Below are positions 1 to 61,010 of a stretch of 61,010 nt of DNA, one piece after another. The position numbers and the translations under genes are program-made. Position 1 is the stretch's first letter, and the number at the start of each line of letters is the position of its first letter. The DNA is from Verrucomicrobiota bacterium (lineage in GTDB: Bacteria > Verrucomicrobiota > Verrucomicrobiia > Chthoniobacterales > UBA10450): positions 1-61,010 of the forward strand of contig QHPD01000112.1 of the NCBI GenBank assembly GCA_003218975.1, read 5' to 3'. The notes below the pieces were generated by a model, which saw only the letters and a list, made by a program, of their open reading frames with translations, was not told where the DNA came from and did not search any database.

Positions 1-2
1 TA

Positions 3-557
3 CTTAACAACAGCTCGACGTCAGGCCGCCCGCAGCCCGCTTTGAGCGGAACGGAACTTGCCACGAGTACCGCAATCAAACGGCCAAACACGTTCACGAG
101 TAAATTACCCGGCGATAGCGCCGGTCCCAATAAAGGACGCACTCCCGGCTTTAGCGATTTGGATCAATTACTCGCGCAAAAAGGTCCTCTGGGATCAGGA
201 ACAAAATTGCGCCTGCCCGACGATCAGCTTTTCGAGTACGACAGCGACATACTGCAATCCAGTGCGATTAGTCAGCTGCAAAAGCTTGGCACTCTCATCC
301 AACGCAACCCAAAATCGACGTTTAGGGTGGAAGGCTATACCGATTCGTTCGGGACGTTCGAATACAATCTCGATCTGAGCCAGCGCCGCGCCGATAGTGT
401 GAAGCGATATCTTGTTGAAATGATGCGGATTAACCCGGTGCAAATCGAAACGCATGGTTACGGTGCAACGAAATTCCGCACGTCGCCAAACGGCTCAATT
501 GAAGAGCAAAGCTCCAATCGCCGTGTGGAAGTCGTAGTGCGTACGAGCCAAGAATAG
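3..557 (+). CDS. OmpA-family C-terminal domain protein (5' partial)
   Basis: The reading frame is open to the left edge, so the true start lies outside the window; a TTG at 42 is the first possible internal start and is probably not used. The last ~115 residues form an OmpA-like peptidoglycan-binding domain: a hydrophilic lead-in, then a segment containing VEGYTDSFGT, then the LSQRRADSVKRYL helix and NRRVEVVV at the end. Proteins of this family anchor the outer membrane or an envelope machine to peptidoglycan. The residues before the domain (about 1-60 of the visible part) are low-complexity and look like a linker. The partner protein cannot be told from the window. It converges on the pseudopilin gene across a strong hairpin. 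Confidence 0.85.
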   Translation, partial: LNNSSTSGRPQPALSGTELATSTAIKRPNTFTSKLPGDSAGPNKGRTPGFSDLDQLLAQKGPLGSGTKLRLPDDQLFEYDSDILQSSAISQLQKLGTLIQRNPKSTFRVEGYTDSFGTFEYNLDLSQRRADSVKRYLVEMMRINPVQIETHGYGATKFRTSPNGSIEEQSSNRRVEVVVRTSQE

Positions 558-583
558 CTGTCGATTTCTATTTCAGTGAAATT

Positions 584-635
584 GTAGGGCGTCTGTGTCA
601 GCTCCGAAAGCGTTCGGAGTTCACAGAACCGCCCT
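584..635. repeat. GTAG-headed extended hairpin between convergent genes
   Basis: The sequence begins GTAGGGCG and closes with CGCCCT. Inside are nested complementary arms: AGGGCG/CGCCCT, CTGTG/CACAG and the perfect 7-bp arms CTCCGAA/TTCGGAG around an AGCG loop. It lies between two convergent genes, so it could end transcription in both directions, although no T-run follows. The GTAG head followed by a hairpin is the typical layout of a REP element, so this may be a REP serving as terminator. Confidence 0.6.
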
Positions 636-646
636 CAGCCATAGCC

Positions 647-1288
647 CTACCAGTTTTTGATCCACTGCTGAGTAATTGCAGCAGTGGGAGGGCTCGTGGT
701 TAACCCAGCCGTGCTCCAGAGATCGAAGGTGGGATTGTAGCCTTTTGTTGCGTCACTCTGGTTCGCCGTGGAATAACCATAGCTGTTACCAACGGGATCC
801 TTGATGGCCGTAACGTTTCCGTTTGTATCTGTCGAGAGCATTTGTGGCTTGAACGAAAAGTAACTTCTTGCGCCGGTAATAGGCGTTTGATTTTGGTTTA
901 GACCGCTAAGCTGCGTAAAGAGATATAAACTGGCGTTCTGATAAGTACTTTGGGTCGGATCTCCGTTCTGCTGCGCGTCCAAGGCGTCTGTATATCCAGG
1001 TGTGGGATTGTCTCGCGGATAAACACCGTTGTCCGCCTTGTAACTTTCGCAGGCTGCGGACATGGCGGCGATTTCCGTTTCGGCGCGGGCGCGGGCGCCT
1101 TTTTTCCGAGCGTAGCCAACCGTACTCAGGACCAGGCCCGCGAGAATGGTGATAACCGTCACGACGACGATCAGCTCGATGAGAGTGAATGCGTTGTAGC
1201 GGCGCTCGCCGCGACAGCAGAAGCAATTGGTCAGGCGTTCGCCGCGGCGAACGCCTCTACAACTTCTGCGCGAAATTTCTTTCGTCAT
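647..1288 (-). CDS. gspG: type II secretion/type IV pilin-like pseudopilin with altered leader
   Basis: A prepilin-type protein of 213 aa. The N-methylation and cleavage region reads NA-FTLIELIVVVTVITILAG at about residues 32-51, the class III signal followed by the hydrophobic helix that packs in the pseudopilus core. Position -1 is Ala rather than the usual Gly. The rest looks like a GspG-type globular head (helix with RAETEIAAMSAACESYKADNG, then YPRDNPTPG). The leader is about 33 residues and very Arg/Cys-rich because residues ~9-32 are encoded by a REP-type palindrome at 1193-1263. The ATG start itself sits in a short ATGACGA repeat. The native start has therefore probably been replaced. 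It is the last gene of the gspE-gspE-gspF-gspG block. Confidence 0.85.
   Translation of the reverse strand: MTKEISRRSCRGVRRGERLTNCFCCRGERRYNAFTLIELIVVVTVITILAGLVLSTVGYARKKGARARAETEIAAMSAACESYKADNGVYPRDNPTPGYTDALDAQQNGDPTQSTYQNASLYLFTQLSGLNQNQTPITGARSYFSFKPQMLSTDTNGNVTAIKDPVGNSYGYSTANQSDATKGYNPTFDLWSTAGLTTSPPTAAITQQWIKNW
1193..1263. repeat. paired inverted REP element inside pseudopilin leader
   Basis: A 71-bp element bounded by GTTGTAG at one end and CTACAAC at the other. Each arm has its own hairpin: GGCGCTCGCCGCG on the left, and GGCGTTCGCC followed by GCGGCGAACGCC on the right. It is a two-REP unit in inverted orientation. It lies fully inside the coding frame of the pseudopilin and encodes most of its leader peptide. 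The same GTAGCGGC-type family recurs at 8508, 11857, 30421 and 42069. Confidence 0.75.
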
Positions 1289-1322
1289 TCGTCATTCGAG
1301 CTTCGTCATTTCGGCGGAGCCG

Positions 1323-2612
1323 TCACGTTTGTTGTTGTAAGCCGGTGATAATGCTGATGAGTGGTGTGAACAGAGCGAGCACAATCGTGCCGACAATCAC
1401 GGCGAGGAACACAATCATGATTGGCTCAAGCATCGAAGTGAGCGCCGCCACCGCGTTATCGACTTCATCATCAAACACGTCGGCGATCTTTAAAAGCATT
1501 TCGGGCAGCTTACCAGTTTCTTCGCCCACGTCGATCATACTGACCACCATCGGCGGAAATGCGCGGCTAGCTTCAAGCGGTTGCACGATCGATTCACCTT
1601 CTTTCACGCTGTCGTGCACCTGCGAAATGGCGGCGGCAATGGCCGCATTACCTGCAGTTTCGCGAGTAATATTTAACGCCTGCAAAATCGGAACACCGCT
1701 TGTGACCAGTGTCCCGAGGGTGCGCGCGAAACGGGAGATCGCAGTTTTTCGGTTTAAGTTGCCAAAAAGCGGCATGCGCAGTTTGAAGCTATCAATGACG
1801 AATCGCCCGCGACGCGTGCGGCCAATGAATTTGTAAAGGGTCACCGCAGCCACGACGACCCCGAGCACAACAAGGCCATGGTCCTTCACCAAGCTACTCG
1901 CTCCGATAACAAACTGAGTGACGGGCGGCAGCGGTTTGTCGCCGAGCATCTCGTGGAAAATCGATTCGAACTTCGGCACAATGAAGACGAGGAGAAAACA
2001 CAGGATGCCTACGGCCATTGTCATCACGATTATCGGATAAACCATTGCCGATATGATTTTGTTTTTGATCTTGGCGGCCTTCTCCTGAAATTCCGAGAGC
2101 CGGGTGAGCACGAGCTCAAGCACGCCGCCGACCTCGCCAGCCTTGACCATGTTGACGTATAAGTCGTTAAAGACCCGCGGATGCAGGGCCAGCGCGTCAG
2201 AAAATGTGCTACCGCTTTGCACAGAGTCCGCGACTTTGTTGATCGTATTTTTCAGCACCTTGTCGCGCTCCTGTTTCTCCAGAACGTTCAAGCTTCTCAG
2301 CAACGGCAACCCGGAATCAATCAATGTCGCAAGTTGACGAGTAAAGATCATCAGAATCTTTGACTTAACTTTTTTGCGCTCGAAAAGAACGAGGCCCTTT
2401 TTCGCGCGCGGTTTCGTCATCCGCGCCATCTTTGCTGCGCGCTGGCGAGCTTCCTGGCCATCAGTACTGACTATTGCCTCTTCGATGACGCTCGTGGGAA
2501 AATAGCCGGCCTGGCGCAATTGAGTGATTGCCGCGTTGCTAGAAGGCGCTTCGACCATGCCGGTCGCCTCCTGTCCGCGAGTATCAAGAGCTACGTAGTT
2601 AAAGCGTGGCAT
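1323..2612 (-). CDS. gspF: type II secretion/type IV pilus inner-membrane platform protein GspF/PilC
   Basis: 429 aa, the usual length for GspF/PilC. Two T2SSF domains can be seen. The first follows KSKILMIFTRQLATLIDSGLP, the second follows TAISRFARTLGTLVTSGVP. Each has the LIDSGLPL/LVTSGVPI signature. Hydrophobic segments lie near residues 190-215 (IIVMTMAVGILCFLLVFIVP), 240-260 and at the C-terminus (IMIVFLAVIVGTIVLALFTP). The protein forms the inner-membrane platform that couples the ATPase to pseudopilus assembly. It lies between the ATPase genes and the pseudopilin gene on the same strand. About 110 bases of text-like repeat separate it from the upstream ATPase gene. Confidence 0.95.
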   Translation of the reverse strand: MPRFNYVALDTRGQEATGMVEAPSSNAAITQLRQAGYFPTSVIEEAIVSTDGQEARQRAAKMARMTKPRAKKGLVLFERKKVKSKILMIFTRQLATLIDSGLPLLRSLNVLEKQERDKVLKNTINKVADSVQSGSTFSDALALHPRVFNDLYVNMVKAGEVGGVLELVLTRLSEFQEKAAKIKNKIISAMVYPIIVMTMAVGILCFLLVFIVPKFESIFHEMLGDKPLPPVTQFVIGASSLVKDHGLVVLGVVVAAVTLYKFIGRTRRGRFVIDSFKLRMPLFGNLNRKTAISRFARTLGTLVTSGVPILQALNITRETAGNAAIAAAISQVHDSVKEGESIVQPLEASRAFPPMVVSMIDVGEETGKLPEMLLKIADVFDDEVDNAVAALTSMLEPIMIVFLAVIVGTIVLALFTPLISIITGLQQQT

Positions 2613-2722
2613 GAGGGGGATTTAGCGGGTTAATGATTTAATGATTTAGTGATTAAAGCAAGCTGGACTCTTCGACTCCATTTCAATCGGTCAATCCCTA
2701 AGTCGCTGAATCGCTAAATTCG
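2613..2722. repeat. text-like short repeats between ATPase and gspF genes
   Basis: This spacer is made of near-repeats of TTAATGATTTA / ATGATTTAGTGATTAA followed by CAATCCCTAAGTCGCTGAATCGCTAAATTCG. No gene or clear promoter was seen. The same kind of permuted short-word spacer recurs before other genes in the window. Confidence 0.5.
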
Positions 2723-4408
2723 TTACGTATAGCGCAGCACTTCCTCGATGGTGGTGTCGCCAGCGAAGATACTACGCAAGCCGTCCTGACGCAGCGTCAC
2801 CATTCCAAGCTCGACCGCCTTTTGTTTCAACGTGACCGTCGGGGCGCGCTCATTAATCAATTCACGAAGCGGATCAGTAATTTGCAGAAGCTCGTAGATT
2901 CCCTTTCGTCCTTTGTAACCAGTGTTGTTGCAGGCGTCGCAGCCTTTGCCGTAAAAGAATTGTTTGTCGCCGATATCCGCCCGAGAAATCCCCAGCTCTG
3001 CGAGGAACGTGTCGCTCGGCTGATAAGCGGTGCGGCATTGGCGACAGATACTGCGCAGCAAACGCTGACCGAGCACGGCCTCCAGTGTTGAGGAAATCAG
3101 GAACGGTTCCACGCCCATATCGATCAAACGCGTGATCGCCCCAGGCGCGTCGTTGGTGTGCAAGGTCGTGAAAACCAGGTGACCGGTAAGAGACGCCTGA
3201 ATGGAAATCTGCGCCGTTTCAAGGTCGCGTGTCTCACCTACCATGATCCGGTCCGGGTCCTGGCGCAGGAATGACCGCAACGCTCGCGCAAACGTCAGGC
3301 CGATCGCTTCGTTTACCGGTAATTGCACGATGCCTTCCAAATCGTACTCGACAGGCTCCTCCGCAGTAATCAGCTTCGAATCGATTGTGTTGATCTTCCG
3401 CAAGCAGGAGTAAAGGGTGGTTGTTTTTCCGGAGCCGGTCGGTCCAGTCGCGATAAATATTCCGTTCGGCCGCTCGATCATTTCGAGCAGAAAATTGTAA
3501 ATGTAATCAGGCATCCCGAGCGCTTCGAGATCGAGATTGACGATGCTGCGATCGAGCACGCGCAGCACCAGGCTCTCGCCGAATTGCGTTGGCAATGTTG
3601 AAACGCGAAGATCGACATTGCGCCCGGCGATGTGCTTCTGGATGCGGCCATCCTGCGGAAGTCGTCTTTCCGCGATGTTCATATTTGCCATTACTTTCAC
3701 TCGCGAAATCACCGGCAAGGCAAGATGACGGGGCGGTGGCGACATTTCGTAAAGTGCCCCATCGACGCGGTAACGGATTTTGAATTCGTTTTCGAACGGC
3801 TCAAAGTGAATGTCGCTCGCGCGGTCCTGAATCGCCTGGTAAAGAATGAGGTCGACGAACCGAATGATGGGCGTTGTGTTCGCTTCCGCTTCAACCGCAG
3901 CTTCGCCGTCTCCCTCGCGCAGCTGAAGAAGCTCGCCAGCTTCGCCGAGCTGCTTGAGAACTTCCTCCATGCTCGTCGTGTCGGTGCCGTAATGCTGCTT
4001 TATTAGTTCTTCGATTTGCTCAGGCGGCGAAACCACGACTTGAATGTCTTTGCCGAGCGCGAAACGAAGATCGTCTGCGGTATGAAGATCAAACGGATCA
4101 ACAAGCGCGACCCGTAATGTCGTTCCGCTCATTTCAATTGGAAGAGCACCATGCAACCGAGCCACCCCGCTGGGAATGAAACGCAAAATTTCTGGCGCGA
4201 TATCGCGCTCGGTCAGCTCGATGAAGTCGGTGCCAAGGCCGTTGGCAATTGTTTGATAGAAGTCCGGCTCGTCGATGAAGCCGCCATCGATCATTGCCTG
4301 CGCGACCGTCTTCCCGTTTAACTCTACTTCGCTAAGGACGTCCTCCGCTTGCGAAGGCTGCAGTACACGCTGCTCGACGAAAAATTCTGCAAGCTGTTTA
4401 TCGGTCAT
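2723..4408 (-). CDS. gspE: GspE/PilB-type secretion ATPase (second copy)
   Basis: 561 aa traffic ATPase. An N-terminal MshEN-like domain (residues ~1-150) precedes the ATPase core. The core has Walker A GPTGSGKTTT, the Asp box around LITAEEPVEYDLEGI, the Walker B region RIMVGETRDLETA and the His box TGHLVFTTLHTND. A zinc-type module has CRQC and CDAC pairs (residues ~455-495). These proteins hydrolyse ATP in the cytoplasm to drive pseudopilin addition at the GspF platform. It lies directly upstream of gspF on the same strand. It is clearly paralogous to the adjacent upstream ATPase, from which it is separated by a small mobile element. Confidence 0.95.
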   Translation of the reverse strand: MTDKQLAEFFVEQRVLQPSQAEDVLSEVELNGKTVAQAMIDGGFIDEPDFYQTIANGLGTDFIELTERDIAPEILRFIPSGVARLHGALPIEMSGTTLRVALVDPFDLHTADDLRFALGKDIQVVVSPPEQIEELIKQHYGTDTTSMEEVLKQLGEAGELLQLREGDGEAAVEAEANTTPIIRFVDLILYQAIQDRASDIHFEPFENEFKIRYRVDGALYEMSPPPRHLALPVISRVKVMANMNIAERRLPQDGRIQKHIAGRNVDLRVSTLPTQFGESLVLRVLDRSIVNLDLEALGMPDYIYNFLLEMIERPNGIFIATGPTGSGKTTTLYSCLRKINTIDSKLITAEEPVEYDLEGIVQLPVNEAIGLTFARALRSFLRQDPDRIMVGETRDLETAQISIQASLTGHLVFTTLHTNDAPGAITRLIDMGVEPFLISSTLEAVLGQRLLRSICRQCRTAYQPSDTFLAELGISRADIGDKQFFYGKGCDACNNTGYKGRKGIYELLQITDPLRELINERAPTVTLKQKAVELGMVTLRQDGLRSIFAGDTTIEEVLRYT

Positions 4409-4471
4409 CTTTTCGTTAAATCGTTGAAGGGTTGAAGCGCTGAAGCGTTAAAGACTTGAACTGGAGAATCT
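4409..4471. repeat. short GTTGAAGCG-type repeat spacer
   Basis: Between the RAYT-derived element and the start of the downstream ATPase gene, the sequence is built of permuted words such as TTGAAGGGTTGAAGCGCTGAAGCGTTAAAG. Similar words recur at 12962-12998 in front of lpxD. It probably carries the leader of the minus-strand ATPase gene, but no clear ribosome site was identified. Confidence 0.45.
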
Positions 4472-4629
4472 GGGGAGCGCACGCGTCTCGCGTGCTGGCG
4501 AGCGCGTGCTCCCGATCGCGAACTTTTCTTGAACTCGCTTCTGTTAAGTGCGGCCGGAATACAAACGAAAGATTGTTTCGGCGCGACGTCGAAACCAGCA
4601 CGCGAGGCGCGTGCGCTCTCCAATCCGGA
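4472..4629. mobile_element. MITE-like deleted derivative of the RAYT element
   Basis: A 158-bp element with inverted ends. The left end reads GGGGAGCGCACGCG then TCTCGCGTGCTGGC; the right end is close to its reverse complement (CCAGCACGCG then AGGCGCGTGCGCTCTCC). Both ends also match the two ends of the 622-bp element inside recG (50197-50818), including the inner marks ACTTTTC-TGAA on the left and GAAAG-TTGTTTCGG plus CCAATCCGGA on the right. The transposase part is missing. This is the pattern of a non-autonomous element mobilised by a RAYT transposase. It lies between the two gspE-type genes without breaking either. Confidence 0.75.
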
Positions 4630-4643
4630 ACTCGCCGCGCTCA

Positions 4644-6347
4644 TCAGCTCACGTCTCCCACGGTGATGGAGATCACTTCCTCGGCAGAAGTAAGTCCGGC
4701 CAGCACCTTGCGGACGCCATCTTCGCGCAATGTTCGCATGCCCAGTTCGCGGGCTCGCTGCCGCAGGACAAACGTTGAAGTGCGTTTGTTGATCATGTGC
4801 CGCACCTCATCATCGATTATGAAATTTTCGAATATGCCCATTCGTCCTTTGTAGCCAATTTGACGGCACTCTTCGCATCCGACGGGCTTCATTACCTGCG
4901 CCTCAGACACGTGGCCAGGCTCAATTCGGAGCGCGCGCAACTCGGTGTCGGTGAGTTCGCCCGGTTGTTTGCAGTTATTACATAGGCGCCGAATGAGCCT
5001 TTGCGCCATGACCGCGCGCACCGAGGATGCAACAAGAAACGGCTGCACGCCGAGATCGATCAAACGTGCCACGGCAGAGGGCGCGTCATTGGTGTGCAGT
5101 GTGCTGAAAACAAGGTGTCCGGTCAGGCTGGCGTTCGTGGCGATACTCGCAGTCTCGAGATCGCGGATTTCACCGATCATGATGATGTTCGGCGCCTGGC
5201 GCAGAATGGAACGCAAGGCAGCCGGAAAGGTCATTCCGATTTCCGTGTTTACCTGCACCTGGTTGATGCCGTTCATCTGATATTCAATCGGTTCCTCCAC
5301 GGTAATGATCTTGCGGTCTGGCTTGTTGATGTAATTGAGACACGCATAAAGCGTGGTCGTCTTGCCGGATCCAGTAGGCCCGGTAACGAGGAGAATGCCA
5401 TCGGGCAATTTGAGCAGGCGCTCAAAGGTTTCCTGGTCGTCGGAAAAAAATCCAAGCTCGGGCAAACCGAGTTTCAAGCTGGATTTATCGAGCAGCCGCA
5501 TAACAACGCTCTCGCCATGATTGGTCGGGATCGTTGAAACGCGCAGATCGAGGGGCTTCTTTTTAATCTTTACCTGAATGCGACCATCCTGCGGCAGGCG
5601 TTTCTCTGCTATGCTCATCGAGCCGGTCATGATCTTGAGCCGGCTGATGATAGCTGATTGCAGACGTTTCGGTGGCGCTTGCATTTCCTGCAGCACGCCG
5701 TCAATCCGGAATCGGACGCGAAATTTTTTATCCAGCGGTTCCAGATGAATATCGCTCGCGCCCGCACGGTGCGCCTCGATTAGCAACATGGATACGAGCC
5801 GGACAATAGGCGCATCTGCTTCATCGACGGCCGCCGCTTCCGCGCCATCGCCAAATTCCAGACCGAGATCGATATCTTCTCCAATTCTTTTCTGCAGGAC
5901 GTCTGCTGCTTCATCGGCCGTGCCGTAGTATTTGATTAAGGCCTCACGAATTTTCTTTGGGCTGGTGCAAACCAGTTCCAGCTCGCGTTGCAGCAAAAAA
6001 CCCAGGCTGTCCATCGTATCGATGTCCAGCGGGTTGCTCACTGCGACCACGAGCCCGGTTTCGCCGAAACCGACCGGAATCACTTTGAACCGTCGCGCAT
6101 CTTCTCCCCGGATCTGGTTGATGACTTGCGGCGGAATCACCATGGATGAGATGTCAATCCAATCCATCTGCGCTTGGGCAGCGAGCGTGCGCGAGACATC
6201 CACCTCGGACACAACCGCGTCGTCGATCAAAACATCGACCACGCCAGGCTCGCCGTTTAAACGCGAGCGCGCACTGTCAATCTGATGCCGCGTAACGAGT
6301 CCAACATCTTCGAGGACTCTGAGCACGTACTCTTCGTTGTGTTGCAC
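4644..6347 (-). CDS. gspE: GspE/PilB-type secretion ATPase (first copy)
   Basis: 567 aa traffic ATPase with an N-terminal MshEN-like region (residues ~1-160) and a full ATPase core. Visible motifs are Walker A GPTGSGKTTTLYA, Asp box IITVEEPIEYQMNG, Walker B region NIIMIGEIRDLETA and His box TGHLVFSTLHTND. A zinc-type module has CNNC and CEEC pairs. It is the first gene of the minus-strand secretion/pilus block. Two ATPases beside a single GspF suggest either a type IV pilus-like extension pair or specialised roles. Neither has the retraction ATPase (PilT) look, since both keep the N-terminal MshEN region and the Cys module. Confidence 0.95.
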   Translation of the reverse strand: MQHNEEYVLRVLEDVGLVTRHQIDSARSRLNGEPGVVDVLIDDAVVSEVDVSRTLAAQAQMDWIDISSMVIPPQVINQIRGEDARRFKVIPVGFGETGLVVAVSNPLDIDTMDSLGFLLQRELELVCTSPKKIREALIKYYGTADEAADVLQKRIGEDIDLGLEFGDGAEAAAVDEADAPIVRLVSMLLIEAHRAGASDIHLEPLDKKFRVRFRIDGVLQEMQAPPKRLQSAIISRLKIMTGSMSIAEKRLPQDGRIQVKIKKKPLDLRVSTIPTNHGESVVMRLLDKSSLKLGLPELGFFSDDQETFERLLKLPDGILLVTGPTGSGKTTTLYACLNYINKPDRKIITVEEPIEYQMNGINQVQVNTEIGMTFPAALRSILRQAPNIIMIGEIRDLETASIATNASLTGHLVFSTLHTNDAPSAVARLIDLGVQPFLVASSVRAVMAQRLIRRLCNNCKQPGELTDTELRALRIEPGHVSEAQVMKPVGCEECRQIGYKGRMGIFENFIIDDEVRHMINKRTSTFVLRQRARELGMRTLREDGVRKVLAGLTSAEEVISITVGDVS

Positions 6348-6404
6348 TGGGGGAAAAGGATGATCGAATGGGCAGTTTACTGCAAATCGGGTTTATTTCC
6401 AGCG

Positions 6405-6600
6405 GTGTACCTGTTTAGCGCCAACGGCGCTGTCTCATGTCAGCCTGGGGCATCGCCCTAGGAACTCGATTGCCGTCAGACAAAGCGCTGAAAGCGCGAG
6501 TCACTTCAGCGCAATGATCAAACGAACTGGCGCCCCAAAATGGATGGCGTCTGCCCCAGGCTTTGAGTGAACGCTGCGCCTTTGGCGCGAAACCTGTGCG
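6405..6600. mobile_element. MITE-like element with ~45-bp inverted ends
   Basis: The stretch between gspE and glmS has no gene. Its two ends are imperfect inverted copies: the left has CCTGTTTAGCGCC, AACGGCGC and CAGCCTGGGGCA; the right has TGCCCCAGGCT, GCGCCTTTGGCGC and AAACCTG. Each end includes a small GCGCC-GGCGC hairpin. Length and layout suggest a non-autonomous palindromic element. No coding capacity was seen. Confidence 0.6.
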
Positions 6601-6625
6601 CGCGATGCCCCCACCAACCCAACGA

Positions 6626-8497
6626 TCATTCCACGGTCACACTCTTGGCGAGGTTGCGCGGTTTATCGACATCGCGGCCCAGTTCGACGGCTAGATGATA
6701 TGCAAGAAGCTGAAGTGGGATGACGGTCAGGATAGGCATCACGTAGTCGGGCGCTTCCGGCAGGACGACGATTTCGTTGGCGATCCCTTTGAGATGCTTC
6801 GCGCAATTTCCGCTTGTCAACGCGATGATGGGCCCCTTGCGGGCTTTGACTTGCTCGATGTTGTTCAGGTTTTTTGAAAACACCGAGTCATCAGGCGCGA
6901 TAAACACCGAGGGCAAATCGGAGCGAATCAGCGCGATGACGCCGTGCTTGAGTTCAGCGCTCGGATGCCCCTCGGCAAACAGATAGGTAATTTCCTTCAT
7001 TTTCAGAGCGCCTTCGAGAGCGATGGCGAAGTTGAACTGTCGTCCAAAGAACAGAAAGCCATTTGCGCTGGCATATCTTTTGGCAATCGCCTTGATCTGG
7101 TCGTTCAGGTCCAGAACCGCGTCGATCTGCCCTGGCAGCGCTTCCAGAGCTTCGATGACGCGACTTCCTTCAGCCGTGGAAAGATTGCGCATTCGCCCGA
7201 AGAGCAGCCCGAGAAGCGTGAGAATGACAAGCTGCGACGTGAACGATTTTGTGGCCGCCACGCCTATCTCCGGTCCGGCGTGCATGTAAACTCCGCCGTC
7301 GCTTTCGCGCGCGATCGTGCTGGCGACGTTGTTGCAAATTCCAAGGGTGCGAAAGCCTTTGCGCCGGCTTTCACGCAATGCACCGAGCGTGTCGGCAGTT
7401 TCGCCGCTCTGGCTGATGGCGAACACCAGCGTCTCCGGAGTCATCGGCGTATTACGATGGCGGAACTCGCTCGCGTAATCGATTTCGGTGGGGATGTTCG
7501 CCAATTGCTCGATCAAGTATTCGCCGACTCTGCCGGCATGCAGCGCCGTGCCGCAACCGGTGAGAACGATGCGTCCTACATCGCGCAGTTCAGCCGGTGC
7601 CATGTTCAAGCCACCGAGTCTCGCTGTGCATTCCTCAGCGTTGAGACGACCGCGCATCGCGTCACGCACCGTGTTTGGTTGCTCAAAGATTTCCTTGAGC
7701 ATGTAGTGGGGATAATCACCCTTCTTGATGTCCTCGGCTGTGAATTCGACTTTGCTGACGGGATGCTCGGTGCTGTCTCCGGCGAGCGAAGTGATCTCGA
7801 ACTTGTCTGGCCCGGCCGCCACCACATCGAAGTCGTTCAAGTAAACTGCGTCACGGGTGTAAGCGACAATCGCGCTCACATCGCTGGCCAGAAAGTTTTC
7901 ACCATTGCCTACTCCAAGAACGAGCGGACTTCCACGGCGCGCACCGATCATGAAATCCGGCACATCCGCATGGACCAGCGCGATGCCATATGTGCCGATC
8001 ACTTGTCGAAGAGCCGTACGAACAGCGTCAAAAAGGCGGGCCTTTTTTCCGGCGGCGTCCACGGTGCTGGCGCACGAGTCGTCGTAGATTTTTCCAATTA
8101 GATGCGCGAGTACTTCGGTGTCGGTCTCGGAACGAAAGCTCGTGTCGCCGTTGCGAATGAGCTCATCTTTTAGTGTCTGATAATTTTCGATCACCCCGTT
8201 ATGGACCAGGGCCAGCTTGCCACTGGCATCGAAATGCGGATGCGCGTTTTCGTCGTTCACCTTGCCGTGCGTGGCCCAACGCGTGTGGCTGACGCCCAGC
8301 GAACCTGAGACTGGTTTCTTCTGCAGTAATTTTGCGAGCGCCGCAATGCGTCCCGCACACTTGCGCGTTTCAAGGTGTCCGCGCTCTACAACAGCGAGAC
8401 CGGCAGAATCGTAGCCTCGATATTCAAGGCGACGCAGCCCGTCGAGTAAGATTGGTGTCGCCTTAGCGCGTCCGACGTATCCAACAATTCCACACAT
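6626..8497 (-). CDS. glmS: glutamine-fructose-6-phosphate aminotransferase (isomerizing)
   Basis: Makes glucosamine-6-phosphate from fructose-6-phosphate and glutamine, the entry step to UDP-GlcNAc for peptidoglycan and lipid A. The start is placed at the ATG giving MCGIVGYVG because Cys must become the N-terminal nucleophile after Met removal; an upstream in-frame start would add 12 residues and block this. That gives 623 aa, normal for GlmS. The N-terminal Ntn glutaminase (SHTRWATHG, HNGVIENY) is followed by two SIS domains (LTGCGTALHAG, SQSGETADT, ATKSFTSQ, EGALKMKEI) and the C-terminal KSVTVE ending. Its upstream region carries a REP-type hairpin. It is divergent from glgC. Confidence 0.97.
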   Translation of the reverse strand: MCGIVGYVGRAKATPILLDGLRRLEYRGYDSAGLAVVERGHLETRKCAGRIAALAKLLQKKPVSGSLGVSHTRWATHGKVNDENAHPHFDASGKLALVHNGVIENYQTLKDELIRNGDTSFRSETDTEVLAHLIGKIYDDSCASTVDAAGKKARLFDAVRTALRQVIGTYGIALVHADVPDFMIGARRGSPLVLGVGNGENFLASDVSAIVAYTRDAVYLNDFDVVAAGPDKFEITSLAGDSTEHPVSKVEFTAEDIKKGDYPHYMLKEIFEQPNTVRDAMRGRLNAEECTARLGGLNMAPAELRDVGRIVLTGCGTALHAGRVGEYLIEQLANIPTEIDYASEFRHRNTPMTPETLVFAISQSGETADTLGALRESRRKGFRTLGICNNVASTIARESDGGVYMHAGPEIGVAATKSFTSQLVILTLLGLLFGRMRNLSTAEGSRVIEALEALPGQIDAVLDLNDQIKAIAKRYASANGFLFFGRQFNFAIALEGALKMKEITYLFAEGHPSAELKHGVIALIRSDLPSVFIAPDDSVFSKNLNNIEQVKARKGPIIALTSGNCAKHLKGIANEIVVLPEAPDYVMPILTVIPLQLLAYHLAVELGRDVDKPRNLAKSVTVE

Positions 8498-8507
8498 GTT
8501 TCTGAAC

Positions 8508-8532
8508 TGTAGCGGCGGCCGTGCCGCCCGCA
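8508..8532. repeat. REP-type hairpin upstream of glmS
   Basis: CTGTAGCGGC followed by GGCCGTGCCGCCCGC forms a GTAG-headed hairpin just 10 bases upstream of the glmS start codon. It belongs to the same family as the elements at 1193, 11857, 30421 and 42069. It could affect folding of the glmS leader; this is inference. Confidence 0.55.
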
Positions 8533-8643
8533 ACGATTACAAAAGCTCGGATTGGTTCTTGCTTGGCCTACTCTCTAACGGCGGCTGCATGACGCAAAAA
8601 AAGTTGCCGCAAACTGTGGCCGCCAGATTATTGATTGATAACA

Positions 8644-9978
8644 ATGCAGCCGCAGCGCGATTCAGTTCCGAAAAATTCAATCCCGAAAGTGGAGGGGGCA
8701 CTGCCACCCGGCGCACTGCAGCGAACGCTTGCAATTATTATGGGCGGCGGTGCCGGCACGCGTTTGTTTCCGTTGACGAAAGATCGCGCCAAACCCGCGG
8801 TGCCGCTCGGTGGGAAATATCGCATCGTCGATATTCCGATTAGCAATTGTCTGAACTCCGGGCTGCGCTCGATCTACGTGCTCACCCAGTTTAACAGCAT
8901 GTCGTTACACCGGCACATCCAGGCGAGTTATAAGTTCGATAATTTTTCGCGCAGCTTCGTGGACATTCTCGCTGCTCAACAAACGCCCGCCGGCTCGCAG
9001 TGGTATCAGGGAACTGCCGACGCGGTCCGGCAAAACATGCGCTACTTTCTCGAGCGGCCGTATGATTATTACCTGATCCTAAGCGGCGACCAGCTTTACC
9101 GGATGGATTTTCGGGCGCTGCTGCATCAGCACATTAAACTCGGCGCGGACATTACGCTGGCCACCAAACCGGTAGCGCGGCATCAGGTTTCCGAGTTTGG
9201 AATCATGCAGAGTGGCGTCGATCGCCACATCACCGGCTTCATTGAGAAACCGGCGGATGAATCTGAGTTGCGGGAGATGAAGATGAGCCGGGAGCTCCTC
9301 CGCGCCATCGGTTCCAATGAAGAAGAGGAACTATTTCAGGCCTCGATGGGGATTTACGTTTTCAATCGGAATGTGCTCATAGAATCTTTGACGAACGATC
9401 TGTTCGATTTCGGGAAACACATTATCCCATCATCGATTAAAGATCGGCACGTTAGCGCGTTTATATTCAAGGGCTACTGGGAGGATATTGGAACGATCCG
9501 CGCGTTTTATGAGGCGAACTTGGATCTCACTGACGTCGTGCCCGAATACAGTTTCTTCGAACCCGACTCTCCGATCTATACGCATCCGCGTTTTTTGCCG
9601 GGAAGCAAAATTAACGGTGCTACGCTGCGGCAGGCGATTATTTCAGATGGCTGCATCATCTCGGACGCGCTTTTGGAGCGATGTGTGGTGGGGATACGTA
9701 GCGTGATTCAAAGCGGCGCGACCATCCGCAACAGCATCGTGATGGGCGCCGATTATTTTGAACTCGGACAAACCGATTCGTCGCAGCCGTCCATTGGCAT
9801 CGGGCGCAACTGCGTGATCGACCGCGCCATCATCGACAAAAACGCGCGCATCGCCGATGGCGTCGTAATTACGCCGGAAGGCAAACCACCGAACTTCGAT
9901 GCAGACAATTATTTCATCCGCGACGGCATCGTGGTGATACCGAAAAACGCCGTGATCCCAGCCGGTTTTTGGATTTGA
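8644..9978 (+). CDS. glgC: glucose-1-phosphate adenylyltransferase
   Basis: Makes ADP-glucose from ATP and glucose-1-phosphate, the committed step of bacterial glycogen synthesis. The protein (444 aa from this ATG; a TTG 9 bases upstream is also open) has the nucleotidyltransferase motif IIMGGGAGTRLFPLT, the GlgC signature KPAVPLGGKYRIVDIP, the active-site stretch YYLILSGDQLYRMD, the substrate-site segment GIMQSGVD with FIEKP, and YWEDIGTI. It ends in a C-terminal left-handed beta-helix with DRAIIDKNARI. Length and motifs are normal for GlgC. No other glycogen gene is adjacent. The start is uncertain because no clear ribosome site was seen. Confidence 0.95.
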   Translation: MQPQRDSVPKNSIPKVEGALPPGALQRTLAIIMGGGAGTRLFPLTKDRAKPAVPLGGKYRIVDIPISNCLNSGLRSIYVLTQFNSMSLHRHIQASYKFDNFSRSFVDILAAQQTPAGSQWYQGTADAVRQNMRYFLERPYDYYLILSGDQLYRMDFRALLHQHIKLGADITLATKPVARHQVSEFGIMQSGVDRHITGFIEKPADESELREMKMSRELLRAIGSNEEEELFQASMGIYVFNRNVLIESLTNDLFDFGKHIIPSSIKDRHVSAFIFKGYWEDIGTIRAFYEANLDLTDVVPEYSFFEPDSPIYTHPRFLPGSKINGATLRQAIISDGCIISDALLERCVVGIRSVIQSGATIRNSIVMGADYFELGQTDSSQPSIGIGRNCVIDRAIIDKNARIADGVVITPEGKPPNFDADNYFIRDGIVVIPKNAVIPAGFWI

Positions 9979-10072
9979 TCGGAACCGCTGTCGGTCTCCC
10001 AGTCTTCTGCGCAGCCGGCCTAAGACGCGCTGGAAAGTCTACTAAGGAGAGCGGACACTACAGCCCTTTCTA

Positions 10073-10279
10073 CTATCGTCTGTCGGTCATCCCCTGGAAC
10101 TGCCCACCCGTTTCCCATTTTTCCTGTTTGTTCCACGGGATCGATGAATCGTGGTGATCGTCTGGATCTTGCACCAGGGCAGTTTCCTTCTGGGTCGCGC
10201 ACGAGGTCATGGTTACCATGAATGCACACAGCAAAACGGGGATGACTATTCTTCGAAGGTTATGGACTTGTGCCAGCAT
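10073..10279 (-). CDS. small predicted lipoprotein
   Basis: 68 aa. A signal peptide runs to residue 26 (RRIVIPVLLCAFMVTMTS) and is followed by Cys27, a plausible lipobox (MTSC). The mature part is about 40 polar residues with IPWNKQEKWETGGQF, rich in Trp, Asp and Gly. The gene overlaps the end of the upstream coiled-coil gene by 20 bases, so the two are probably co-transcribed. Short lipoproteins with a PWN-x-x-E-x-W pattern seem common in this phylum, but no function is known to me. Confidence 0.6.
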   Translation of the reverse strand: MLAQVHNLRRIVIPVLLCAFMVTMTSCATQKETALVQDPDDHHDSSIPWNKQEKWETGGQFQGMTDRR

Positions 10280-11120
10280 ATATCACAGTGTCTCCGGATT
10301 GTACTTGGACCCCACGCGCCAAACTATTAGTCATGATATCGCCGATGGCTGTAGCGGGTTCAACTGAAGAAATGCGAATTTTTCCAATCAGCGTCCCGTC
10401 TCGCAGAACAAGCATTTCGGAGTTGATCTCGACGCCGTTGCGAGCACCGAGATTTAAAACCACGAAATTGTAAGCTTGGTTGTACGCGAGGACAGTGCCG
10501 CGCACGCCAGTACGACGGGCGGTGACGGTTTCTCGCTGAACACTTGCAGTCTCGCGCCTTTTTTTCCCTTCCTTTGGTTGGCCCGTACGTTCTTGGGCGT
10601 CTTGGATTTTTTCGGCCAGGAAAGCTTTTTCCTTTTCCGCGCTCTCGAGCTGACGGCGGAGATCATCGATTTGCGACTGCAAATCAGCGGTCTGCGCACT
10701 CTCGGCGGGAGGGCTGCCAGAGACAGAAGGATTCGCGTTCTTCCCCGCTTCGTCTACGCGCTTTTGAAGAGAAGCGATTTCTTGCTGACTGGCATCTAAT
10801 TTGGCTTGCAGATCGGCTTTTTCTTTCTGAACTTGCGCCAGGTCTGCTTCCGCTTTTGCCCTTCGATTCTCTGCTTCAGCGACTGTGCCTTGTTCTTTTG
10901 CTCCAGTGGTTCCACCGCCTGGGCCATCCAGTTCCTCTTGCACGCGACGGAGTTCGGCCGCATCGCGCGCTGCCTGCGCATTCGCCGCGTTGGTGCGGAG
11001 CGCTTTCACTTTTTGGCTGTTCAAAAAGCCGAAAAACGCCGCCAGCACCAGGAAGGCAATGGCAAGTCCGGTCACGCTTTTTGACGTGACTGCGAAAACC
11101 GCCGACCCCCTGGGCGTCAT
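10260..11120 (-). CDS. membrane-anchored coiled-coil protein with C-terminal beta domain
   Basis: 286 aa. An N-terminal membrane helix (TGLAIAFLVLAAFFGFL, residues ~17-33) is followed by a long Ala/Glu/Lys/Gln-rich coiled coil (residues ~38-190, with a Ser/Pro break near 130). The C-terminal domain of ~80 residues contains FVVLNLGARNGVEI, MLVLRDG and a final SGDTVIY. This domain closely resembles the C-terminus of the protein encoded at 30256-31167 (FVVGNLGERQGVKI, IRVGDRL), so the two are paralogues. The layout suggests a cell-envelope spacer or scaffold protein. No enzyme motif is visible. Confidence 0.8.
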   Translation of the reverse strand: MTPRGSAVFAVTSKSVTGLAIAFLVLAAFFGFLNSQKVKALRTNAANAQAARDAAELRRVQEELDGPGGGTTGAKEQGTVAEAENRRAKAEADLAQVQKEKADLQAKLDASQQEIASLQKRVDEAGKNANPSVSGSPPAESAQTADLQSQIDDLRRQLESAEKEKAFLAEKIQDAQERTGQPKEGKKRRETASVQRETVTARRTGVRGTVLAYNQAYNFVVLNLGARNGVEINSEMLVLRDGTLIGKIRISSVEPATAIGDIMTNSLARGVQVQSGDTVIYAGTSP

Positions 11121-11447
11121 TAAGCGTGCTTTTTAACAACGAATCATGTGCAAATGCAATCGCAATTTCGACGGGGCGGCTGCAGGAACGGTTCAACCGG
11201 AATCTGGATTGCGTTTCACGATTTTTCAATCGATAGACACTGCGTGGGACAACAGCATCGTATACGAGCCAAGCGCAAACGGCGACGAGCTTATTTGCAG
11301 CGTAAGAAGGCAGCACTGCGAGCCAGCGCGACGCGGTCCGGGCCAGGCAAACATCGGTCAAAAAAGGAGCCCGAGGCGACTGGGTAGTTTTCATTCGAAT
11401 GGTTGGAACGGACGTCCGTTCGCCGGCCGATTCGGTAGAGTCTTGCA
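11121..11447. promoter_or_regulatory. gene-free divergent intergenic region with 16-bp palindrome
   Basis: A 327-base stretch between two divergent genes; small open frames exist but none resembles a protein I recognise. It must hold the promoters of both neighbours. The clearest signal is a perfect 16-bp palindrome, GAACGGACGTCCGTTC, at 11406-11421, ending 26 bases before the NYN gene start. It is a candidate operator. GTAGAG at 11435-11440 is a plausible ribosome site for the downstream gene. Confidence 0.4.
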
Positions 11448-11861
11448 ATGCCGGAGCGCACTCGTTATCTGATCGTTGACGGCCACAGCATTATTTTTGC
11501 CTGGCCAGAGCTGCGCAAACTTCACGCGCGGCGTTCTTCGCTGGCGCGTGAAGCGTTAATTAAGCAGTTGCGCGATTTTCAGGATTGGACCGGCATGCGC
11601 GTCGTGGTCGTCTTTGATGGCAAAGGAAGAAAGGTCGAGGGGACTTCTGAGCCAGGCGATGTGCAAGTCTTTTATTCTCGCAGTGGACAATCAGCCGACG
11701 CGATTATTGAGCGACTGGCGAGCAAATACGCGAAACAGTTCGAGCTGATGGTCGCCACTTCCGATTCAATGGAAGCGCAGACCGTGCAGGCGTGTGGCGC
11801 AGAACGGATTTCTCCTGAGGGACTGCGCGCTCTTCTTTCCACCAATCGTAAATCGCTATAG
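11448..11861 (+). CDS. NYN-domain (YacP-like) putative ribonuclease
   Basis: 137 aa, a single NYN/PIN-like domain. Acidic and polar residues are at the expected places: LIVDGHSIIF near the N-terminus, VVVFDGKGR in the middle, SADAIIERLA and MVATSDSMEAQT towards the end. The family includes Bacillus YacP/Rae1, a ribosome-associated endoribonuclease, so an RNA cleavage role is likely but not shown. The stop codon TAG is part of a REP element (CTATAGCGGC), so the extreme C-terminus may have been changed by its insertion. Confidence 0.8.
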   Translation: MPERTRYLIVDGHSIIFAWPELRKLHARRSSLAREALIKQLRDFQDWTGMRVVVVFDGKGRKVEGTSEPGDVQVFYSRSGQSADAIIERLASKYAKQFELMVATSDSMEAQTVQACGAERISPEGLRALLSTNRKSL

Positions 11862-11920
11862 CGGCAGGCGTGCCGCCTGCAAAAATTAAATTGCCGCAGC
11901 CGACACGGCTGCCTCTACAG
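11857..11920. repeat. paired REP element between NYN gene and lpxD
   Basis: The left arm CTATAGCGGCAGGCGTGCC-GCCTGC and the right arm GCCGCAGCC-GACACGGCTGC-CTCTACAG form two hairpins in inverted orientation around an AT-rich centre. It separates two convergent genes and gives the upstream gene its TAG stop. It may also act as a bidirectional terminator. Confidence 0.65.
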
Positions 11921-11933
11921 AGCTCTGCCGAGA

Positions 11934-12947
11934 TTACAGCCCCAGTTTCTTCTCAATTTCTTTCACTCGCGCGAAGAGTTTTCCGAGCCGGTGGATCCAG
12001 GCAATTTGTTGCTTAGCTTCCGCAAGCGGAACCGCGGGAGAGCCGAACCAGGCGCCGCCCCGCGTGCTCTTAGAGACGCCGCTTTGCGCGCCAATCGCGG
12101 TGCCGTCACCAATTTCGAGATGGCCTACAATGCCGACCTGCCCTCCCATCATGACGCGCTGGCCGACACGCGTACTTCCTGATATCCCGCTCTGCGCCAC
12201 AATGACCGAATCTTTTCCTATCACCACGTTGTGTGCGATCTGTACGAGATTATCGATCTTCACGCCTTGCCGGATCCACGTCCGGCCAAACCGCGCGCGG
12301 TCGATGGTCGTGTTCGCGCCGATCTCGACATCATCGTCGATCTGAACGATGCCGAGTTGCTGAATCTTTTGCTGTCGGTCATCGACCATTTCAAAACCGA
12401 AACCGTCCGCACCGATGACTGCACCGCTGTGAATGATTACCCGTGAGCCAATCCGGCTTCGCTCCCGAATGGTCACTCGCGGATAAATGAGACATGCGGA
12501 TCCGATCGTCGTCTCGTGGCCGACGTAACTTCCCGCGCCGATGATTGTGTCATCGCCGATTCTTGCGCCGGCCTCGACGACCGCATGCGGTTGGATCGAT
12601 ACGCGCTCTCCGAGCTGAGCGCTTCGATCAACGACCGCGCTTGGGTGAATACCAGCCGCAAATGTAATCGGCTTGGGCGCGAATTTGAACACGACTTGCT
12701 CGAAAGCCTTAGTTGGATTTGAGACGCGAATCTGAGCGGGAGTGATCGGCTCACCGAAATCGGTTGGAACAAAAACTGCCGACGCCCGCGTTTTGCGCAG
12801 CAGGCCAATGTATTTTCGATTTGCGAAGAAGCTGATTTCTCCAGGAGTCGCTTCTGCCAGTGATGCCGCGCCTGTGATTTGCAGCAATGGATCGCCCACC
12901 AGCTCGCCACCGGACGTTGTCGCCAGTTCTTGAAGAGTGAAAGTCAC
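11934..12947 (-). CDS. lpxD: UDP-3-O-acylglucosamine N-acyltransferase
   Basis: Adds the second acyl chain in lipid A synthesis, so the cell should have a lipopolysaccharide outer membrane. 337 aa, the usual length. The N-terminal uridine-binding domain (ITGAASLAEATPGEISFFANRKY) is followed by hexapeptide repeats forming a left-handed beta-helix (SAQLGERVSIQPHAVVEAGARIGDD in pieces), the catalytic-type HSGAVIGADGFGFE, and NLVQIAHNVVIG. The C-terminal helix is IHRLGKLFARVKEIEKKLG. The start codon is GTG. It converges with the NYN gene across a REP pair. Confidence 0.96.
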   Translation of the reverse strand: MTFTLQELATTSGGELVGDPLLQITGAASLAEATPGEISFFANRKYIGLLRKTRASAVFVPTDFGEPITPAQIRVSNPTKAFEQVVFKFAPKPITFAAGIHPSAVVDRSAQLGERVSIQPHAVVEAGARIGDDTIIGAGSYVGHETTIGSACLIYPRVTIRERSRIGSRVIIHSGAVIGADGFGFEMVDDRQQKIQQLGIVQIDDDVEIGANTTIDRARFGRTWIRQGVKIDNLVQIAHNVVIGKDSVIVAQSGISGSTRVGQRVMMGGQVGIVGHLEIGDGTAIGAQSGVSKSTRGGAWFGSPAVPLAEAKQQIAWIHRLGKLFARVKEIEKKLGL

Positions 12948-12961
12948 GACAAAGATTCCCT

Positions 12962-12998
12962 AAATGGTTGAAGCGTTAGAGCGTTGAAGCGTCAAGAA
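12962..12998. repeat. GTTGAAGCG-type repeat between lpxD and the next gene
   Basis: Permuted words ATGGTTGAAGCGTTAGAG / CGTTGAAGCGTCAAG fill the gap. They match the spacer words at 4420-4460. No coding or regulatory signal was seen. Confidence 0.45.
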
Positions 12999-13000
12999 TG

Positions 13001-13846
13001 TCAGCGTTCTGTGCGCCCGCTCCAGTGCGGCGGACGCTTTTCGATGAACGCCTGTACGCCTTCGAGCGCAGCTTCGTCCATCATGTTGCAGGCCATGGTC
13101 TGACTCGCTGCTTCATACGCGGCCGCGATACCCAATTCGGCTTGCCTGTAAAAAAATTCCTTCCCCATTGCCACTGCGACGCGTGGTTTTGCGACAATCG
13201 TAGCAACCAGCTTTTCGACCTCGGCATCAAGCTGATCTGGTTCCGCCACGCGATTGATTAGGCCGCGCTGCTTTGCCTCATCAGCGCTGATAAATTCGCC
13301 GGTAACGAGCATCTCAAACGCCGCTTTGCGCAAAACGTTGCGGGAGAGCGCCACACCCGGCGCGGAGCAAAACAGCCCGAGGTTCACACCGCTGACAGCG
13401 AATTTTGCTGTGCTTGACGCGACGGCGAGATCGCACATCGCCACCAACTGGCAACCCGCTGCAGTCGCGATGCCTTGGACGCGGGCAATCACAGGCACCG
13501 GTAATCGTTGGATGGCAAGCATCATGTCAGAGCATTGCGCAAAGAGTTGTTCGTAATAATCCAGTGACGGCGCTGCGCGCATTTCCTTCAGGTCGTGGCC
13601 GGCGCAAAAAGCTTTGCCTTCGGCAGCGAGAACAACCACCCGCACCGATTCGTCGTGGGCGATCCTGTCCAGCTCACGCTGCAATGTTGCCAGCATCGCT
13701 TCGGACAAAGCGTTGAAGGCGTGCGGCCGGTTAAGTGTCAACGTAATCACACCGCACGTGTCCTGGCTCCGCAAGAGGACTGGCTCTTCGCTCACGAAGG
13801 CTTTCGCGGCCGATGCCGGTTCGACTGATAGTGGAGAAGCTTTCAC
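13001..13846 (-). CDS. enoyl-CoA hydratase/isomerase family protein, ECHDC3-like
   Basis: 281 aa crotonase-fold protein. The first oxyanion-hole loop is GKAFCAGHDLKEM and the second is RVQGIATAAGCQLVAMCD. The overall sequence (VNLGLFCSAPGVAL, EMLVTGEFISADEA, FIEKRPPHWSGR) resembles the ECHDC3 group. The two acidic residues used by true hydratases appear to be absent: Ala stands in the AAGCQ loop where Glu is usual, and the segment after VNLGL has no Glu. It is therefore probably not a classical beta-oxidation hydratase. The start is GTG. Confidence 0.82.
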   Translation of the reverse strand: MKASPLSVEPASAAKAFVSEEPVLLRSQDTCGVITLTLNRPHAFNALSEAMLATLQRELDRIAHDESVRVVVLAAEGKAFCAGHDLKEMRAAPSLDYYEQLFAQCSDMMLAIQRLPVPVIARVQGIATAAGCQLVAMCDLAVASSTAKFAVSGVNLGLFCSAPGVALSRNVLRKAAFEMLVTGEFISADEAKQRGLINRVAEPDQLDAEVEKLVATIVAKPRVAVAMGKEFFYRQAELGIAAAYEAASQTMACNMMDEAALEGVQAFIEKRPPHWSGRTER

Positions 13847-13959
13847 GGATTGGGACGCTTAAACGCTACTGCTGAAATTCCAAATCTGAAATTCGAAAAA
13901 TTTAGTTTCCGTTTGGAGCGCGCGACAACATCATCTGGCAGGGATTGCTCCGGTATGAA

Positions 13960-14784
13960 ATGAAAATCGTCGCGATCGCTAATCAAAAAGGCGGCGTCGG
14001 GAAAACGACCACGGCCGTGAATCTTGGCGCTGCGCTCGCGGAACTGGGCCATCGCGTTTTGCTTGTCGATCTTGATCCGCAAGCGAACGCGACCAGCTCG
14101 TTCGGTTTGGAAGGAGTCGAGCAAATCAGCCTCTACGAACCGTTGCTCGGCGGGGCTTCCATTACTGAAAAAATCGTTCCCACGCGCCGCGATGACCTGT
14201 TTATCGTGCCGGCCGATCTCGATTTGGCCGGCGCCGAAGTCGAAATCGCGCGCATGCCGGACCATCTCACGCGTCTGGCGGAAACGCTCAAGCCGCTGCA
14301 TGCCGACGAGACGTTCGAGTTCGTTTTCCTGGACTGCCCGCCGTCGCTTGGGATCCTGATGAGCAATGCGCTTGCCGCCACCGATGAACTCTTGACGCCA
14401 ATCCAATGCGAGTATTTCGCGCTGGAAGGATTGGTAAAAATTGTGCGGCTGGTCGAGCAAGTGCGGGATTCAGGCGCCAACAAGCGCCTCGAGCTCAGCG
14501 GGATTGTCATGACGATGTTCGATGGTCGGACTAACCTTAGCGAGCAGGTTGTGGCGGAGGTACGCGAGCATTTCGGCGAACGCGTTTATCAGACTGTGAT
14601 CCCGCGGAGCGTGCGCTTGAGCGAGGCGCCGAGCTTTGGGAAGTCGATCTTGGAATACGCTCCCAGTGGAGCTGCCGCCCAAGCCTATCGGGCTCTCGCG
14701 CGCGAGTTCATCCAGCGTCATGCTTCGCCAGCCACTCCTCGCGAGTCATCGCATACACCAGCGTCGGAAAACCTCGAAACGTAA
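13960..14784 (+). CDS. parA: ParA/Soj-family ATPase
   Basis: 274 aa from the ATG giving MKIVAIANQKGG; an upstream TTG at 13945 would add five residues. It has the deviant Walker A KGGVGKTTTAVNLG, the switch region LLVDLDPQANATS and Walker B-type FVFLDCPPSLG. C-terminal helices include RLSEAPSFGKSI, typical of chromosomal Soj/ParA. These ATPases position chromosomes or protein cargo on the nucleoid. No parB gene follows, so it is either an orphan or works with a partner elsewhere. Its last 77 bases overlap the 3' end of the convergent acetyltransferase gene. Confidence 0.92.
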   Translation: MKIVAIANQKGGVGKTTTAVNLGAALAELGHRVLLVDLDPQANATSSFGLEGVEQISLYEPLLGGASITEKIVPTRRDDLFIVPADLDLAGAEVEIARMPDHLTRLAETLKPLHADETFEFVFLDCPPSLGILMSNALAATDELLTPIQCEYFALEGLVKIVRLVEQVRDSGANKRLELSGIVMTMFDGRTNLSEQVVAEVREHFGERVYQTVIPRSVRLSEAPSFGKSILEYAPSGAAAQAYRALAREFIQRHASPATPRESSHTPASENLET

Positions 14785-15238
14785 TTTCCTTCTCGACCTT
14801 CATTCCATTTTTCTCCGCCACACGGCGTGAAGGAATGTTTTCTGGATGGATGAGTGAGATAACGCGCGATAGGTCCCAGTCACGAAAGCCGTGATCACGC
14901 ACCGCGCGCGCGGCTTCAGTAATGAGGCCGCGGTTCCAGTAACGGGGATCGAGTCGGTAGCCGATCTCGATGTCTTCAATGCCATGCTCCGGATGATAGA
15001 AGAAACCGCAGTAACCTATAATCGCGTCCTCGCCGTGCGGGACGACGGCAAACTGCGACGGGATGCCGGCGCGGTCCCACCCAATGACTTTCTCAATGAA
15101 AGCGATGGTCTGCTTGCGCTCGGTGAAAACGCCTAATGAGAAGCGCATGAAGTCCGGATTGGCGAACAACTGCGCCATCACCTCGACATCTTCCTCACGG
15201 AAGGGGTGCAGGATGAGTCGTTTGGTTTCGAGTTGCAT
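14708..15238 (-). CDS. GNAT N-acetyltransferase, RimJ/RimL type
   Basis: 176 aa. It has the pattern of this subfamily: TKRLILHPFREEDVE at the start, IIGYCGFFYHPE, then IEIGYRLDPRYWNRGLITEA covering the acetyl-CoA-binding loop, and HPENIPSRRVAEKNGMK near the end. Such enzymes acetylate protein N-termini or small amines; the substrate cannot be told. The 3' ends of this gene and parA overlap on opposite strands, which leaves no space for a terminator. Confidence 0.88.
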   Translation of the reverse strand: MQLETKRLILHPFREEDVEVMAQLFANPDFMRFSLGVFTERKQTIAFIEKVIGWDRAGIPSQFAVVPHGEDAIIGYCGFFYHPEHGIEDIEIGYRLDPRYWNRGLITEAARAVRDHGFRDWDLSRVISLIHPENIPSRRVAEKNGMKVEKEITFRGFPTLVYAMTREEWLAKHDAG

Positions 15239-15299
15239 CTTGTTTTTCTCGCTTAAGGCGCGGCAGCTACAGTCTGAATGATTTTCGATTCTTTAATAT

Positions 15300-15941
15300 A
15301 TGCGAACGGATGATGAGGAGTTTGCCCGCCCGGCCCAGCCACCCGACACCACGAGCTGGTCGGCGGTGCGCGAGGCGGCAAAAAATTGCGAGGCATGCCA
15401 TCTTTACAAGCGCGCGACGCAGACGGTATTTGGTGAAGGTCCCAAAGGCGCAGCGATGATGTTGGTCGGCGAGCAGCCGGGAGATTACGAGGACGTCGCC
15501 GGTAAACCGTTCGTTGGACCCGCTGGGAAAATTATGGATCGAGCGCTCGAAGAAGCTGGGATTGATCGATCCCAGGTTTACGTCACGAACGCGGTGAAAC
15601 ATTTTAAGTGGGAGCCCCGCGGTAAACGCCGAATTCATCAGAAACCAAATTCGCGCGAAATCGCCGCGTGCCGCCCGTGGCTGGAAGCGGAGCTCCGTCT
15701 GGTTAAGCCGAAGTTGCTCGTCTGTCTCGGCGCGACGGCGGCGCAGGCGATCTTCGGCCCATCATTTCGCGTTACGCGCGAGCGCGGCAAAGTGTTGTCA
15801 TCTAAACTTGCGCCGAGGGTTCTCGCGACTGTTCACCCATCGTCGCTTCTTCGGCAGCCCGATGAGACATCGCGCGAACGCGAATACAAGCACTTCGTCA
15901 CCGATCTTCGCGCTGCATTGCGCGCAGCCGGCGAAGAATAA
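15300..15941 (+). CDS. udgX: UdgX-type uracil-DNA glycosylase (family 4-like, covalent)
   Basis: 213 aa. Four Cys of the iron-sulfur cluster can be assigned as CEACHL near residue 32 and further Cys near 125 and 141. The uracil-site motif reads GEQPGDYED and the late motif is VHPSSLLR. The distinguishing feature is KRRIHQKPN at about residues 109-117: this KRRIH loop marks UdgX, whose His forms a covalent bond with the deoxyribose after uracil removal in the mycobacterial enzyme. The likely role is therefore tight capture of uracil sites in DNA. An AT-rich stretch precedes the ATG. It converges on the AlgX-like gene. Confidence 0.9.
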   Translation: MRTDDEEFARPAQPPDTTSWSAVREAAKNCEACHLYKRATQTVFGEGPKGAAMMLVGEQPGDYEDVAGKPFVGPAGKIMDRALEEAGIDRSQVYVTNAVKHFKWEPRGKRRIHQKPNSREIAACRPWLEAELRLVKPKLLVCLGATAAQAIFGPSFRVTRERGKVLSSKLAPRVLATVHPSSLLRQPDETSREREYKHFVTDLRAALRAAGEE

Positions 15942-15951
15942 TCTTAATGGT

Positions 15952-16001
15952 ATGGCCGCCGCGTTGCGGCGTCCGGACGGCGCCGGCGGGACCGGCTCTA
16001 C
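15952..16001. repeat. REP-type hairpins at the UdgX/AlgX-like convergence
   Basis: GGCCGCCGCGTTGCGGCG and CGGCGCCGGCGGGACCGG form hairpins; read on the minus strand the second begins GTAGAGCCGG. The TAG of this GTAG head is the stop codon of the AlgX-like gene. Possible bidirectional terminator. Confidence 0.5.
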
Positions 16002-17689
16002 TTGATCAGTTCGCCCCAAACTGGTTCTTCCAGTTGTAAGGCAGGATCGTCCACCTCAGTTCGATTGAACTTCTCGTATTGCGCAGAAACATCCGCCCAT
16101 GGGCGCAGGCGAATTTTGACACGATCGCCGGGGCGCAGGCGCGCGGCCGGCGTGTGGACGTTGTTCCGCATGCTCCAAAGATAGACGACCGCTTGCAACT
16201 CTTCGCCCGCTGCGCGGGCTGGATCGGCGATGTCGATCAAGTGTAGCGCGACGATGTGGTCCTTATAGGGAACCGTGCCCGGGCGCGGCACCGGCGAGAT
16301 ATTTTCGACAGTGCCCGTCACCACAACTTCTTCGCCGGTCTTGGGGCTAAAGAAATGAGAGGGCTTTGCCTGACCGACTTTCATGTCGAGCAGTTTCCAA
16401 TCCCCAAATGAGAGTTCCCGCGCGGCGAACTCCCAAATCACTAATTTCTTTCCCGCGAGGCGATCGCGCCCGCGGCCGAGTTCATTGCTCAAAATTTCGC
16501 GCGTGGCGAACGACGCGTCGCTGTTTCGCAGAATGCAGTCGATAGGCCGCCGCAACGCCACGCTCAGATGCTCGACCAATCCCGCCGATTCGCCCCAGTC
16601 CATCGCTTCGAACGAAAAAATATTTGAAAAACTGTCGCCGAGCAGGAGCACATCGGCCTCCTTGCTTGGGCGCCACAGCGCGTTGCCAGCGAGGACTTGT
16701 CGAATCGTCACTTTCTCCGGCGGAAAAAACTTATCGGCTTTCGATAACTTCAACATCGCGGCGATATCGCCGCGCGCGACGATTTCCTTTTCGATAATCG
16801 ACGGCAATGTCGATCCCGCCGTTGCTGGCAATTGGAGAAAATCTGCCAAGCGTTGCGCAACAAATTCCATCGTCTCGGGCCGCCAATGCGTGTCGGTTTC
16901 GAGATAAAGAGGCCCATTTCTTCCTCGCTCCATCAAAAACGGCGCAGGATCGAACACGCGTACTTTCTTTCGTTCGAGCCGGGCTTTGAATTCGTTGAAA
17001 GACGGATTGGGTAAGTCGCCACCGGCCTGAGCCCGATTGGCGTTAGACACGGCGAGCATTTCACCTTCGACACTTGGTTTCACCGACACCGGCAGAACCA
17101 CCAGATCGATCCCGCGTGCGGCAAGCTGATTGCAAAAATCGACAATCGCCTGAATCGGATCGGGCTGGACACGGCTCGCTTGCAAACGGTGTTTCATCCG
17201 GACCGGATCGAGAAAGGGGGGACCGATCACATGATCGACATCGGCGCGATAAAACAGCCAGTGGTCGTCACCCAAATAAACCTGCTCGTTGCCAGCGCCC
17301 AGCAGCACGGTGAGCAGATATTGTGTGCGCGGCAAGAGCCATTGCGAGACTAACGACTCGTTTTCCAACGTGCGCTCGACGCGTTTCAGATCTTTAGAAT
17401 GGGGGAGCCAAGGCAGCGATTTGAAGATGGAAATCATTGGCAAGCGGGTGATCGCGCCCGCCGCGCGAAATTCGCCAGCAAGCTGAATCGTCGGAACAGC
17501 GACAATCGTTAACAAAAACAGCGCAATAAGAGTTTGCCGCGTTCCCGGCGCAAACTTCGTGTTCTTTAGCGCCAGATCGGCTTCCTCTTCGCGCGGAAGC
17601 CTCCGATGCGCCGGCGCTCCCGGAGTCGGGTCAGCGTATCTTGGCAACGAATATTTCGGCAGAGGTGGTTGGTTCGCTGGCATATTCAA
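15998..17689 (-). CDS. AlgX/AlgJ-like SGNH polysaccharide O-acetyltransferase
   Basis: 563 aa. One membrane helix near residues 51-73 (TLIALFLLTIVAVPTIQLAG) places the rest in the periplasm. The AlgX/AlgJ catalytic set can be read: YLGDDHWLFYRAD, ETDTHW (Asp and His) and LLLGDSFSN (Ser nucleophile). A C-terminal region of ~120 residues (VVVTGTVENISPVP, LRPGDRVKIRLRPW) looks like an added beta-barrel domain. Members transfer acetyl groups to exported polysaccharides using acetyl delivered by an MBOAT protein. The MBOAT gene is immediately upstream, four bases away, so they form one transcription unit. The stop codon lies in a REP hairpin. Confidence 0.85.
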   Translation of the reverse strand: MNMPANQPPLPKYSLPRYADPTPGAPAHRRLPREEEADLALKNTKFAPGTRQTLIALFLLTIVAVPTIQLAGEFRAAGAITRLPMISIFKSLPWLPHSKDLKRVERTLENESLVSQWLLPRTQYLLTVLLGAGNEQVYLGDDHWLFYRADVDHVIGPPFLDPVRMKHRLQASRVQPDPIQAIVDFCNQLAARGIDLVVLPVSVKPSVEGEMLAVSNANRAQAGGDLPNPSFNEFKARLERKKVRVFDPAPFLMERGRNGPLYLETDTHWRPETMEFVAQRLADFLQLPATAGSTLPSIIEKEIVARGDIAAMLKLSKADKFFPPEKVTIRQVLAGNALWRPSKEADVLLLGDSFSNIFSFEAMDWGESAGLVEHLSVALRRPIDCILRNSDASFATREILSNELGRGRDRLAGKKLVIWEFAARELSFGDWKLLDMKVGQAKPSHFFSPKTGEEVVVTGTVENISPVPRPGTVPYKDHIVALHLIDIADPARAAGEELQAVVYLWSMRNNVHTPAARLRPGDRVKIRLRPWADVSAQYEKFNRTEVDDPALQLEEPVWGELIK

Positions 17690-17693
17690 CGCG

Positions 17694-19169
17694 CTAGAAA
17701 ATGAAATAGATAAAGGGGTTGTATTCTTGCGTGGCCAGGACGATCAGCGCGAGCCAGCCGAGCGCGAAACAAGTCGCCGTCTTTGGCCAGGTGATTTCTT
17801 GGGTCCAATCCCAAGTCTGCGTCCCAAACCAAACAACGATTCCCGCGGTCAGAATCGACAAAACGTAATACGGCTTGTAAATCAGACCGCCAATCAGCGC
17901 CGCATTCGGCAACGGCTGTTTGAAGTGAAACATCGCGCCGAGATATTGGACGGCGCTCCGCAAGCTTTGGCCGCGAAAGAACACCCAGCCGATCGTCACG
18001 ATCATGAACGTTAGGCCGATCCGCAATAGCTTGGGTAGATTATGATAAAGACCTTTGCGGCCCTGGCTGCGCTCGAATGCGAGCATCCCGCCATGAAGCC
18101 CGCCCCAGATCACAAAGTTCCACGATGCGCCGTGCCAGAGTCCGCCGAGAAGCATTGTGATAATGAGGTTCGCGTACGTGCGGGGAAGGCCGTACTGGTT
18201 GCCGCCTATCGGAATGTAAAGATATTCGCGCAGCCACGTTGAAAGCGAGATGTGCCAGCGTCGCCAGAAATCAGTGATCGATTGTGCGAGATACGGCGAA
18301 TCAAAATTTTTCGCGAAAACGAATCCGAACATCAGGCCCAGCCCAATCGCCATGTCGGAGTAACCGCTGAAATCGAAGTAAATCTGGAACGAATACGCGA
18401 GCGATCCGAACCACGCGTCGAGCGTTTGAATCGAGCCAGCGTCAAATGTCGTGTCCGCGATTTTACCGCACGGATTGGCCAGCAAAACCTTTTTCGCCAC
18501 GCCCATCATGAAAAACGCGACGCCGCGCGCGAATTTATCGGATGTAAGCCGGCGATATTTGAGTTGATCGGCGAGGAACGAGAACTTCAGAATCGGCCCG
18601 GCGACAAGGTGCGGGAACATCGAGACGAAGCAGGAGAAATCGATAAAGTTGGCCATTGCCTCGGCTTTGCCCCGATAGACGTCGATGGTGTAGCTGAGCG
18701 CTTGAAATGTGTAGAAGCTGATGCCGAGCGGCAGCACCACGCGAAAAAATGTGTTCAACTGAGTGCCCGACAATCCGAGGCTTTGCACGAGCGAGTTGTA
18801 ACTATCGATCCCGAAGTTGAAGTACTTGAAAAAACCCAGGACAACGAGATTGCAGACGATCGAGATTGTAATTGCCGTCCGCCGGACGCGCGTCTTGCGC
18901 TGCTCCTGGTCGACAATTTTTACCGGCTGACGCCAGACTCGCCACACTTGCCAGGAGTTATGCGCGATGACCAGACTCATGAGCCAGTCGATAAACGTTG
19001 TACCGAACATGAGCGCCATGAACCGCGGCTCGGCCCAGCCGTAAAATGTGTATCCGGCAACGATCAACCAGGCGTTACGCCAGCGTTGCCGCGCGCGAAA
19101 CAGCGCGTAATAAACGAGCAGCGCGAAAGGCAGAAAATAGTAGATGAAAATGTGAGAGCTAAATACCAC
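17694..19169 (-). CDS. MBOAT-family acyltransferase, AlgI-like
   Basis: 491 aa with many membrane segments, starting MVFSSHIFIYYFLPFALLV. Signature parts of the AlgI/PatA group are present: FYTFQALSYTIDVYRG, YFDFSGYSDMAIGLG, FWRRWHISLSTWLREYLY and the conserved His in GGLWHGASWNFVIWG. These proteins move acetyl groups across the inner membrane for use by SGNH partners. It heads the minus-strand pair, with a short divergent promoter region of 50 bases to the plus-strand SGNH genes. The polysaccharide target is not identifiable here. Confidence 0.93.
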   Translation of the reverse strand: MVFSSHIFIYYFLPFALLVYYALFRARQRWRNAWLIVAGYTFYGWAEPRFMALMFGTTFIDWLMSLVIAHNSWQVWRVWRQPVKIVDQEQRKTRVRRTAITISIVCNLVVLGFFKYFNFGIDSYNSLVQSLGLSGTQLNTFFRVVLPLGISFYTFQALSYTIDVYRGKAEAMANFIDFSCFVSMFPHLVAGPILKFSFLADQLKYRRLTSDKFARGVAFFMMGVAKKVLLANPCGKIADTTFDAGSIQTLDAWFGSLAYSFQIYFDFSGYSDMAIGLGLMFGFVFAKNFDSPYLAQSITDFWRRWHISLSTWLREYLYIPIGGNQYGLPRTYANLIITMLLGGLWHGASWNFVIWGGLHGGMLAFERSQGRKGLYHNLPKLLRIGLTFMIVTIGWVFFRGQSLRSAVQYLGAMFHFKQPLPNAALIGGLIYKPYYVLSILTAGIVVWFGTQTWDWTQEITWPKTATCFALGWLALIVLATQEYNPFIYFIF

Positions 19170-19219
19170 GCTCGATATTTGGTGATTTTTTCCGCAACAC
19201 GGTTATAGAAAAACTTCTC

Positions 19220-20365
19220 TTGAAGTCGACTCGAATCTTATCAGGCATCCGCAGATTTCGGGGGGCGGTCTCGCTGTCGGCCAGCACTGTAGGGAAAGCT
19301 GTCAGCCTTCCCCGCAGTTCTTGTTTTTACGCCGTTATTCTCACTTGTTTGTCTATCCCGAAAGTCTTCGCGGCTGATTCGATTCCGTTGTCCGATTCGC
19401 AACAGAAATTTGTTAACGAACTGGCGGCTAAATCACGCTCGGCTGAAAGTAAAGGCGCGGCCGTGATCTCGGGCGCCGATGGCTGGTTCTTTCTTTCCAG
19501 CGATATCCGATTTCTCTCGGTCGGCCAATTCTGGGGCGCCGACGCGGCGAAAGTCAGCCGGGCACATAAACCCGAATCGGCCGATCCGATTCCGGCGATT
19601 GTCGACTTTCATAATGAACTGAAACGGCGCGGAATCGACCTGCTGCTATTGCCGGTCCCGCCGAAGGCCGCAATTTATCCGGAGAAAATTTTGCCCGACG
19701 TCGATCTTCATGGTGAAACGGCGGCTCCGTTCCTTGCGCGATTCTATGACGAGCTGCGGAAACGCGGAATTGACGTCGTCGATCTTGCGCCGGTCTTCCT
19801 CCAAAACCGTGCCGGCGAGCACGGCCCGGTTTTTTGCAAGACCGATTCGCACTGGTCTGGATTTGGCTGTGTTCTCGCAGCACAAACGATCAAGGAGAAA
19901 ATTCACGAGAAACTCGCCGGGCAGCCGCGGAAAAATTACGCAGCAGAATGGAAAGAGACCACGATCAAAGGAGACCTTGGCGATCTTGCCGGACCCAATA
20001 CAAAGAAGCTCGAGCCGGAAAAGATCGCGGTCCGAACGATCAGCGACAAAGAAACGGGCGCGGCAACGATTCCCGATCCCAACAGCCCGTTGCTAATCAT
20101 TGGCGACAGCCACACGCTCGTGTTTCACGATTTTCTCGGGGAGAAATCCGGTTTGCTTGATCAACTTGCGTACGAGACCGGTTTTGCGCCTGATTTGATA
20201 GGCACGCGTGGCTCGGGCGCCACCTCGGTCCGGATCACTCTGTATCGGCGCACACGGAAAGACCCCGAGTATCTCGCTAAGAAAAAAGTCATCGTCTGGT
20301 GTTTCGCCGCGCGCGAATTCACCGAGTCGGACCAAGGCTGGGAGAAAGTCCCTGTTTCGCAATGA
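19220..20365 (+). CDS. AlgJ/AlgX-like SGNH protein, secreted
   Basis: 381 aa from a TTG; the real start is uncertain. A signal peptide ends near IPKVFAADS (about residue 52). Its early part is unusually long because a GTAG-headed REP hairpin (GTAGGGAAAGCTG then TCAGCCTTCCC, 19288-19311) lies in the coding frame. Catalytic parts match the AlgX family: GADGWFFLSSD, FCKTDSHWSGFG (Asp-His pair) and LLIIGDSHTLVF (Ser). It is divergent from the MBOAT gene and is followed by two more SGNH genes, so it is probably a further O-acetyltransferase of the same system. Confidence 0.82.
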   Translation: MKSTRILSGIRRFRGAVSLSASTVGKAVSLPRSSCFYAVILTCLSIPKVFAADSIPLSDSQQKFVNELAAKSRSAESKGAAVISGADGWFFLSSDIRFLSVGQFWGADAAKVSRAHKPESADPIPAIVDFHNELKRRGIDLLLLPVPPKAAIYPEKILPDVDLHGETAAPFLARFYDELRKRGIDVVDLAPVFLQNRAGEHGPVFCKTDSHWSGFGCVLAAQTIKEKIHEKLAGQPRKNYAAEWKETTIKGDLGDLAGPNTKKLEPEKIAVRTISDKETGAATIPDPNSPLLIIGDSHTLVFHDFLGEKSGLLDQLAYETGFAPDLIGTRGSGATSVRITLYRRTRKDPEYLAKKKVIVWCFAAREFTESDQGWEKVPVSQ

Positions 20366-20475
20366 TGCCAACGCGACGGAACACAAGGCTGCGCTCTTTA
20401 CAGCCAACGAACATTTTGTCTGGTATTTCGGATCCGACGGAGCGCAACTCCGCCGGCCTCATAGACTGCAAATCT

Positions 20476-21720
20476 ATGTGCTCCGCTGCACTACGTCGCT
20501 TGGCTACGCTCTTAGCCTGCGTGAGTTTTGCTCCATATCTCCACGCTCAAAGCACTCCAACTCCGCCTGATCCGCCGCGCGATCTCACGGTGTTGATCCT
20601 CGGCGATTCGCTCTCGTTGTGCGGATTCGGCAAACGACTCGACAAAAAATTCCGGGCCGATCCGCGGGTAAAATCGGTTTTCACCTATTGCGCATGCGGC
20701 ACGAACCCGCTGAGCTGGTTGAAAGAGAAACCCTATGCGCACGTTCAGACGCATTGTGGTTACTGGAGCATTGAATCGCTGCCAGATTCGCATGCTATCA
20801 AGGAATTACGCGATGTTTACGGAATGACGCGCGGCCATACCCCGAAATCGCACCCAGTTCCAAAGCTGGAAGACCTTATGACCACGATCCAGCCGGATAT
20901 CCTCGTTATGCAAACCGGCGCGAACCTGTTCGGCCTATTCTCGGGGCGCGAAAAAGTAAAGCCCGACCGCGATGCGCCCACGTTGCGAAAATATCTCGTG
21001 CCGTTTGTCGAGAAAGCGATTACGCCGCCGTCGAAGTTACGAAAAATCTACTGGGTCGCGCCGCCCACGTCTGGGCGCGTTGCAGACGAAGTGCAGGAGT
21101 TCGTGTTCCAGCAAACGCAGAACGACATCGGAAGCGTGACGCACGTCATCGATAGTCGAAAACTCGTCACCTATCCCTACAAACATATGGAGCCGGACAA
21201 GGAGCATTTCGTCGGCGAAGACATGGACAGGTTGACGGACAATGCCTTTGCCGAGATCGACCGCGATCTCTCCGCGCAGCCATGGTCGAGTGTGCGGCCG
21301 CTCACCGAATCATTCGCGAGCCTCGCAGCAGTGAAAACGCGCACGCCCGCGCCGAGCGCAACGCCCGCGACGGCGTCGTTGATCGTGAAGGCGAAACTCG
21401 TTTCCAAAACAAAACCGATTCGCCAGCAGCAATTGCTCCCATACCAGGAATTTCTGGTCGGATTCGTTTACGATGTGGAAAAAGTGATCGCCGGCGACTA
21501 TGGGGAGAAACAAATCTTGGTGATGCACCCGGCTTACATCGGTCTGCGCCGGCAATCTCTCGGGAAACTTCGCATCGGCCGGACCTACGAGCTTCAGTTG
21601 CGCGAGTTAGACGGCTCGCTTTGGAGTACGGTAAAATCCAAAGACGATTCCGGCCGGCTCGATTTGGAACCCTACATTCGCATCCAAGATGAAGCCCGAT
21701 ACCCCGAGAGTGCGCGGTAA
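20476..21720 (+). CDS. secreted SGNH/GDSL-like protein with C-terminal beta domain
   Basis: 414 aa from the ATG at 20476, chosen because it opens a good signal peptide (LATLLACVSFAPYLHAQS); the frame is open further upstream, but that part would overlap the preceding gene and has no signal. The core has the SGNH block I VLILGDSLSLCGFG, an Asn-type block VMQTGANLFGL, and a late Asp-x-x-His-like DKEHF. The last ~110 residues (LPYQEFLVGFVYDVEKVIAGDY, IGRTYELQLREL) form a separate beta-rich domain, similar in style to the tail of the AlgX-like protein. It overlaps the next gene by 32 bases. Confidence 0.75.
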   Translation: MCSAALRRLATLLACVSFAPYLHAQSTPTPPDPPRDLTVLILGDSLSLCGFGKRLDKKFRADPRVKSVFTYCACGTNPLSWLKEKPYAHVQTHCGYWSIESLPDSHAIKELRDVYGMTRGHTPKSHPVPKLEDLMTTIQPDILVMQTGANLFGLFSGREKVKPDRDAPTLRKYLVPFVEKAITPPSKLRKIYWVAPPTSGRVADEVQEFVFQQTQNDIGSVTHVIDSRKLVTYPYKHMEPDKEHFVGEDMDRLTDNAFAEIDRDLSAQPWSSVRPLTESFASLAAVKTRTPAPSATPATASLIVKAKLVSKTKPIRQQQLLPYQEFLVGFVYDVEKVIAGDYGEKQILVMHPAYIGLRRQSLGKLRIGRTYELQLRELDGSLWSTVKSKDDSGRLDLEPYIRIQDEARYPESAR

Positions 21721-22501
21721 AAAAGATTGGTCGCCAATGATTCGCTCGGTTTCGTTTTCGCTCGGGTTGTTGGTTGTCATCGGCTCCTTCGTCTTGGCAA
21801 ATAAACCCAAGAAGCTGTCCGTTCCTCCGCCACCGCCAAAGGTGCTCATGATTGGCGATTCGTTATCTGTAGCCGGCTTTGGCGATGCGGTGCGCGAACA
21901 TCTTGAAGATAAGTTCGGGCGCCAGAACATGGCATTTTTCGCGTCATGCGGGTCGTCGCCGGAGAATTGGTTGCGAGACGAACCGGTGTTTCATACGCGG
22001 TGCGGCTACCGCGAGCGGACGCCGACCAGCGACATTTATCGTGATTATCACAACGGCAAGAGACCGTCAGCCGTGGTCACGCCGAAGGTGGAGACGTTGA
22101 TCGAGCGATACAAGCCGACGATCCTGATTGTCCAATTAGGCACCAACTGGATGGATCGCTCTTTGTCCGACGATCAAATCCGCGCTATCCTCGAGCGATT
22201 CGTTAGCGCGGCGCACCGCGGCGGCACGCGAAGGATGATCTGGATTGGCCCGCCGGATTCGTGGCGATTTTCAAAGGTGCAGAATCGGATCTACCGGCTG
22301 ATCCAGCAATCGGTGCGGCGGAGCGATCCAGTGATCGATTCACGTCGATTCACTCGTTATGTCTTGGGGAAAACTGGCGGCGACGGGGTTCATTACAACC
22401 GCGAATCGGGCGAGGCATGGGCGAGGCCTGTGATTGCCAGCATCGACCAGATTCTCGCGCCTGACATTGCGGCGCGCCGAAAAGTGGCGGCCGCCAACTA
22501 G
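21689..22501 (+). CDS. SGNH/GDSL-like protein, membrane anchored or secreted
   Basis: 270 aa. An N-terminal hydrophobic stretch (VSFSLGLLVVIGSFVLA, residues ~21-37) is followed by a proline run and an SGNH domain: VLMIGDSLSVAGFG, LIVQLGTNWMD and GDGVHYN with the late His. It is clearly paralogous to the preceding gene (both have FFASCGSSPENWL/YCACGTNPLSWL-like blocks) but lacks its extra C-terminal domain. It starts inside the end of that gene, so translation may be coupled. It probably works in the same acetylation or deacetylation system; the substrate is unknown. Confidence 0.75.
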   Translation: MKPDTPRVRGKKDWSPMIRSVSFSLGLLVVIGSFVLANKPKKLSVPPPPPKVLMIGDSLSVAGFGDAVREHLEDKFGRQNMAFFASCGSSPENWLRDEPVFHTRCGYRERTPTSDIYRDYHNGKRPSAVVTPKVETLIERYKPTILIVQLGTNWMDRSLSDDQIRAILERFVSAAHRGGTRRMIWIGPPDSWRFSKVQNRIYRLIQQSVRRSDPVIDSRRFTRYVLGKTGGDGVHYNRESGEAWARPVIASIDQILAPDIAARRKVAAAN

Positions 22502-22529
22502 CTAGCTGCTGGGCGATGTCTGATAAGCA

Positions 22530-22551
22530 AACTGTTAGCTTCCCCTACAGG
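22530..22551. repeat. REP-type unit at the tgt stop codon
   Basis: Read on the minus strand: CTGTAGGGGAAGCTAACAG, a GTAG-headed unit like the one at 19288. Its TAG is the stop codon of tgt. Confidence 0.5.
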
Positions 22552-23753
22552 CTACAGGCTGCTGAATCGACATCACGAGTCTTGTAATTCGAGATGAACT
22601 CTCGTCGAAATCGGTCGAATTCACCGTTCTCGATTCGGTTTCGCGCTAGCCGCATCAAGTCGAGATAGAAATGCAAATTGTGCAGTGTGATTAATCGCAA
22701 ACCGAGAATCTCTTCCGCTTTGATTAAGTGCCGAATGTAACCGCGCGAGAATTCAGTGCAGGCGTAGCACGCGCAATTTTCTTCAATCGGACCTTTATCA
22801 AGCGCAAATTCCGCGTTCTTTAGATTTAGCGTGCCGGTCGATGTGAATGCGGTCCCATTGCGGGCCAGTCGCGTCGGCAAGACGCAGTCAAACATGTCCA
22901 TTCCGCGCGCGATCATCTCCAGCAGTTGTGGCGGTGTCCCTAGTCCCATTGCGTAACGCGGTTTGTCGCTGGGCAAAAATGGCTCCGCCGATTCAACCGC
23001 TCGCATTATCTCCTCTTGGGGTTCACCCACGCTGACTCCGCCAATCGAGTAGCCATCGAAATCAAGATCAACAATTGCCTGCGCGCTTTGCTTGCGCAGA
23101 TCCTCAAACGTCGCGCCTTGGACGATGCCGAAGAGCAGAGAGTTCGTAGTTGATGGTTGATATTTGATAGGCTCCGCCATTCGACGTTGGATGTTCGATG
23201 TTGGGCGTTCGGCGTTTTTTTGTTTCCATTCCTTGCAGCGACGCGCCCACCGCGTCGTCATCTCCGCGCTTTGCGCTGCGTAGTCGTATTCGCACGGATA
23301 CGGAACGCATTCATCGAGAGCCATCGCGATATCGCTTCCGAGCGCGGCTTGAATTTCCATTGCGATCTCAGGTGAAATAAATGCTCGCGCTCCGTCGATG
23401 TGATTTTGAAATTCCACACCGTCCTCAGTGATTTTGCGCAACTTTGCCAGCGAGAAAATCTGATACCCGCCGCTATCGGTCAGAATTGGTCCATCCCAAC
23501 TCATGAACTTGTGCAGGCCGCCAAAATGTTTGATCACGTCCAGTCCCGGCCTGACGAACAAATGATACGTGTTTCCGAGAACGATCTGTGCTTTCAGCTC
23601 GCGCAGTTCTCGGGGGCTGACGCCTTTAACCGAGCCCTGCGTTCCCACCGGCATAAACGCCGGCGTATCGATCACGCCATGCGCAGTTGGTAACCGGCCC
23701 TGTCGCGCTTTCGAATGTCGATCGGTCGCCAATATCTCGAAGTTTTTTCGCAT
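22545..23753 (-). CDS. tgt: queuine tRNA-ribosyltransferase with in-frame repeat insertion
   Basis: 402 aa. Exchanges the wobble guanine of GUN-anticodon tRNAs for preQ1 in the queuosine pathway. Motifs: PVGTQGSVKGV, LGNTYHL, LTDSGGYQIFSL with the catalytic Asp, MALDECVPYP, FGIVQGA, YSIGGVSVGEP, DCVLPTRLARNG, and the zinc ligands in CACYAC plus a late His. Residues ~179-204 (AERPTSNIQRRM and the following STTN) interrupt the normal sequence between KEWKQ and SLLFGIVQG. They are encoded by a text-like DNA repeat at 23142-23219. The frame is kept, so the enzyme may still be active. The stop codon belongs to a REP unit. Confidence 0.95.
   Translation of the reverse strand: MRKNFEILATDRHSKARQGRLPTAHGVIDTPAFMPVGTQGSVKGVSPRELRELKAQIVLGNTYHLFVRPGLDVIKHFGGLHKFMSWDGPILTDSGGYQIFSLAKLRKITEDGVEFQNHIDGARAFISPEIAMEIQAALGSDIAMALDECVPYPCEYDYAAQSAEMTTRWARRCKEWKQKNAERPTSNIQRRMAEPIKYQPSTTNSLLFGIVQGATFEDLRKQSAQAIVDLDFDGYSIGGVSVGEPQEEIMRAVESAEPFLPSDKPRYAMGLGTPPQLLEMIARGMDMFDCVLPTRLARNGTAFTSTGTLNLKNAEFALDKGPIEENCACYACTEFSRGYIRHLIKAEEILGLRLITLHNLHFYLDLMRLARNRIENGEFDRFRREFISNYKTRDVDSAACSL
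23142..23219. repeat. short-word repeat inserted in frame in tgt
   Basis: On the minus strand the DNA reads as permuted copies of AACGCCGAACGCCC / AACATCGAACATCC / AACGTCGAATGG, then ATCAAATATCAACCATCAAC. It adds 78 bases, a multiple of three, to tgt. The same word style is seen in intergenic spacers at 30247-30345 and 41417-41455. Confidence 0.65.
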
Positions 23754-23760
23754 GCGAATC

Positions 23761-23790
23761 AGAGATTCCTCGACTTCGCTCGGAATGACA
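23761..23790. repeat. AGATTCCTCG-type dispersed repeat upstream of rpsL
   Basis: AGATTCCTCGACTTCGCTCG followed by GAATGACA, a motif I know as a dispersed intergenic repeat in many environmental genomes. The arms ATTCC/GGAAT are complementary. It lies upstream of the rpsL promoter. Confidence 0.45.
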
Positions 23791-23810
23791 AACGCAGTGA
23801 AATATTTTCT

Positions 23811-23838
23811 TTGCGAGGCACCGTTTTCCCTCTATATT
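23811..23838 (+). promoter_or_regulatory. sigma70-type promoter of the ribosomal super-operon
   Basis: TTGCGA at 23811-23816 and TATATT at 23833-23838 are separated by 16 bases. They lie in the divergent gap between tgt and rpsL, about 110 bases upstream of the rpsL start, leaving a leader of roughly 100 nt. This is the best promoter-like pair in that gap. Confidence 0.5.
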
Positions 23839-23948
23839 CGCTGCTTACCGCATCAGGCGCGTGAGAGAGTTTGTTGCGCGGCCTGAGCGGGTTTTTTGTC
23901 GCCCGGAGCAGGACGTTTGTGGCGGCGCTTTGTTGTTACATTCAGGAA

Positions 23949-24386
23949 ATGCCCACGATTAATCAATTGATTCGAAAAGGACGCCGGAAGGTGTCGGTGA
24001 AATCGAAGTCGCCGGCGCTGTTCCGTTGTCCGCAGCGGCGCGGTGTGTGCGTGCAGGTGATGACGCGGACGCCGAAGAAGCCGAACTCTGCCTTGCGCAA
24101 GGTAGCGAAAGTGCGGTTGACGAATGGCCAGGAAGTGATTGCCTACATTCCGGGCGAGGGGCACAATTTACAGGAGCACTCCATCGTGCTCGTGCGCGGC
24201 GGACGCGTGAAAGATTTACCGGGCGTTCGCTATCACATTGTGCGTGGCACGCTCGACGCGCTTGGTGTCGATGGACGCCGGCGCGGGCGCTCCAAGTACG
24301 GAGCGAAGCGCCCGAAGGGTGGCGCGGCCGGTGGAGGCGGCGCAGCGAAAGCGGCGCCGGCAGCGGCCAAGGAAGAGAAAAAGTAA
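23949..24386 (+). CDS. rpsL: 30S ribosomal protein S12
   Basis: 145 aa from the ATG giving [12 protein letters not shown]. The decoding-centre loop [20 protein letters not shown] and [20 protein letters not shown] are intact. The C-terminus extends past the usual end with an Ala/Gly/Lys-rich tail. Lys is present at the usual streptomycin-determining position in TPKKPNS. It is the first gene of the str block; rpsG follows 21 bases later. Confidence 0.97.
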
Positions 24387-24407
24387 ATTTGAACAAGACC
24401 ATCGAGA

Positions 24408-24881
24408 ATGTCGCGACGGAAGAGAGTTTACAAAAAAGAGGAGCGCGTCGATTCCCGTTATGGGAGTCCGGCGGTGGCGCGGCTCATTACGACCGTGATG
24501 AATCGCGGCAAGAAATCGCTTGCGGAACGAATCGTGTACACCGCGATCGAAAAATCGCGCGAAGGTTCTGATTCAGTCGATCCGCTGGAAGTAGTAAACA
24601 AGGCGATCGAAAATGTTCGTCCGCGGCTCGAGGTAAAGTCGCGTCGGGTCGGCGGGGCGACGTATCAGGTGCCGATGGAAGTAGGGCCCGCCCGACAAAT
24701 TTCTCTCGCTACGCGCTGGATTGTCCAATACGCGGACAATCGTAAGGGAGTGCCAATGGCGGATGCGCTGGCCCAGGAGATTAAGGACGCCGCGGCCGGA
24801 CAGGGGAACGCGATCAAGAAACGGGAAGACACACATAAAATGGCGCAAGCGAATCGCGCGTTTGCGCATTTTAGATGGTAG
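24408..24881 (+). CDS. rpsG: 30S ribosomal protein S7
   Basis: 157 aa, a normal bacterial S7 beginning [10 protein letters not shown]. It nucleates assembly of the small-subunit head. Conserved parts are [22 protein letters not shown] and the C-terminal [15 protein letters not shown]. Its stop codon overlaps the start region of fusA, so translation is probably coupled. Confidence 0.97.
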
Positions 24882-24886
24882 AGATT

Positions 24887-27067
24887 ATGGCGACGGCGAC
24901 GATGGAACAGAAAAAGGTCCCGGCAAAAAGTCCAAATTCGCCGGATCGCAAGTTTCCGCTGGAACGAACGCGGAACATCGGCATCGCGGCGCATATCGAC
25001 GCCGGCAAGACGACGATCACCGAGCGCGTGCTGTTTTACACCGGCATGATCCACAAGATGGGCGAGGTGCACGAAGGCACCACCGTTACGGATTGGATGG
25101 ATCAGGAGCGGGAGCGCGGAATTACAATCACGTCGGCCGCGACGACGTGCACCTGGGCGCAACGCAAAGAAGAAGGCGTTTACAAAATTTTCGAAGGCGT
25201 CAAGCAGCGTATCAACATCATTGATACGCCGGGCCACGTTGACTTCACGGCTGAGGTGGAGCGTTCATTGCGCGTGCTCGATGGAGCAATCGCCGTTTTC
25301 GACGGCGTGGCGGGCGTGCAGCCCCAATCTGAAACAGTCTGGCGTCAGGCAACGAAATACAACGTGCCGCGCCTGGCGTTCATCAACAAAATGGATCGCG
25401 TCGGTGCGGACTTCGAGATGTCGGTGGATAGCATCCACAAAAAACTCGGCGCAAATGCGTGGCCGATTTTGTTGCCGCTAGGCAGCGAACATCAGCTGCG
25501 CGGCCAACTCGACGTTATTAATAAGAAGGCGATCATTTATTCCGAGGATGATCAACTTGGATCGACATATGAAGTCACTGATGTGCCAAAGGAGTATGTC
25601 AATCTTGTTGATAAAGCTTATAACGATCTGGTCGAACATGTTTCCAACATCGATGACGGCGTCGCCGAGGCCGTCATCCATGAAAAGCCGGTCACGCCGG
25701 AACTGTTAAAGGCTGGAATTCGGCGGCAAACGATCGCCAACAAATTCGTGCCAGTGATCGGCGGGTCGGCGTTGAAGAATATCGGCATTCAGTATTTGAT
25801 CGATGCGGTTGTCGATTATCTGCCGAGCCCGCTCGACATTCCCCCGGCCAAAGGCCAAGACCCAGATACCGGTGAGCCGGTGGAAGTGCCGACGGATGAC
25901 AACGGCAACTTTTGTTCACTGGCCTTCAAACTTTGGAGCGATCCGTTTGTCGGTAAGCTGGTTTTTTTCCGTGTGTATTCTGGCACGCTGAGCAAGGGCG
26001 ACACGGTTTACAATCCGCGCACGAACAAGCGCGAACGGATTTCGCGTTTGATCCAGATTCAAGCAGACAAGCGCGAAGACATCGAGACGTGTTACTCCGG
26101 CGATATTGCCGCCATCGTTGGTATTAAGAATATCACCACCGGCGACACGTTGTGCGATGAGGACCATCCGATCCTTCTCGAACCGCCATCTTTCCCTGAT
26201 CCCGTGATTTCGATGGCCATCGAGCCGAAGACAAAACTGGATCAGGAAAAAATGGCGACTGCGTTGCAGCGCCTCTCAGAAGAAGACCCGACTTTCTGGG
26301 TTTATACGCACGAAGACACCGGCCAAACGATCATCGCCGGGATGGGCGAGCTGCATTTGGAAATCATTCGGGACCGCATGTTCCGCGAGTTCAAAGTGGA
26401 CGCGAACGCGGGCAAACCGCAGATCGCATACCGCGAAACGATCACCACGAACGCGCACGGCGTCGGCAAGTTGATTAAACAATCAGGCGGCCGTGGCCAA
26501 TATGGACACGTGGAAGTGGACGTGCGCCCTGCCGAGCGCGGCAAGGGCCTAGTCGTTGAGAACAAGATCGTGGGCGGCATCATTCCGCGCGAATACATCC
26601 CGGCCGTCAAAAAAGGCATCCAAGAGGCGGTGCTCAACGGCGTGCTGGGCGGCTATCCGGTTGTCGATGTTGAAGTGGATATCGTTTATGGCTCATTTCA
26701 CGAGGTCGATTCCAGCGAGCTTGCGTTCAAGCTGGCGGCGATCTTCGCCATGAAGGATGGCTTCAAGCAGGGCAAACCGATTTTGCTCGAGCCGATTATG
26801 AAAGTTGAAAACATCACGCCGGAAGAATTTCAGGGCGACATTTGTGGCGACTTGAGCCGGCGCCGCGGCAGCATCAACAGCATCGAAACGCGCGGTCATC
26901 TGGCGATTATTCACGCTGAGGTTCCGCTGGCCGAGTTGTTTGGTTACGCGACCGCGATTCGTTCACTTTCGAAAGGGCGCTCGAGTTATTCGATGGAGCC
27001 GTCGCATTTCCAGCCGGTGCCGGCGAACCTGGTTCCGGCGATTCTCGATCAAAAGGAGGCGAAATGA
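24887..27067 (+). CDS. fusA: elongation factor G
   Basis: GTPase that moves tRNAs and mRNA through the ribosome. 726 aa from the ATG at 24887, preferred over the one at 24875 because GGTAGAG lies just before it; the upstream ATG overlaps the rpsG stop. G1 [14 protein letters not shown]2-type [14 protein letters not shown]3 DTPGHVDF and G4 NKMDR are intact, followed by domains II-V ending [12 protein letters not shown]. An acidic insertion around residues 200-245 ([15 protein letters not shown]) matches the usual G' domain. It overlaps rpsJ by four bases. No tuf gene lies between them. Confidence 0.97.
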
Positions 27068-27375
27068 GCAATGGCCAGCGCATTCGCATCCGCTTGAAGG
27101 CGTTCGATCATCGCATGCTGGATCAATCCGCAGTCGACATTGTCGAGACGGCGAAGCGCACTGGCGCTCGCGTGGCCGGACCGATTCCGCTGCCAACATT
27201 GGTGGAGAAGTTCACGGTGAATCGTTCTCCGCACGTAGACAAAAAATCGATGGAACAATTTGAAATTCGCACCCATAAGCGGCTGCTCGACATCATCGAA
27301 CCGACCGCGAAAACGGTGGATGAATTAAAGAAACTGAATTTGCCTGCGGGCGTTGACATTACGATTAAGATTTAA
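27064..27375 (+). CDS. rpsJ: 30S ribosomal protein S10
   Basis: 103 aa, starting in an ATGA overlap with fusA. Conserved parts: [44 protein letters not shown]. It also serves as NusE in transcription antitermination. It opens the S10 block. Confidence 0.97.
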
Positions 27376-27409
27376 GTGGAGGCGCTTCTGAGTTTGCAAA
27401 CGCACGATC

Positions 27410-28150
27410 ATGAGCATTGGACTTCTTGGACGAAAAATCGGCATGACCAGCGTTTACGACGCCAGGGGCCGGCTGTGTCCTGTGACCGTGATCGCAGCGA
27501 GCGATAACGTTTTGTTGCGGCGTCTGACGACAGAGAACGACGGCTATTCCGCTGTGCGAGTCGGGTTCGATTCGCAAAATGAATCGCGAGTAAACAAGCC
27601 GTTGCTCGGCGAATTTAAAAAAGCTGGCGTGGAGCCAAAAAGATTTGTGCGCGAGTTTCGCCTCGATGCCGATGCACCCGAAGGCGAGATCAATTTAAAC
27701 GTCACGCAATTTCAGGCGGGCGATTATGTCGATGTGATTGGTCGCTCGAAAGGCAAGGGTTTTCAAGGCGTGATGAAGAAACACAATTTCGCCGGCCAAG
27801 GTGCAGCGCATGGATCGAAAACGCATCGGCGCATCGGTGCCGTGGGCAACCGCTCAACGCCGGGACGCATTTGGAAAAACATGGGGATGCCCGGTCATTT
27901 GGGCGATCGGCGTGTGACAGTGCAAAATCTTCAGGTTATGCAAGTGCGCGAAGCTGAAAAAATGATCTTGGTCAGCGGCGCGGTGCCCGGAGCAAACGGC
28001 AGTTACGTGATCATTCGGCCAGCGATCAAGAATCCTGCTGGGCGAATTAAGTTGCACCAGGAACACTCAAAGCAAAGTCAGGCTGCGATGAAAGCACCGG
28101 TCGCGAAGAAACCGGAGCCGGCGACGGAAGCTGAGGCGCAGAAAAGATGA
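27410..28150 (+). CDS. rplC: 50S ribosomal protein L3
   Basis: 246 aa; typical L3 is about 210, the excess being a Lys/Ala/Pro/Glu-rich C-terminal tail (AAMKAPVAKKPEPATEAE). The start MSIGLLGRKIGMT and the central loop GKGFQGVMKKHNFAGQGAAHG reaching the peptidyl transferase centre are intact. It overlaps rplD by four bases (ATGA). Confidence 0.97.
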   Translation: MSIGLLGRKIGMTSVYDARGRLCPVTVIAASDNVLLRRLTTENDGYSAVRVGFDSQNESRVNKPLLGEFKKAGVEPKRFVREFRLDADAPEGEINLNVTQFQAGDYVDVIGRSKGKGFQGVMKKHNFAGQGAAHGSKTHRRIGAVGNRSTPGRIWKNMGMPGHLGDRRVTVQNLQVMQVREAEKMILVSGAVPGANGSYVIIRPAIKNPAGRIKLHQEHSKQSQAAMKAPVAKKPEPATEAEAQKR

Positions 28151-28755
28151 GCGCAAAGGTTTTAACGAAAGCCGCGGCGAAGGAAGCCAAGATCGACATC
28201 CTCGAGGACGGTCGTGGTACGCAGGCTGTCCACGACGTGGTGGTGGCAATGCGCGCGGCGCGGCGTTCCGGCTCGGCCAACACAAAAACGAAAGCGGAAG
28301 TGAATTTGTCCGGCGCGAAACCATGGCGGCAAAAAGGAACCGGTCGCGCGCGTGCTGGTTACAAATCGTCGCCGATCTGGCGCGGCGGCGGCGTGGTTTT
28401 CGGACCGAAGCCTCGCGATTATTCCAAGAAAGTTCCGAAGTCAGTTCGACGCCTCGCTTTTCAAAAGGCGTTGAGCGAACGGATCAGGGCCGGGGACGTC
28501 CTGACGGTGGACAAATTCGTCGTGCCCGAACTGAAGACCAAATTGTTTGTCGATCTTCTCCGAAAGCAGACAGACGCCGAAAAGGTACTGATTGTTTCCG
28601 ACTCTTTCGATGAGAAAACCTACAAATCGGCGCGTAACGTTAAGCCGGTAAAGCTCGCCACCGCGTCAGACGTAAACACCGAGCAATTGCTCGGATCCGA
28701 GAAAATTCTCGTCACGCACAAGGCGCTGGAAAAACTCGCGGAAAGGACCAAATGA
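28147..28755 (+). CDS. rplD: 50S ribosomal protein L4
   Basis: 202 aa L4/L1e family. The exit-tunnel loop WRQKGTGRARAGYKSSPIWR and GGVVFGPKPRDYSKKVPK are clear. In many bacteria L4 also represses its own S10 operon. It is ATGA-coupled to rplC upstream and rplW downstream. Confidence 0.97.
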   Translation: MSAKVLTKAAAKEAKIDILEDGRGTQAVHDVVVAMRAARRSGSANTKTKAEVNLSGAKPWRQKGTGRARAGYKSSPIWRGGGVVFGPKPRDYSKKVPKSVRRLAFQKALSERIRAGDVLTVDKFVVPELKTKLFVDLLRKQTDAEKVLIVSDSFDEKTYKSARNVKPVKLATASDVNTEQLLGSEKILVTHKALEKLAERTK

Positions 28756-29036
28756 ACGAGGCACACCAGATCATTCAAACCGCGTCGTTGACAGAAAAAT
28801 CGACGCTAATGAGTGAGAAGCAGAATAAGTACGTCTTCCGCGTCAGTCCGCGTGCGAACAAAATTCAAATCAAGAGTGCGATCGAGCAGTTGTTTCAGAA
28901 GAAGGTTGTCGATGTGAACACCTGCAATTATGCGGGCAAAAAGAAGCGCGAGCGTCGCGCCGATTACGGCCGCACGGCGCATTGGAAGAAAGCCATCGTG
29001 ACTCTCGCCGAAGGAGAAAAGATTGATTTAGTCTAG
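28752..29036 (+). CDS. rplW: 50S ribosomal protein L23
   Basis: 94 aa. [28 protein letters not shown] and [15 protein letters not shown] match the tunnel-exit protein that docks trigger factor and SRP. Two bases separate it from rplB. Confidence 0.96.
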
Positions 29037-29038
29037 TT

Positions 29039-29887
29039 ATGGCACTGAAAAGTTATCGCCCATTAACACCGACGCTGCGGTTCAAGTCTCTTCCCGCCTT
29101 TGATGAAATCACGCGATGGGAACCGGCGAAACGCCTTGTCGAGCCGAGGAAGAAAACCGGCGGCCGCAATAATTTTGGACGGCTCACGTCCCGGCATATC
29201 GGCGGCGGTCACAAACAAAAATATCGCAGGATCGATTTCAAGCGGCGAAAGCGCGGTGTCGCAGCCGAAGTGATCGGGATCGAGTACGATCCGAACCGTA
29301 CGGCGCGCATTGCTCTGATAAAATATCTGGACGGTGAACTGAGTTACATTCTCGCGCCGGACGGGCTACGCGTTGGATCAACAGTTGCTGCGGGTGAGCA
29401 TGTGACGCCCGACGTAGGAAACGCACTGCCGCTTCGTGCGATCCCGCTGGGCACAAACGTTCACAACATCGAACTAAGTCCGGGCCGCGGCGGCCAAGTC
29501 GCTCGCAGCGCCGGGCAACAGGCTACGCTCAATGCTCTCGAAGGCGGTTATGCGCTGGTGAAAATGCCCTCCGGTGAAGTTCGCCGCGTTCACGAGAACT
29601 GTTTCGCGACGATTGGCCAAGTGGGAAATGTTGATCATATGAATGTGTCGAGCGGAAAAGCCGGCCGGACGCGCTGGCGCGGACGGCGCCCGCACGTGCG
29701 CGGTATGGCGATGAATCCGATCGATCATCCGATGGGCGGCGGACAGGGGAAATCAAAAGGAGGCGGCGGCCGGCATCATCCGGTCAGTCCGTGGGGACAG
29801 CTTGCGAAAGGATTCAAAACGCGCAGCAAGCATAAGCCTAGTGATCGATTCATTTTGGAAAGGAGAAGACCGAAGAAGAAAGTGTGA
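29039..29887 (+). CDS. rplB: 50S ribosomal protein L2
   Basis: 282 aa, normal length. Begins [15 protein letters not shown] and contains [20 protein letters not shown] and the C-terminal [21 protein letters not shown] with the conserved His near the peptidyl transferase centre. It is followed by an 80-base spacer of text-like repeats before rpsS. Confidence 0.97.
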
Positions 29888-29970
29888 TTTGAAAGTATGA
29901 ACAGTGAACACTGATCGGTCGCTGCCCCTTCTCTATTGACCGATCACCGATCACGAATCACTTGAAAATT
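29888..29970. repeat. text-like spacer between rplB and rpsS
   Basis: Words such as GAACAGTGAACACTGATCGG and GACCGATCACCGATCACGAATCAC repeat with small changes. It breaks the otherwise tight spacing of the S10 block. No gene was seen. Confidence 0.45.
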
Positions 29971-30249
29971 ATGGCTAGATCGTTAAAGAAAGGACCCTTC
30001 GTCGAGTCGCATCTTCTGGAGAAAATCGACAAGCTAAACGCTTCGGGCGTAAAGAAACCGATCAAGACCTGGTCGCGGCGCTCGATGGTGACGCCGGATT
30101 TTGTCGGCCACACGTTTTTGGTGCATAACGGGAAGACTTTCCATTCCGTTTTCGTCACCGAGAACATGGTGGGTCACAAGCTCGGTGAATTTTCGCCTAC
30201 GCGGGTGTTTAAGAAGCACGGTTCGCACACGGCGAAGGTGACCAAGTAA
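29971..30249 (+). CDS. rpsS: 30S ribosomal protein S19
   Basis: 92 aa from [12 protein letters not shown], the standard S19 start; the frame is open three codons further up. It contains [24 protein letters not shown] and GEFSPTR. It is normally followed at once by rplV; here a coiled-coil gene is placed between them. Confidence 0.97.
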
Positions 30250-30345
30250 GAGAATTTGCAATTGCCAAGTTCCAGTTTCCAATTGAGGCGAGCCGGCGGT
30301 TGCCGAACCCAATTGGCAATTGGTATTTGGCACTTGGCAATATGG
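30247..30345. repeat. text-like repeat after rpsS
   Basis: Permuted words AATTTGCAATTGCCAAGTTCC / AGTTTCCAATTGAGG / AATTGGCAATTGGTATTTGG / CACTTGGCAATATGG. It forms the 5' part of the open frame of the next gene, so the first ~30 residues of that frame are repeat-derived. Confidence 0.55.
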
Positions 30346-31167
30346 GTAGCGTTGGTCTGCTACGGCAGCGACGCAGTGAATAGTTCTTTGTCAGAATCCA
30401 AAATTGAAACGGTAGGTGATGCTGTAGCGGCAGGGGTATCGCCTGCACCATCGGCAAACTCGCCGCCGACACGCCTGCCTCCACAGGTAATGGCGGACAC
30501 GTTGCTTGGGCAAAACGAGCAGTTGCGAAAGCAATTGTCGATCGAGCAGGAATCCGTCAGGACGTTGACAAGCAGTCTCGCGGAATCTAACGCGGAAGCA
30601 GAATTGTTTCGCCGCAAGTATTCCGATTTGGAATTGCGTATGGAAGCGCTGGGCTTGGCTTCTGCGAATAAAGATCGCGGGAAATTAGAGCAACGTTTGC
30701 TGGCAGCGGTGAGCGATCTTCAGCTCGCGCAGAAGGAACGCCATGAGTATCGCGATCAGATGTTGCGGCTGAACGAGGCGATGTTGCGTTACTTGCAAAC
30801 GTCGCAGGGCGGTGATGCGCAGGCGCGAATGGATGTTGAAACGGAATTGCGCAGCATTAACGAGCTCGTCACAAGATCGACAAACGGGCCGGATGCTCCG
30901 CAGCCAAGTTTAATGGATGGGAGCGTAATCAGCGTGAAGGACGAGTGGTCGTTCGTGGTGGGTAACCTTGGCGAAAGACAAGGTGTGAAAATTGGTATGC
31001 CGATGCGCGTGATCCGCAACGACCGCAAGATCGCGACGTTGCGTGTTGTGGACGTGCGCCAGAAAATTTGCGGTGCCGTGATTCAGGAAATGGATTCTGA
31101 GAAGGAAAAAATAAGAGTGGGGGACCGCCTCCAGGTGGATGCGCAACCCAATGTGAGTTTAAAATAA
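30256..31167 (+). CDS. coiled-coil protein inserted in the S10 operon
   Basis: Up to 303 aa; the start is unsure. The first ~30 residues come from a text-like repeat, and residues ~56-77 (AAGVSPAPSANSPPTRLPP) from a REP pair. A possible anchor is HLAIWVALVCYGSDA. An ATG at 30490 would start at MADTLLGQNEQLRKQ, giving only the conserved part: a coiled coil (residues ~83-200) and a C-terminal beta domain (VISVKDEWSFVVGNLGERQG, IRVGDRLQV). That domain matches the C-terminus of the protein at 10260-11120. The gene lies between rpsS and rplV, abutting rplV, so it should be co-expressed with ribosomal proteins. No enzyme motif is seen. Confidence 0.75.
   Translation: MQLPSSSFQLRRAGGCRTQLAIGIWHLAIWVALVCYGSDAVNSSLSESKIETVGDAVAAGVSPAPSANSPPTRLPPQVMADTLLGQNEQLRKQLSIEQESVRTLTSSLAESNAEAELFRRKYSDLELRMEALGLASANKDRGKLEQRLLAAVSDLQLAQKERHEYRDQMLRLNEAMLRYLQTSQGGDAQARMDVETELRSINELVTRSTNGPDAPQPSLMDGSVISVKDEWSFVVGNLGERQGVKIGMPMRVIRNDRKIATLRVVDVRQKICGAVIQEMDSEKEKIRVGDRLQVDAQPNVSLK
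30421..30487. repeat. REP pair within the S10-operon coiled-coil gene
   Basis: GCTGTAGCGGCAGGGGTATC then GCCTGC forms the first hairpin. GGCAAACTCGCCGCC and GACACGCCTGCCTCCACAG form the inverted second arm. It belongs to the GTAGCGGC family seen at 11857 and 42069. It keeps the frame. Confidence 0.65.
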
Positions 31168-31644
31168 ATGGAAGTCAGATCGATATACAAGTATGCGCGA
31201 ATTTCACCCTTCAAGGTGCGGGAAGTCACGCGCGAGATCCAGGGTCTGCCGGTTTCGGCTGCGCTTGATCTGCTCGCGTTCACTCCGAAGAAAGCCGCAT
31301 TTTTGATTGGCAAAACGCTGAAAAGCGCAATCGCCAATGCGGAAAACAACGCCAATCTGAAACCGGATGGGTTGGTGGTGAAGGAGGCAATTGTCGGTGA
31401 GGGCCCCACGCTGAAACGGATCATGCCGCGCGCCCGCGGCAGCGCGAGCCGGATTTTGAAGCGCACCAGTCATATTCGCATCGTGCTGTCGGACGAGATC
31501 CCAATAGAAACGAGAGAAGCGCGAAAAGCGAAACAGAAACAGAAAAAGAAAGCAGCAAAGCAGAAAATGAAGAGTGAGGAGAGTGAAGGCGCGGCAGCGG
31601 GATCTGAGAAGAAATCCGCGACGCCAAAGAAAGCCGTGAAGTAG
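31168..31644 (+). CDS. rplV: 50S ribosomal protein L22
   Basis: 158 aa; the core is ~110 residues ([20 protein letters not shown], the tunnel hairpin [29 protein letters not shown]). A Lys/Glu/Ala-rich tail of about 45 residues follows ([20 protein letters not shown]). The ATG directly follows the stop of the preceding coiled-coil gene. Confidence 0.96.
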
Positions 31645-31657
31645 AAAGGATAATTTT

Positions 31658-32350
31658 ATGGGACAAAAAGTTAATCCAATTGGGTTTCGCCTGGGCGTGA
31701 ATCATGACTGGCGCTCGCGTTGGTATGCTTCGCCGCTGGAGTTGCCGTCATTTTTGCATAGTGATCTGAAAATTCGCAATTACGTGAAGAAAAAGCTGCA
31801 ATTCGCGGCGGTCTCAAAAATTGTGATCGAGCGGGCGTGGAATTCCATTCGGGTGACCATTCACACCGCGCGTCCCGGGATTGTCATCGGGCGAAAGGGT
31901 GCAGAGATCGAAAAGATGACGGAAGAAATTTCCAAGATGGTCGAGGGCAAACAGGTCAAGATCGACATCCAGGAAATCAAAACGCCCGAGCTCGACGCGC
32001 AGCTGGTCGCGGAAAACGTTGCGCTGCAAATTGAGCGCCGCATTGCCTATCGTCGCGCGATGAAGAAAGCAGTGCAGACCGCAATGGATTTTGGCGCGGA
32101 AGGGATTCGCTTGCGGTGTTCGGGGCGTCTCAATGGCGCGGAGATTTCACGCTCGGAATGGTACCGGGAAGGCAAAGTTCCTCTGCATACCCTGCGGACG
32201 GGCATTGACTACGGTTTCGCAGAAGCAAACACAGTTTACGGCAAGATCGGCGTGAAATGTTGGATCTGTAAGAAAGAAGTGCGGCCCGCTGAAGCGCCAT
32301 CCGCTCCCGCCCCACCGCCACCGCCAATGCCGGTGCCAGAACAAGTCTAA
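31658..32350 (+). CDS. rpsC: 30S ribosomal protein S3
   Basis: 230 aa. [13 protein letters not shown], the KH-domain loop [13 protein letters not shown], and [16 protein letters not shown] with [13 protein letters not shown] are standard. The C-terminus has a Pro/Ala-rich tail ([18 protein letters not shown]). AAGGA precedes the ATG. Confidence 0.97.
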
Positions 32351-32362
32351 GGAGTCGTCTTT

Positions 32363-32788
32363 ATGCCATTAATGCCGAAACGCGTGAAGTATCGCAAGTC
32401 CCAGCGAGGAAGTCGCAAAGGGACAGCTTCGCGCAATCTCAAGATCGACTTTGGTGAGTTTGGTTTGCAGACGCTCGAGCGCGCCTGGATCACTAACACG
32501 CAATTGGAAGCAGCACGTGTCGCCCTTACTCGAAACATGAAGCGTAAAGGCAAGCTGTGGATCCGCATTTTCCCAGATAAATCGGTCACGGCGCGGCCGC
32601 CGGAAACGCGCATGGGCAAGGGTAAAGGACAACCCGAATACTGGGTTGCGACCGTGCGGCCGGGAAACATCTTGTTTGAACTGGACGGCGTCCCGGAATC
32701 GGTCGCGCGTGAATCTCTGAGGCTGGCGGCGGACAAGCTGCCAGTGCGCACGAAATTTCTCAGTCGACATCACGTCGCTGCCGCCTAA
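32363..32788 (+). CDS. rplP: 50S ribosomal protein L16
   Basis: 141 aa. [32 protein letters not shown] and LFELDGVP are standard for this A-site protein. The start at 32363 is preferred over an ATG three codons later because AAGGAG sits eight bases before it. Confidence 0.97.
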
Positions 32789-32794
32789 CAAGCC

Positions 32795-32998
32795 ATGAAG
32801 ATGAAAGAAATCGTTGAAATGAGCACAGACGAGTTGCTGACCAAGAGACGGGACCTGCGCCAGGAGAGTCTGCATTTGCGTTTGCAACAGCAGAGCGGCC
32901 AACTCGAGCAGCCAAGCAGGCTGCGTTTGCTGCGGCGCGATGTTGCCCGGATCGAAACGGTGCTCTCGCAGCGGCCGAAACAAGGAGCGCAAAAATAA
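32795..32998 (+). CDS. rpmC: 50S ribosomal protein L29
   Basis: 67 aa helical hairpin protein of the tunnel exit: MKMKEIVEMSTDELLTKRRDL and LRQESLHLRLQQQSGQLEQPSR followed by RRDVARIETVL. It lies in the usual place between rplP and rpsQ. Confidence 0.94.
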   Translation: MKMKEIVEMSTDELLTKRRDLRQESLHLRLQQQSGQLEQPSRLRLLRRDVARIETVLSQRPKQGAQK

Positions 32999-33003
32999 GT
33001 TTT

Positions 33004-33306
33004 ATGGCCGAACCCAATCCACCCCATTCCCAAATTCCGCCGCCCGTGCCCGCAGCGTACACCCGCGGTTCGCGCAAGACGCGCACCGGCGAAGTGATTT
33101 CAAGCAGCATGAACAAGACAATTGTCGTGCGGACGGTCACGCGGGTGCCGCATCCTAAATTCGGAAAGATCGTGAGCCAGATGAAAAAATTTTACGTGCA
33201 CGACGAAGCGAACAAGGCGAAGACCGGCGACACGGTCCGTATTATGGAGACGCGACCTTTGAGCAAACTGAAGCGATGGCGCTTGGTGGAGATTATTCAG
33301 AAGTAA
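33004..33306 (+). CDS. rpsQ: 30S ribosomal protein S17
   Basis: 100 aa. The S17 core ([59 protein letters not shown]) is preceded by a Pro-rich leader of about 25 residues ([19 protein letters not shown]) not usual in S17. A Glu/Arg-coding repeat spacer of ~40 bases follows. Confidence 0.96.
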
Positions 33307-33345
33307 GTGCGAGAGCAGAAGTAAGAGCAAGAGGGAAAGATTTCG

Positions 33346-33711
33346 ATGGTGCAAATTCGATCCAGACTCGATGTGGCAGACAACACCGGCGCGCGTATGG
33401 CGACGATGATTGGCGTGATTGGCAAACACACGCGGTATGCCAGAATCGGCGACGTGATCACCGCGAACGTGAAGGAAGCGAGCGCAACCGGCACGGTCAA
33501 AAAGGGCGAAGTGGTGCGCGCGGTACTTGTTCGCACGAGACAACCAATCCACCGCGAAGATGGCTCACTGTTGCGCTTCGACAACAATGCGATTGTGATC
33601 ATCGACAAAGATTTGAACCCGCGCGGCACCCGTATTTTCGGGCCGGTCGCCCGCGAACTGCGCGAGCGCAATTTCATGAAAATTGTGTCGCTTGCCCCGG
33701 AAGTTTTATGA
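33346..33711 (+). CDS. rplN: 50S ribosomal protein L14
   Basis: 121 aa, full length. [36 protein letters not shown] and [26 protein letters not shown] are intact. It overlaps rplX by four bases (ATGA). Confidence 0.97.
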
Positions 33712-34001
33712 ATCGCATCAAGTGCCACGTAAAGAAGGGCGATCATGTGGAGGTGATCTCTGGAAATTTTCGGGGCTCGTCCGGGAAAATTCTGGCGGTG
33801 TTTCCACAGAAACAGCGCGTTTTGGTCGAAGGCGTTCGGATCATTAAGAAACATCTCCGAAAATCGCAGGATAATCCCAGCGGCAAAATCGCGGAACGCG
33901 AAGGCCCGATTCATATTTCCAACGTGAGATTGATCGAACGGGACGGGAAGCCGGTGAAAGCCGCAGAATCGACAGCGAAAAAAGAGAAAAAGAAAACGTA
34001 G
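33708..34001 (+). CDS. rplX: 50S ribosomal protein L24
   Basis: 97 aa from the ATG overlapping the rplN stop. The KOW motif [22 protein letters not shown] and [20 protein letters not shown] identify it. A short Lys-rich tail ([10 protein letters not shown]) ends the protein. Confidence 0.96.
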
Positions 34002-34013
34002 GCGCGTTTAATA

Positions 34014-34586
34014 ATGGATAACGAATTTTATCGCGATTATCGAGAGCGCGTGATGCCGGCGTTGCAAAAGGCGCACGGCTACCAAAACGTTCTCCAGATT
34101 CCGAAGGTCGAGAAAGTGGTGATTAACACTTCGGTCGGCTCGCAATCGGACGTGAAGCAGGCGTTGGAGGAGGCAAAGGCGGAGCTCGCCTTGATCACGG
34201 GGCAGCGCCCCGTGGAAACGCTGGCGAAGAAAAGCATTTCCAATTTCAAATTGCGAAAAAGTCAGGCGATCGGTGCGAAGGTCACCTTGCGCGGAGAACG
34301 CATGTATGAATTCCTGGAGCGCTTCATTAAGGCAGCGCTGCCGCGCATTCGCGATTTCCGCGGCGTCTCGCCGCGCTGCTTCGATAAGCACGGCAACTAC
34401 ACGATAGGAATTTCGGATCAATCGATTTTTCCCGAAGTCGAGCTCGATAAAATCAAGCGCAACATCGGATTTGATGTTACTATTGTCACCACGGCACGAA
34501 CCGACGAGGAAGCCAAATCGCTCCTGAGCGAAATGGGAATGCCGTTCAGCGACCGGGCGAGGAAGCCCGCCGCGCAGCCCGCCTGA
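34014..34586 (+). CDS. rplE: 50S ribosomal protein L5
   Basis: 190 aa, binds 5S rRNA. NVLQIPKVEKVVINTSVG, LITGQRPVETLAKKSISNFKL in pieces, GAKVTLRGERMYEFLERF and FRGVSPRCFDKHGNYTIGI are standard. In most bacteria rpsN (S14) follows; here rpsH begins nine bases later. Confidence 0.97.
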   Translation: MDNEFYRDYRERVMPALQKAHGYQNVLQIPKVEKVVINTSVGSQSDVKQALEEAKAELALITGQRPVETLAKKSISNFKLRKSQAIGAKVTLRGERMYEFLERFIKAALPRIRDFRGVSPRCFDKHGNYTIGISDQSIFPEVELDKIKRNIGFDVTIVTTARTDEEAKSLLSEMGMPFSDRARKPAAQPA

Positions 34587-34594
34587 TTTTTTTC

Positions 34595-34993
34595 ATGAGC
34601 ACTGTTACCGATCCTATTGCCGATTTTTTGGCATGTGTCCGCAACGGCACGCGCGCGCAGCAGCCGCAGCTGTTTGTTCCCTACTCGAAGATTAAGGCGG
34701 AGATGGCCCGCATCCTGAAGGAGGAAGGCTATATTTCTGATTATTCGATCGACACGAGCGCTGCGCATCCGCGCATCAAAATCACAAACAAATTTGTGAA
34801 CCGCGCCAGCGCGATCATGGGCTTGCGGCGGGTAAGCCGGCCAGGGTTGCGCCGATACGTTGGCGCGGACGAAATTCCGCGCGTTCTGGGCGGAATGGGT
34901 TTGGCCATTCTTTCGACGTCGCGCGGTGTTTTATCGGGACGCGAGGCGAGAAAGCAAAAAATCGGCGGCGAACTGCTCGCCTACGTTTGGTAG
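34595..34993 (+). CDS. rpsH: 30S ribosomal protein S8
   Basis: 132 aa. VTDPIADFLACVRNG, RRVSRPGLRRYVGADEIPRV and ILSTSRGVLSGREARK match S8, which in E. coli also regulates the spc operon. It comes directly after rplE with no rpsN between. Confidence 0.97.
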   Translation: MSTVTDPIADFLACVRNGTRAQQPQLFVPYSKIKAEMARILKEEGYISDYSIDTSAAHPRIKITNKFVNRASAIMGLRRVSRPGLRRYVGADEIPRVLGGMGLAILSTSRGVLSGREARKQKIGGELLAYVW

Positions 34994-34997
34994 ATTT

Positions 34998-35537
34998 ATG
35001 TCACGGATTGGAAATAAAGCGATCGAGATTCCCGAGAAGGTCCAAGTTAACATCAACAACAACGGGGCGGTCTCGGTGGAAGGACCGAAAGGGAAGCTTA
35101 GTTGGAAGCTGCCGCGGGAGATCAAGGCAAGCGTGCAAGACAATCGCATCTCGCTCGTGCGCGAAGCGGAGACGCGCAGTGTGAAAGCGTTGCACGGACT
35201 TTCGCGTAGCCTTGTTCACAACATGGTGCAGGGCGTAAGCCAGGGCTTCAGCAAGCAGCTTGAGGTAGAAGGCGTCGGTTTCAGGGCCGCGGTGCAAGGA
35301 TCAATACTCAATTTGAGTCTCGGCTTCTCTCATCCGATTCCGTTTCAGATCCCGCAGGGCATTAAAATCACCGTCACCGAGGCCACCAAGATCAACATTG
35401 AAGGCGCTGATAAGAAATTAGTTGGCCAAGTCGCAGCTGACATCCGCGGCTTTTATCCACCTGAACCGTACAAGGGAAAAGGCGTTCGCTACGCAGGCGA
35501 GCAAATTCGTCGCAAAGTCGGCAAGACCGTCCAGTAA
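34998..35537 (+). CDS. rplF: 50S ribosomal protein L6
   Basis: 179 aa from MSRIGNKAIEIPEKV; the open frame extends upstream, overlapping rpsH, but that part is not conserved. The C-terminal ADIRGFYPPEPYKGKGVRYA is diagnostic. Confidence 0.97.
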   Translation: MSRIGNKAIEIPEKVQVNINNNGAVSVEGPKGKLSWKLPREIKASVQDNRISLVREAETRSVKALHGLSRSLVHNMVQGVSQGFSKQLEVEGVGFRAAVQGSILNLSLGFSHPIPFQIPQGIKITVTEATKINIEGADKKLVGQVAADIRGFYPPEPYKGKGVRYAGEQIRRKVGKTVQ

Positions 35538-35541
35538 AAAT

Positions 35542-35901
35542 ATGAGGACGACTCGTAAAGCTGCGCGGCAGCGGATTCATCAACGAATCAGGAAAAAAAT
35601 TTCGGGGACGGCCGAACGTCCGCGGCTTGCGGTTCATTTCTCTGGGAAACACGTCTATGTCCAGGCGATCGATGACACCGCGGGCCGGACGCTGGCCGCT
35701 GCGTCGACAAGGGAACCTTCGTTTCGGAGCCAAAAAGCTGCCGCGAATCGCGCCGCGGCGGAACAAATTGGCAAAATCATTGCGGAACGTCTGCTTAAGA
35801 AGAAACTGGACCACGTCGTTTTTGATCGCGGCGGATTTCTTTATCACGGAAAAGCCAAAGCTCTGGCGGACGCTGCGCGCGCGGGCGGTTTGAAAGTTTA
35901 G
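35542..35901 (+). CDS. rplR: 50S ribosomal protein L18
   Basis: 119 aa from the ATG at 35542 (MRTTRKAARQRIHQRI). Contains RPRLAVHFSGKHVYVQAIDD and FDRGGFLYHGKAKALADAAR, the 5S rRNA-binding protein. An open frame further upstream overlaps rplF and was rejected. Confidence 0.96.
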   Translation: MRTTRKAARQRIHQRIRKKISGTAERPRLAVHFSGKHVYVQAIDDTAGRTLAAASTREPSFRSQKAAANRAAAEQIGKIIAERLLKKKLDHVVFDRGGFLYHGKAKALADAARAGGLKV

Positions 35902-35904
35902 TTC

Positions 35905-36456
35905 ATGGCAAAAACTACTCCAGGCAGACGATCAGACTCGCGCACTCCGGATAAAGCTCCCGCGGCAAAAGGCGACACCACCGAGAAGGTGGTTTTCATC
36001 AACCGCTGCGCGAAGGTCGTAAAGGGCGGGCGGCGCTTTAGTTTCAGCGCGTTGATCGTGGCCGGCGACCACGATGGAAAAGTGGGCTACGGGTTCGGCA
36101 AGGCGAACGAAGTTTCGGAAGCGATCCGAAAGGCCTCCGAGGCGGCGCGCAAATCGATGGAAAAAGTTTCCCTGAACGAAAACACGATCCCGCATGAAGT
36201 GATCGGCGAGTACGACGGCGCCCGTGTGTTGTTGCGACCCGCGTCGCCGGGAACGGGCATCATTGCTGGCGGGGGCGTGCGGGCAGTGGCTGAAGCGGCC
36301 GGGATCCGTGATGTGCTAGCCAAATCGTTAGGCTCAAGCAATCACGCAAACGTGGTCAAGGCGACAATTGCCGCCTTGAGATCGCTTCGCCGGCGAGACG
36401 AGATTTTCAAAGTGCGCGGAATCGAGTCGGGAGATGGAAAGGGCGAACAATCATGA
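35905..36456 (+). CDS. rpsE: 30S ribosomal protein S5
   Basis: 183 aa. [57 protein letters not shown] and [14 protein letters not shown] are standard. The N-terminus has ~25 extra polar residues. It overlaps rplO by four bases, so rpmD (L30), which often sits here, is absent. Confidence 0.97.
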
Positions 36457-37016
36457 TGCGTCTTCATAATTTGCGGCCGCGTCCCGGCGCCAGGCATCGC
36501 GTGAAGCGGCTCGGTTGCGGAGAAAGTTCCGGACACGGAAAGACCAGCGGCAAAGGCCATAAGGGACAAAAAGCGCGCTCCGGCGGGAGCATTCGTCTCG
36601 GGTTTGAAGGCGGCCAAATGCCGTTAATTCGTCGATTACCGAAGCGGGGCTTTAATAACGCCGCTTTTCACAAGCATTATGTGATCGTGAATTTGGCTGA
36701 TTTAAATCAGTTCAAAGCCGGAACAGTTGTGAACGAGCAACTGCTGCGCGGGGCGAATCTCATTCGCGGTCATTTCGCGGGCATAAAGATTTTGGGTGAC
36801 GGTGAGTTGAAACATGGACTGACGATTGAAGCCGACAAAGTGAGCGCGAGCGCGCGACAAAAGATCGAAAAGGCTGGCGGAACAATCACATTGATGGAAG
36901 CGCGCAGAGCTGAAAGAGCCAACATCGATCTTGCGCCGGAGGACGTGAAGGCTGAAACAGCAACAACGAAACCACGGACGAAGGCGAAAGCGAATTCGCC
37001 GAAGAAAAAGCGTTAG
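36453..37016 (+). CDS. rplO: 50S ribosomal protein L15
   Basis: 187 aa; a normal L15 is about 145. [40 protein letters not shown] and [18 protein letters not shown] are typical. The C-terminus carries ~40 extra Lys/Ala/Thr-rich residues ([20 protein letters not shown]). Confidence 0.96.
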
Positions 37017-37019
37017 CGA

Positions 37020-38525
37020 ATGGTTTCGGCGTTTTTAAATACGGTCAAGATACCGGAATTGCGCCGGCGGATTTTATTTACGCTGGCGGTGGTGGTGATT
37101 GTGCGCCTGGGTGCAGCTATTACCACTCCGGGAGTGAACCAGGCCGTGCTGCAAGAATGGTTCCGGACGTCAGCGGGCAGAGGTGGAGGCGGTCTGGCCG
37201 CGCTCTTCAATTTGTTCAGCGGTGGGGCGCTGGAAAATTGCGCGGTTTTTTCCCTGGGCATTATGCCTTACATCAGCGCATCGATCATGATGCAGTTGCT
37301 CACTGCGGTGATTCCGCAGCTAGGCCGGCTCGCTCGGGAGGAGGGCGGCCGGCAGAAGATCATGCAAATGACGCGATACGCAACAGTAGGGCTTTGCATT
37401 TTCCAAGGGTATCTGCTGGCGTTGTCGTTCCAGCATCCGGAATCGTATCACACCATCTTGGGCGGAATCAGTGAGACGATCCGCAACATCGGCATTCCGT
37501 TGGTGGACGATCTCGGCTGGAAGTTCCGCATTATCACCGTGATCTCCTTGACGACTGGCACGCTTGTTTTGATGTGGCTGGGCGATCAGATCACTGAACG
37601 CGGGATCGGCAACGGAATCTCGTTGATTATTACTATTGGTATTGTGGCGCGGCTTCCGGCCGCCCTGGCGCAGGCATGGAAGACCTTTGTGCCAACAGCA
37701 CAAACCGGCGCCAGCCAAGTTAATCCGGCCATCCTGGTATTGATGATCGCGTTTTTATTTATTGTCATTGCCGGAGTGATCGCGATTACTCAAGGCGTAC
37801 GCAAAATCACTGTGCAGTACGCCAAGCGGGTCGTGGGCCGGAAAATGTACGGTGGCCAGACCCAGTATATGCCCTTGAAAGTAAACTATGCTGGCGTAAT
37901 GCCGATCATTTTTGCCTGGGCATTGCTTTTGTTCCCGACCACCATCGTCAGCTACGGCTTTAGGAATAGTCCCACTGCCTCCCGAATCGCCAGCGCGCTT
38001 TCCACCGGCTGGCCGCACTATGTTGTTCTGGCGGGGATGATTTTCTTCTTCAGCTATTTTTGGGTTGCTACGCAGTTTCAACCGGCGCAGATCGCGGACG
38101 ATCTGAAAAAATACGGCGGTTATATCCCGGGCGTACGACCAGGAAAACCGACGGCTGATTTTCTTGATTTCACGATGACGCGCTTGACCTTCGCAGGCGC
38201 GATTTTTCTGACTCTGATTGCGGTGCTGCCGGCGCTGATGAGCCAAGGACTAAATGTTCCAATGATCACGGCGCAATTTTTTGGCGGCACGAGCCTACTG
38301 ATTATTGTCGGCGTAATCCTTGATACCATGCGTCAGGTGGAGACACATTTGATTCAACGGCATTACGACGGTTTCTTGCGCAAGGGGCGCATCCGCGGTC
38401 GGTCGTTCGATCGCGCTACGTATAGTCGCGGCGAAGCCGCAGCGAGCGGGACTCTTATGTGGCTCTATGTAGGAATCGCCGTGGTCGTCATTGCCGGGGT
38501 CGCCATTTTTCTCTACGGCCGATAG
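37020..38525 (+). CDS. secY: preprotein translocase subunit SecY
   Basis: 501 aa, ten membrane segments expected. Begins MVSAFLNTVKIPELRRRILF. Contains LGIMPYISASIMMQLLT, GIGNGISLIITIGIVARLP, the cytoplasmic loop RKITVQYAKRVVGRKMYGGQ, and the late GYIPGVRPGKPTADFLDFTM in pieces. A basal loop with GRGGGGLAALFNLFSGGALE is normal. It forms the channel for protein export and membrane insertion. The stop codon is followed at once by the GTG start of adk. Confidence 0.97.
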   Translation: MVSAFLNTVKIPELRRRILFTLAVVVIVRLGAAITTPGVNQAVLQEWFRTSAGRGGGGLAALFNLFSGGALENCAVFSLGIMPYISASIMMQLLTAVIPQLGRLAREEGGRQKIMQMTRYATVGLCIFQGYLLALSFQHPESYHTILGGISETIRNIGIPLVDDLGWKFRIITVISLTTGTLVLMWLGDQITERGIGNGISLIITIGIVARLPAALAQAWKTFVPTAQTGASQVNPAILVLMIAFLFIVIAGVIAITQGVRKITVQYAKRVVGRKMYGGQTQYMPLKVNYAGVMPIIFAWALLLFPTTIVSYGFRNSPTASRIASALSTGWPHYVVLAGMIFFFSYFWVATQFQPAQIADDLKKYGGYIPGVRPGKPTADFLDFTMTRLTFAGAIFLTLIAVLPALMSQGLNVPMITAQFFGGTSLLIIVGVILDTMRQVETHLIQRHYDGFLRKGRIRGRSFDRATYSRGEAAASGTLMWLYVGIAVVVIAGVAIFLYGR

Positions 38526-39185
38526 GTGAAAAGACGACTCGTTCTTTTGGGCGCGCCCGGTTCCGGCAAAGGAACCCAGGCGGAGATGATTACGCGCCAG
38601 TTCGGTATTCCGGTTACTTCGCCGGGCGCGATTTTGCGGCGTGAAAAGGACTTGGGCACACCTCTGGGCGAGGAGATCGCTGAAGTGCTCGAGCGCGGCG
38701 GGTTGGTCTCCGATAAAATTATAGTGGAGCTTATCGAAGACTGGCTGCGCTTGCACGGCGGTCACGGCTTTGTGTTCGACGGATTTCCTCGCACGCTGCC
38801 GCAGGCGGAAAGTTTGATGTCGATCTTGGCGCGACTGCGGACGGCGCTGGATTTGGCCCTCTGGCTCGAGGTATCCCAGCAGACGGTATTCGAACGCATT
38901 GCTGGCCGTCTCCAATGCGGCGAGTGCGGTTTCACTACCAGTGCGTCGAGCGCGCAGTTCGCGGAACGCCCGGTCTGTCCTTATTGCGATGGGCGGCTCA
39001 TGCGACGGAGCGACGATGATCTGGCTGTATTGCAAACACGACTCTCTGAATTTGAAACTAAGACCCAGCCGCTCGCGTCTTTTTATGCAAAGATATCGGT
39101 CTTGCACCGCATTGACGGCAACCGCGATCGCGAAGCGGTTTTTGCTGATATCTCACGGCTGATTGAAGACAAGGCGCGTGCATGA
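38526..39185 (+). CDS. adk: adenylate kinase, zinc-LID type
   Basis: 219 aa from a GTG start abutting secY. Converts ATP + AMP to 2 ADP. P-loop LLGAPGSGKGTQAE, NMP-site TSPGAILRREKDLGTPLG, VFDGFPRTLPQAESL and LWLEVSQQTV are clear. The LID carries four Cys (CGECGF and CPYCDG), as in zinc-binding adenylate kinases, though here it is shorter than usual. It overlaps map by four bases. Confidence 0.95.
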   Translation: MKRRLVLLGAPGSGKGTQAEMITRQFGIPVTSPGAILRREKDLGTPLGEEIAEVLERGGLVSDKIIVELIEDWLRLHGGHGFVFDGFPRTLPQAESLMSILARLRTALDLALWLEVSQQTVFERIAGRLQCGECGFTTSASSAQFAERPVCPYCDGRLMRRSDDDLAVLQTRLSEFETKTQPLASFYAKISVLHRIDGNRDREAVFADISRLIEDKARA

Positions 39186-39958
39186 TTCCAATTAAGAGCG
39201 CAAGGGAAGCGGACAAGATGCGGCAAGCTTGCCGCACCGCCAGCGACATTCTCGACCGCGTCAGCGAATTGGTTCGGCCCGGAATCACGACCAAGGAAGT
39301 CGATGAAGCAGCCGCTGACTTCATGCAGGAAGCGGGAGTCGAGAGCGCGTTTCTTGGCTATCGGCTCGGGCATCGCATGTTTCCGGGAAACATTTGCATT
39401 TCGATTAATGACGAGGTGGTGCATGGGATCGCGAGCCAGCGCCGGATTCAGTACAGTGATATTGTGAAGCTGGATATCGGCGTGATCGAGGAAGGCTGGG
39501 TGGGTGATACTGCGACGACGGTACCGGTTGGAATAGTGGATGAACGCGTCGATCTATTGCTCCGCGTGACCGAGAAGGCGCTGGGCCGGGCAATCCAGAT
39601 CGCACGCGAAGGCACGCGCCTAGGCGACATCTGCGCGGAGATCGAAGATGAAGCCCGGCGCAACCGTTTTTCGGTGGTGCGCGAGTTTGTGGGGCACGGC
39701 GTGGGGCGCAAGTTGCACGAAGAACCACAGATCCCCAATTATGGCAAACGCGGGACCGGACCGCGGCTCAAGGCCGGAATGACCCTCGCCATTGAGCCGA
39801 TGATTAACATCGGCATCGCTGCCGTCCGTTTGCTCGATGATGGCTGGACGGTGCGCACGGCAGACGGACTGCCTTCGGCGCATTTCGAGCACACCGTCCT
39901 GATTACAAAGGATGACCCAGAGATTCTGACATGGCGCGGAAAGACGCAATTGAAGTAG
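39182..39958 (+). CDS. map: methionine aminopeptidase, type I
   Basis: 258 aa. Removes the N-terminal Met from new proteins. The five metal ligands can be read: Asp in VKLDIGVIE, Asp in WVGDTATTV, His in [14 protein letters not shown], Glu in [10 protein letters not shown], Glu in [34 protein letters not shown] covers the substrate site in pieces. The 3' end overlaps infA by 28 bases. Confidence 0.97.
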
Positions 39959-40149
39959 AAGGCACAGTCGTTGAGTTGCTGCCTAACACCATGTTTCGGG
40001 TCGAACTGGCCAATGGCCATCGTGTTCTGGCGCATATTTCGGGCAAAATGCGGTTGCACTTCATTCGCATCTTGCCAGGAGACAAAGTTATGCTAGAGAT
40101 TTCTCCCTACGATTTGTCGAAAGGGCGAATTACATTTCGCCATAAATGA
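39931..40149 (+). CDS. infA: translation initiation factor IF-1
   Basis: 72 aa, standard length. The S1-like fold is shown by [34 protein letters not shown] and [20 protein letters not shown]. Its start lies inside the end of map. A terminator-like hairpin follows. Confidence 0.97.
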
Positions 40150-40151
40150 CA

Positions 40152-40174
40152 ACGCGGAGCAGTCTCCGCGTTTT
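40152..40174 (+). terminator. hairpin with T-run between infA and rpmJ
   Basis: Perfect 8-bp arms ACGCGGAG / CTCCGCGT around a CAGT loop, ending in TTTT. This is the layout of an intrinsic terminator three bases after the infA stop. It may end or attenuate transcription of the upstream super-operon. Confidence 0.65.
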
Positions 40175-40188
40175 CCGTTTTGCGAATT

Positions 40189-40302
40189 ATGAAAGTACGA
40201 CCATCGGTAAAAAGGCTTTGTGCGAGTTGCAAGATCGTGAAGCGCAAGAACGTGGTGCGCGTGATCTGCAAAAACCCGCGCCATAAACAGCGCCAGGGCT
40301 GA
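40189..40302 (+). CDS. rpmJ: 50S ribosomal protein L36
   Basis: 37 aa: [19 protein letters not shown] then [18 protein letters not shown]. The zinc ligands Cys11, Cys14, Cys27 and His32 are all kept, so it is the C+ (zinc-binding) form. It lies between the hairpin and rpsM, the usual place. Confidence 0.95.
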
Positions 40303-40339
40303 TTTTCGATTTAACTTTGTAACCTTTTTAACGAATACC

Positions 40340-40735
40340 ATGCCAAGATTACTTGGAGTTGAAATTCCACCGGAGAAACGCATCGAGATCTCGCTCACTT
40401 ACATTTATGGGATTGGATTCAGCACAGCCAAACGCATTCTCGAGCAGACCAATATCGATCCGAATTTGCGCGCAAAAAACCTTACGCCGCAACAATTGAA
40501 CGAGATCATTCACGCAATCACGAACAACAAGATCAAGATTGAAGGCGATCTGCGCCGCGAAATGCAAGGAAATTTGAAACGTCTCCAGGCGATCAATTCT
40601 TATCGCGGCATCCGGCACCGAAGAGGTTTGCCAGTGCGCGGCCAGCGAACATCGACAAATGCTCGCACCCGCAAAGGCCCGCGAAAGACAGTAGGCGTGA
40701 TCCGCAACCCGGAAGCCAAAGCCGGCAAGGTTTAA
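40340..40735 (+). CDS. rpsM: 30S ribosomal protein S13
   Basis: 131 aa. [56 protein letters not shown] and [13 protein letters not shown] are standard for this head-to-P-site bridge protein. Confidence 0.97.
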
Positions 40736-40750
40736 TGACCAAGGAAAATA

Positions 40751-41416
40751 ATGGCTGAATCAGAGGATCCAACCAACCCAAGTCCGGAAGAACCGAAACC
40801 GACGGAGCCGAAATCGATGGCCGCTCCGACAGAGCCATCGGAAGGCGAGGCTACGACAGTGGCGGGCGAAGAGCGTCCAGGTGGTGTGGTTTCTAAGGAG
40901 ACGGGCCCCAAGCCGCCAACTCCAGAGGCCAAGCCGACAGGCAAGCCAGTCAAAAAGGCGGCCAGGAAAAAGAAAGAAGAGCCGACGCCTGTCGCGGCGG
41001 CCGCCGAGAGCCTTTCGCTTTCGGCTGAGGTTGAGAAACCAAAGATCGTCAAAGCCAGGGGCAGCAAGAATATTCATTCGGGTATCGCGCACGTTCTCGC
41101 GACATTTAACAATACGATCGTTACGATCACTGACATGAAAGGCAACGTAATTGGGTGGTCGAGTGCTGGGAAAATCGGATTCAAAGGCTCGCGTAAAAGC
41201 ACCGCCTACGCCGCGCAAATGGTTGCCCAAGACGCTTCGCGGCAGGCGATGGGGCACGGCCTGAAAGAAGTCGAGGTCTTGGTCAAAGGACCGGGAGCAG
41301 GTCGTGAATCGGCCGTGCGCGCGCTGCAAGCCATCGGGCTCGATCTCACTCTTATTCGCGATGTTACTCCCGTGCCGCATAACGGCTGTCGCCCGCCAAA
41401 ACAACGCCGCGTCTAA
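40751..41416 (+). CDS. rpsK: 30S ribosomal protein S11 with long N-terminal extension
   Basis: 221 aa; S11 is normally ~125-130. The core starts near residue 100 ([20 protein letters not shown]) and contains [31 protein letters not shown] and the final [13 protein letters not shown]. The first ~100 residues are Pro/Glu/Thr-rich, then Lys-rich ([15 protein letters not shown]), with no fold visible. The start is firm: the ATG lies 15 bases after rpsM and the frame is continuous. The extension would reach out from the platform side of the small subunit. Confidence 0.95.
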
Positions 41417-41455
41417 TGCTCTCAACTCTCAACTAACAACTCTCAACGTTCCGCA
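41417..41455. repeat. CTCTCAACT-type spacer before rpsD
   Basis: Words TGCTCTCAACTCTCAACTAA / CAACTCTCAACGTTCCG repeat. Same spacer style as in tgt and after rpsS. No gene. Confidence 0.45.
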
Positions 41456-42067
41456 ATGGGTAGATACACAGGACCAAAAACGAGAGTGAGCCGGCGCTAT
41501 GGGGTGCCGATTTTCGGTTCCTCCAAGGCATTGGAGCGGAAAAATTATCCTCCAGGCATGCATGGCCCGAGAGGTTCCCGGCGCAAACAATCGGAGTACG
41601 CGATTGCGCTCGGCGAAAAACAAAAGCTGCGTTATCAATATGGGCTTCTCGAGCGGCAATTTCGGAGGATTTTCGAGAAGGCGCTGCAGAAGCGCGGTGT
41701 GACAGGTGAAACACTTCTTCAACTATTGGAGACGCGTATCGATAATGTCGTTTACCGACTTGGCTTGGCCAACACGCGCAGCGCGGCTCGCCAGCTCGTG
41801 TCGCATGGCCACGTGCTCGTGAACGGGCGCAGCGTGAATGTCGCTTCCTACAATGTGAAGGCAGGCGACGAAATCACGATCAAAGATAAACCTAAATCGC
41901 GCCAGCTGGTGTTGCGTAACCTTGATCTGACGCAAATCGTTCCCGTGCCCGACTGGCTCACAGTCGATCGCGACGCGCTCAGCGGCAAAGTCGCGCACAT
42001 TCCGTCGCGAGAAGAGATGCAGCCGATCGTAAACGAACAGCTCATCGTCGAGCTGTATTCGCGGTAA
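41456..42067 (+). CDS. rpsD: 30S ribosomal protein S4
   Basis: 203 aa. MGRYTGPKTRVSRRYGVPIF, KNYPPGMHGPRGSRRK, the S4 RNA-binding part RLGLANTRSAARQLVSHGHV and LIVELYSR at the end are standard. In most bacteria rpoA and rplQ follow; here the next element is a REP palindrome and genes on the other strand. Confidence 0.97.
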   Translation: MGRYTGPKTRVSRRYGVPIFGSSKALERKNYPPGMHGPRGSRRKQSEYAIALGEKQKLRYQYGLLERQFRRIFEKALQKRGVTGETLLQLLETRIDNVVYRLGLANTRSAARQLVSHGHVLVNGRSVNVASYNVKAGDEITIKDKPKSRQLVLRNLDLTQIVPVPDWLTVDRDALSGKVAHIPSREEMQPIVNEQLIVELYSR

Positions 42068-42068
42068 T

Positions 42069-42129
42069 CTGTAGCGGCGCTCTATGAGCGCCCCGAATTA
42101 TGATCGGCGGTCATAGAGCGCCGCTACAG
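42069..42129. repeat. large REP palindrome after rpsD
   Basis: CTGTAGCGGCGCTCTATGAG and its inverted copy CATAGAGCGCCGCTACAG lie around a short AT-rich centre. It closes two convergent genes and can fold as one long cruciform. It is a likely bidirectional terminator and also encodes the last residues and stop of the next gene. Confidence 0.75.
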
Positions 42130-42356
42130 TTGGCCTCAAGATACTCTAAGGCTTTGTCGTAACTTTTACGCTCGAGGTAATGCTTCAGTCGCGGATCAAT
42201 CGGCTGCGGAAGCGCTGCTTGCAAGCTGTCGATCTTCTCAGAAACCGCGCGCAATCGGGCGATGTGTTTCACTTCATCGCGACGGCTGTCTTCGTTATGA
42301 ATAATCGCGAGGCGTTCTCGCAGAGCTTCTCTTAAATCGACAATTGCGCTTTCCAT
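42111..42356 (-). CDS. small helical protein of unknown function
   Basis: 81 aa, mostly helical: SAIVDLREALRERLAIIHNE, RDEVKHIARLRAVSEKIDSL and PRLKHYLERKSYDKALEYLE. No known motif recognised. The last residues (CSGAL) and the TGA stop are encoded by the REP palindrome, so the native C-terminus has probably been altered. An ATG start is clear. It is convergent with rpsD. Confidence 0.6.
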   Translation of the reverse strand: MESAIVDLREALRERLAIIHNEDSRRDEVKHIARLRAVSEKIDSLQAALPQPIDPRLKHYLERKSYDKALEYLEANCSGAL

Positions 42357-42455
42357 TTATTTAAGAACCGCGGATTACACAGATTAACACAGATAGAGAA
42401 ATCGGCGCCTACAGATCGCTAATTATCCGTAATCATCCGGGAAATCCGTGGTTAA
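42357..42455. repeat. ATTAACACAG-type dispersed repeat
   Basis: TTAAGAACCGCGGATTACAC then AGATTAACACAGATAG, later AATCATCCGGGAAATCCGTGG then TTAAG. Such 'rest of the genome'-type words are dispersed in many environmental bacteria. The two ends are inverted (CCGCGGATTAC / AATCCGTGGTTAA). No gene. Confidence 0.5.
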
Positions 42456-42493
42456 GAATGATTCCGAGCAAATCGGTCTGCGTGACAACGGAT

Positions 42494-42877
42494 TCAGCGC
42501 GGGCCTGTTTCGGAGAGTAGCTGGCGTCTCGCTTCGAGCCAATCCGATTCAGCGTCGCCTGGCAGCGCGAACCTGCGGCGTCGCTCGGAAATGAAGTAGG
42601 CGCGCAACCGAATTTGCTCGTCCGTAGGCTCCGCTGTTCCGCCGGCCTCTGGCGGCATTGGAACCGTTGCTCTCTGCGCCGTTGCAATTCTCTTATCATG
42701 CGCTCCTGGTTTCTTCGAGCCTGTTGGTGCGCGACGGGGACGAGGCGCTTTACCGCGCTTTGCTTCAGTAGGCAATCCGCTGGCTTCTAGTGGCCCTTGA
42801 TTTTTGCTTTGGACAATTTTGCTCTTTTTGGGCACAGATTGATTGGTGTTAATGATTTCAATTCGTTTAACGCGCAT
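42494..42877 (-). CDS. DUF2934-domain protein
   Basis: 127 aa. The C-terminal ~45 residues (EPTDEQIRLRAYFISERRR, DAESDWLEARRQLLSE) match the DUF2934 pattern of an IRxRAYxI...DW-x-x-A helix pair. The N-terminal ~80 residues are Lys/Arg/Pro/Ala-rich and look disordered, possibly DNA-binding. Function unknown. Confidence 0.7.
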   Translation of the reverse strand: MRVKRIEIINTNQSVPKKSKIVQSKNQGPLEASGLPTEAKRGKAPRPRRAPTGSKKPGAHDKRIATAQRATVPMPPEAGGTAEPTDEQIRLRAYFISERRRRFALPGDAESDWLEARRQLLSETGPR

Positions 42878-42940
42878 CGTCCGGTTGGCAAGTGCTTTCT
42901 CGCCGCCGGTTAGACGAGTGCTAAATTATAAATCTCCTGT

Positions 42941-43354
42941 ATGAGGCATTTCGTTTTTCGTTGGCTCGTGACGACTGTTGCCGTGTTTGTGGCGGCACCA
43001 ATTGTGGGCATTAACTACGGCGATCGCCTCGGTTGCCTGCTGGGCGCTTCGCTTCTACTCGGTATTGTGAACGCTTTTGTTCGTCCCGTGCTGTTGTTGT
43101 TGAGCCTACCATTGATTCTTGTGACGCTCGGTCTCTTCATTTTGATCATCAATGCGCTGATGTTGAAATTTGTCGGCCAGATCGTGCCCTGTTTTGAAGT
43201 GCCAGGCTTCTGGCCCGCTTTCTTCGGCGCAATCATAATTTCCTTCATCAGTTGGTTGCTCAGCGCTTTTTTTCGAGGAAGCGATGGACGCGTTCATGTG
43301 CTAACGCACCACAGTCAAATCCGGCGTGTTCGCGGCCGGGTGATCGAGCGCTGA
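42941..43354 (+). CDS. phage-holin-4-2-like small membrane protein
   Basis: 137 aa with four hydrophobic segments: FRWLVTTVAVFVAAPIVGI, LGCLLGASLLLGIVNAFVRP, LLLSLPLILVTLGLFILII and FWPAFFGAIIISFISWLLSA. The pattern G-I-x-N-A-x-V-R-P and LP-x-x-L-x-T-x-G-L-F matches the YvlD/holin superfamily IV group of chromosomal membrane proteins. Despite the name these are seldom phage lysis genes. It is convergent with the sigma factor gene. Confidence 0.8.
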   Translation: MRHFVFRWLVTTVAVFVAAPIVGINYGDRLGCLLGASLLLGIVNAFVRPVLLLLSLPLILVTLGLFILIINALMLKFVGQIVPCFEVPGFWPAFFGAIIISFISWLLSAFFRGSDGRVHVLTHHSQIRRVRGRVIER

Positions 43355-43369
43355 ACGCAACGCTTCTTG

Positions 43370-43972
43370 CTAACCGAGATATCGGCTCAGTCGCGAGCGC
43401 AGTTCTGTTCGTGCACGAAAGAGCACGCTTTTTACAGCGGGCACCGAAAGATCGAGGACCTCAGCGATTTGCTCGTAGCTAAGTTGCTCATATCGCCGCA
43501 ACACCATGGCCATTCGTTGAGTCTCGGGAAGGTGCATAATCGCCTCCTCAATTGCTTTCCGCAGCTCGACTTCCAGGAGTGATGCGTCGGGGGCCGGGTT
43601 GCTCTCGTCCTTCAGGGCTGGTTCATCCGCGCTCGCCTCCGATTCCAGCGGAACCTGAGCCCTGCGCTTGGTCCGGCGCAATTCGTTGAACACGAGATTG
43701 CGGGTAATTTTTAGCAACCAGGTAGTGAATTTGGCGCGCGGGACGTATCGGCTGGCGCTTTTCCAGACGCGGATAAAAACCTGCTGCGCGATGTCTTCCA
43801 CGTCGGAGTTGCTGCCCAACATTCGGGCCACCGTGCCCGCCACCAAGGCTTGATGCCTTTCGACCAGTTCCTCAAACGCGCTCGTGTCGCCCTGGCTTAC
43901 CAGCCGCATCAGTCGCACGTCCTCAGCGTCTTCCTCCGATCTCCCTTGATTTCCTGGATCGCCGGCAGCCAT
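43370..43972 (-). CDS. ECF-type RNA polymerase sigma factor
   Basis: 200 aa. Region 2 (FEELVERHQALVAGTVARML, SDVEDIAQQVFIRVWKSASR, FTTWLLKITRNLVFNELRR) and region 4 (LPETQRMAMVLRRYEQLSYE, QIAEVLDLSVPAVKSVLFRA) are both present. An acidic linker separates them. No anti-sigma gene is beside it, so the signal it answers to is unknown. Confidence 0.93.
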   Translation of the reverse strand: MAAGDPGNQGRSEEDAEDVRLMRLVSQGDTSAFEELVERHQALVAGTVARMLGSNSDVEDIAQQVFIRVWKSASRYVPRAKFTTWLLKITRNLVFNELRRTKRRAQVPLESEASADEPALKDESNPAPDASLLEVELRKAIEEAIMHLPETQRMAMVLRRYEQLSYEQIAEVLDLSVPAVKSVLFRARTELRSRLSRYLG

Positions 43973-44111
43973 CGCTCAATTAGACGGTAGCATCAGGCGA
44001 AGCTTGCGAAAAATGTGACGAATCATTGCCATAGACGTTGCCATGGTTTTTGTTGCAAGCTGGAAGCGCCGTGTGCATTCTTGATGGCCAACGCATTGCC
44101 TTGGCTGCCCG

Positions 44112-45260
44112 ATGAATTATTTGCTTATTTCAAAAGAACTCAGGCCGATCGCCGAAAAAGTTGAGTCCGGGCAGCGAATCTCAGAGGCCGATGCGCTCGC
44201 GCTTTATCGCTCAAACGATCTGAACACCTTGGGCAGGATCGCCAACGTTTTGCGCGAGCGAAAAAACGGCAACTACGCGACCTACATCCACAATCGTTAC
44301 ATCAATTACTCCAATATCTGCGTCCTTTCATGCCAGTTCTGCGCTTTCGCAGCGAAGAAACGTGACGCACACGCCTTCGAATACGCGATCGACGAAATTA
44401 TCGGTGCGGTCCGGGAGGCTTTGTCCCTTGGGATCACCGAAGTGCACATGGTTGGCGGGCTGCATCCCAGTTTGAAGATGGAGTGGTACCTCGAGCTTTT
44501 ACGGCGTCTTCGCGGCCTCAACTCGGATCTCCATATCAAAGCCTTTACCGCTATCGAAGTACGGCATTTTGCGCAGCGGATCTTTCGCATGTCGATCCGC
44601 GAAACGCTGGAAACATTGCGCGAAGCCGGTCTCGGCTCCATCACTGGCGGCGGCGCGGAGATTTTCGACCCCATTGTGCGCGACCAAATCTGCCGCGGCA
44701 AAGAGACTGCCGCCGAATGGCTCGATGTGCATCGCACCTGGCACCAAATGGGTGGCCGCAGCACGTGCACCATGCTCTACGGCCATGTCGAGACATTCAC
44801 TCAACGCGTTGATCATTTGCGCCAGCTTCGCAAATTGCAGGATGAGACCGGCGGTTTTACAGGTTTTATTCCGTTCGCGTTTGAGCCGCAGACGACCGTG
44901 CTTTCCCACATAAAACGCGCCTCGGCGTTCGAGCAGCTTCGAAATCTTGCCGTGAGTCGCATTTACCTCGATAACATCGACCATTTGACTGCGTACTGGG
45001 TCAGCCTGGGATTGCCGCTCGCGCAGGTCTCGCTCAGCTACGGCGTGGATGATCTGCACGGCACAATTTTGGAGGAAAAGATTTTCCATATGGCAGGGGC
45101 AACTACTCCGCAACAACAGACCGTAGCTGCGCTCGAACATGCCATCCGCGAAGCGGGCCGCGAACCGGTGCAACGCGACAGTTATTATCGCCACATATCT
45201 CCGGACTCGACGTCTGAGAAACGCACATCCTCGACGCGACCGGAACTTGCCTGCGCGTAA
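44112..45260 (+). CDS. mqnE: aminofutalosine synthase
   Basis: 382 aa radical SAM enzyme. The cluster motif is CVLSCQFC (C-x3-C-x2-C), in NICVLSCQFCAFAA. EVHMVGGLHPSLKMEWYLEL, TGGGAEIFDPIVRDQIC, TMLYGHVETFTQRVDHL and LQDETGGFTGFIPFAFEP are typical of MqnE rather than MqnC. It joins carboxyvinyl-benzoate (the MqnA product) to the SAM-derived adenosyl radical, giving aminofutalosine for menaquinone. mqnA follows after 38 bases. mqnB, mqnC and mqnD are not in the window. Confidence 0.93.
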   Translation: MNYLLISKELRPIAEKVESGQRISEADALALYRSNDLNTLGRIANVLRERKNGNYATYIHNRYINYSNICVLSCQFCAFAAKKRDAHAFEYAIDEIIGAVREALSLGITEVHMVGGLHPSLKMEWYLELLRRLRGLNSDLHIKAFTAIEVRHFAQRIFRMSIRETLETLREAGLGSITGGGAEIFDPIVRDQICRGKETAAEWLDVHRTWHQMGGRSTCTMLYGHVETFTQRVDHLRQLRKLQDETGGFTGFIPFAFEPQTTVLSHIKRASAFEQLRNLAVSRIYLDNIDHLTAYWVSLGLPLAQVSLSYGVDDLHGTILEEKIFHMAGATTPQQQTVAALEHAIREAGREPVQRDSYYRHISPDSTSEKRTSSTRPELACA

Positions 45261-45298
45261 ATGATAAGGCGCGACCGCCGGGCGCGCCGGGGGAACGA

Positions 45299-46087
45299 AT
45301 GCTCCGCATCGGCTGCGTCAAATATCTTAATGCCCGTCCGCTTATTCGAGGGTGGCTAGGCCCTGTGGAATTCGATCATCCGTCGACGCTCGGCAAACGA
45401 CTGGCGAACGGTGAGCTCGATGTCGCGCTTGTTTCCAGTTTCGAATTCTTGCGCAACCCGATTTATCGAATCGTTGACGACGTTTCCATTTCGTCGGTCG
45501 GATCGGTTTACAGCGTGGTTGTCGCGCATCGCGGCGACATTTCTAAGATCGAAGAGATCGAACTTGATCCTGCATCGAAAACTGCAGTCAATCTTCTGCG
45601 TTGCCTACTCGCCGAGCTGGGATTCAATTGGCGTTTAATCCGAGGTGTTCTGGGGAGCACAGGCTGCCAGCCTGTCGTGTCCGGCAGCCTGCCGGACACG
45701 ACAGCGTGGCTTCTCATTGGCGATCAAGCCATTCGTTTCCGTCAGAAACACGTCGGTGAATTTGATTTCTGGGATCTCGGCGAACAATGGCGGAAACTTG
45801 TTGATCTTCCGTTCGTTTACGCGCTTTGGCTTGTTCGCCCTGAAGTTATTGATCCAAAACAAATCGCGGAGCGCCTGCGTGTCTTGCGCGATGAAAACCT
45901 GACCAATCTCGACGAGTTAATTGCGGCCGAAAAAGAATCCGATCACCAATTCTGTTCCCGCTATTACCGCAAACATCTTCAATTCAGCCTTGGAGAAAAA
46001 GAAAAGGAAGGTCTGCGAACGTTCGCGCACCTCTGCGCAAAGCACGGTCTACTTCCGAAGCGCGATCTCGCGTTCGATCTCGTGTAG
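45299..46087 (+). CDS. mqnA: chorismate dehydratase with in-frame REP insertion
   Basis: 262 aa MqnA/MqnD-fold protein: MLRIGCVKYLNARPLIRGW, LDVALVSSFEFLRNPIYRIV, SVGSVYSVVVAHRG, WLLIGDQAIRFR, FVYALWLVRPEVI. It dehydrates chorismate to 3-enolpyruvyl-benzoate, the first futalosine-pathway step. Between LIRGVL and AWLLIGD lies GSTGCQPVVSGSLPDTT, encoded by a REP palindrome at 45652-45704. The loop lies between conserved strands, so activity may survive. The gene is clearly still open and placed after mqnE. Confidence 0.9.
   Translation: MLRIGCVKYLNARPLIRGWLGPVEFDHPSTLGKRLANGELDVALVSSFEFLRNPIYRIVDDVSISSVGSVYSVVVAHRGDISKIEEIELDPASKTAVNLLRCLLAELGFNWRLIRGVLGSTGCQPVVSGSLPDTTAWLLIGDQAIRFRQKHVGEFDFWDLGEQWRKLVDLPFVYALWLVRPEVIDPKQIAERLRVLRDENLTNLDELIAAEKESDHQFCSRYYRKHLQFSLGEKEKEGLRTFAHLCAKHGLLPKRDLAFDLV
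45652..45704. repeat. GGGGAGC-headed REP inside mqnA
   Basis: GGGGAGCACAGGCTGCCAGC CTGTCG is followed by GTGTCCGGCAGCCTGCCGG ACAC. Two nested hairpins result (AGGCTG-CAGCCT, GTGTCCGGCAG-CTGCCGGACAC). It translates in frame as GSTGCQPVVSGSLPDT. A related unit lies before recG (49035-49083). Confidence 0.7.
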
Positions 46088-46121
46088 CAAAATCAATCTG
46101 CCCTTGTGCCTGCCGCACCCG

Positions 46122-46628
46122 TCAACGTTTCGCCTCGCCGAAACCAAGGTCGAGATCGTTGAGCCGCCAGCCTAAACCTATAAAACGGAATCGGAGTTTG
46201 ATTCCTTCCCGATCGACCACAAAGGTACGCGGGCCTGTAAAGAATGCGTATTTTACTTTTAACCAGTTTACAGATTTTCCCGTAGTGAATCGGAACTGCT
46301 GTGGAGTCTGAAGGTTCCTTAGTGCGGCTGGATTAGAAAGAAGCGCCGCAATACCATCCGGGGTGGCATAAGCGTCAATGATCGCATCGATCAGCGTCGG
46401 CCCGAGTTTGCTCCATCGCTTGTGACTAGTCGTCGCGTGAGTGAACCGCGCGGCAAGTTGTTTCTTCAGCGATGCTCGAATAGCAGGAAAATCGACACGC
46501 GAATTGATCGCTGCGCTATCGCCGGATCGAACCGCGACCGTGAAGCGCCAGAATGAAAAGTACGGTGACGCGCCATAGAGGAGCAGAAGAACAATGCAGA
46601 TGAGTGCGACCCAGCGGACAAGTCTCAT
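46122..46628 (-). CDS. DUF2939-like membrane-anchored protein
   Basis: 168 aa. An N-terminal helix (LVRWVALICIVLLLLYGASPY) is followed by FSFWRFTVAVRSGDSAAINSRVDFPAIRASLKKQL in pieces, the typical start of DUF2939 proteins (a short signal anchor, then a W-x-x-x-x-x-x-x-x-x-D pattern). The rest (LIDAIIDAYATPDGIAALLS, VKYAFFTGPRTFVVD) is the family's periplasmic part. Function unknown. Confidence 0.72.
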   Translation of the reverse strand: MRLVRWVALICIVLLLLYGASPYFSFWRFTVAVRSGDSAAINSRVDFPAIRASLKKQLAARFTHATTSHKRWSKLGPTLIDAIIDAYATPDGIAALLSNPAALRNLQTPQQFRFTTGKSVNWLKVKYAFFTGPRTFVVDREGIKLRFRFIGLGWRLNDLDLGFGEAKR

Positions 46629-46696
46629 TTGAAAACTCCGATCTTACTGACGAGAAGTGGCATATACCTAGCGTGAATCTGGAGGCGTCTCAAAGA

Positions 46697-47192
46697 TTAA
46701 CGCGAAGGCACAGGCCCGATTTTCTTGCAGTACTGAAGAATTCGCCCGCTTCCCGGAGGCGACTTGAACTCTGTCGGCCGCGGACCACCAGGCGGCCCCC
46801 AGTAGGCGCGTTTGTGGGTTGCGTCGATGATCTCGTAATGCCGCGCGTCAGTTGAGCGGCATTCGGGCCGCCTTCGGCAATTGAGTCCACTTGTTTGGGT
46901 CTCGTATCCGGATTGACGGTGAAGCGTCCGGCGGGATGCGTCCCGACACCGCTGGCCTTTGGAAAACGGAACGTATTGTGATCGGTGATGAGGACCGTAT
47001 TTCGCAGCACAGTTGCGGGCACAGACTTTCCGTTCACTACGGCGCGAGTCAATTGCCAGGTTCCAGACAACAGTTCCTAATTTCTCTGAGCGCCGGCAGA
47101 TTGCGCGGTTGCGCTGCCTATTTCGCCATTTGCGCAGCCAGCGCTAATCGCGCCACGACGCCGATAGCCAAGATCGATATTGCTTTGATCAT
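46697..47192 (-). pseudogene. decayed TIGR03067-type secreted protein
   Basis: The pieces of one gene can be followed across frames. It starts with a signal peptide (MIKAISILAIGVVARLALAA) at 47192, is broken after QMAK, has a stop before ELLSGTW, then reads SGTWQLTRAVVNGKSVPATV with later NPDTRPKQVDSIAEGGPN. At about 46836-46839 one A is missing from an expected AAA (plus strand), so GIYEIIDATHK becomes GITRSS. The other frame continues AYWGPPGGPRPTEFKSPPGS to a stop at 46697. The pattern WKL-DGK...IDxxxxEGPN...GIYE...GPPG-RPTEF is that of the TIGR03067 lipocalin-like family. It has at least three lesions. A sequencing error could explain one, not all. Confidence 0.7.
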
Positions 47193-47303
47193 GTGTGCCC
47201 TTTGCATTGAAAATCGCCATTTGTCGAGCGCAGCATGATTGCGAGTCAGACACATGCGATTCGCTGCATCTTGTCACGAAGTCATCCGCGATTAGGCTAA
47301 TCG

Positions 47304-49004
47304 GTGCAATCCCGATGGATCGTTGCGCCGCCGGAGGAACTGTACGGCGGACCAATTTCGTGGAATGAAATCTGTGGGTACGCATGTATCGCGCGGCTAC
47401 TCATGCGCAAAGGCTTCGCGAACGCGGAGGAAGTAGAAACGTTTCTGCGACCGCGTCTCAAATCATTAAGCGATCCGTTTTTGCTTCCAAACATGCAAGC
47501 GGCTGCGCAGCGAGTTCTTGCTGCGTTGGATCGGCATGAGCGGGTCGTTTTGTTCGGAGATTACGATGTCGATGGCGTGACCTCGATTGCACTCTTGACG
47601 GAGATGTTGCGCGCTTACGGCGGCGCGCCGGAATTATTTTTGCCGCTGCGGATGGAGGAGGGTTACGGATTGAGTCCAGAAAGCGTCGAGCGGTGCCTGG
47701 AGCAGCATCATCCTCAACTCTTGATTGCAGTAGACTGCGGCACATCGTCCGTGAGTGAGATTGTCGATCTTACGCGACGCGGCGTGGACGTGATCGTGCT
47801 CGATCACCATGAACCCAAATCGGCGTTGCCTGATTGCGTGGCGATCGTGAATCCGAAAATCGATCCGGAATCGCCGTTTCATTATCTGTGCAGTGTCGGA
47901 ATCGTTTTTAAACTTTGTCACGCCCTTTTGAAAACGAGACCACTGTTTGATTTCGATCTTAAATCGAAACTCGATCTAGTGGCACTGGGCACAGTCGCGG
48001 ACATCGTCCCGTTGCGAGGAGAAAATCGGATTTTTGTCCGGCGTGGCACGATTGAAATTACAAGACGGACGAGATCCGGTTTGAGAAAATTAATTGAAGT
48101 GAGTGGTGTTCGCCCGTCAACTTCGACCGATGATATTGGATTCCGACTCGGGCCGCGACTGAACGCAGCAGGACGATTGAGCACTGCTGAAAAGTCGTTG
48201 CAGCTTCTGCTTACCAAAGACGAAAACGAAGCCGGTGCGCTTGCTGACCTTCTCGACAAGCAAAATCGCGACCGGCAGGAAATCGAAAGGCAAGTGTTCA
48301 TTGCAGCGGAAGAGCAGATCTGCCGTGATTTTGATCCGTTACGGGACGCGGCAATCGTGGTTGGAGCGCGCGAGTGGCATCCAGGCGTGGTGGGGATTGT
48401 GGCCTCGCGAATTTCGCGCAAATATCATCGGCCGACGATCGTGATCGGGTTCGAGGCAAATGGCACTGGAAAAGGCAGTGGACGCAGCATCGAAGGGCTT
48501 AATCTGGTCGAAGCATTAGATCGTTGCGCTGAATCACTGGAAAAATTCGGCGGGCACGAAATGGCGGCTGGCCTCACAATTCGCGAAGAGAAGACCGACG
48601 TGTTCGCGGCGCAATTTCGCCGGGTGACGCGCGAGCTGCTCTCGGATGATTACTTGCAACCGTGCCTCCGCATCGATCACGAGCTCGCGTTTTCGGAACT
48701 CACGGGCGATTTTCTCCAGTGGCACGAAATGCTCCAGCCATTCGGTAACGGGAATCCGGCGCCGCTTTTTTTTGCGCGCGAAGTCGAGCCGGTCATGCCG
48801 CCGCAGGAGGTAAAGGAGAAGCATCTCATTTTGCGCCTGCGCCAGGGGAATTACCATCGGCGCGCAGTTTACTTCGATTCGGCAAATCTCTCACTGCCGC
48901 CGGCGCCCTGGGACATTGCCTTTCGCATCCGCGCGGATGAATACGAAGGCGAAACTACGCTGGGCATGCGGATCGAGGCCGTGCGAAAAGCGGAGCAAAT
49001 TTGA
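47304..49004 (+). CDS. recJ: single-stranded-DNA-specific exonuclease RecJ
   Basis: 566 aa from a GTG start. DHH-family motifs: VVLFGDYDVDGVTSIALL, LIAVDCGTSS, IVLDHHEPKSALP, and CSVGIVFKL; DHHA1 part with GFEANGTGKGSGRSIEG and EKFGGHEMAAGLTI. A C-terminal OB domain completes it. It degrades single strands 5' to 3' in RecF-pathway repair and mismatch repair. It is upstream of recG on the same strand. The start is uncertain because no good ribosome site was seen. Confidence 0.94.
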   Translation: MQSRWIVAPPEELYGGPISWNEICGYACIARLLMRKGFANAEEVETFLRPRLKSLSDPFLLPNMQAAAQRVLAALDRHERVVLFGDYDVDGVTSIALLTEMLRAYGGAPELFLPLRMEEGYGLSPESVERCLEQHHPQLLIAVDCGTSSVSEIVDLTRRGVDVIVLDHHEPKSALPDCVAIVNPKIDPESPFHYLCSVGIVFKLCHALLKTRPLFDFDLKSKLDLVALGTVADIVPLRGENRIFVRRGTIEITRRTRSGLRKLIEVSGVRPSTSTDDIGFRLGPRLNAAGRLSTAEKSLQLLLTKDENEAGALADLLDKQNRDRQEIERQVFIAAEEQICRDFDPLRDAAIVVGAREWHPGVVGIVASRISRKYHRPTIVIGFEANGTGKGSGRSIEGLNLVEALDRCAESLEKFGGHEMAAGLTIREEKTDVFAAQFRRVTRELLSDDYLQPCLRIDHELAFSELTGDFLQWHEMLQPFGNGNPAPLFFAREVEPVMPPQEVKEKHLILRLRQGNYHRRAVYFDSANLSLPPAPWDIAFRIRADEYEGETTLGMRIEAVRKAEQI

Positions 49005-49034
49005 ATGATCACGCCGACGAAAAGTAGAAAAGGG

Positions 49035-49083
49035 CTTCGCGGCAAGCTGCCGCGAACAACAGGCTGGCAGCCTGCGCTCCCCA
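49035..49083. repeat. REP-type hairpins just upstream of recG
   Basis: CTTCGCGGCAAGCTGCCGCG and AACAGGCTGGCAGCCTGCGC then TCCCC. The second, read on the minus strand, starts GGGGAGCGCAGGCTGCCAGC, the same head as in mqnA. It ends two bases before the recG start codon, so it lies where a ribosome site should be. Confidence 0.6.
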
Positions 49084-49084
49084 G

Positions 49085-51808
49085 ATGATCGGGATTTCGC
49101 AGTCGCTCGAAGACATCGCGTGGATCCCCCGACCGCGTCTGCTGGCGCTGAGACGGCTCGGTATCGGTACCGTGGAGGATTTGCTTACGCATTTTCCGCG
49201 CCGTCATGAGGATCGAACCGAGTTCCCGCATTTTCCACGCGAAGAAAGCGACGTTCCAATTTGTCTTTGCGGTGAAGTGATTAAAACGTCGCTGCGCCGT
49301 TTTGGCGGCTGGAAGAAGATCTTCGAAGCAACACTGCAAGAATCGCAGCCGAACGCGCTGAGTGAACCACTGGTGTGCCGTTGGTTCAATCTGCATTACG
49401 TGCAGAAGATGATCGCAACCGGGCAACGCCTGGTTGTGTTTGGCAGGCCGCGCCTGCGGGGCAAGAGAATTTGCATGGATCATCCGGAGTTCGAGGTCAT
49501 CGAGAATGATAAAGAAATTTCGATCCATTTTCGGCGCATCACACCGATTTATCCAGCGACGGAAGGTCTTTCACAGCGCGTCTTGCGCAGCATTATTTAC
49601 CGAGCGTTGAATGAAATTTCAGGCGCAGTATTGGAAACAATTGCGCCGAGGGGTTTGGTTCATGGTACGCGGCGTGACGCGATCCGCGCGATCCATTTTC
49701 CGGAAAGCTGGGAAGCGCGTGATACTGCTCGGGAGCATCTGGTGCTCTCGGAATTTTTTGCGATGCAAATGCTGATCGCATCGCGACGCTTCGACGCATC
49801 CATCCGCGTCGGGTACGCGCACTGTGGAAATGGCGCGTTGCTCGACAAATTTCTTAAGGCGCTACCGTTCGAGTTAACCAGCGCGCAGTCCAAAGTGATT
49901 ACGGAAATTCGGCGCGATCTCGCGGCACGCCAACCGATGAACCGTTTGTTGCAGGGAGACGTTGGCTCGGGAAAAACGGTCGTTGCCATAGCAGCGATGC
50001 TTCTTGCGATTGAAGCTGGATATCAGGCCGCGTTTATGGCGCCCACGCAAATTCTGGCGGAACAGCATTATGATGTGCTGCGGCGCTGGCTCGAGCCGCT
50101 GGGGTTGTGCATCGCGCTGCGAACGGCCGCGCGTCAGGAAGACAACGCACCATTGCCTCTATTCGTACTCAGCAAAACGCAACGCGCAAAGATTCCGGGG
50201 AGCACGCGCGTCTCGCGTGTTGGCGACGGCGTCGCGCCGTCGCGGACTTTTCCTGAAACACAATCAGGCGAGGGGGCTGCGTATTCTCGCCGTCGGCTAC
50301 CACATTTCGAAAAACCTTGGGCAATTTATGCGGTGAAGATCAGCACGAAGTCGCGGCGTTGTTTGTCACCAATCACGCGCACCATCGTTCTCGACGCGCT
50401 CCGACATTTTCATAACAAACGCTACGAATTGTTCGCGGCGTGCGTGATGCCTGATCATGTGCATTTTCTTATCCAGCCATGGCCGAAAGAAAGTGATGAC
50501 GCGGGAAACGCAACATTCTGGCCGCTGAGCGAGCTGATCCACTCGATAAAATCATTTTCGGCTCACGAAATTAACGAGATCGACAAAAAGAAGGGGGCAG
50601 TTTGGGAACGCGAAAGATTTGATCGTTATGTGCGATCGGATCGCGATCTCCAGGAGAAGTTCCATTACATTCTTCGAAATCCATGGGATTCTGGAGTGGC
50701 ACAGCAGAATGAGGATTATCCGTGGGTCTGGACGCAGGATGACGAGCGCCGCGAGGAAAGCTTGTTTCGGGGCGACGCCGAAATCAGCACGCGGGACGCG
50801 AGCGCTACCCAATCCGGAGCGTCGTTCGGGACGAACGACCCACAAATCGTCGTCGGCACGCATGCGTTGCTGTACGAGAATGTTTCGTTCTCCAATCTCG
50901 GGCTCGTTGTTATCGACGAGCAGCATAAGTTCGGTGTTGCTCAACGCGCCCGATTAACCACCCGCGAGCCGGCGCCTGACGTCCTCGTGATGACCGCCAC
51001 GCCAATCCCGCGCACACTGACAATGACCATCTACGGCGATCTTGATGTTTCCGTTATCGATGAGATGCCGCGCAACCGCGGGAAAATAATTACCGCCGTG
51101 CACGAAACGTCTAAGCTCGGCGAAGTCCTCAGTTTTTTGCGAGCACAACTGGAAGCGGGTCGCCAGCTCTACGTGATTTATCCGCTAATCGATGAAACCG
51201 AAAAACTGGACGTGAAAGCGGCGTCGGTGGAGTACGAGTTGTGGCGGGAGCGATTGCACCCGTATCGCTGCGAATTACTTCACGGCCGGATTCCGGCGCC
51301 GGAAAAACAGGAAATCATGGAACGGTTTCGACGCGGCGAGACAAATGCTTTGATCAGCACTACGGTAATCGAAGTCGGTGTCGATGTCCCCAACGCGACG
51401 GTAATGCTGGTCGAAAACGCCGAGCGTTTCGGGTTGGCGCAACTCCATCAGCTTCGCGGCCGGATAGGTCGCGGTGGGCACAAGTCGTACTGCATTTTGT
51501 TAACATCCGACACTTCTAAGGAAACATCAGGAAAGCTCACTGTATTGGAAAAAACAAGCAACGGTTTCGAAGTGGCGGAGGCTGATTGGGATTTACGCGG
51601 GCCGGGCGATTTGCTGGGCACAGCGCAAAGCGGCTTGCCAGTGCTGAAGATCGGCGACTTAAAAACCGACGCACATTTGATGCGACGAGCGCGCGCGGCG
51701 GCGGTGTCGATCTTCGCGGCGGATCCGCGTCTAGAACTGCCTGAGAATCAACGTTTCCGGCGTTTAATTGTCGAACAACAGGGACGAACTTTTTCCAACG
51801 TTAGCTGA
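49085..51808 (+). CDS. recG: ATP-dependent DNA helicase RecG interrupted in frame by a RAYT element
   Basis: 907 aa. Remodels stalled forks and Holliday junctions. The wedge/OB region is N-terminal (LLTHFPRRHEDRTEF, RLVVFGRPRLRG). Walker A is LLQGDVGSGKTVVA (about 290-300) and motif Ia-type APTQILAEQHYDVL. The DExH box VVIDEQHKFGVAQR, motif III MTATPIPRTL, motif V STTVIEVGVDVPNATVM and motif VI QLRGRIGRGGHKS all remain. Between residues ~372 and 578 lies an in-frame RAYT transposase. Without it the protein would be ~700 aa, the normal RecG size. The insert sits in the loop after LPLF and before IVVGTHALL. Whether the fusion is active is unknown. It overlaps degP by one base. Confidence 0.93.
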   Translation: MIGISQSLEDIAWIPRPRLLALRRLGIGTVEDLLTHFPRRHEDRTEFPHFPREESDVPICLCGEVIKTSLRRFGGWKKIFEATLQESQPNALSEPLVCRWFNLHYVQKMIATGQRLVVFGRPRLRGKRICMDHPEFEVIENDKEISIHFRRITPIYPATEGLSQRVLRSIIYRALNEISGAVLETIAPRGLVHGTRRDAIRAIHFPESWEARDTAREHLVLSEFFAMQMLIASRRFDASIRVGYAHCGNGALLDKFLKALPFELTSAQSKVITEIRRDLAARQPMNRLLQGDVGSGKTVVAIAAMLLAIEAGYQAAFMAPTQILAEQHYDVLRRWLEPLGLCIALRTAARQEDNAPLPLFVLSKTQRAKIPGSTRVSRVGDGVAPSRTFPETQSGEGAAYSRRRLPHFEKPWAIYAVKISTKSRRCLSPITRTIVLDALRHFHNKRYELFAACVMPDHVHFLIQPWPKESDDAGNATFWPLSELIHSIKSFSAHEINEIDKKKGAVWERERFDRYVRSDRDLQEKFHYILRNPWDSGVAQQNEDYPWVWTQDDERREESLFRGDAEISTRDASATQSGASFGTNDPQIVVGTHALLYENVSFSNLGLVVIDEQHKFGVAQRARLTTREPAPDVLVMTATPIPRTLTMTIYGDLDVSVIDEMPRNRGKIITAVHETSKLGEVLSFLRAQLEAGRQLYVIYPLIDETEKLDVKAASVEYELWRERLHPYRCELLHGRIPAPEKQEIMERFRRGETNALISTTVIEVGVDVPNATVMLVENAERFGLAQLHQLRGRIGRGGHKSYCILLTSDTSKETSGKLTVLEKTSNGFEVAEADWDLRGPGDLLGTAQSGLPVLKIGDLKTDAHLMRRARAAAVSIFAADPRLELPENQRFRRLIVEQQGRTFSNVS
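50197..50818 (+). mobile_element. complete REP-associated tyrosine transposase (RAYT) element in recG
   Basis: 622 bp. The left end has GGGGAGCACGCGCGTCTCGC GTG then a second hairpin GCGACGGC-GTC-GCGCCGTCGC; the right end has GAAAGCTTGTTTCGG, CAGCACGCGGG and CCAATCCGGA. Both ends match the 158-bp element at 4472-4629. The coding part has Y1/RAYT marks: RLPHFEKPWAIYAVKI, MPDHVHFLIQP with the HUH pair at recG residues 458-460, VWERERFDRYVRSDRDL, and FHYILRNPWDSGV. Tyr515 or Tyr528 is the likely nucleophile. The only in-frame Met inside precedes PDHVH, so it can be made complete only as part of RecG or from a GTG/TTG start. It keeps the recG frame. Confidence 0.85.
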
Positions 51809-53328
51809 TGAAAAACCTCGCCAAGTTTCTACTTTTTGTGCTGCTTGTAAGCGCGGGAATTTCGCTGCTCTACGATTACCGCCTCAAACGTGGGAACTTG
51901 GATTTGCTCCCGCGGCGGGCATCGGAAAATTACACGTTCGCTTCCGAGGCGGCAATCAATCCAAAACAAGTTGCGTCGCTAGAAGCATTGAATCAAGAAC
52001 GGCGCGCGCTGGTGAAGAGCGTGATTCCTTCGGTAGTAGCGGTGAAGACCTCCAAGAAGATCGGGATTCGCCGGCAGTACGGGCTCGATCCATTCGAGTT
52101 TTTCTTCGGCAACCCGAGGGGCCAGTTTCGCAGCTCGCGCGAGGAGGCGCTAGTGCAAAATTCGCTTGGCTCCGGGGTGATCGTTACCAACGAGGGACAC
52201 ATCATCACCAACAACCACGTAGTCGATCAGGTGGACGAGATCGAGGTGCAATTGAGCGATGGCCGCACGAAGAAAGCGCGGTTGGTAGGCGCGGATTCTC
52301 AGATCGATTTGGCTGTGCTCAAGATCGATGATCCCGGTGTTAAGCCGCTCAAGCTGGCTGATTCCGATACCGTGCAGGCCGGCGATTTTGTTCTCGCCAT
52401 CGGGAATCCATTTGGATTCGAGGAGACCGTGACCGATGGGATCATTAGCTCAAAGGGCCGGCCGGGTCGCTCCGATTATTTCGGTGATCTCCTGCAGACG
52501 AACGCGGCGATCAATCCGGGCAACAGCGGCGGGCCGTTGATCAATTTGCGCGGTGAAGTTATCGGTATTAATACTGCGATCGCCTCTACCACTGGCGGCT
52601 CGCAAGGGGTCGGCTTTGCTATTCCGTCAAACACAGTTCGCACGGCGCTTGAAAGCTTATTGAAGCAAGGGCGAATTATTCGCGGTTATCTTGGGATCCA
52701 GGCGCGTGCGGCGCAACCGGGGCAAAGAGGCGCCGATAACGAAGGCGTAGTGGTTGAGGAAATACTTCCGGGATCTCCCGCAGCCGAGGCGCAACTGCAG
52801 CAGGGAGACGTTATTCGCAAGTTCGACGGGCGCGACGTAAAGAATTTCAATGTGCTCAGGAGTCTCGTGTCCCAGACCGAGTTAAACAAAAAAGTTGAGT
52901 TGGAAATAGAGCGCGGCGGCAAGCCGATCAAGGTGACGGCGCAGATCAGAGAACAGCCGGTTGATTATCAGACGTCTGGCACTTTGCCTCGACGATCACA
53001 GCCACAGCCGCAGGTTCCAAGCCAACCGGATCAAGAGTCGACGAGTGGTCCGTTTGCTTCGATCCACGTGGGCGATTTAACTCCAGAAATGGCACGCGAG
53101 CTCGATCTGCCCAGCAATGTGCGAGGCGTTGTGGTTACCAATGTCGATCCTGACAGCGGTGTGGCCGAATTGCAAAAGGGCGACGTGATCGAGGAAATCA
53201 ATCAGCAACCCATCACATCAGTTTCGGACTACAACAAAATCGCCGGGTCACTGGATCCCAGTCAAGCCCAAGTCCTGTCGATTTGCCGGCATCGGATGCG
53301 TTCGTTTCTAGTCTTGCGACCGCGCTAG
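51808..53328 (+). CDS. degP: Do/HtrA-family serine protease with two PDZ domains
   Basis: 506 aa. An N-terminal membrane helix (FLLFVLLVSAGISLLYDY) anchors or exports it to the periplasm. Trypsin-like core: SLGSGVIVTNEGHIITNNHVV with His, SQIDLAVLKID with Asp, NPGNSGGPLINLRGEVIGIN with Ser. PDZ1 (RGYLGIQARA, VVVEEILPGSPAAEA) and PDZ2 (NVRGVVVTNVDPDSGVAEL) follow, separated by a Gln/Pro-rich linker. The ending LSICRHRMRSFLVLRPR is complete. Such proteases degrade misfolded envelope proteins. It is translationally coupled to recG (TGATG). Confidence 0.94.
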   Translation: MKNLAKFLLFVLLVSAGISLLYDYRLKRGNLDLLPRRASENYTFASEAAINPKQVASLEALNQERRALVKSVIPSVVAVKTSKKIGIRRQYGLDPFEFFFGNPRGQFRSSREEALVQNSLGSGVIVTNEGHIITNNHVVDQVDEIEVQLSDGRTKKARLVGADSQIDLAVLKIDDPGVKPLKLADSDTVQAGDFVLAIGNPFGFEETVTDGIISSKGRPGRSDYFGDLLQTNAAINPGNSGGPLINLRGEVIGINTAIASTTGGSQGVGFAIPSNTVRTALESLLKQGRIIRGYLGIQARAAQPGQRGADNEGVVVEEILPGSPAAEAQLQQGDVIRKFDGRDVKNFNVLRSLVSQTELNKKVELEIERGGKPIKVTAQIREQPVDYQTSGTLPRRSQPQPQVPSQPDQESTSGPFASIHVGDLTPEMARELDLPSNVRGVVVTNVDPDSGVAELQKGDVIEEINQQPITSVSDYNKIAGSLDPSQAQVLSICRHRMRSFLVLRPR

Positions 53329-53451
53329 GTTGCATGACAGTTTGCGGGTCCTGGTTTGGGAAAATGCGATCCCAAAGGCCGAGTTTACACAAAAGCGGCA
53401 GGACACTGCCGTACTCCAAAACGTGACCGTCCTCAAAACGCGCATTACACG

Positions 53452-53512
53452 CTTGCGCCTTGGACTGCGGCGGTGCTCCGCCGCTTTGGATTCTCATCGG
53501 CAGCGAAGGACG
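53452..53512. repeat. GGCGGTGCTCCGCCG repeat, copy 1
   Basis: GCGCCTTGGACTGCGGCGG TGCTCCGCCGCTTTGG then ATTCTCATCGGCAGC. A direct copy lies at 54330-54385. The hairpin is GCGGCGG-TGCT-CCGCCGC. Together they bracket the CADD-like gene. Confidence 0.6.
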
Positions 53513-53551
53513 CGCCGCACCGCAGCAACAAAGCCGACATGTTTGTCCACG

Positions 53552-54223
53552 TTAGCACGCGATCGCGTGACGGCGGCAGACGCCGGAAAGCATTTCCCAA
53601 AGTGCGTCGAGAATGCCATTCACAGATGCCCTCACTGATTCGAAATTGCCATTGTCGATGTACGCGCCAAGCAGTTTTCGCTCGGCAGCAGAATGTTCAC
53701 GGTCGGCTTTGACGTGCACAGTGAAATATCGGTAATGCTCAGGATCAGTGAACCCGTAATGCTTTTTCAGCCCATCGATTTTTGATTCACAAATCGCGGG
53801 AATTTGATTCTCGTAGGCGTAAAGGGCCGCGAGACCTTCGGCTGTCGATCCTTTGCTGCAAACCGATCGGAACGTATCGATCAAGTTTTTCGTCTCGGCT
53901 CCTTGCGCCGTATTGCGAACATCGACTTCGGAAACGCCGAGGCTTTCGGCGAATTTTAACCAAAGCTGGGGATGATTCGGTGAGCCTGCCTCCTCGTCGG
54001 TTAAATTATCGAGTAACTGTTTCCGCGTTGCTTGATCGTCGCACTTCGCATGCACCGCCGAGAGATACGTCGGAAACGCTGCGACATGGTGATAATACTG
54101 CTTCGTGTAATCCGTCAGCGCTTCCTTGCTTAACTGCCCGCGCGTCCATGCGAGATAAAACGGGTGTTTCAACAGATGTTTCTTTGCAATGTCGTTGTCG
54201 ATCTTGTCGAGATGCGTGTTCAT
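53552..54223 (-). CDS. CADD-family protein (putative folate/pABA synthesis)
   Basis: 223 aa from the ATG giving MNTHLDKIDNDIAKKHL, chosen for GGAAAG seven bases before it. Heme-oxygenase-like di-iron fold: metal ligands can be assigned as Glu and His in TDEEAGSPNHPQLW, Glu in LYAYENQIPAI, and His-x3-Asp-x2-His in VHVKADREH. HPFYLAWTRGQLSKEALTDY is the family's N-terminal helix. The chlamydial CADD protein makes 4-aminobenzoate by sacrificing its own side chain in place of PabABC. The same role is likely here but is inferred. It is flanked by two direct copies of a GGCGGTGCTCCGCCG repeat. Confidence 0.85.
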   Translation of the reverse strand: MNTHLDKIDNDIAKKHLLKHPFYLAWTRGQLSKEALTDYTKQYYHHVAAFPTYLSAVHAKCDDQATRKQLLDNLTDEEAGSPNHPQLWLKFAESLGVSEVDVRNTAQGAETKNLIDTFRSVCSKGSTAEGLAALYAYENQIPAICESKIDGLKKHYGFTDPEHYRYFTVHVKADREHSAAERKLLGAYIDNGNFESVRASVNGILDALWEMLSGVCRRHAIAC

Positions 54224-54329
54224 AAGATTCTTTCCAGCTAACCGAGATATAAACGCGGCTTCGCGAACCGCCAAATTTTTGTTATGTCGAGCCTCATGAA
54301 TGTCGTTGGTGATAATTCGCCAAGCATTT

Positions 54330-54385
54330 GCGCCTTGGAATGTGGCGGTGCTCCGCCGTTTTTGACTCTTACGGGGAGCCGATAG
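54330..54385. repeat. GGCGGTGCTCCGCCG repeat, copy 2
   Basis: GCGCCTTGGAATGTGGCGG TGCTCCGCCGTTTTTG then ACTCTTACGGGGAGCC. Same orientation as copy 1 at 53452, about 880 bases away, across the CADD-like gene. Confidence 0.6.
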
Positions 54386-54430
54386 AATGGGATTTTCTTA
54401 TTCTTGCACGTAGGCGATTATAGGCATCAC

Positions 54431-57400
54431 ATGCGCGAGATCCCTCCAGAAACAGTTAGGCCGTTTGTCTTTTCCGATCCGGCCGGTAAGCGCTGGCCGC
54501 GCCTGCGGCTGGTTCTGCTTATTGCCGGCGTGCTGTTTTTTCTCGCCTTGGTGGTGTTCGTCCAAACGCTGTTTGTGACGCCTCAAATGCGGGTTCCGTT
54601 TTCGTTGCGGCAGTTAAAAGGCCAGTTGAGAGCGTTGCAAAAAGAGAACCCTGCCGGACAAGTCACGACAGCTTCGCTTCTCTGGCAGAAGTTCGGCGCG
54701 GCGCGCCAGGCTGCAAAAAAGGTGAGCAAGTCGACGCCAGCGAGGCCCCGGAAAAAATCGCCGGATAACGAAGTGCATTTGGCCTTTTATACGAACGGCG
54801 ATCCGTACAGTTACACGTCGCTCCAGCAGCATGCGGCGCAGATCACGCACCTTTGCCCCGAGTGGATGACGGTGATCAACGGCATGGGCGAGTTGCAAGT
54901 CGATGGGGATTCACGCCTGCCGAAATTCGCGGCAAACAAGGGAATTGCCCTGATGCCGTTATTGACGAACCTCGTCGGCGACACCTGGCAACCCGAAGCG
55001 GTCGAGAACCTGGCGCACGGCCCGGCCGAACGGCAAGAGCGCTTCATTCGGAATGTGCTGGCAGTCTTGCGCAATGCCAGGGCCTCGGGCGTGGTGATCG
55101 ATTGGCAGCAAATCGACCCCGCCTATCGAGACGATCTGGCCTCATTCATCGATAAGTTTGCCGACGTGTTACACGACGATGAAAAGGAACTGTGGTTGTG
55201 CGTGCAGCCTGGCCAGGAGTTGGACTACATCGATTTCGATAGGCTTTCGGACAATGTCGATCGGTTTGTGGCAATGCTGTTTGACGAGACCTCCGATATC
55301 GACCCGCCCGGGCCGCTCGCCTCGCGCCCATGGTTCGAAGGCTGGCTGCACGTCTTGCTGGAAGACACTGACACCAAACAATGGATCATTGCGCTCGGCA
55401 GTTACGGATATGATTGGACGATCGGCGGAAAAAAAGCGGATTTGATCGCTTTCGCGGAGGTCATGAGTCGCGCCAACGATGCGGAAGTAGGGACCGCGGA
55501 AGTGAAGGCGCCCAGCTACAGTCCCTATTTTTATTTTCAGGATGAGGACAAGGAGCACGCCGTCTGGTTTTTGGATGCCGTGACCTTTCTCAATGAACTG
55601 CGGGAGGTGCGTGATCAAAAGGCTGGTGGATTCGCGCTTTATCGGCTCGGCTGCGAAGACCCGGCAATTTGGGATGCGTTAAGCGTGCCGCGCGACTTGA
55701 AGATCGATAATCAAACACGGCAATCGCTCCAGTGGATCAAGGCCACCGACACAATCACGGACGTGGGCGATGGCGAGATTGTCACCGTTGATGAGAGCCA
55801 CACGGATGGCCTGCGCAATCTCGGCATTGACGCAGCTGGTTATCTTACCGCGAAATATGTGAAGTTCGCGCAATTCCCCACGCTCTATCACCAAGGGGCG
55901 GGCGGCGAGCACCAGGTGGCCATCACTTTCGATGATGGACCGGACCCACGATGGACGCCGAAGATTTTGGACATCCTTAAAGGCGCAAACGCGAAAGCCG
56001 CGTTTTTCCTCGTGGGAGCGAATGCGGAACGTTATCCGAAACTGGTACGGCGAATTGTGAACGAAGGCCACGAGATCGGAAACCACACCTATTATCATCC
56101 GAACCTGGCGCTTTGCTGGCCGGAACACATCCGGCTTGAACTCAATGCGACACAGCTCCTCCTCGAAACAATAACCGGTCGCGCGACGGCGCTGTTTCGT
56201 CCGCCGTACGCGGCCGACACCAGCCCGTCGCAGTTAAGCGAACTGATTCCGCTTCAAATCGCGGAAGACCTCAACTATCTGGTGGTGCTGGAGAGTATCG
56301 ATCCCGAGGATTGGGCGAAACCAGGCGCGGACATTATTCTGCGGCGCGTGAAACAACAGCGCCGCGACGGCAGCATTATCTTGTTGCATGATGCCGGGGG
56401 CGACCGCTCACAGACAGTCGAGGCGCTCCCGCGCATTTTGGAATGGTTGCATACGCGGGGCGACACCGTCGTGCCTTTGAGCACGCTACTCGGCACGACT
56501 CGCGATGCGGTGATGCCCCCATTGGCGGAAAGCGGTCAACCGTTTGCGCGAGTGGTCAGCAGTACGGGATTCCGCGTCTATCACGCGGTCGAGGAATTTC
56601 TTTGGGCCTTCATGATTGTTGCGACTGCGCTGGTAGTGATCCGAACGCTGATTGTGGTGTGGCTGGCGTACCGATTCCGGCGACGACCGCGAGCGGAATT
56701 TGCTGAGCCGGTAAGCGTCGTCATTGCGGCGTACAACGAAGGAAAAGTGATCGCCAACACGTTACGCGCGCTGTTGACCACTGATTACAAGGGAGACGTT
56801 GAGGTGATTGTGGTCGATGACGGATCGCGCGACGAAACCGCCACGGAAGTCCAGCAGATTGCAGCTGCCGATCCACGTGTGCGTTTGCTGCAGCAGCAGA
56901 ATAGCGGGAAGGCCCGCGCGTTGCAGCGTGCCCTCTCCGCCGTCCGTCGGGGCATTGTCGTTTTTATCGACGCCGATACGCAATGTCAGCGCGACACGTT
57001 GCCGCGATTGCTGGAGCCCTTCGCCGATGCAGGCGTGGGCGCCGTGTCGGGTCATGCGAAAGTTGGAAACTTGCGAAGGTTCATCGCGCGTTGCCAAGCG
57101 CTGGAATACACCTGCGGGTTCAATCTTGATCGACGGGCCTACAATCGCTGGAACTGCATCACGGTGGTGCCCGGAGCCATCAGCGCAGTCCGTAAGGAAG
57201 CGATCGACGAAGCGGGCGGCTTAAGTTTGCAAACACTCGCGGAGGACACCGATCTCACCCTGTCATTGCATAAATATCGGCAGCGAATCGTTTACGTGCC
57301 CGACGCCATCGCCTGGACGGAAGCGCCCGAAAGTGTTGGCACGCTTGCGCGCCAACGTTCTCGCTGGGCGTACGGGACGTTGCAATGTCTGTGGAAACAT

Positions 57401-57778
57401 CGCGACATGTTGTTCAACTGGAACTATCGCGCCCTTGGCTGGTTCAGTTTGCCCAGCATATGGTTTTTCCAGATCATTCTCGTCGCCGTGACGCCGATGG
57501 TAGATTTGTTTTTGCTCGCGTCGCTGCCATTCGGCGCGTGGCGCGCGGTGATGCCCTTCGTGATCACGTTTCTTTCCATGGACGTTATTTTGGCCACGCT
57601 CGCCTGTCTTCTGGAGCGGGAACCCATCCTGCGGGCCTGGCGGATTTTGCCGATGCGCCTGATTTACCGTCCGATGCTGAGCTATTGCATCTGGAAAGCC
57701 ATCCTGCGTGCGATCAAAGGCGCATGGGTGAGTTGGGGCAAACTCGAGCGCACAGCTAGTGTGCCGGTGCGCGTGTGA
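54431..57778 (+). CDS. GH18-like / polysaccharide deacetylase / family 2 glycosyltransferase fusion
   Basis: 1115 aa from the ATG at 54431 (a TTG 27 bases upstream is open). TM helix residues ~20-45. A GH18-like domain (~105-440) has SGVVIDWQQID where active GH18 enzymes have D-x-D-x-E, so Gln may replace the catalytic Glu. A NodB-type deacetylase (~493-690) has AITFDDGPDPRW, HEIGNHTYYHPN, FRPPY and IILLHDAGG. A further TM, then GT2 (~758-980): VSVVIAAYNEGK, VVDDGSRDET, FIDADTQC, EDTDLTL and QRSRW, and C-terminal TMs. It looks like a single-chain exopolysaccharide synthase/modifier acting on beta-linked sugar. A decayed copy of its 3' end lies at 58533-58903. Confidence 0.88.
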   Translation: MREIPPETVRPFVFSDPAGKRWPRLRLVLLIAGVLFFLALVVFVQTLFVTPQMRVPFSLRQLKGQLRALQKENPAGQVTTASLLWQKFGAARQAAKKVSKSTPARPRKKSPDNEVHLAFYTNGDPYSYTSLQQHAAQITHLCPEWMTVINGMGELQVDGDSRLPKFAANKGIALMPLLTNLVGDTWQPEAVENLAHGPAERQERFIRNVLAVLRNARASGVVIDWQQIDPAYRDDLASFIDKFADVLHDDEKELWLCVQPGQELDYIDFDRLSDNVDRFVAMLFDETSDIDPPGPLASRPWFEGWLHVLLEDTDTKQWIIALGSYGYDWTIGGKKADLIAFAEVMSRANDAEVGTAEVKAPSYSPYFYFQDEDKEHAVWFLDAVTFLNELREVRDQKAGGFALYRLGCEDPAIWDALSVPRDLKIDNQTRQSLQWIKATDTITDVGDGEIVTVDESHTDGLRNLGIDAAGYLTAKYVKFAQFPTLYHQGAGGEHQVAITFDDGPDPRWTPKILDILKGANAKAAFFLVGANAERYPKLVRRIVNEGHEIGNHTYYHPNLALCWPEHIRLELNATQLLLETITGRATALFRPPYAADTSPSQLSELIPLQIAEDLNYLVVLESIDPEDWAKPGADIILRRVKQQRRDGSIILLHDAGGDRSQTVEALPRILEWLHTRGDTVVPLSTLLGTTRDAVMPPLAESGQPFARVVSSTGFRVYHAVEEFLWAFMIVATALVVIRTLIVVWLAYRFRRRPRAEFAEPVSVVIAAYNEGKVIANTLRALLTTDYKGDVEVIVVDDGSRDETATEVQQIAAADPRVRLLQQQNSGKARALQRALSAVRRGIVVFIDADTQCQRDTLPRLLEPFADAGVGAVSGHAKVGNLRRFIARCQALEYTCGFNLDRRAYNRWNCITVVPGAISAVRKEAIDEAGGLSLQTLAEDTDLTLSLHKYRQRIVYVPDAIAWTEAPESVGTLARQRSRWAYGTLQCLWKHRDMLFNWNYRALGWFSLPSIWFFQIILVAVTPMVDLFLLASLPFGAWRAVMPFVITFLSMDVILATLACLLEREPILRAWRILPMRLIYRPMLSYCIWKAILRAIKGAWVSWGKLERTASVPVRV

Positions 57779-57826
57779 TTGTCATTCTTAGTTGTGCCAC
57801 TCCGTGGGATGTGACACATTGGACAC

Positions 57827-58057
57827 ATGAAAAGTGTCACGATTCGCGAATTGCACATGAATACCGGCAAGTTGGTGCGTGCATCGGCTCACGAGAATAT
57901 TCTTATTACTGAACGTGGACAGGCGGTCGCCGTGCTCAAGAGTGCCAAGGCGGCCGATCTGGTCGGCAAACCTTTTCCCAAGCGTGATTTTCGCAAGATG
58001 CCCAAGGTTCCTGGCGATTCGACTGTCTATATCTCAGAGGAGCGCGATGCGCGGTGA
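57827..58057 (+). CDS. Phd/YefM-type antitoxin
   Basis: 76 aa: MKSVTIRELHMNTGKLVRAS then ENILITERGQAVAVLKSA is the Phd/YefM DNA-binding fold; the C-terminal part (KPFPKRDFRKMPKVPGDSTV) should wrap the toxin. It overlaps the next gene by four bases (GTGA). Probably represses its own promoter, which must lie in the 48 bases after the upstream gene. The pair sits between two copies of a glycosyltransferase 3' end. Confidence 0.88.
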   Translation: MKSVTIRELHMNTGKLVRASAHENILITERGQAVAVLKSAKAADLVGKPFPKRDFRKMPKVPGDSTVYISEERDAR

Positions 58058-58485
58058 TATACCTGGATGCCAGTTACATCGTAAAGTGTTATCTTCGCGA
58101 AGCAGGATCCGCCGAGGTGTTGAAGCTGGTCCAAAAGAGTGCCGGACGGATTACTGCACTTCATGGCCGGACGGAATTTTATTCCGCTGTGCATCGCCGT
58201 CTCCGCGAAAAGCATCTATCTTCGCGCGATGCAGCGGCTGTGTGGAAGCAATTTGAAGAAGACGAGCGCTCTGGCCTTTGGCACTGGCTTCCGGTGACCG
58301 AAAGTGTTGTTCGACGAGCGTGCAACGCATTTGAGAAGCTGGACGCCACGGTATTTCTTCGCGCCAGCGATGCACTACATCTCGCGTGCGCCGTGGAAAA
58401 TCAGTTTGCTGCGGTTTACAGCGCAGACCGAATATTGCTGGAAGCTGCGCCGTATTTTGGCCTCAAAGGGATAAGCGTCTATTGA
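58054..58485 (+). CDS. PIN-domain toxin (VapC-like)
   Basis: 143 aa from GTG. Acidic residues of the PIN active site can be placed: Asp in MIYLDASYIVKCY, Glu in GRTEFYSAVHRR, Asp in FLRASDALHLACA and Asp in VYSADRILLEAA. PIN toxins are Mg-dependent RNases cutting tRNA or rRNA. It overlaps the antitoxin gene by four bases, the usual type II toxin-antitoxin arrangement. Confidence 0.9.
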   Translation: MIYLDASYIVKCYLREAGSAEVLKLVQKSAGRITALHGRTEFYSAVHRRLREKHLSSRDAAAVWKQFEEDERSGLWHWLPVTESVVRRACNAFEKLDATVFLRASDALHLACAVENQFAAVYSADRILLEAAPYFGLKGISVY

Positions 58486-58532
58486 AGGGTCACGGGTCCG
58501 AAAGTTTGCCGGTAAAATAGTGAGTGAATACG

Positions 58533-58903
58533 GTGTTCAACTGGAATTATCGCGCGCTTGGCTGGTTCAGTTTGCCCAGCATCTAGTTTTTCCAGATCAT
58601 TCTCGTCGCTGTCACGCCGATGGTAGATTTGTTCTTGCTTGCCTCTCTGCCGTTCGGCGCCTGGCGCGCGGTCATGCCGTTCGTGATTACGTTCCTGTCC
58701 ATGGACGTGATTCTAGCCAGGCTCGCCTGTCTTCTGGAGCGCGAACCCATCGTCCGTGCCTGGCGGATTTTGCCGATGCGCCTGATTTATCGTCCGAAGC
58801 TCAGCTATTGCATCTGGAAAGCGATCCTGCGCGCGATCAAAGGCGCCGTGGGTAAGTTGGGGCAAACTCGAGCGGACCGCCAGCGTGCCGGTGCGCGTGT
58901 AAT
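58533..58903 (+). pseudogene. decayed duplicate of the glycosyltransferase 3' end
   Basis: TGTTCAACTGGAATTATCGC and the following ~365 bases align without gaps to 57411-57778 except for scattered changes and one extra base near 58845. The homologous frame has AGC ATC TAG where the intact gene has AGC ATA TGG, and the extra base shifts the last ~18 codons. MVDLFLLASLPFGAWRAVMP and ILPMRLIYRP are still readable. It is a remnant, not a gene. Confidence 0.85.
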
Positions 58904-59011
58904 TGCGAAACGCGCGCGCAAATTTCGGCTTGTCAGGCGTTAATTTTGTCGTGTAATCGGGCAATCTTTCCGGGCAGCATACATGTTTCGCCCCCAATAT
59001 TGCAATCCTGA

Positions 59012-59058
59012 ATTAGGCGAAGAAATCCTCGTGAGTTTTTACGAAGATTCGTCTAATC
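59012..59058. repeat. inverted repeat upstream of the GFA gene
   Basis: ATTAGGCGAAGAAATCCTCG T and ACGAAGATTCGTCTAAT pair with one small bulge around GAGTTTTT. It ends just before GTTGGGC (59062-59068), which fits the integron core pattern GTTRRRY. It may be the remains of an attC or attI-type site. The first upstream core (RYYYAAC) was not found. Confidence 0.35.
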
Positions 59059-59070
59059 ATAGTTGGGCGT

Positions 59071-59478
59071 ATGGCAAGCACAATCGAGGGCGGGTGTTTA
59101 TGCGGAGGCGTCCGCTATCGTCTACACGTTAGGCCAAAGCAGGGGAGTGACTGCCATTGCGAAGATTGCCGGCGGGCTAGTGCTGCTCCGTATGTGACTT
59201 GGTGTAGCGTTCCCAGCAAGGCGATAGAGGTTCTGAGCGGTGAACTGCGTAGAGTCTCATATGCAGACCGATTACGCTCGTTCGCCTCTTGTTGTGGCAC
59301 GCCTCTGTTTATCCAGGACGAAGTCAGTTCTGAATGGATTGACGTGACAGTAGCGTCGCTCGATGATCCTAAGACCTTTCACCCGGAGGTCGCGATATGG
59401 ACAGAAGACAAACTCCCGTGGGTAAAGCTCGATCCGAGTCGGCGTGCTTTTCGCCGGAGTAGAGATGAAAACGCCTAA
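59071..59478 (+). CDS. GFA-family (CENP-V/GFA) protein
   Basis: 135 aa. Zinc ligands in GGCLCGGVRYRL, CHCEDCRRASAAPY and CCGTPLFI are typical of the glutathione-dependent formaldehyde-activating family. The family includes S-(hydroxymethyl)glutathione synthase, but most small members have no proven substrate. The gene begins two bases after a GTTGGGC core and its TAA stop lies inside GCCTAAC (59473-59479), as in integron cassettes. Confidence 0.88.
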   Translation: MASTIEGGCLCGGVRYRLHVRPKQGSDCHCEDCRRASAAPYVTWCSVPSKAIEVLSGELRRVSYADRLRSFASCCGTPLFIQDEVSSEWIDVTVASLDDPKTFHPEVAIWTEDKLPWVKLDPSRRAFRRSRDENA

Positions 59479-59553
59479 CCAGGCGATGCAGCTAACGCCT
59501 TCCCGTACCGTGTTCACATTTCACCATGACTAGGTTATCTTCACTCCGATCCA
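59473..59553. other. degenerate attC-like site after the GFA gene
   Basis: GCCTAAC core (RYYYAAC) is followed by CAGGCGATGCAGCTAACGCC, close to the matching part of the better site at 60082 (CAATCGCTGCAGCCAACCC). The second half is weak: GGTTATCTTCACTCCG resembles GGCTTATCTCTTTCTCG of that site, but no GTTRRRY core follows. Read as a decayed or partial attC. Confidence 0.35.
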
Positions 59554-59592
59554 GCCTCGCCATCGGAAGGCGCAAACTGGAACGCCCGCCTC

Positions 59593-60075
59593 TTGAGAGC
59601 GGCCAAAGCTGGCGATTACGATGCAGTCAACGAGGCGCTCCGCCACGACGCCTCGCCCAATGCGCGAGGGTTTTACAACATGTCTCCCTTACTATGGGCA
59701 GTCTCTCGCCACAACCTGCCAATGGCTAAGCTCCTCCTCGATCGTGGTGCCGACCCGAACCAACCAAAGAAGGACGGCGTGACACCTATTTTTCTAGCCA
59801 CCGTGTTTCCACCCGCTGACGCAGACGATCTATCGCTCGCAGCTCTTCTCGTGGAGAGAGGTGCGGACGTGGCCCGTCCCGGCGAAGACCGCCAAACCCT
59901 GATTTTGTGGGTTGCCTTCTACGGCCATGTTCGTATCGCCGATTTCCTCGTGCAGCACGGCGCAGACGTCAACGGCGTAGATCGCTTTGGACAGACTCCA
60001 TTATTCATGGCAGAGCGACAGCATCACGACGACATGATCTCATTTCTTGTTAGTCATGGAGCAATAAAGCGATAG
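59593..60075 (+). CDS. ankyrin-repeat protein
   Basis: 160 aa with four ankyrin repeats: MRAAKAGDYDAVNEALRHDA, MSPLLWAVSRHNLPMAKLLL with DRGADPN, TPIFLATVFPPADADDLSLA, TLILWVAFYGHVRIADFLVQ and TPLFMAERQHHDDMISFLVS. It likely binds another protein. The start is TTG; the frame is open upstream to a TGA at about 59527 with ANWNARL before MRAA but no ATG, so the true N-terminus is unsure. Between two attC-like sites, it would be a cassette gene. Confidence 0.75.
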   Translation: MRAAKAGDYDAVNEALRHDASPNARGFYNMSPLLWAVSRHNLPMAKLLLDRGADPNQPKKDGVTPIFLATVFPPADADDLSLAALLVERGADVARPGEDRQTLILWVAFYGHVRIADFLVQHGADVNGVDRFGQTPLFMAERQHHDDMISFLVSHGAIKR

Positions 60076-60081
60076 AATGTT

Positions 60082-60185
60082 GCCTAACCAATCGCTGCAG
60101 CCAACCCAGCACCTTGTTGTAAGCTCTCGATGATGCGTTGCCGAATTTTCAAGGTGCTGGGTGGCTTATCTCTTTCTCGTTAGAT
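60082..60185. other. attC-like integron recombination site
   Basis: The outer cores fit both consensus forms: GCCTAAC (RYYYAAC) at 60082-60088 and GTTAGAT (GTTRRRY) at 60179-60185. Inside, CCAACCCAGCACCTTG (60101-60116) is complementary to CAAGGTGCTGGGTGG (60150-60164) except for one extra A, which would be the extrahelical base of attC. Spacers of similar length lie on each side. A 33-base variable loop is between the arms. Total 104 bp. Confidence 0.65.
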
Positions 60186-60309
60186 CTAGTCATGCCGAGC
60201 GGTCTTTCAGATTTACTTCATTGAGATCTATAGAAGGCTCACTTTGTCCCTGCTACCACCCGAAATTGCAGCACTCCTATGCGCTTGATAGCTGAACTCA
60301 AAGCGTAGT

Positions 60310-60930
60310 ATGAATGCCGTCAGGAATATGCGGACTTATCTCCTCGCCTGTAGCCTGGTTGTGATCTTGCAACCCCTAGAGGAATTTGCGCAGCAGAACT
60401 CAAAAGAATCAACCGCCAGCCCGCAACCTGCCCTCACGGACCGAGATGGCCGACACGATTTTGACTTTGAGTTCGGTACCTGGAGAACGCACCTCTGGCG
60501 CCTCCGGCAGCCCTTGAGTGGCTCCAATACTTGGGTCGAATATGAAGGGATCACCGTCGTTCGGAAGGTCTGGAATGAGCGCGCGAACCTGGTAGAACTC
60601 GAAGTCGATGGCCCGGCAGGGCACATCGAAGGCCTGAACCTGCGGCTCTACAATCCTCAATCTCACCAGTGGAGCCTCAATTTTGCCAGCAGCAGCGGTG
60701 GCGCCCTGGGCCAGCCGACGATTGGCGAATTCAAAAATGGTCGTGGCGAGTTTTTTGATCAGGAACTCTTTAATGGCCGAGCCATCCTAGTCCGCTTCGT
60801 GATCTCGGATATCAAACCTGACTCATGCCGTTTTGAACAATCATTCTCAGAGGATGGGGGCAAAACGTGGGAGGTAAACTGGATCGCAATAGACCAACGG
60901 GGCAGGGCAGAATCTGATAAAGTGCCCTGA
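60310..60930 (+). CDS. secreted protein of unknown function
   Basis: 206 aa (an ATG six codons later is also possible). A signal peptide runs to about residue 29 (TYLLACSLVVILQPLEEFAQ). The mature part begins with a polar stretch, then HDFDFEFGTWRTHLWRLRQP, later FFDQELFNGRAILVRFVISD and QSFSEDGGKTWEVNWIAIDQ. The DFDFxxGxW start is common to lipid-binding-like beta-barrel proteins, some called DUF1579, but I cannot name the family. It lies beyond the attC-like site, with no second site after it in the window. Confidence 0.7.
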   Translation: MNAVRNMRTYLLACSLVVILQPLEEFAQQNSKESTASPQPALTDRDGRHDFDFEFGTWRTHLWRLRQPLSGSNTWVEYEGITVVRKVWNERANLVELEVDGPAGHIEGLNLRLYNPQSHQWSLNFASSSGGALGQPTIGEFKNGRGEFFDQELFNGRAILVRFVISDIKPDSCRFEQSFSEDGGKTWEVNWIAIDQRGRAESDKVP

Positions 60931-61010
60931 GCTCGGCCCGCATTTGATGTTCATGCCGCCCTCTGCCCGTAGCCATTTACTCAACATCTTTTCTGCTGGC
61001 AACGTCCAAG

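Follow-up and report, generated by a model that had tools for sequence, protein, structure and literature searches.

The window, by which we mean the whole stretch of 61,010 nucleotides analysed here, is positions 1-61,010 of contig QHPD01000112.1 from the assembly GCA_003218975.1 of a Verrucomicrobiota bacterium (Chthoniobacterales, UBA10450). Its plus strand encodes RecG in a frame of 907 aa that is stop-free throughout (49085-51808) and that carries an insert. The N-terminal part of recG (49085..50196, plus strand) comprises the wedge, the helicase motifs as far as the loop that follows ALRTAARQEDNAPLPLF and a short linker (NF008168/TIGR00643, PF17191, PF00270), and the C-terminal part (50811..51808, plus strand) begins at the loop ahead of IVVGTHALL and ends with the stop (NF008168, PF00271, PF19833). 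Either side of the insert is matched by RecG profiles, namely NF008168 (775 bits), wedge, DEAD, Helicase_C and dom3_C, and the wedge, both helicase halves and domain 3 that define a RecG are all present. These family matches agree with the original prediction that both RecG halves are intact and the 907 codons unbroken. The gene is the single RecG copy of the source genome; a second copy was searched for and none found, and the other RecG relative encoded there (37% identity, contig C104) is probably Mfd. Insert-free RecG orthologues of the genus have frames of mostly 686-777 aa with a short loop, in line with the expectation that removal of the insert restores a normal RecG size, and comparison of homologues also reveals other genomes with orthologous fusions. 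The RecG/insert junction peptides of the 907-aa fusion lie around AKIPGSTR and SATQSGASFGTNDPQ.

The insert extends from 50197 to 50810 (614 nt, residues ~372-575 of the RecG frame). Its ends were set by the REP pattern and not by a perfect empty-site pair; exact boundaries from empty sites were dropped because the RecG loop is too variable between species. The range first proposed, 50197-50818, has the correct left end but reaches 8 nt too far on the right, as the element stops at 50810. The left REP end (50197..50245, plus strand) is of the GTAG type, here GGAG, and is translated as GSTRVSRVGDGVAPSR; its predicted fold has two hairpins (-20.8 kcal/mol, z -3.8 versus shuffles). The right REP end (50763..50810, minus strand), reading GGGTAGCGCTCGCGTCCCGCGTG..., is inverted and translated as part of AEISTRDASATQ. 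It is more decayed (z -0.8), yet has one mismatch to the REP consensus. The flanking REPs of the window copy are thus in the inverted orientation typical of RAYTs, with a decayed right end. Genome-wide, 63 REP copies were found versus 0 for the reversed control pattern, and they often form inverted pairs (REPINs) with spans of 147-149 bp, the kind of REP/REPIN population that accompanies a RAYT. One REPIN, an inverted REP pair of 148 nt, is located elsewhere in the window (4473-4620), and no long frame covers its span.

Between the REP ends lies a RAYT (Y1 HUH transposase) domain (50285..50722, plus strand, residues 401-546). It is matched by Y1_Tnp PF01797 (E 1e-5, above its cut-off) and, at residues 407-547, by NF047646 REP_Tyr_transpos (E 1.4e-21) with 76.9 bits, slightly below the curated cut-off of 80. 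Of 90 RAYT domains, 88-90 retain each of the catalytic residues, namely the HUH pair H458-V-H460 (50456..50464, plus strand; 88/90 and 90/90) and Y528 to N532 of YILRN(P) (50666..50680, plus strand; 88/90 and 90/90). The window domain has the HUH pair, tyrosine and asparagine of a RAYT, as had been stated for the motifs PDHVHF and YILRNP. Y528 lines up with Y115, the nucleophile of the solved REP transposase of E. coli, 4ER8. Because of this alignment Y528 is the predicted nucleophile of the window RAYT, which answers a question left by the original prediction. For the RAYT domain alone, an AlphaFold model (pLDDT 87) most closely matches 4ER8 among PDB structures (TM 0.65), and IS200/IS605 enzymes come next (2f4f and 2xma among the top). 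When all 907 residues are modelled, RecG and RAYT both fold (RAYT pLDDT about 80). Residues 355-409 and 555-582, including the REP-encoded peptides, look like linkers because their pLDDT is <50, and we predict that the REP-encoded peptides act as flexible connectors on either side of a HUH domain that folds on its own. The PF01797 and NF047646 matches together with the inverted REPs bear out the description of a complete RAYT element with palindromic ends in frame in recG.

Reading frame and host range

No stop interrupts the element from the left REP end through the right one, and its frame is continuous with that of the host. Between residues 357 and 417 of the window ORF there is no in-frame ATG, GTG or TTG; the first possible start past residue 357 is a GTG at 417, within the RAYT domain, and the first ATG is inside the HUH motif itself. 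For want of a start in this interval, a complete window transposase requires an upstream start and can be made only within RecG. The window copy is not a free-standing gene with its own start and stop, which is a habit of known RAYTs and lies outside the catalytic definition. The codon phase of the left end is constant in 72 of 76 elements. A strict rule of startless elements would be too strong, since 7 of these 76 left arms contain an ATG, 23 a GTG and 31 a TTG, and the GTG and TTG codons make internal starts possible in some copies. A built-in length of a multiple of three was likewise rejected: REPINs span 147, 148 or 149 nt, the clear in-frame case (DnaE2-like) being one of 147, so the frame looks selected and not built in. 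This REPIN lies in another contig of the source genome (L290 3743-3889, contig C75) in frame within a 676-aa frame, which by eye looks like DnaE2; REPs in dnaE2 have been published and show the same habit. A second REPIN is found ~2.2 kb away, inside a 420-aa frame.

RecG is not the only host. The source genome contains two further RAYTs of the same kind in one MetH frame and one RAYT of a second subfamily (B) in CarB. We searched 35 genomes of the genus and 213 of the order. At a threshold of E 1e-34 or better, 81 of the 90 matches to the window's subfamily (A) in the order lie within frames of at least 400 aa, compared with 1 of 69 for Y1 transposases of other subfamilies among the 35 genomes of the genus; the contrast is large, with the reservation that the samples differ, some frames end at contig ends and the comparison is unmatched. 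Free-standing copies (frame <400 aa) make up 37 of the 110 subfamily-B matches, and the in-frame hosts of subfamily B are CarB, Sua5 and RarA. Judged by their flanks, the host loci comprise about 36 long RecG fusions, 28 in AlaRS, 18 in CarB, 11 in MetH, 7 in ThrRS, 2 in Sua5 and 1 in RarA; in some cases two loci are the opposite ends of a single copy that is broken or gapped. All host names other than RecG are presumptive, as we assigned them by recognising the sequences and not by family search. Insertion sites are fixed, with one each in RecG, ThrRS and CarB and two each in AlaRS and MetH, all five being hosts of subfamily A, and the REP linkers around the RAYT vary freely in length across copies. 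Two CarB copies (L080 and L196) belong to subfamily A at a site where most copies are subfamily B, and the two subfamilies therefore share one site. No conserved target sequence is obvious at the junctions, where we see by eye only a pyrimidine/purine trend.

About half of the RecGs of the genus are without the insert. Named records with the family are MAGs of Chthoniobacterales and of other Verrucomicrobiota, among them Limisphaerales, Prosthecobacter, Pedosphaera and Opitutaceae. Across the phylum the family is uncommon: in an even sample, 10 of 384 genomes carry it, all in frames of 730-1316 aa. Two further associations were observed. One record has a subfamily-A RAYT in frame in a DNA methyltransferase-like gene (L179 2165-4522) and also a subfamily-B RAYT. 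In four genomes another RAYT subfamily occurs in frames of 386-399 aa (L099-L102), with a cytochrome c-like domain attached C-terminally.

Selection and turnover at the RecG loop

The RAYTs inside RecG have a median dN/dS of 0.134 (Nei-Gojobori NG86, 33 pairs), which indicates purifying selection, and folding constraint within an important enzyme could explain part of this low value. Host frames are retained in two fusions with an altered catalytic residue, a RecG fusion with Y528 to H (L026) and an AlaRS fusion with H458 to Y (L078). In several close pairs the RAYT dS is similar to that of the host, as expected for shared inheritance, and the RAYT tree clusters by host gene, requiring 17 changes versus 46 with shuffled labels. 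On the RecG tree, obtained by a quick tree search, two RAYT lineages alternate among sister species. In one pair of species (L138/L208) RecG is 90% identical at the nucleotide level and the RAYT 57.5%, and in another (L136/L197) the C-part of RecG is 96% identical and the RAYT 60%. In L208, ~20 nt of an older REP remain as a scar ahead of the newer element, and the RecG of genome G018 has a REPIN without a RAYT, in frame, at the same loop. Taken together, the comparisons show that copies at one host gene both persist across species divergence under purifying selection and are gained, lost and exchanged at the same site.

One RecG (L038, genome G008) appears mosaic: one of the two RAYT lineages supplies the left end and the domain, and the other the right REP, which suggests recombination between elements at the RecG loop. 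In relatives, the other RAYT lineage found in RecG is flanked by a second REP family (GGGGAGCGCAGGCTGCCAGCCTG). In the window this REP family is present directly ahead of the recG start codon (49060-49082, minus strand), with a further copy at 45652-45674.

Interpretation of the insert

The insert is probably one of a family of mobile REP/RAYT elements in Verrucomicrobiota whose members are translated in frame as passengers of housekeeping enzymes, in which they occupy permissive loops. Such an element would move via single-stranded DNA, with recognition of the REP hairpins and cleavage by Y528, like TnpA_REP and the IS200/IS605 enzymes. We infer that only landings in frame and in tolerant loops of important enzymes survive. 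A surviving element would be expressed via the host gene, here as part of RecG, and would be protected from loss, since in most cases a deletion would also disrupt an enzyme that matters to the cell. That the same few sites are used again and again may reflect targeting or a scarcity of tolerant loops. A more far-reaching and tentative proposal, which we consider possible rather than likely, is that these HUH transposases form a new homing-like class: they would home to fixed housekeeping loops, be expressed only as domains of the enzymes and displace one another, intein-like in these respects and free of splicing.

The original prediction proposed a RecG helicase with a nicking domain. In general terms, the hosts would have domesticated the HUH domain and use it, for example for REP or fork processing. 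RecG acts on branched DNA, which would fit such a role, as would long retention, low dN/dS and intact catalytic residues. However, the same domain is found in AlaRS, ThrRS, MetH and CarB, which have no DNA-related role in common, and the RecG-specific helicase-nuclease design was demoted once these hosts, Sua5 and RarA had been found. Moreover, the insert-free half of the genus, the exchange at the loop between sister species, where separate RAYT lineages replace one another, and the loss of a catalytic residue in some fusions all speak against it. Many hosts, patchy presence and exchange favour a mobile element in permissive loops over a fusion for RecG function, and we regard domestication as unlikely. 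Slightly less probable still is a frozen neutral passenger, an old transposase landing in frame that is functionless and cannot be deleted without damage to the enzyme. Patchy presence and the fact that most deletions break the frame would agree with this, whereas a median dN/dS of 0.13, near-invariant catalytic residues during residence and the exchange of lineages at the site would not. Removal of the insert by protein or RNA splicing before the enzyme works is very improbable: the intein-like position and the roughly 200-300 extra residues carried by important enzymes would suit it, but neither the Pfam matches nor the 25 NCBIfam matches listed include a Hint self-splicing or other intein family, an Rfam scan of the window gave no match of any kind, introns included, and the REP linkers vary freely in length. 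An intein or intron was rejected on these grounds. Assembly chimera or contamination, which might be suspected since the draft genome comprises 165 contigs and the named relatives found are all MAGs, has a negligible probability and is refuted for practical purposes, as the insert and flanking RecG sequence, junctions included, recur near-identically in a second assembly (G006/AV79) and orthologous RecG-RAYT fusions exist in tens of genomes from several sequencing projects. The in-frame RAYT element within recG is real.

The literature treats RAYTs as domesticated transposases whose function is unknown and leaves the persistence of REP populations as an open question; one model assumes that a REPIN copied into a gene destroys that gene (PMC8049555). 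In-frame elements of the kind proposed here would offer another route of persistence, in enzymes that the cell must keep and with the transposase under selection during residence. If confirmed, mobile passengers in permissive loops would explain how a mobile enzyme is expressed and retained at low cost to the host, provide a naturally occurring inventory of insertion-tolerant loops in AlaRS, ThrRS, MetH, CarB and RecG, and make RAYT function testable through removal of one domain from one enzyme.

Relation to known systems

With RAYT/TnpA_REP proteins, such as that of E. coli (4ER8), the element shares the fold with HUH and a single tyrosine, the YxxxN motif, the inverted-order REP ends and a REP/REPIN population in the genome (PMC2817692, PMC6006769). 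Known RAYTs are described as single-copy, vertically inherited genes (PMC8049555), whereas the present subfamily is translated in frame in housekeeping enzymes and the window copy is without its own start and stop. A survey of the family excluded proteins of unexpectedly great length, taking them for fusions or annotation errors (PMC6006769); some of these may be real. IS200/IS605 enzymes have the same Y1 HUH fold, but REP ends, a RAYT-type sequence and the in-frame habit set the element apart. Comparable in habit are the intragenic GTAG/CGTC REPs of Di Nocera et al. (2013), with GTAG cases most numerous in the verrucomicrobium Opitutus terrae; as there, GTAG REPs are translated within DNA repair and tRNA synthetase genes (PMC3733652). 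That account describes only REPs and their dimers or clusters, of about 20-82 aa, and its section on them makes no mention of a transposase gene inside a host frame. It also cites the Rickettsia palindromic elements (RPE), in-frame palindromes in protein genes whose products are likely functional (PMC3733652). The present element is similar in being palindromic and in frame inside a protein gene of a likely functional host. To our knowledge RPEs are small and do not code for any mobility enzyme, and the present element, which encodes a RAYT, is not an RPE. Inteins with homing endonucleases are likewise mobile nucleases; they occupy fixed in-frame sites within important enzymes, are patchy in occurrence and are exchanged. 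The embedded mobile nuclease, fixed sites, patchy presence and exchange at the site are common to both, but the present element has no splicing domain, carries an HUH single-strand enzyme in place of a homing endonuclease and is flanked by REPs. A literature search over open-licence papers found no published description of RAYTs inside host proteins, in agreement with the original view that a RecG-HUH fusion is undescribed. In-frame REPs without a transposase were already known.
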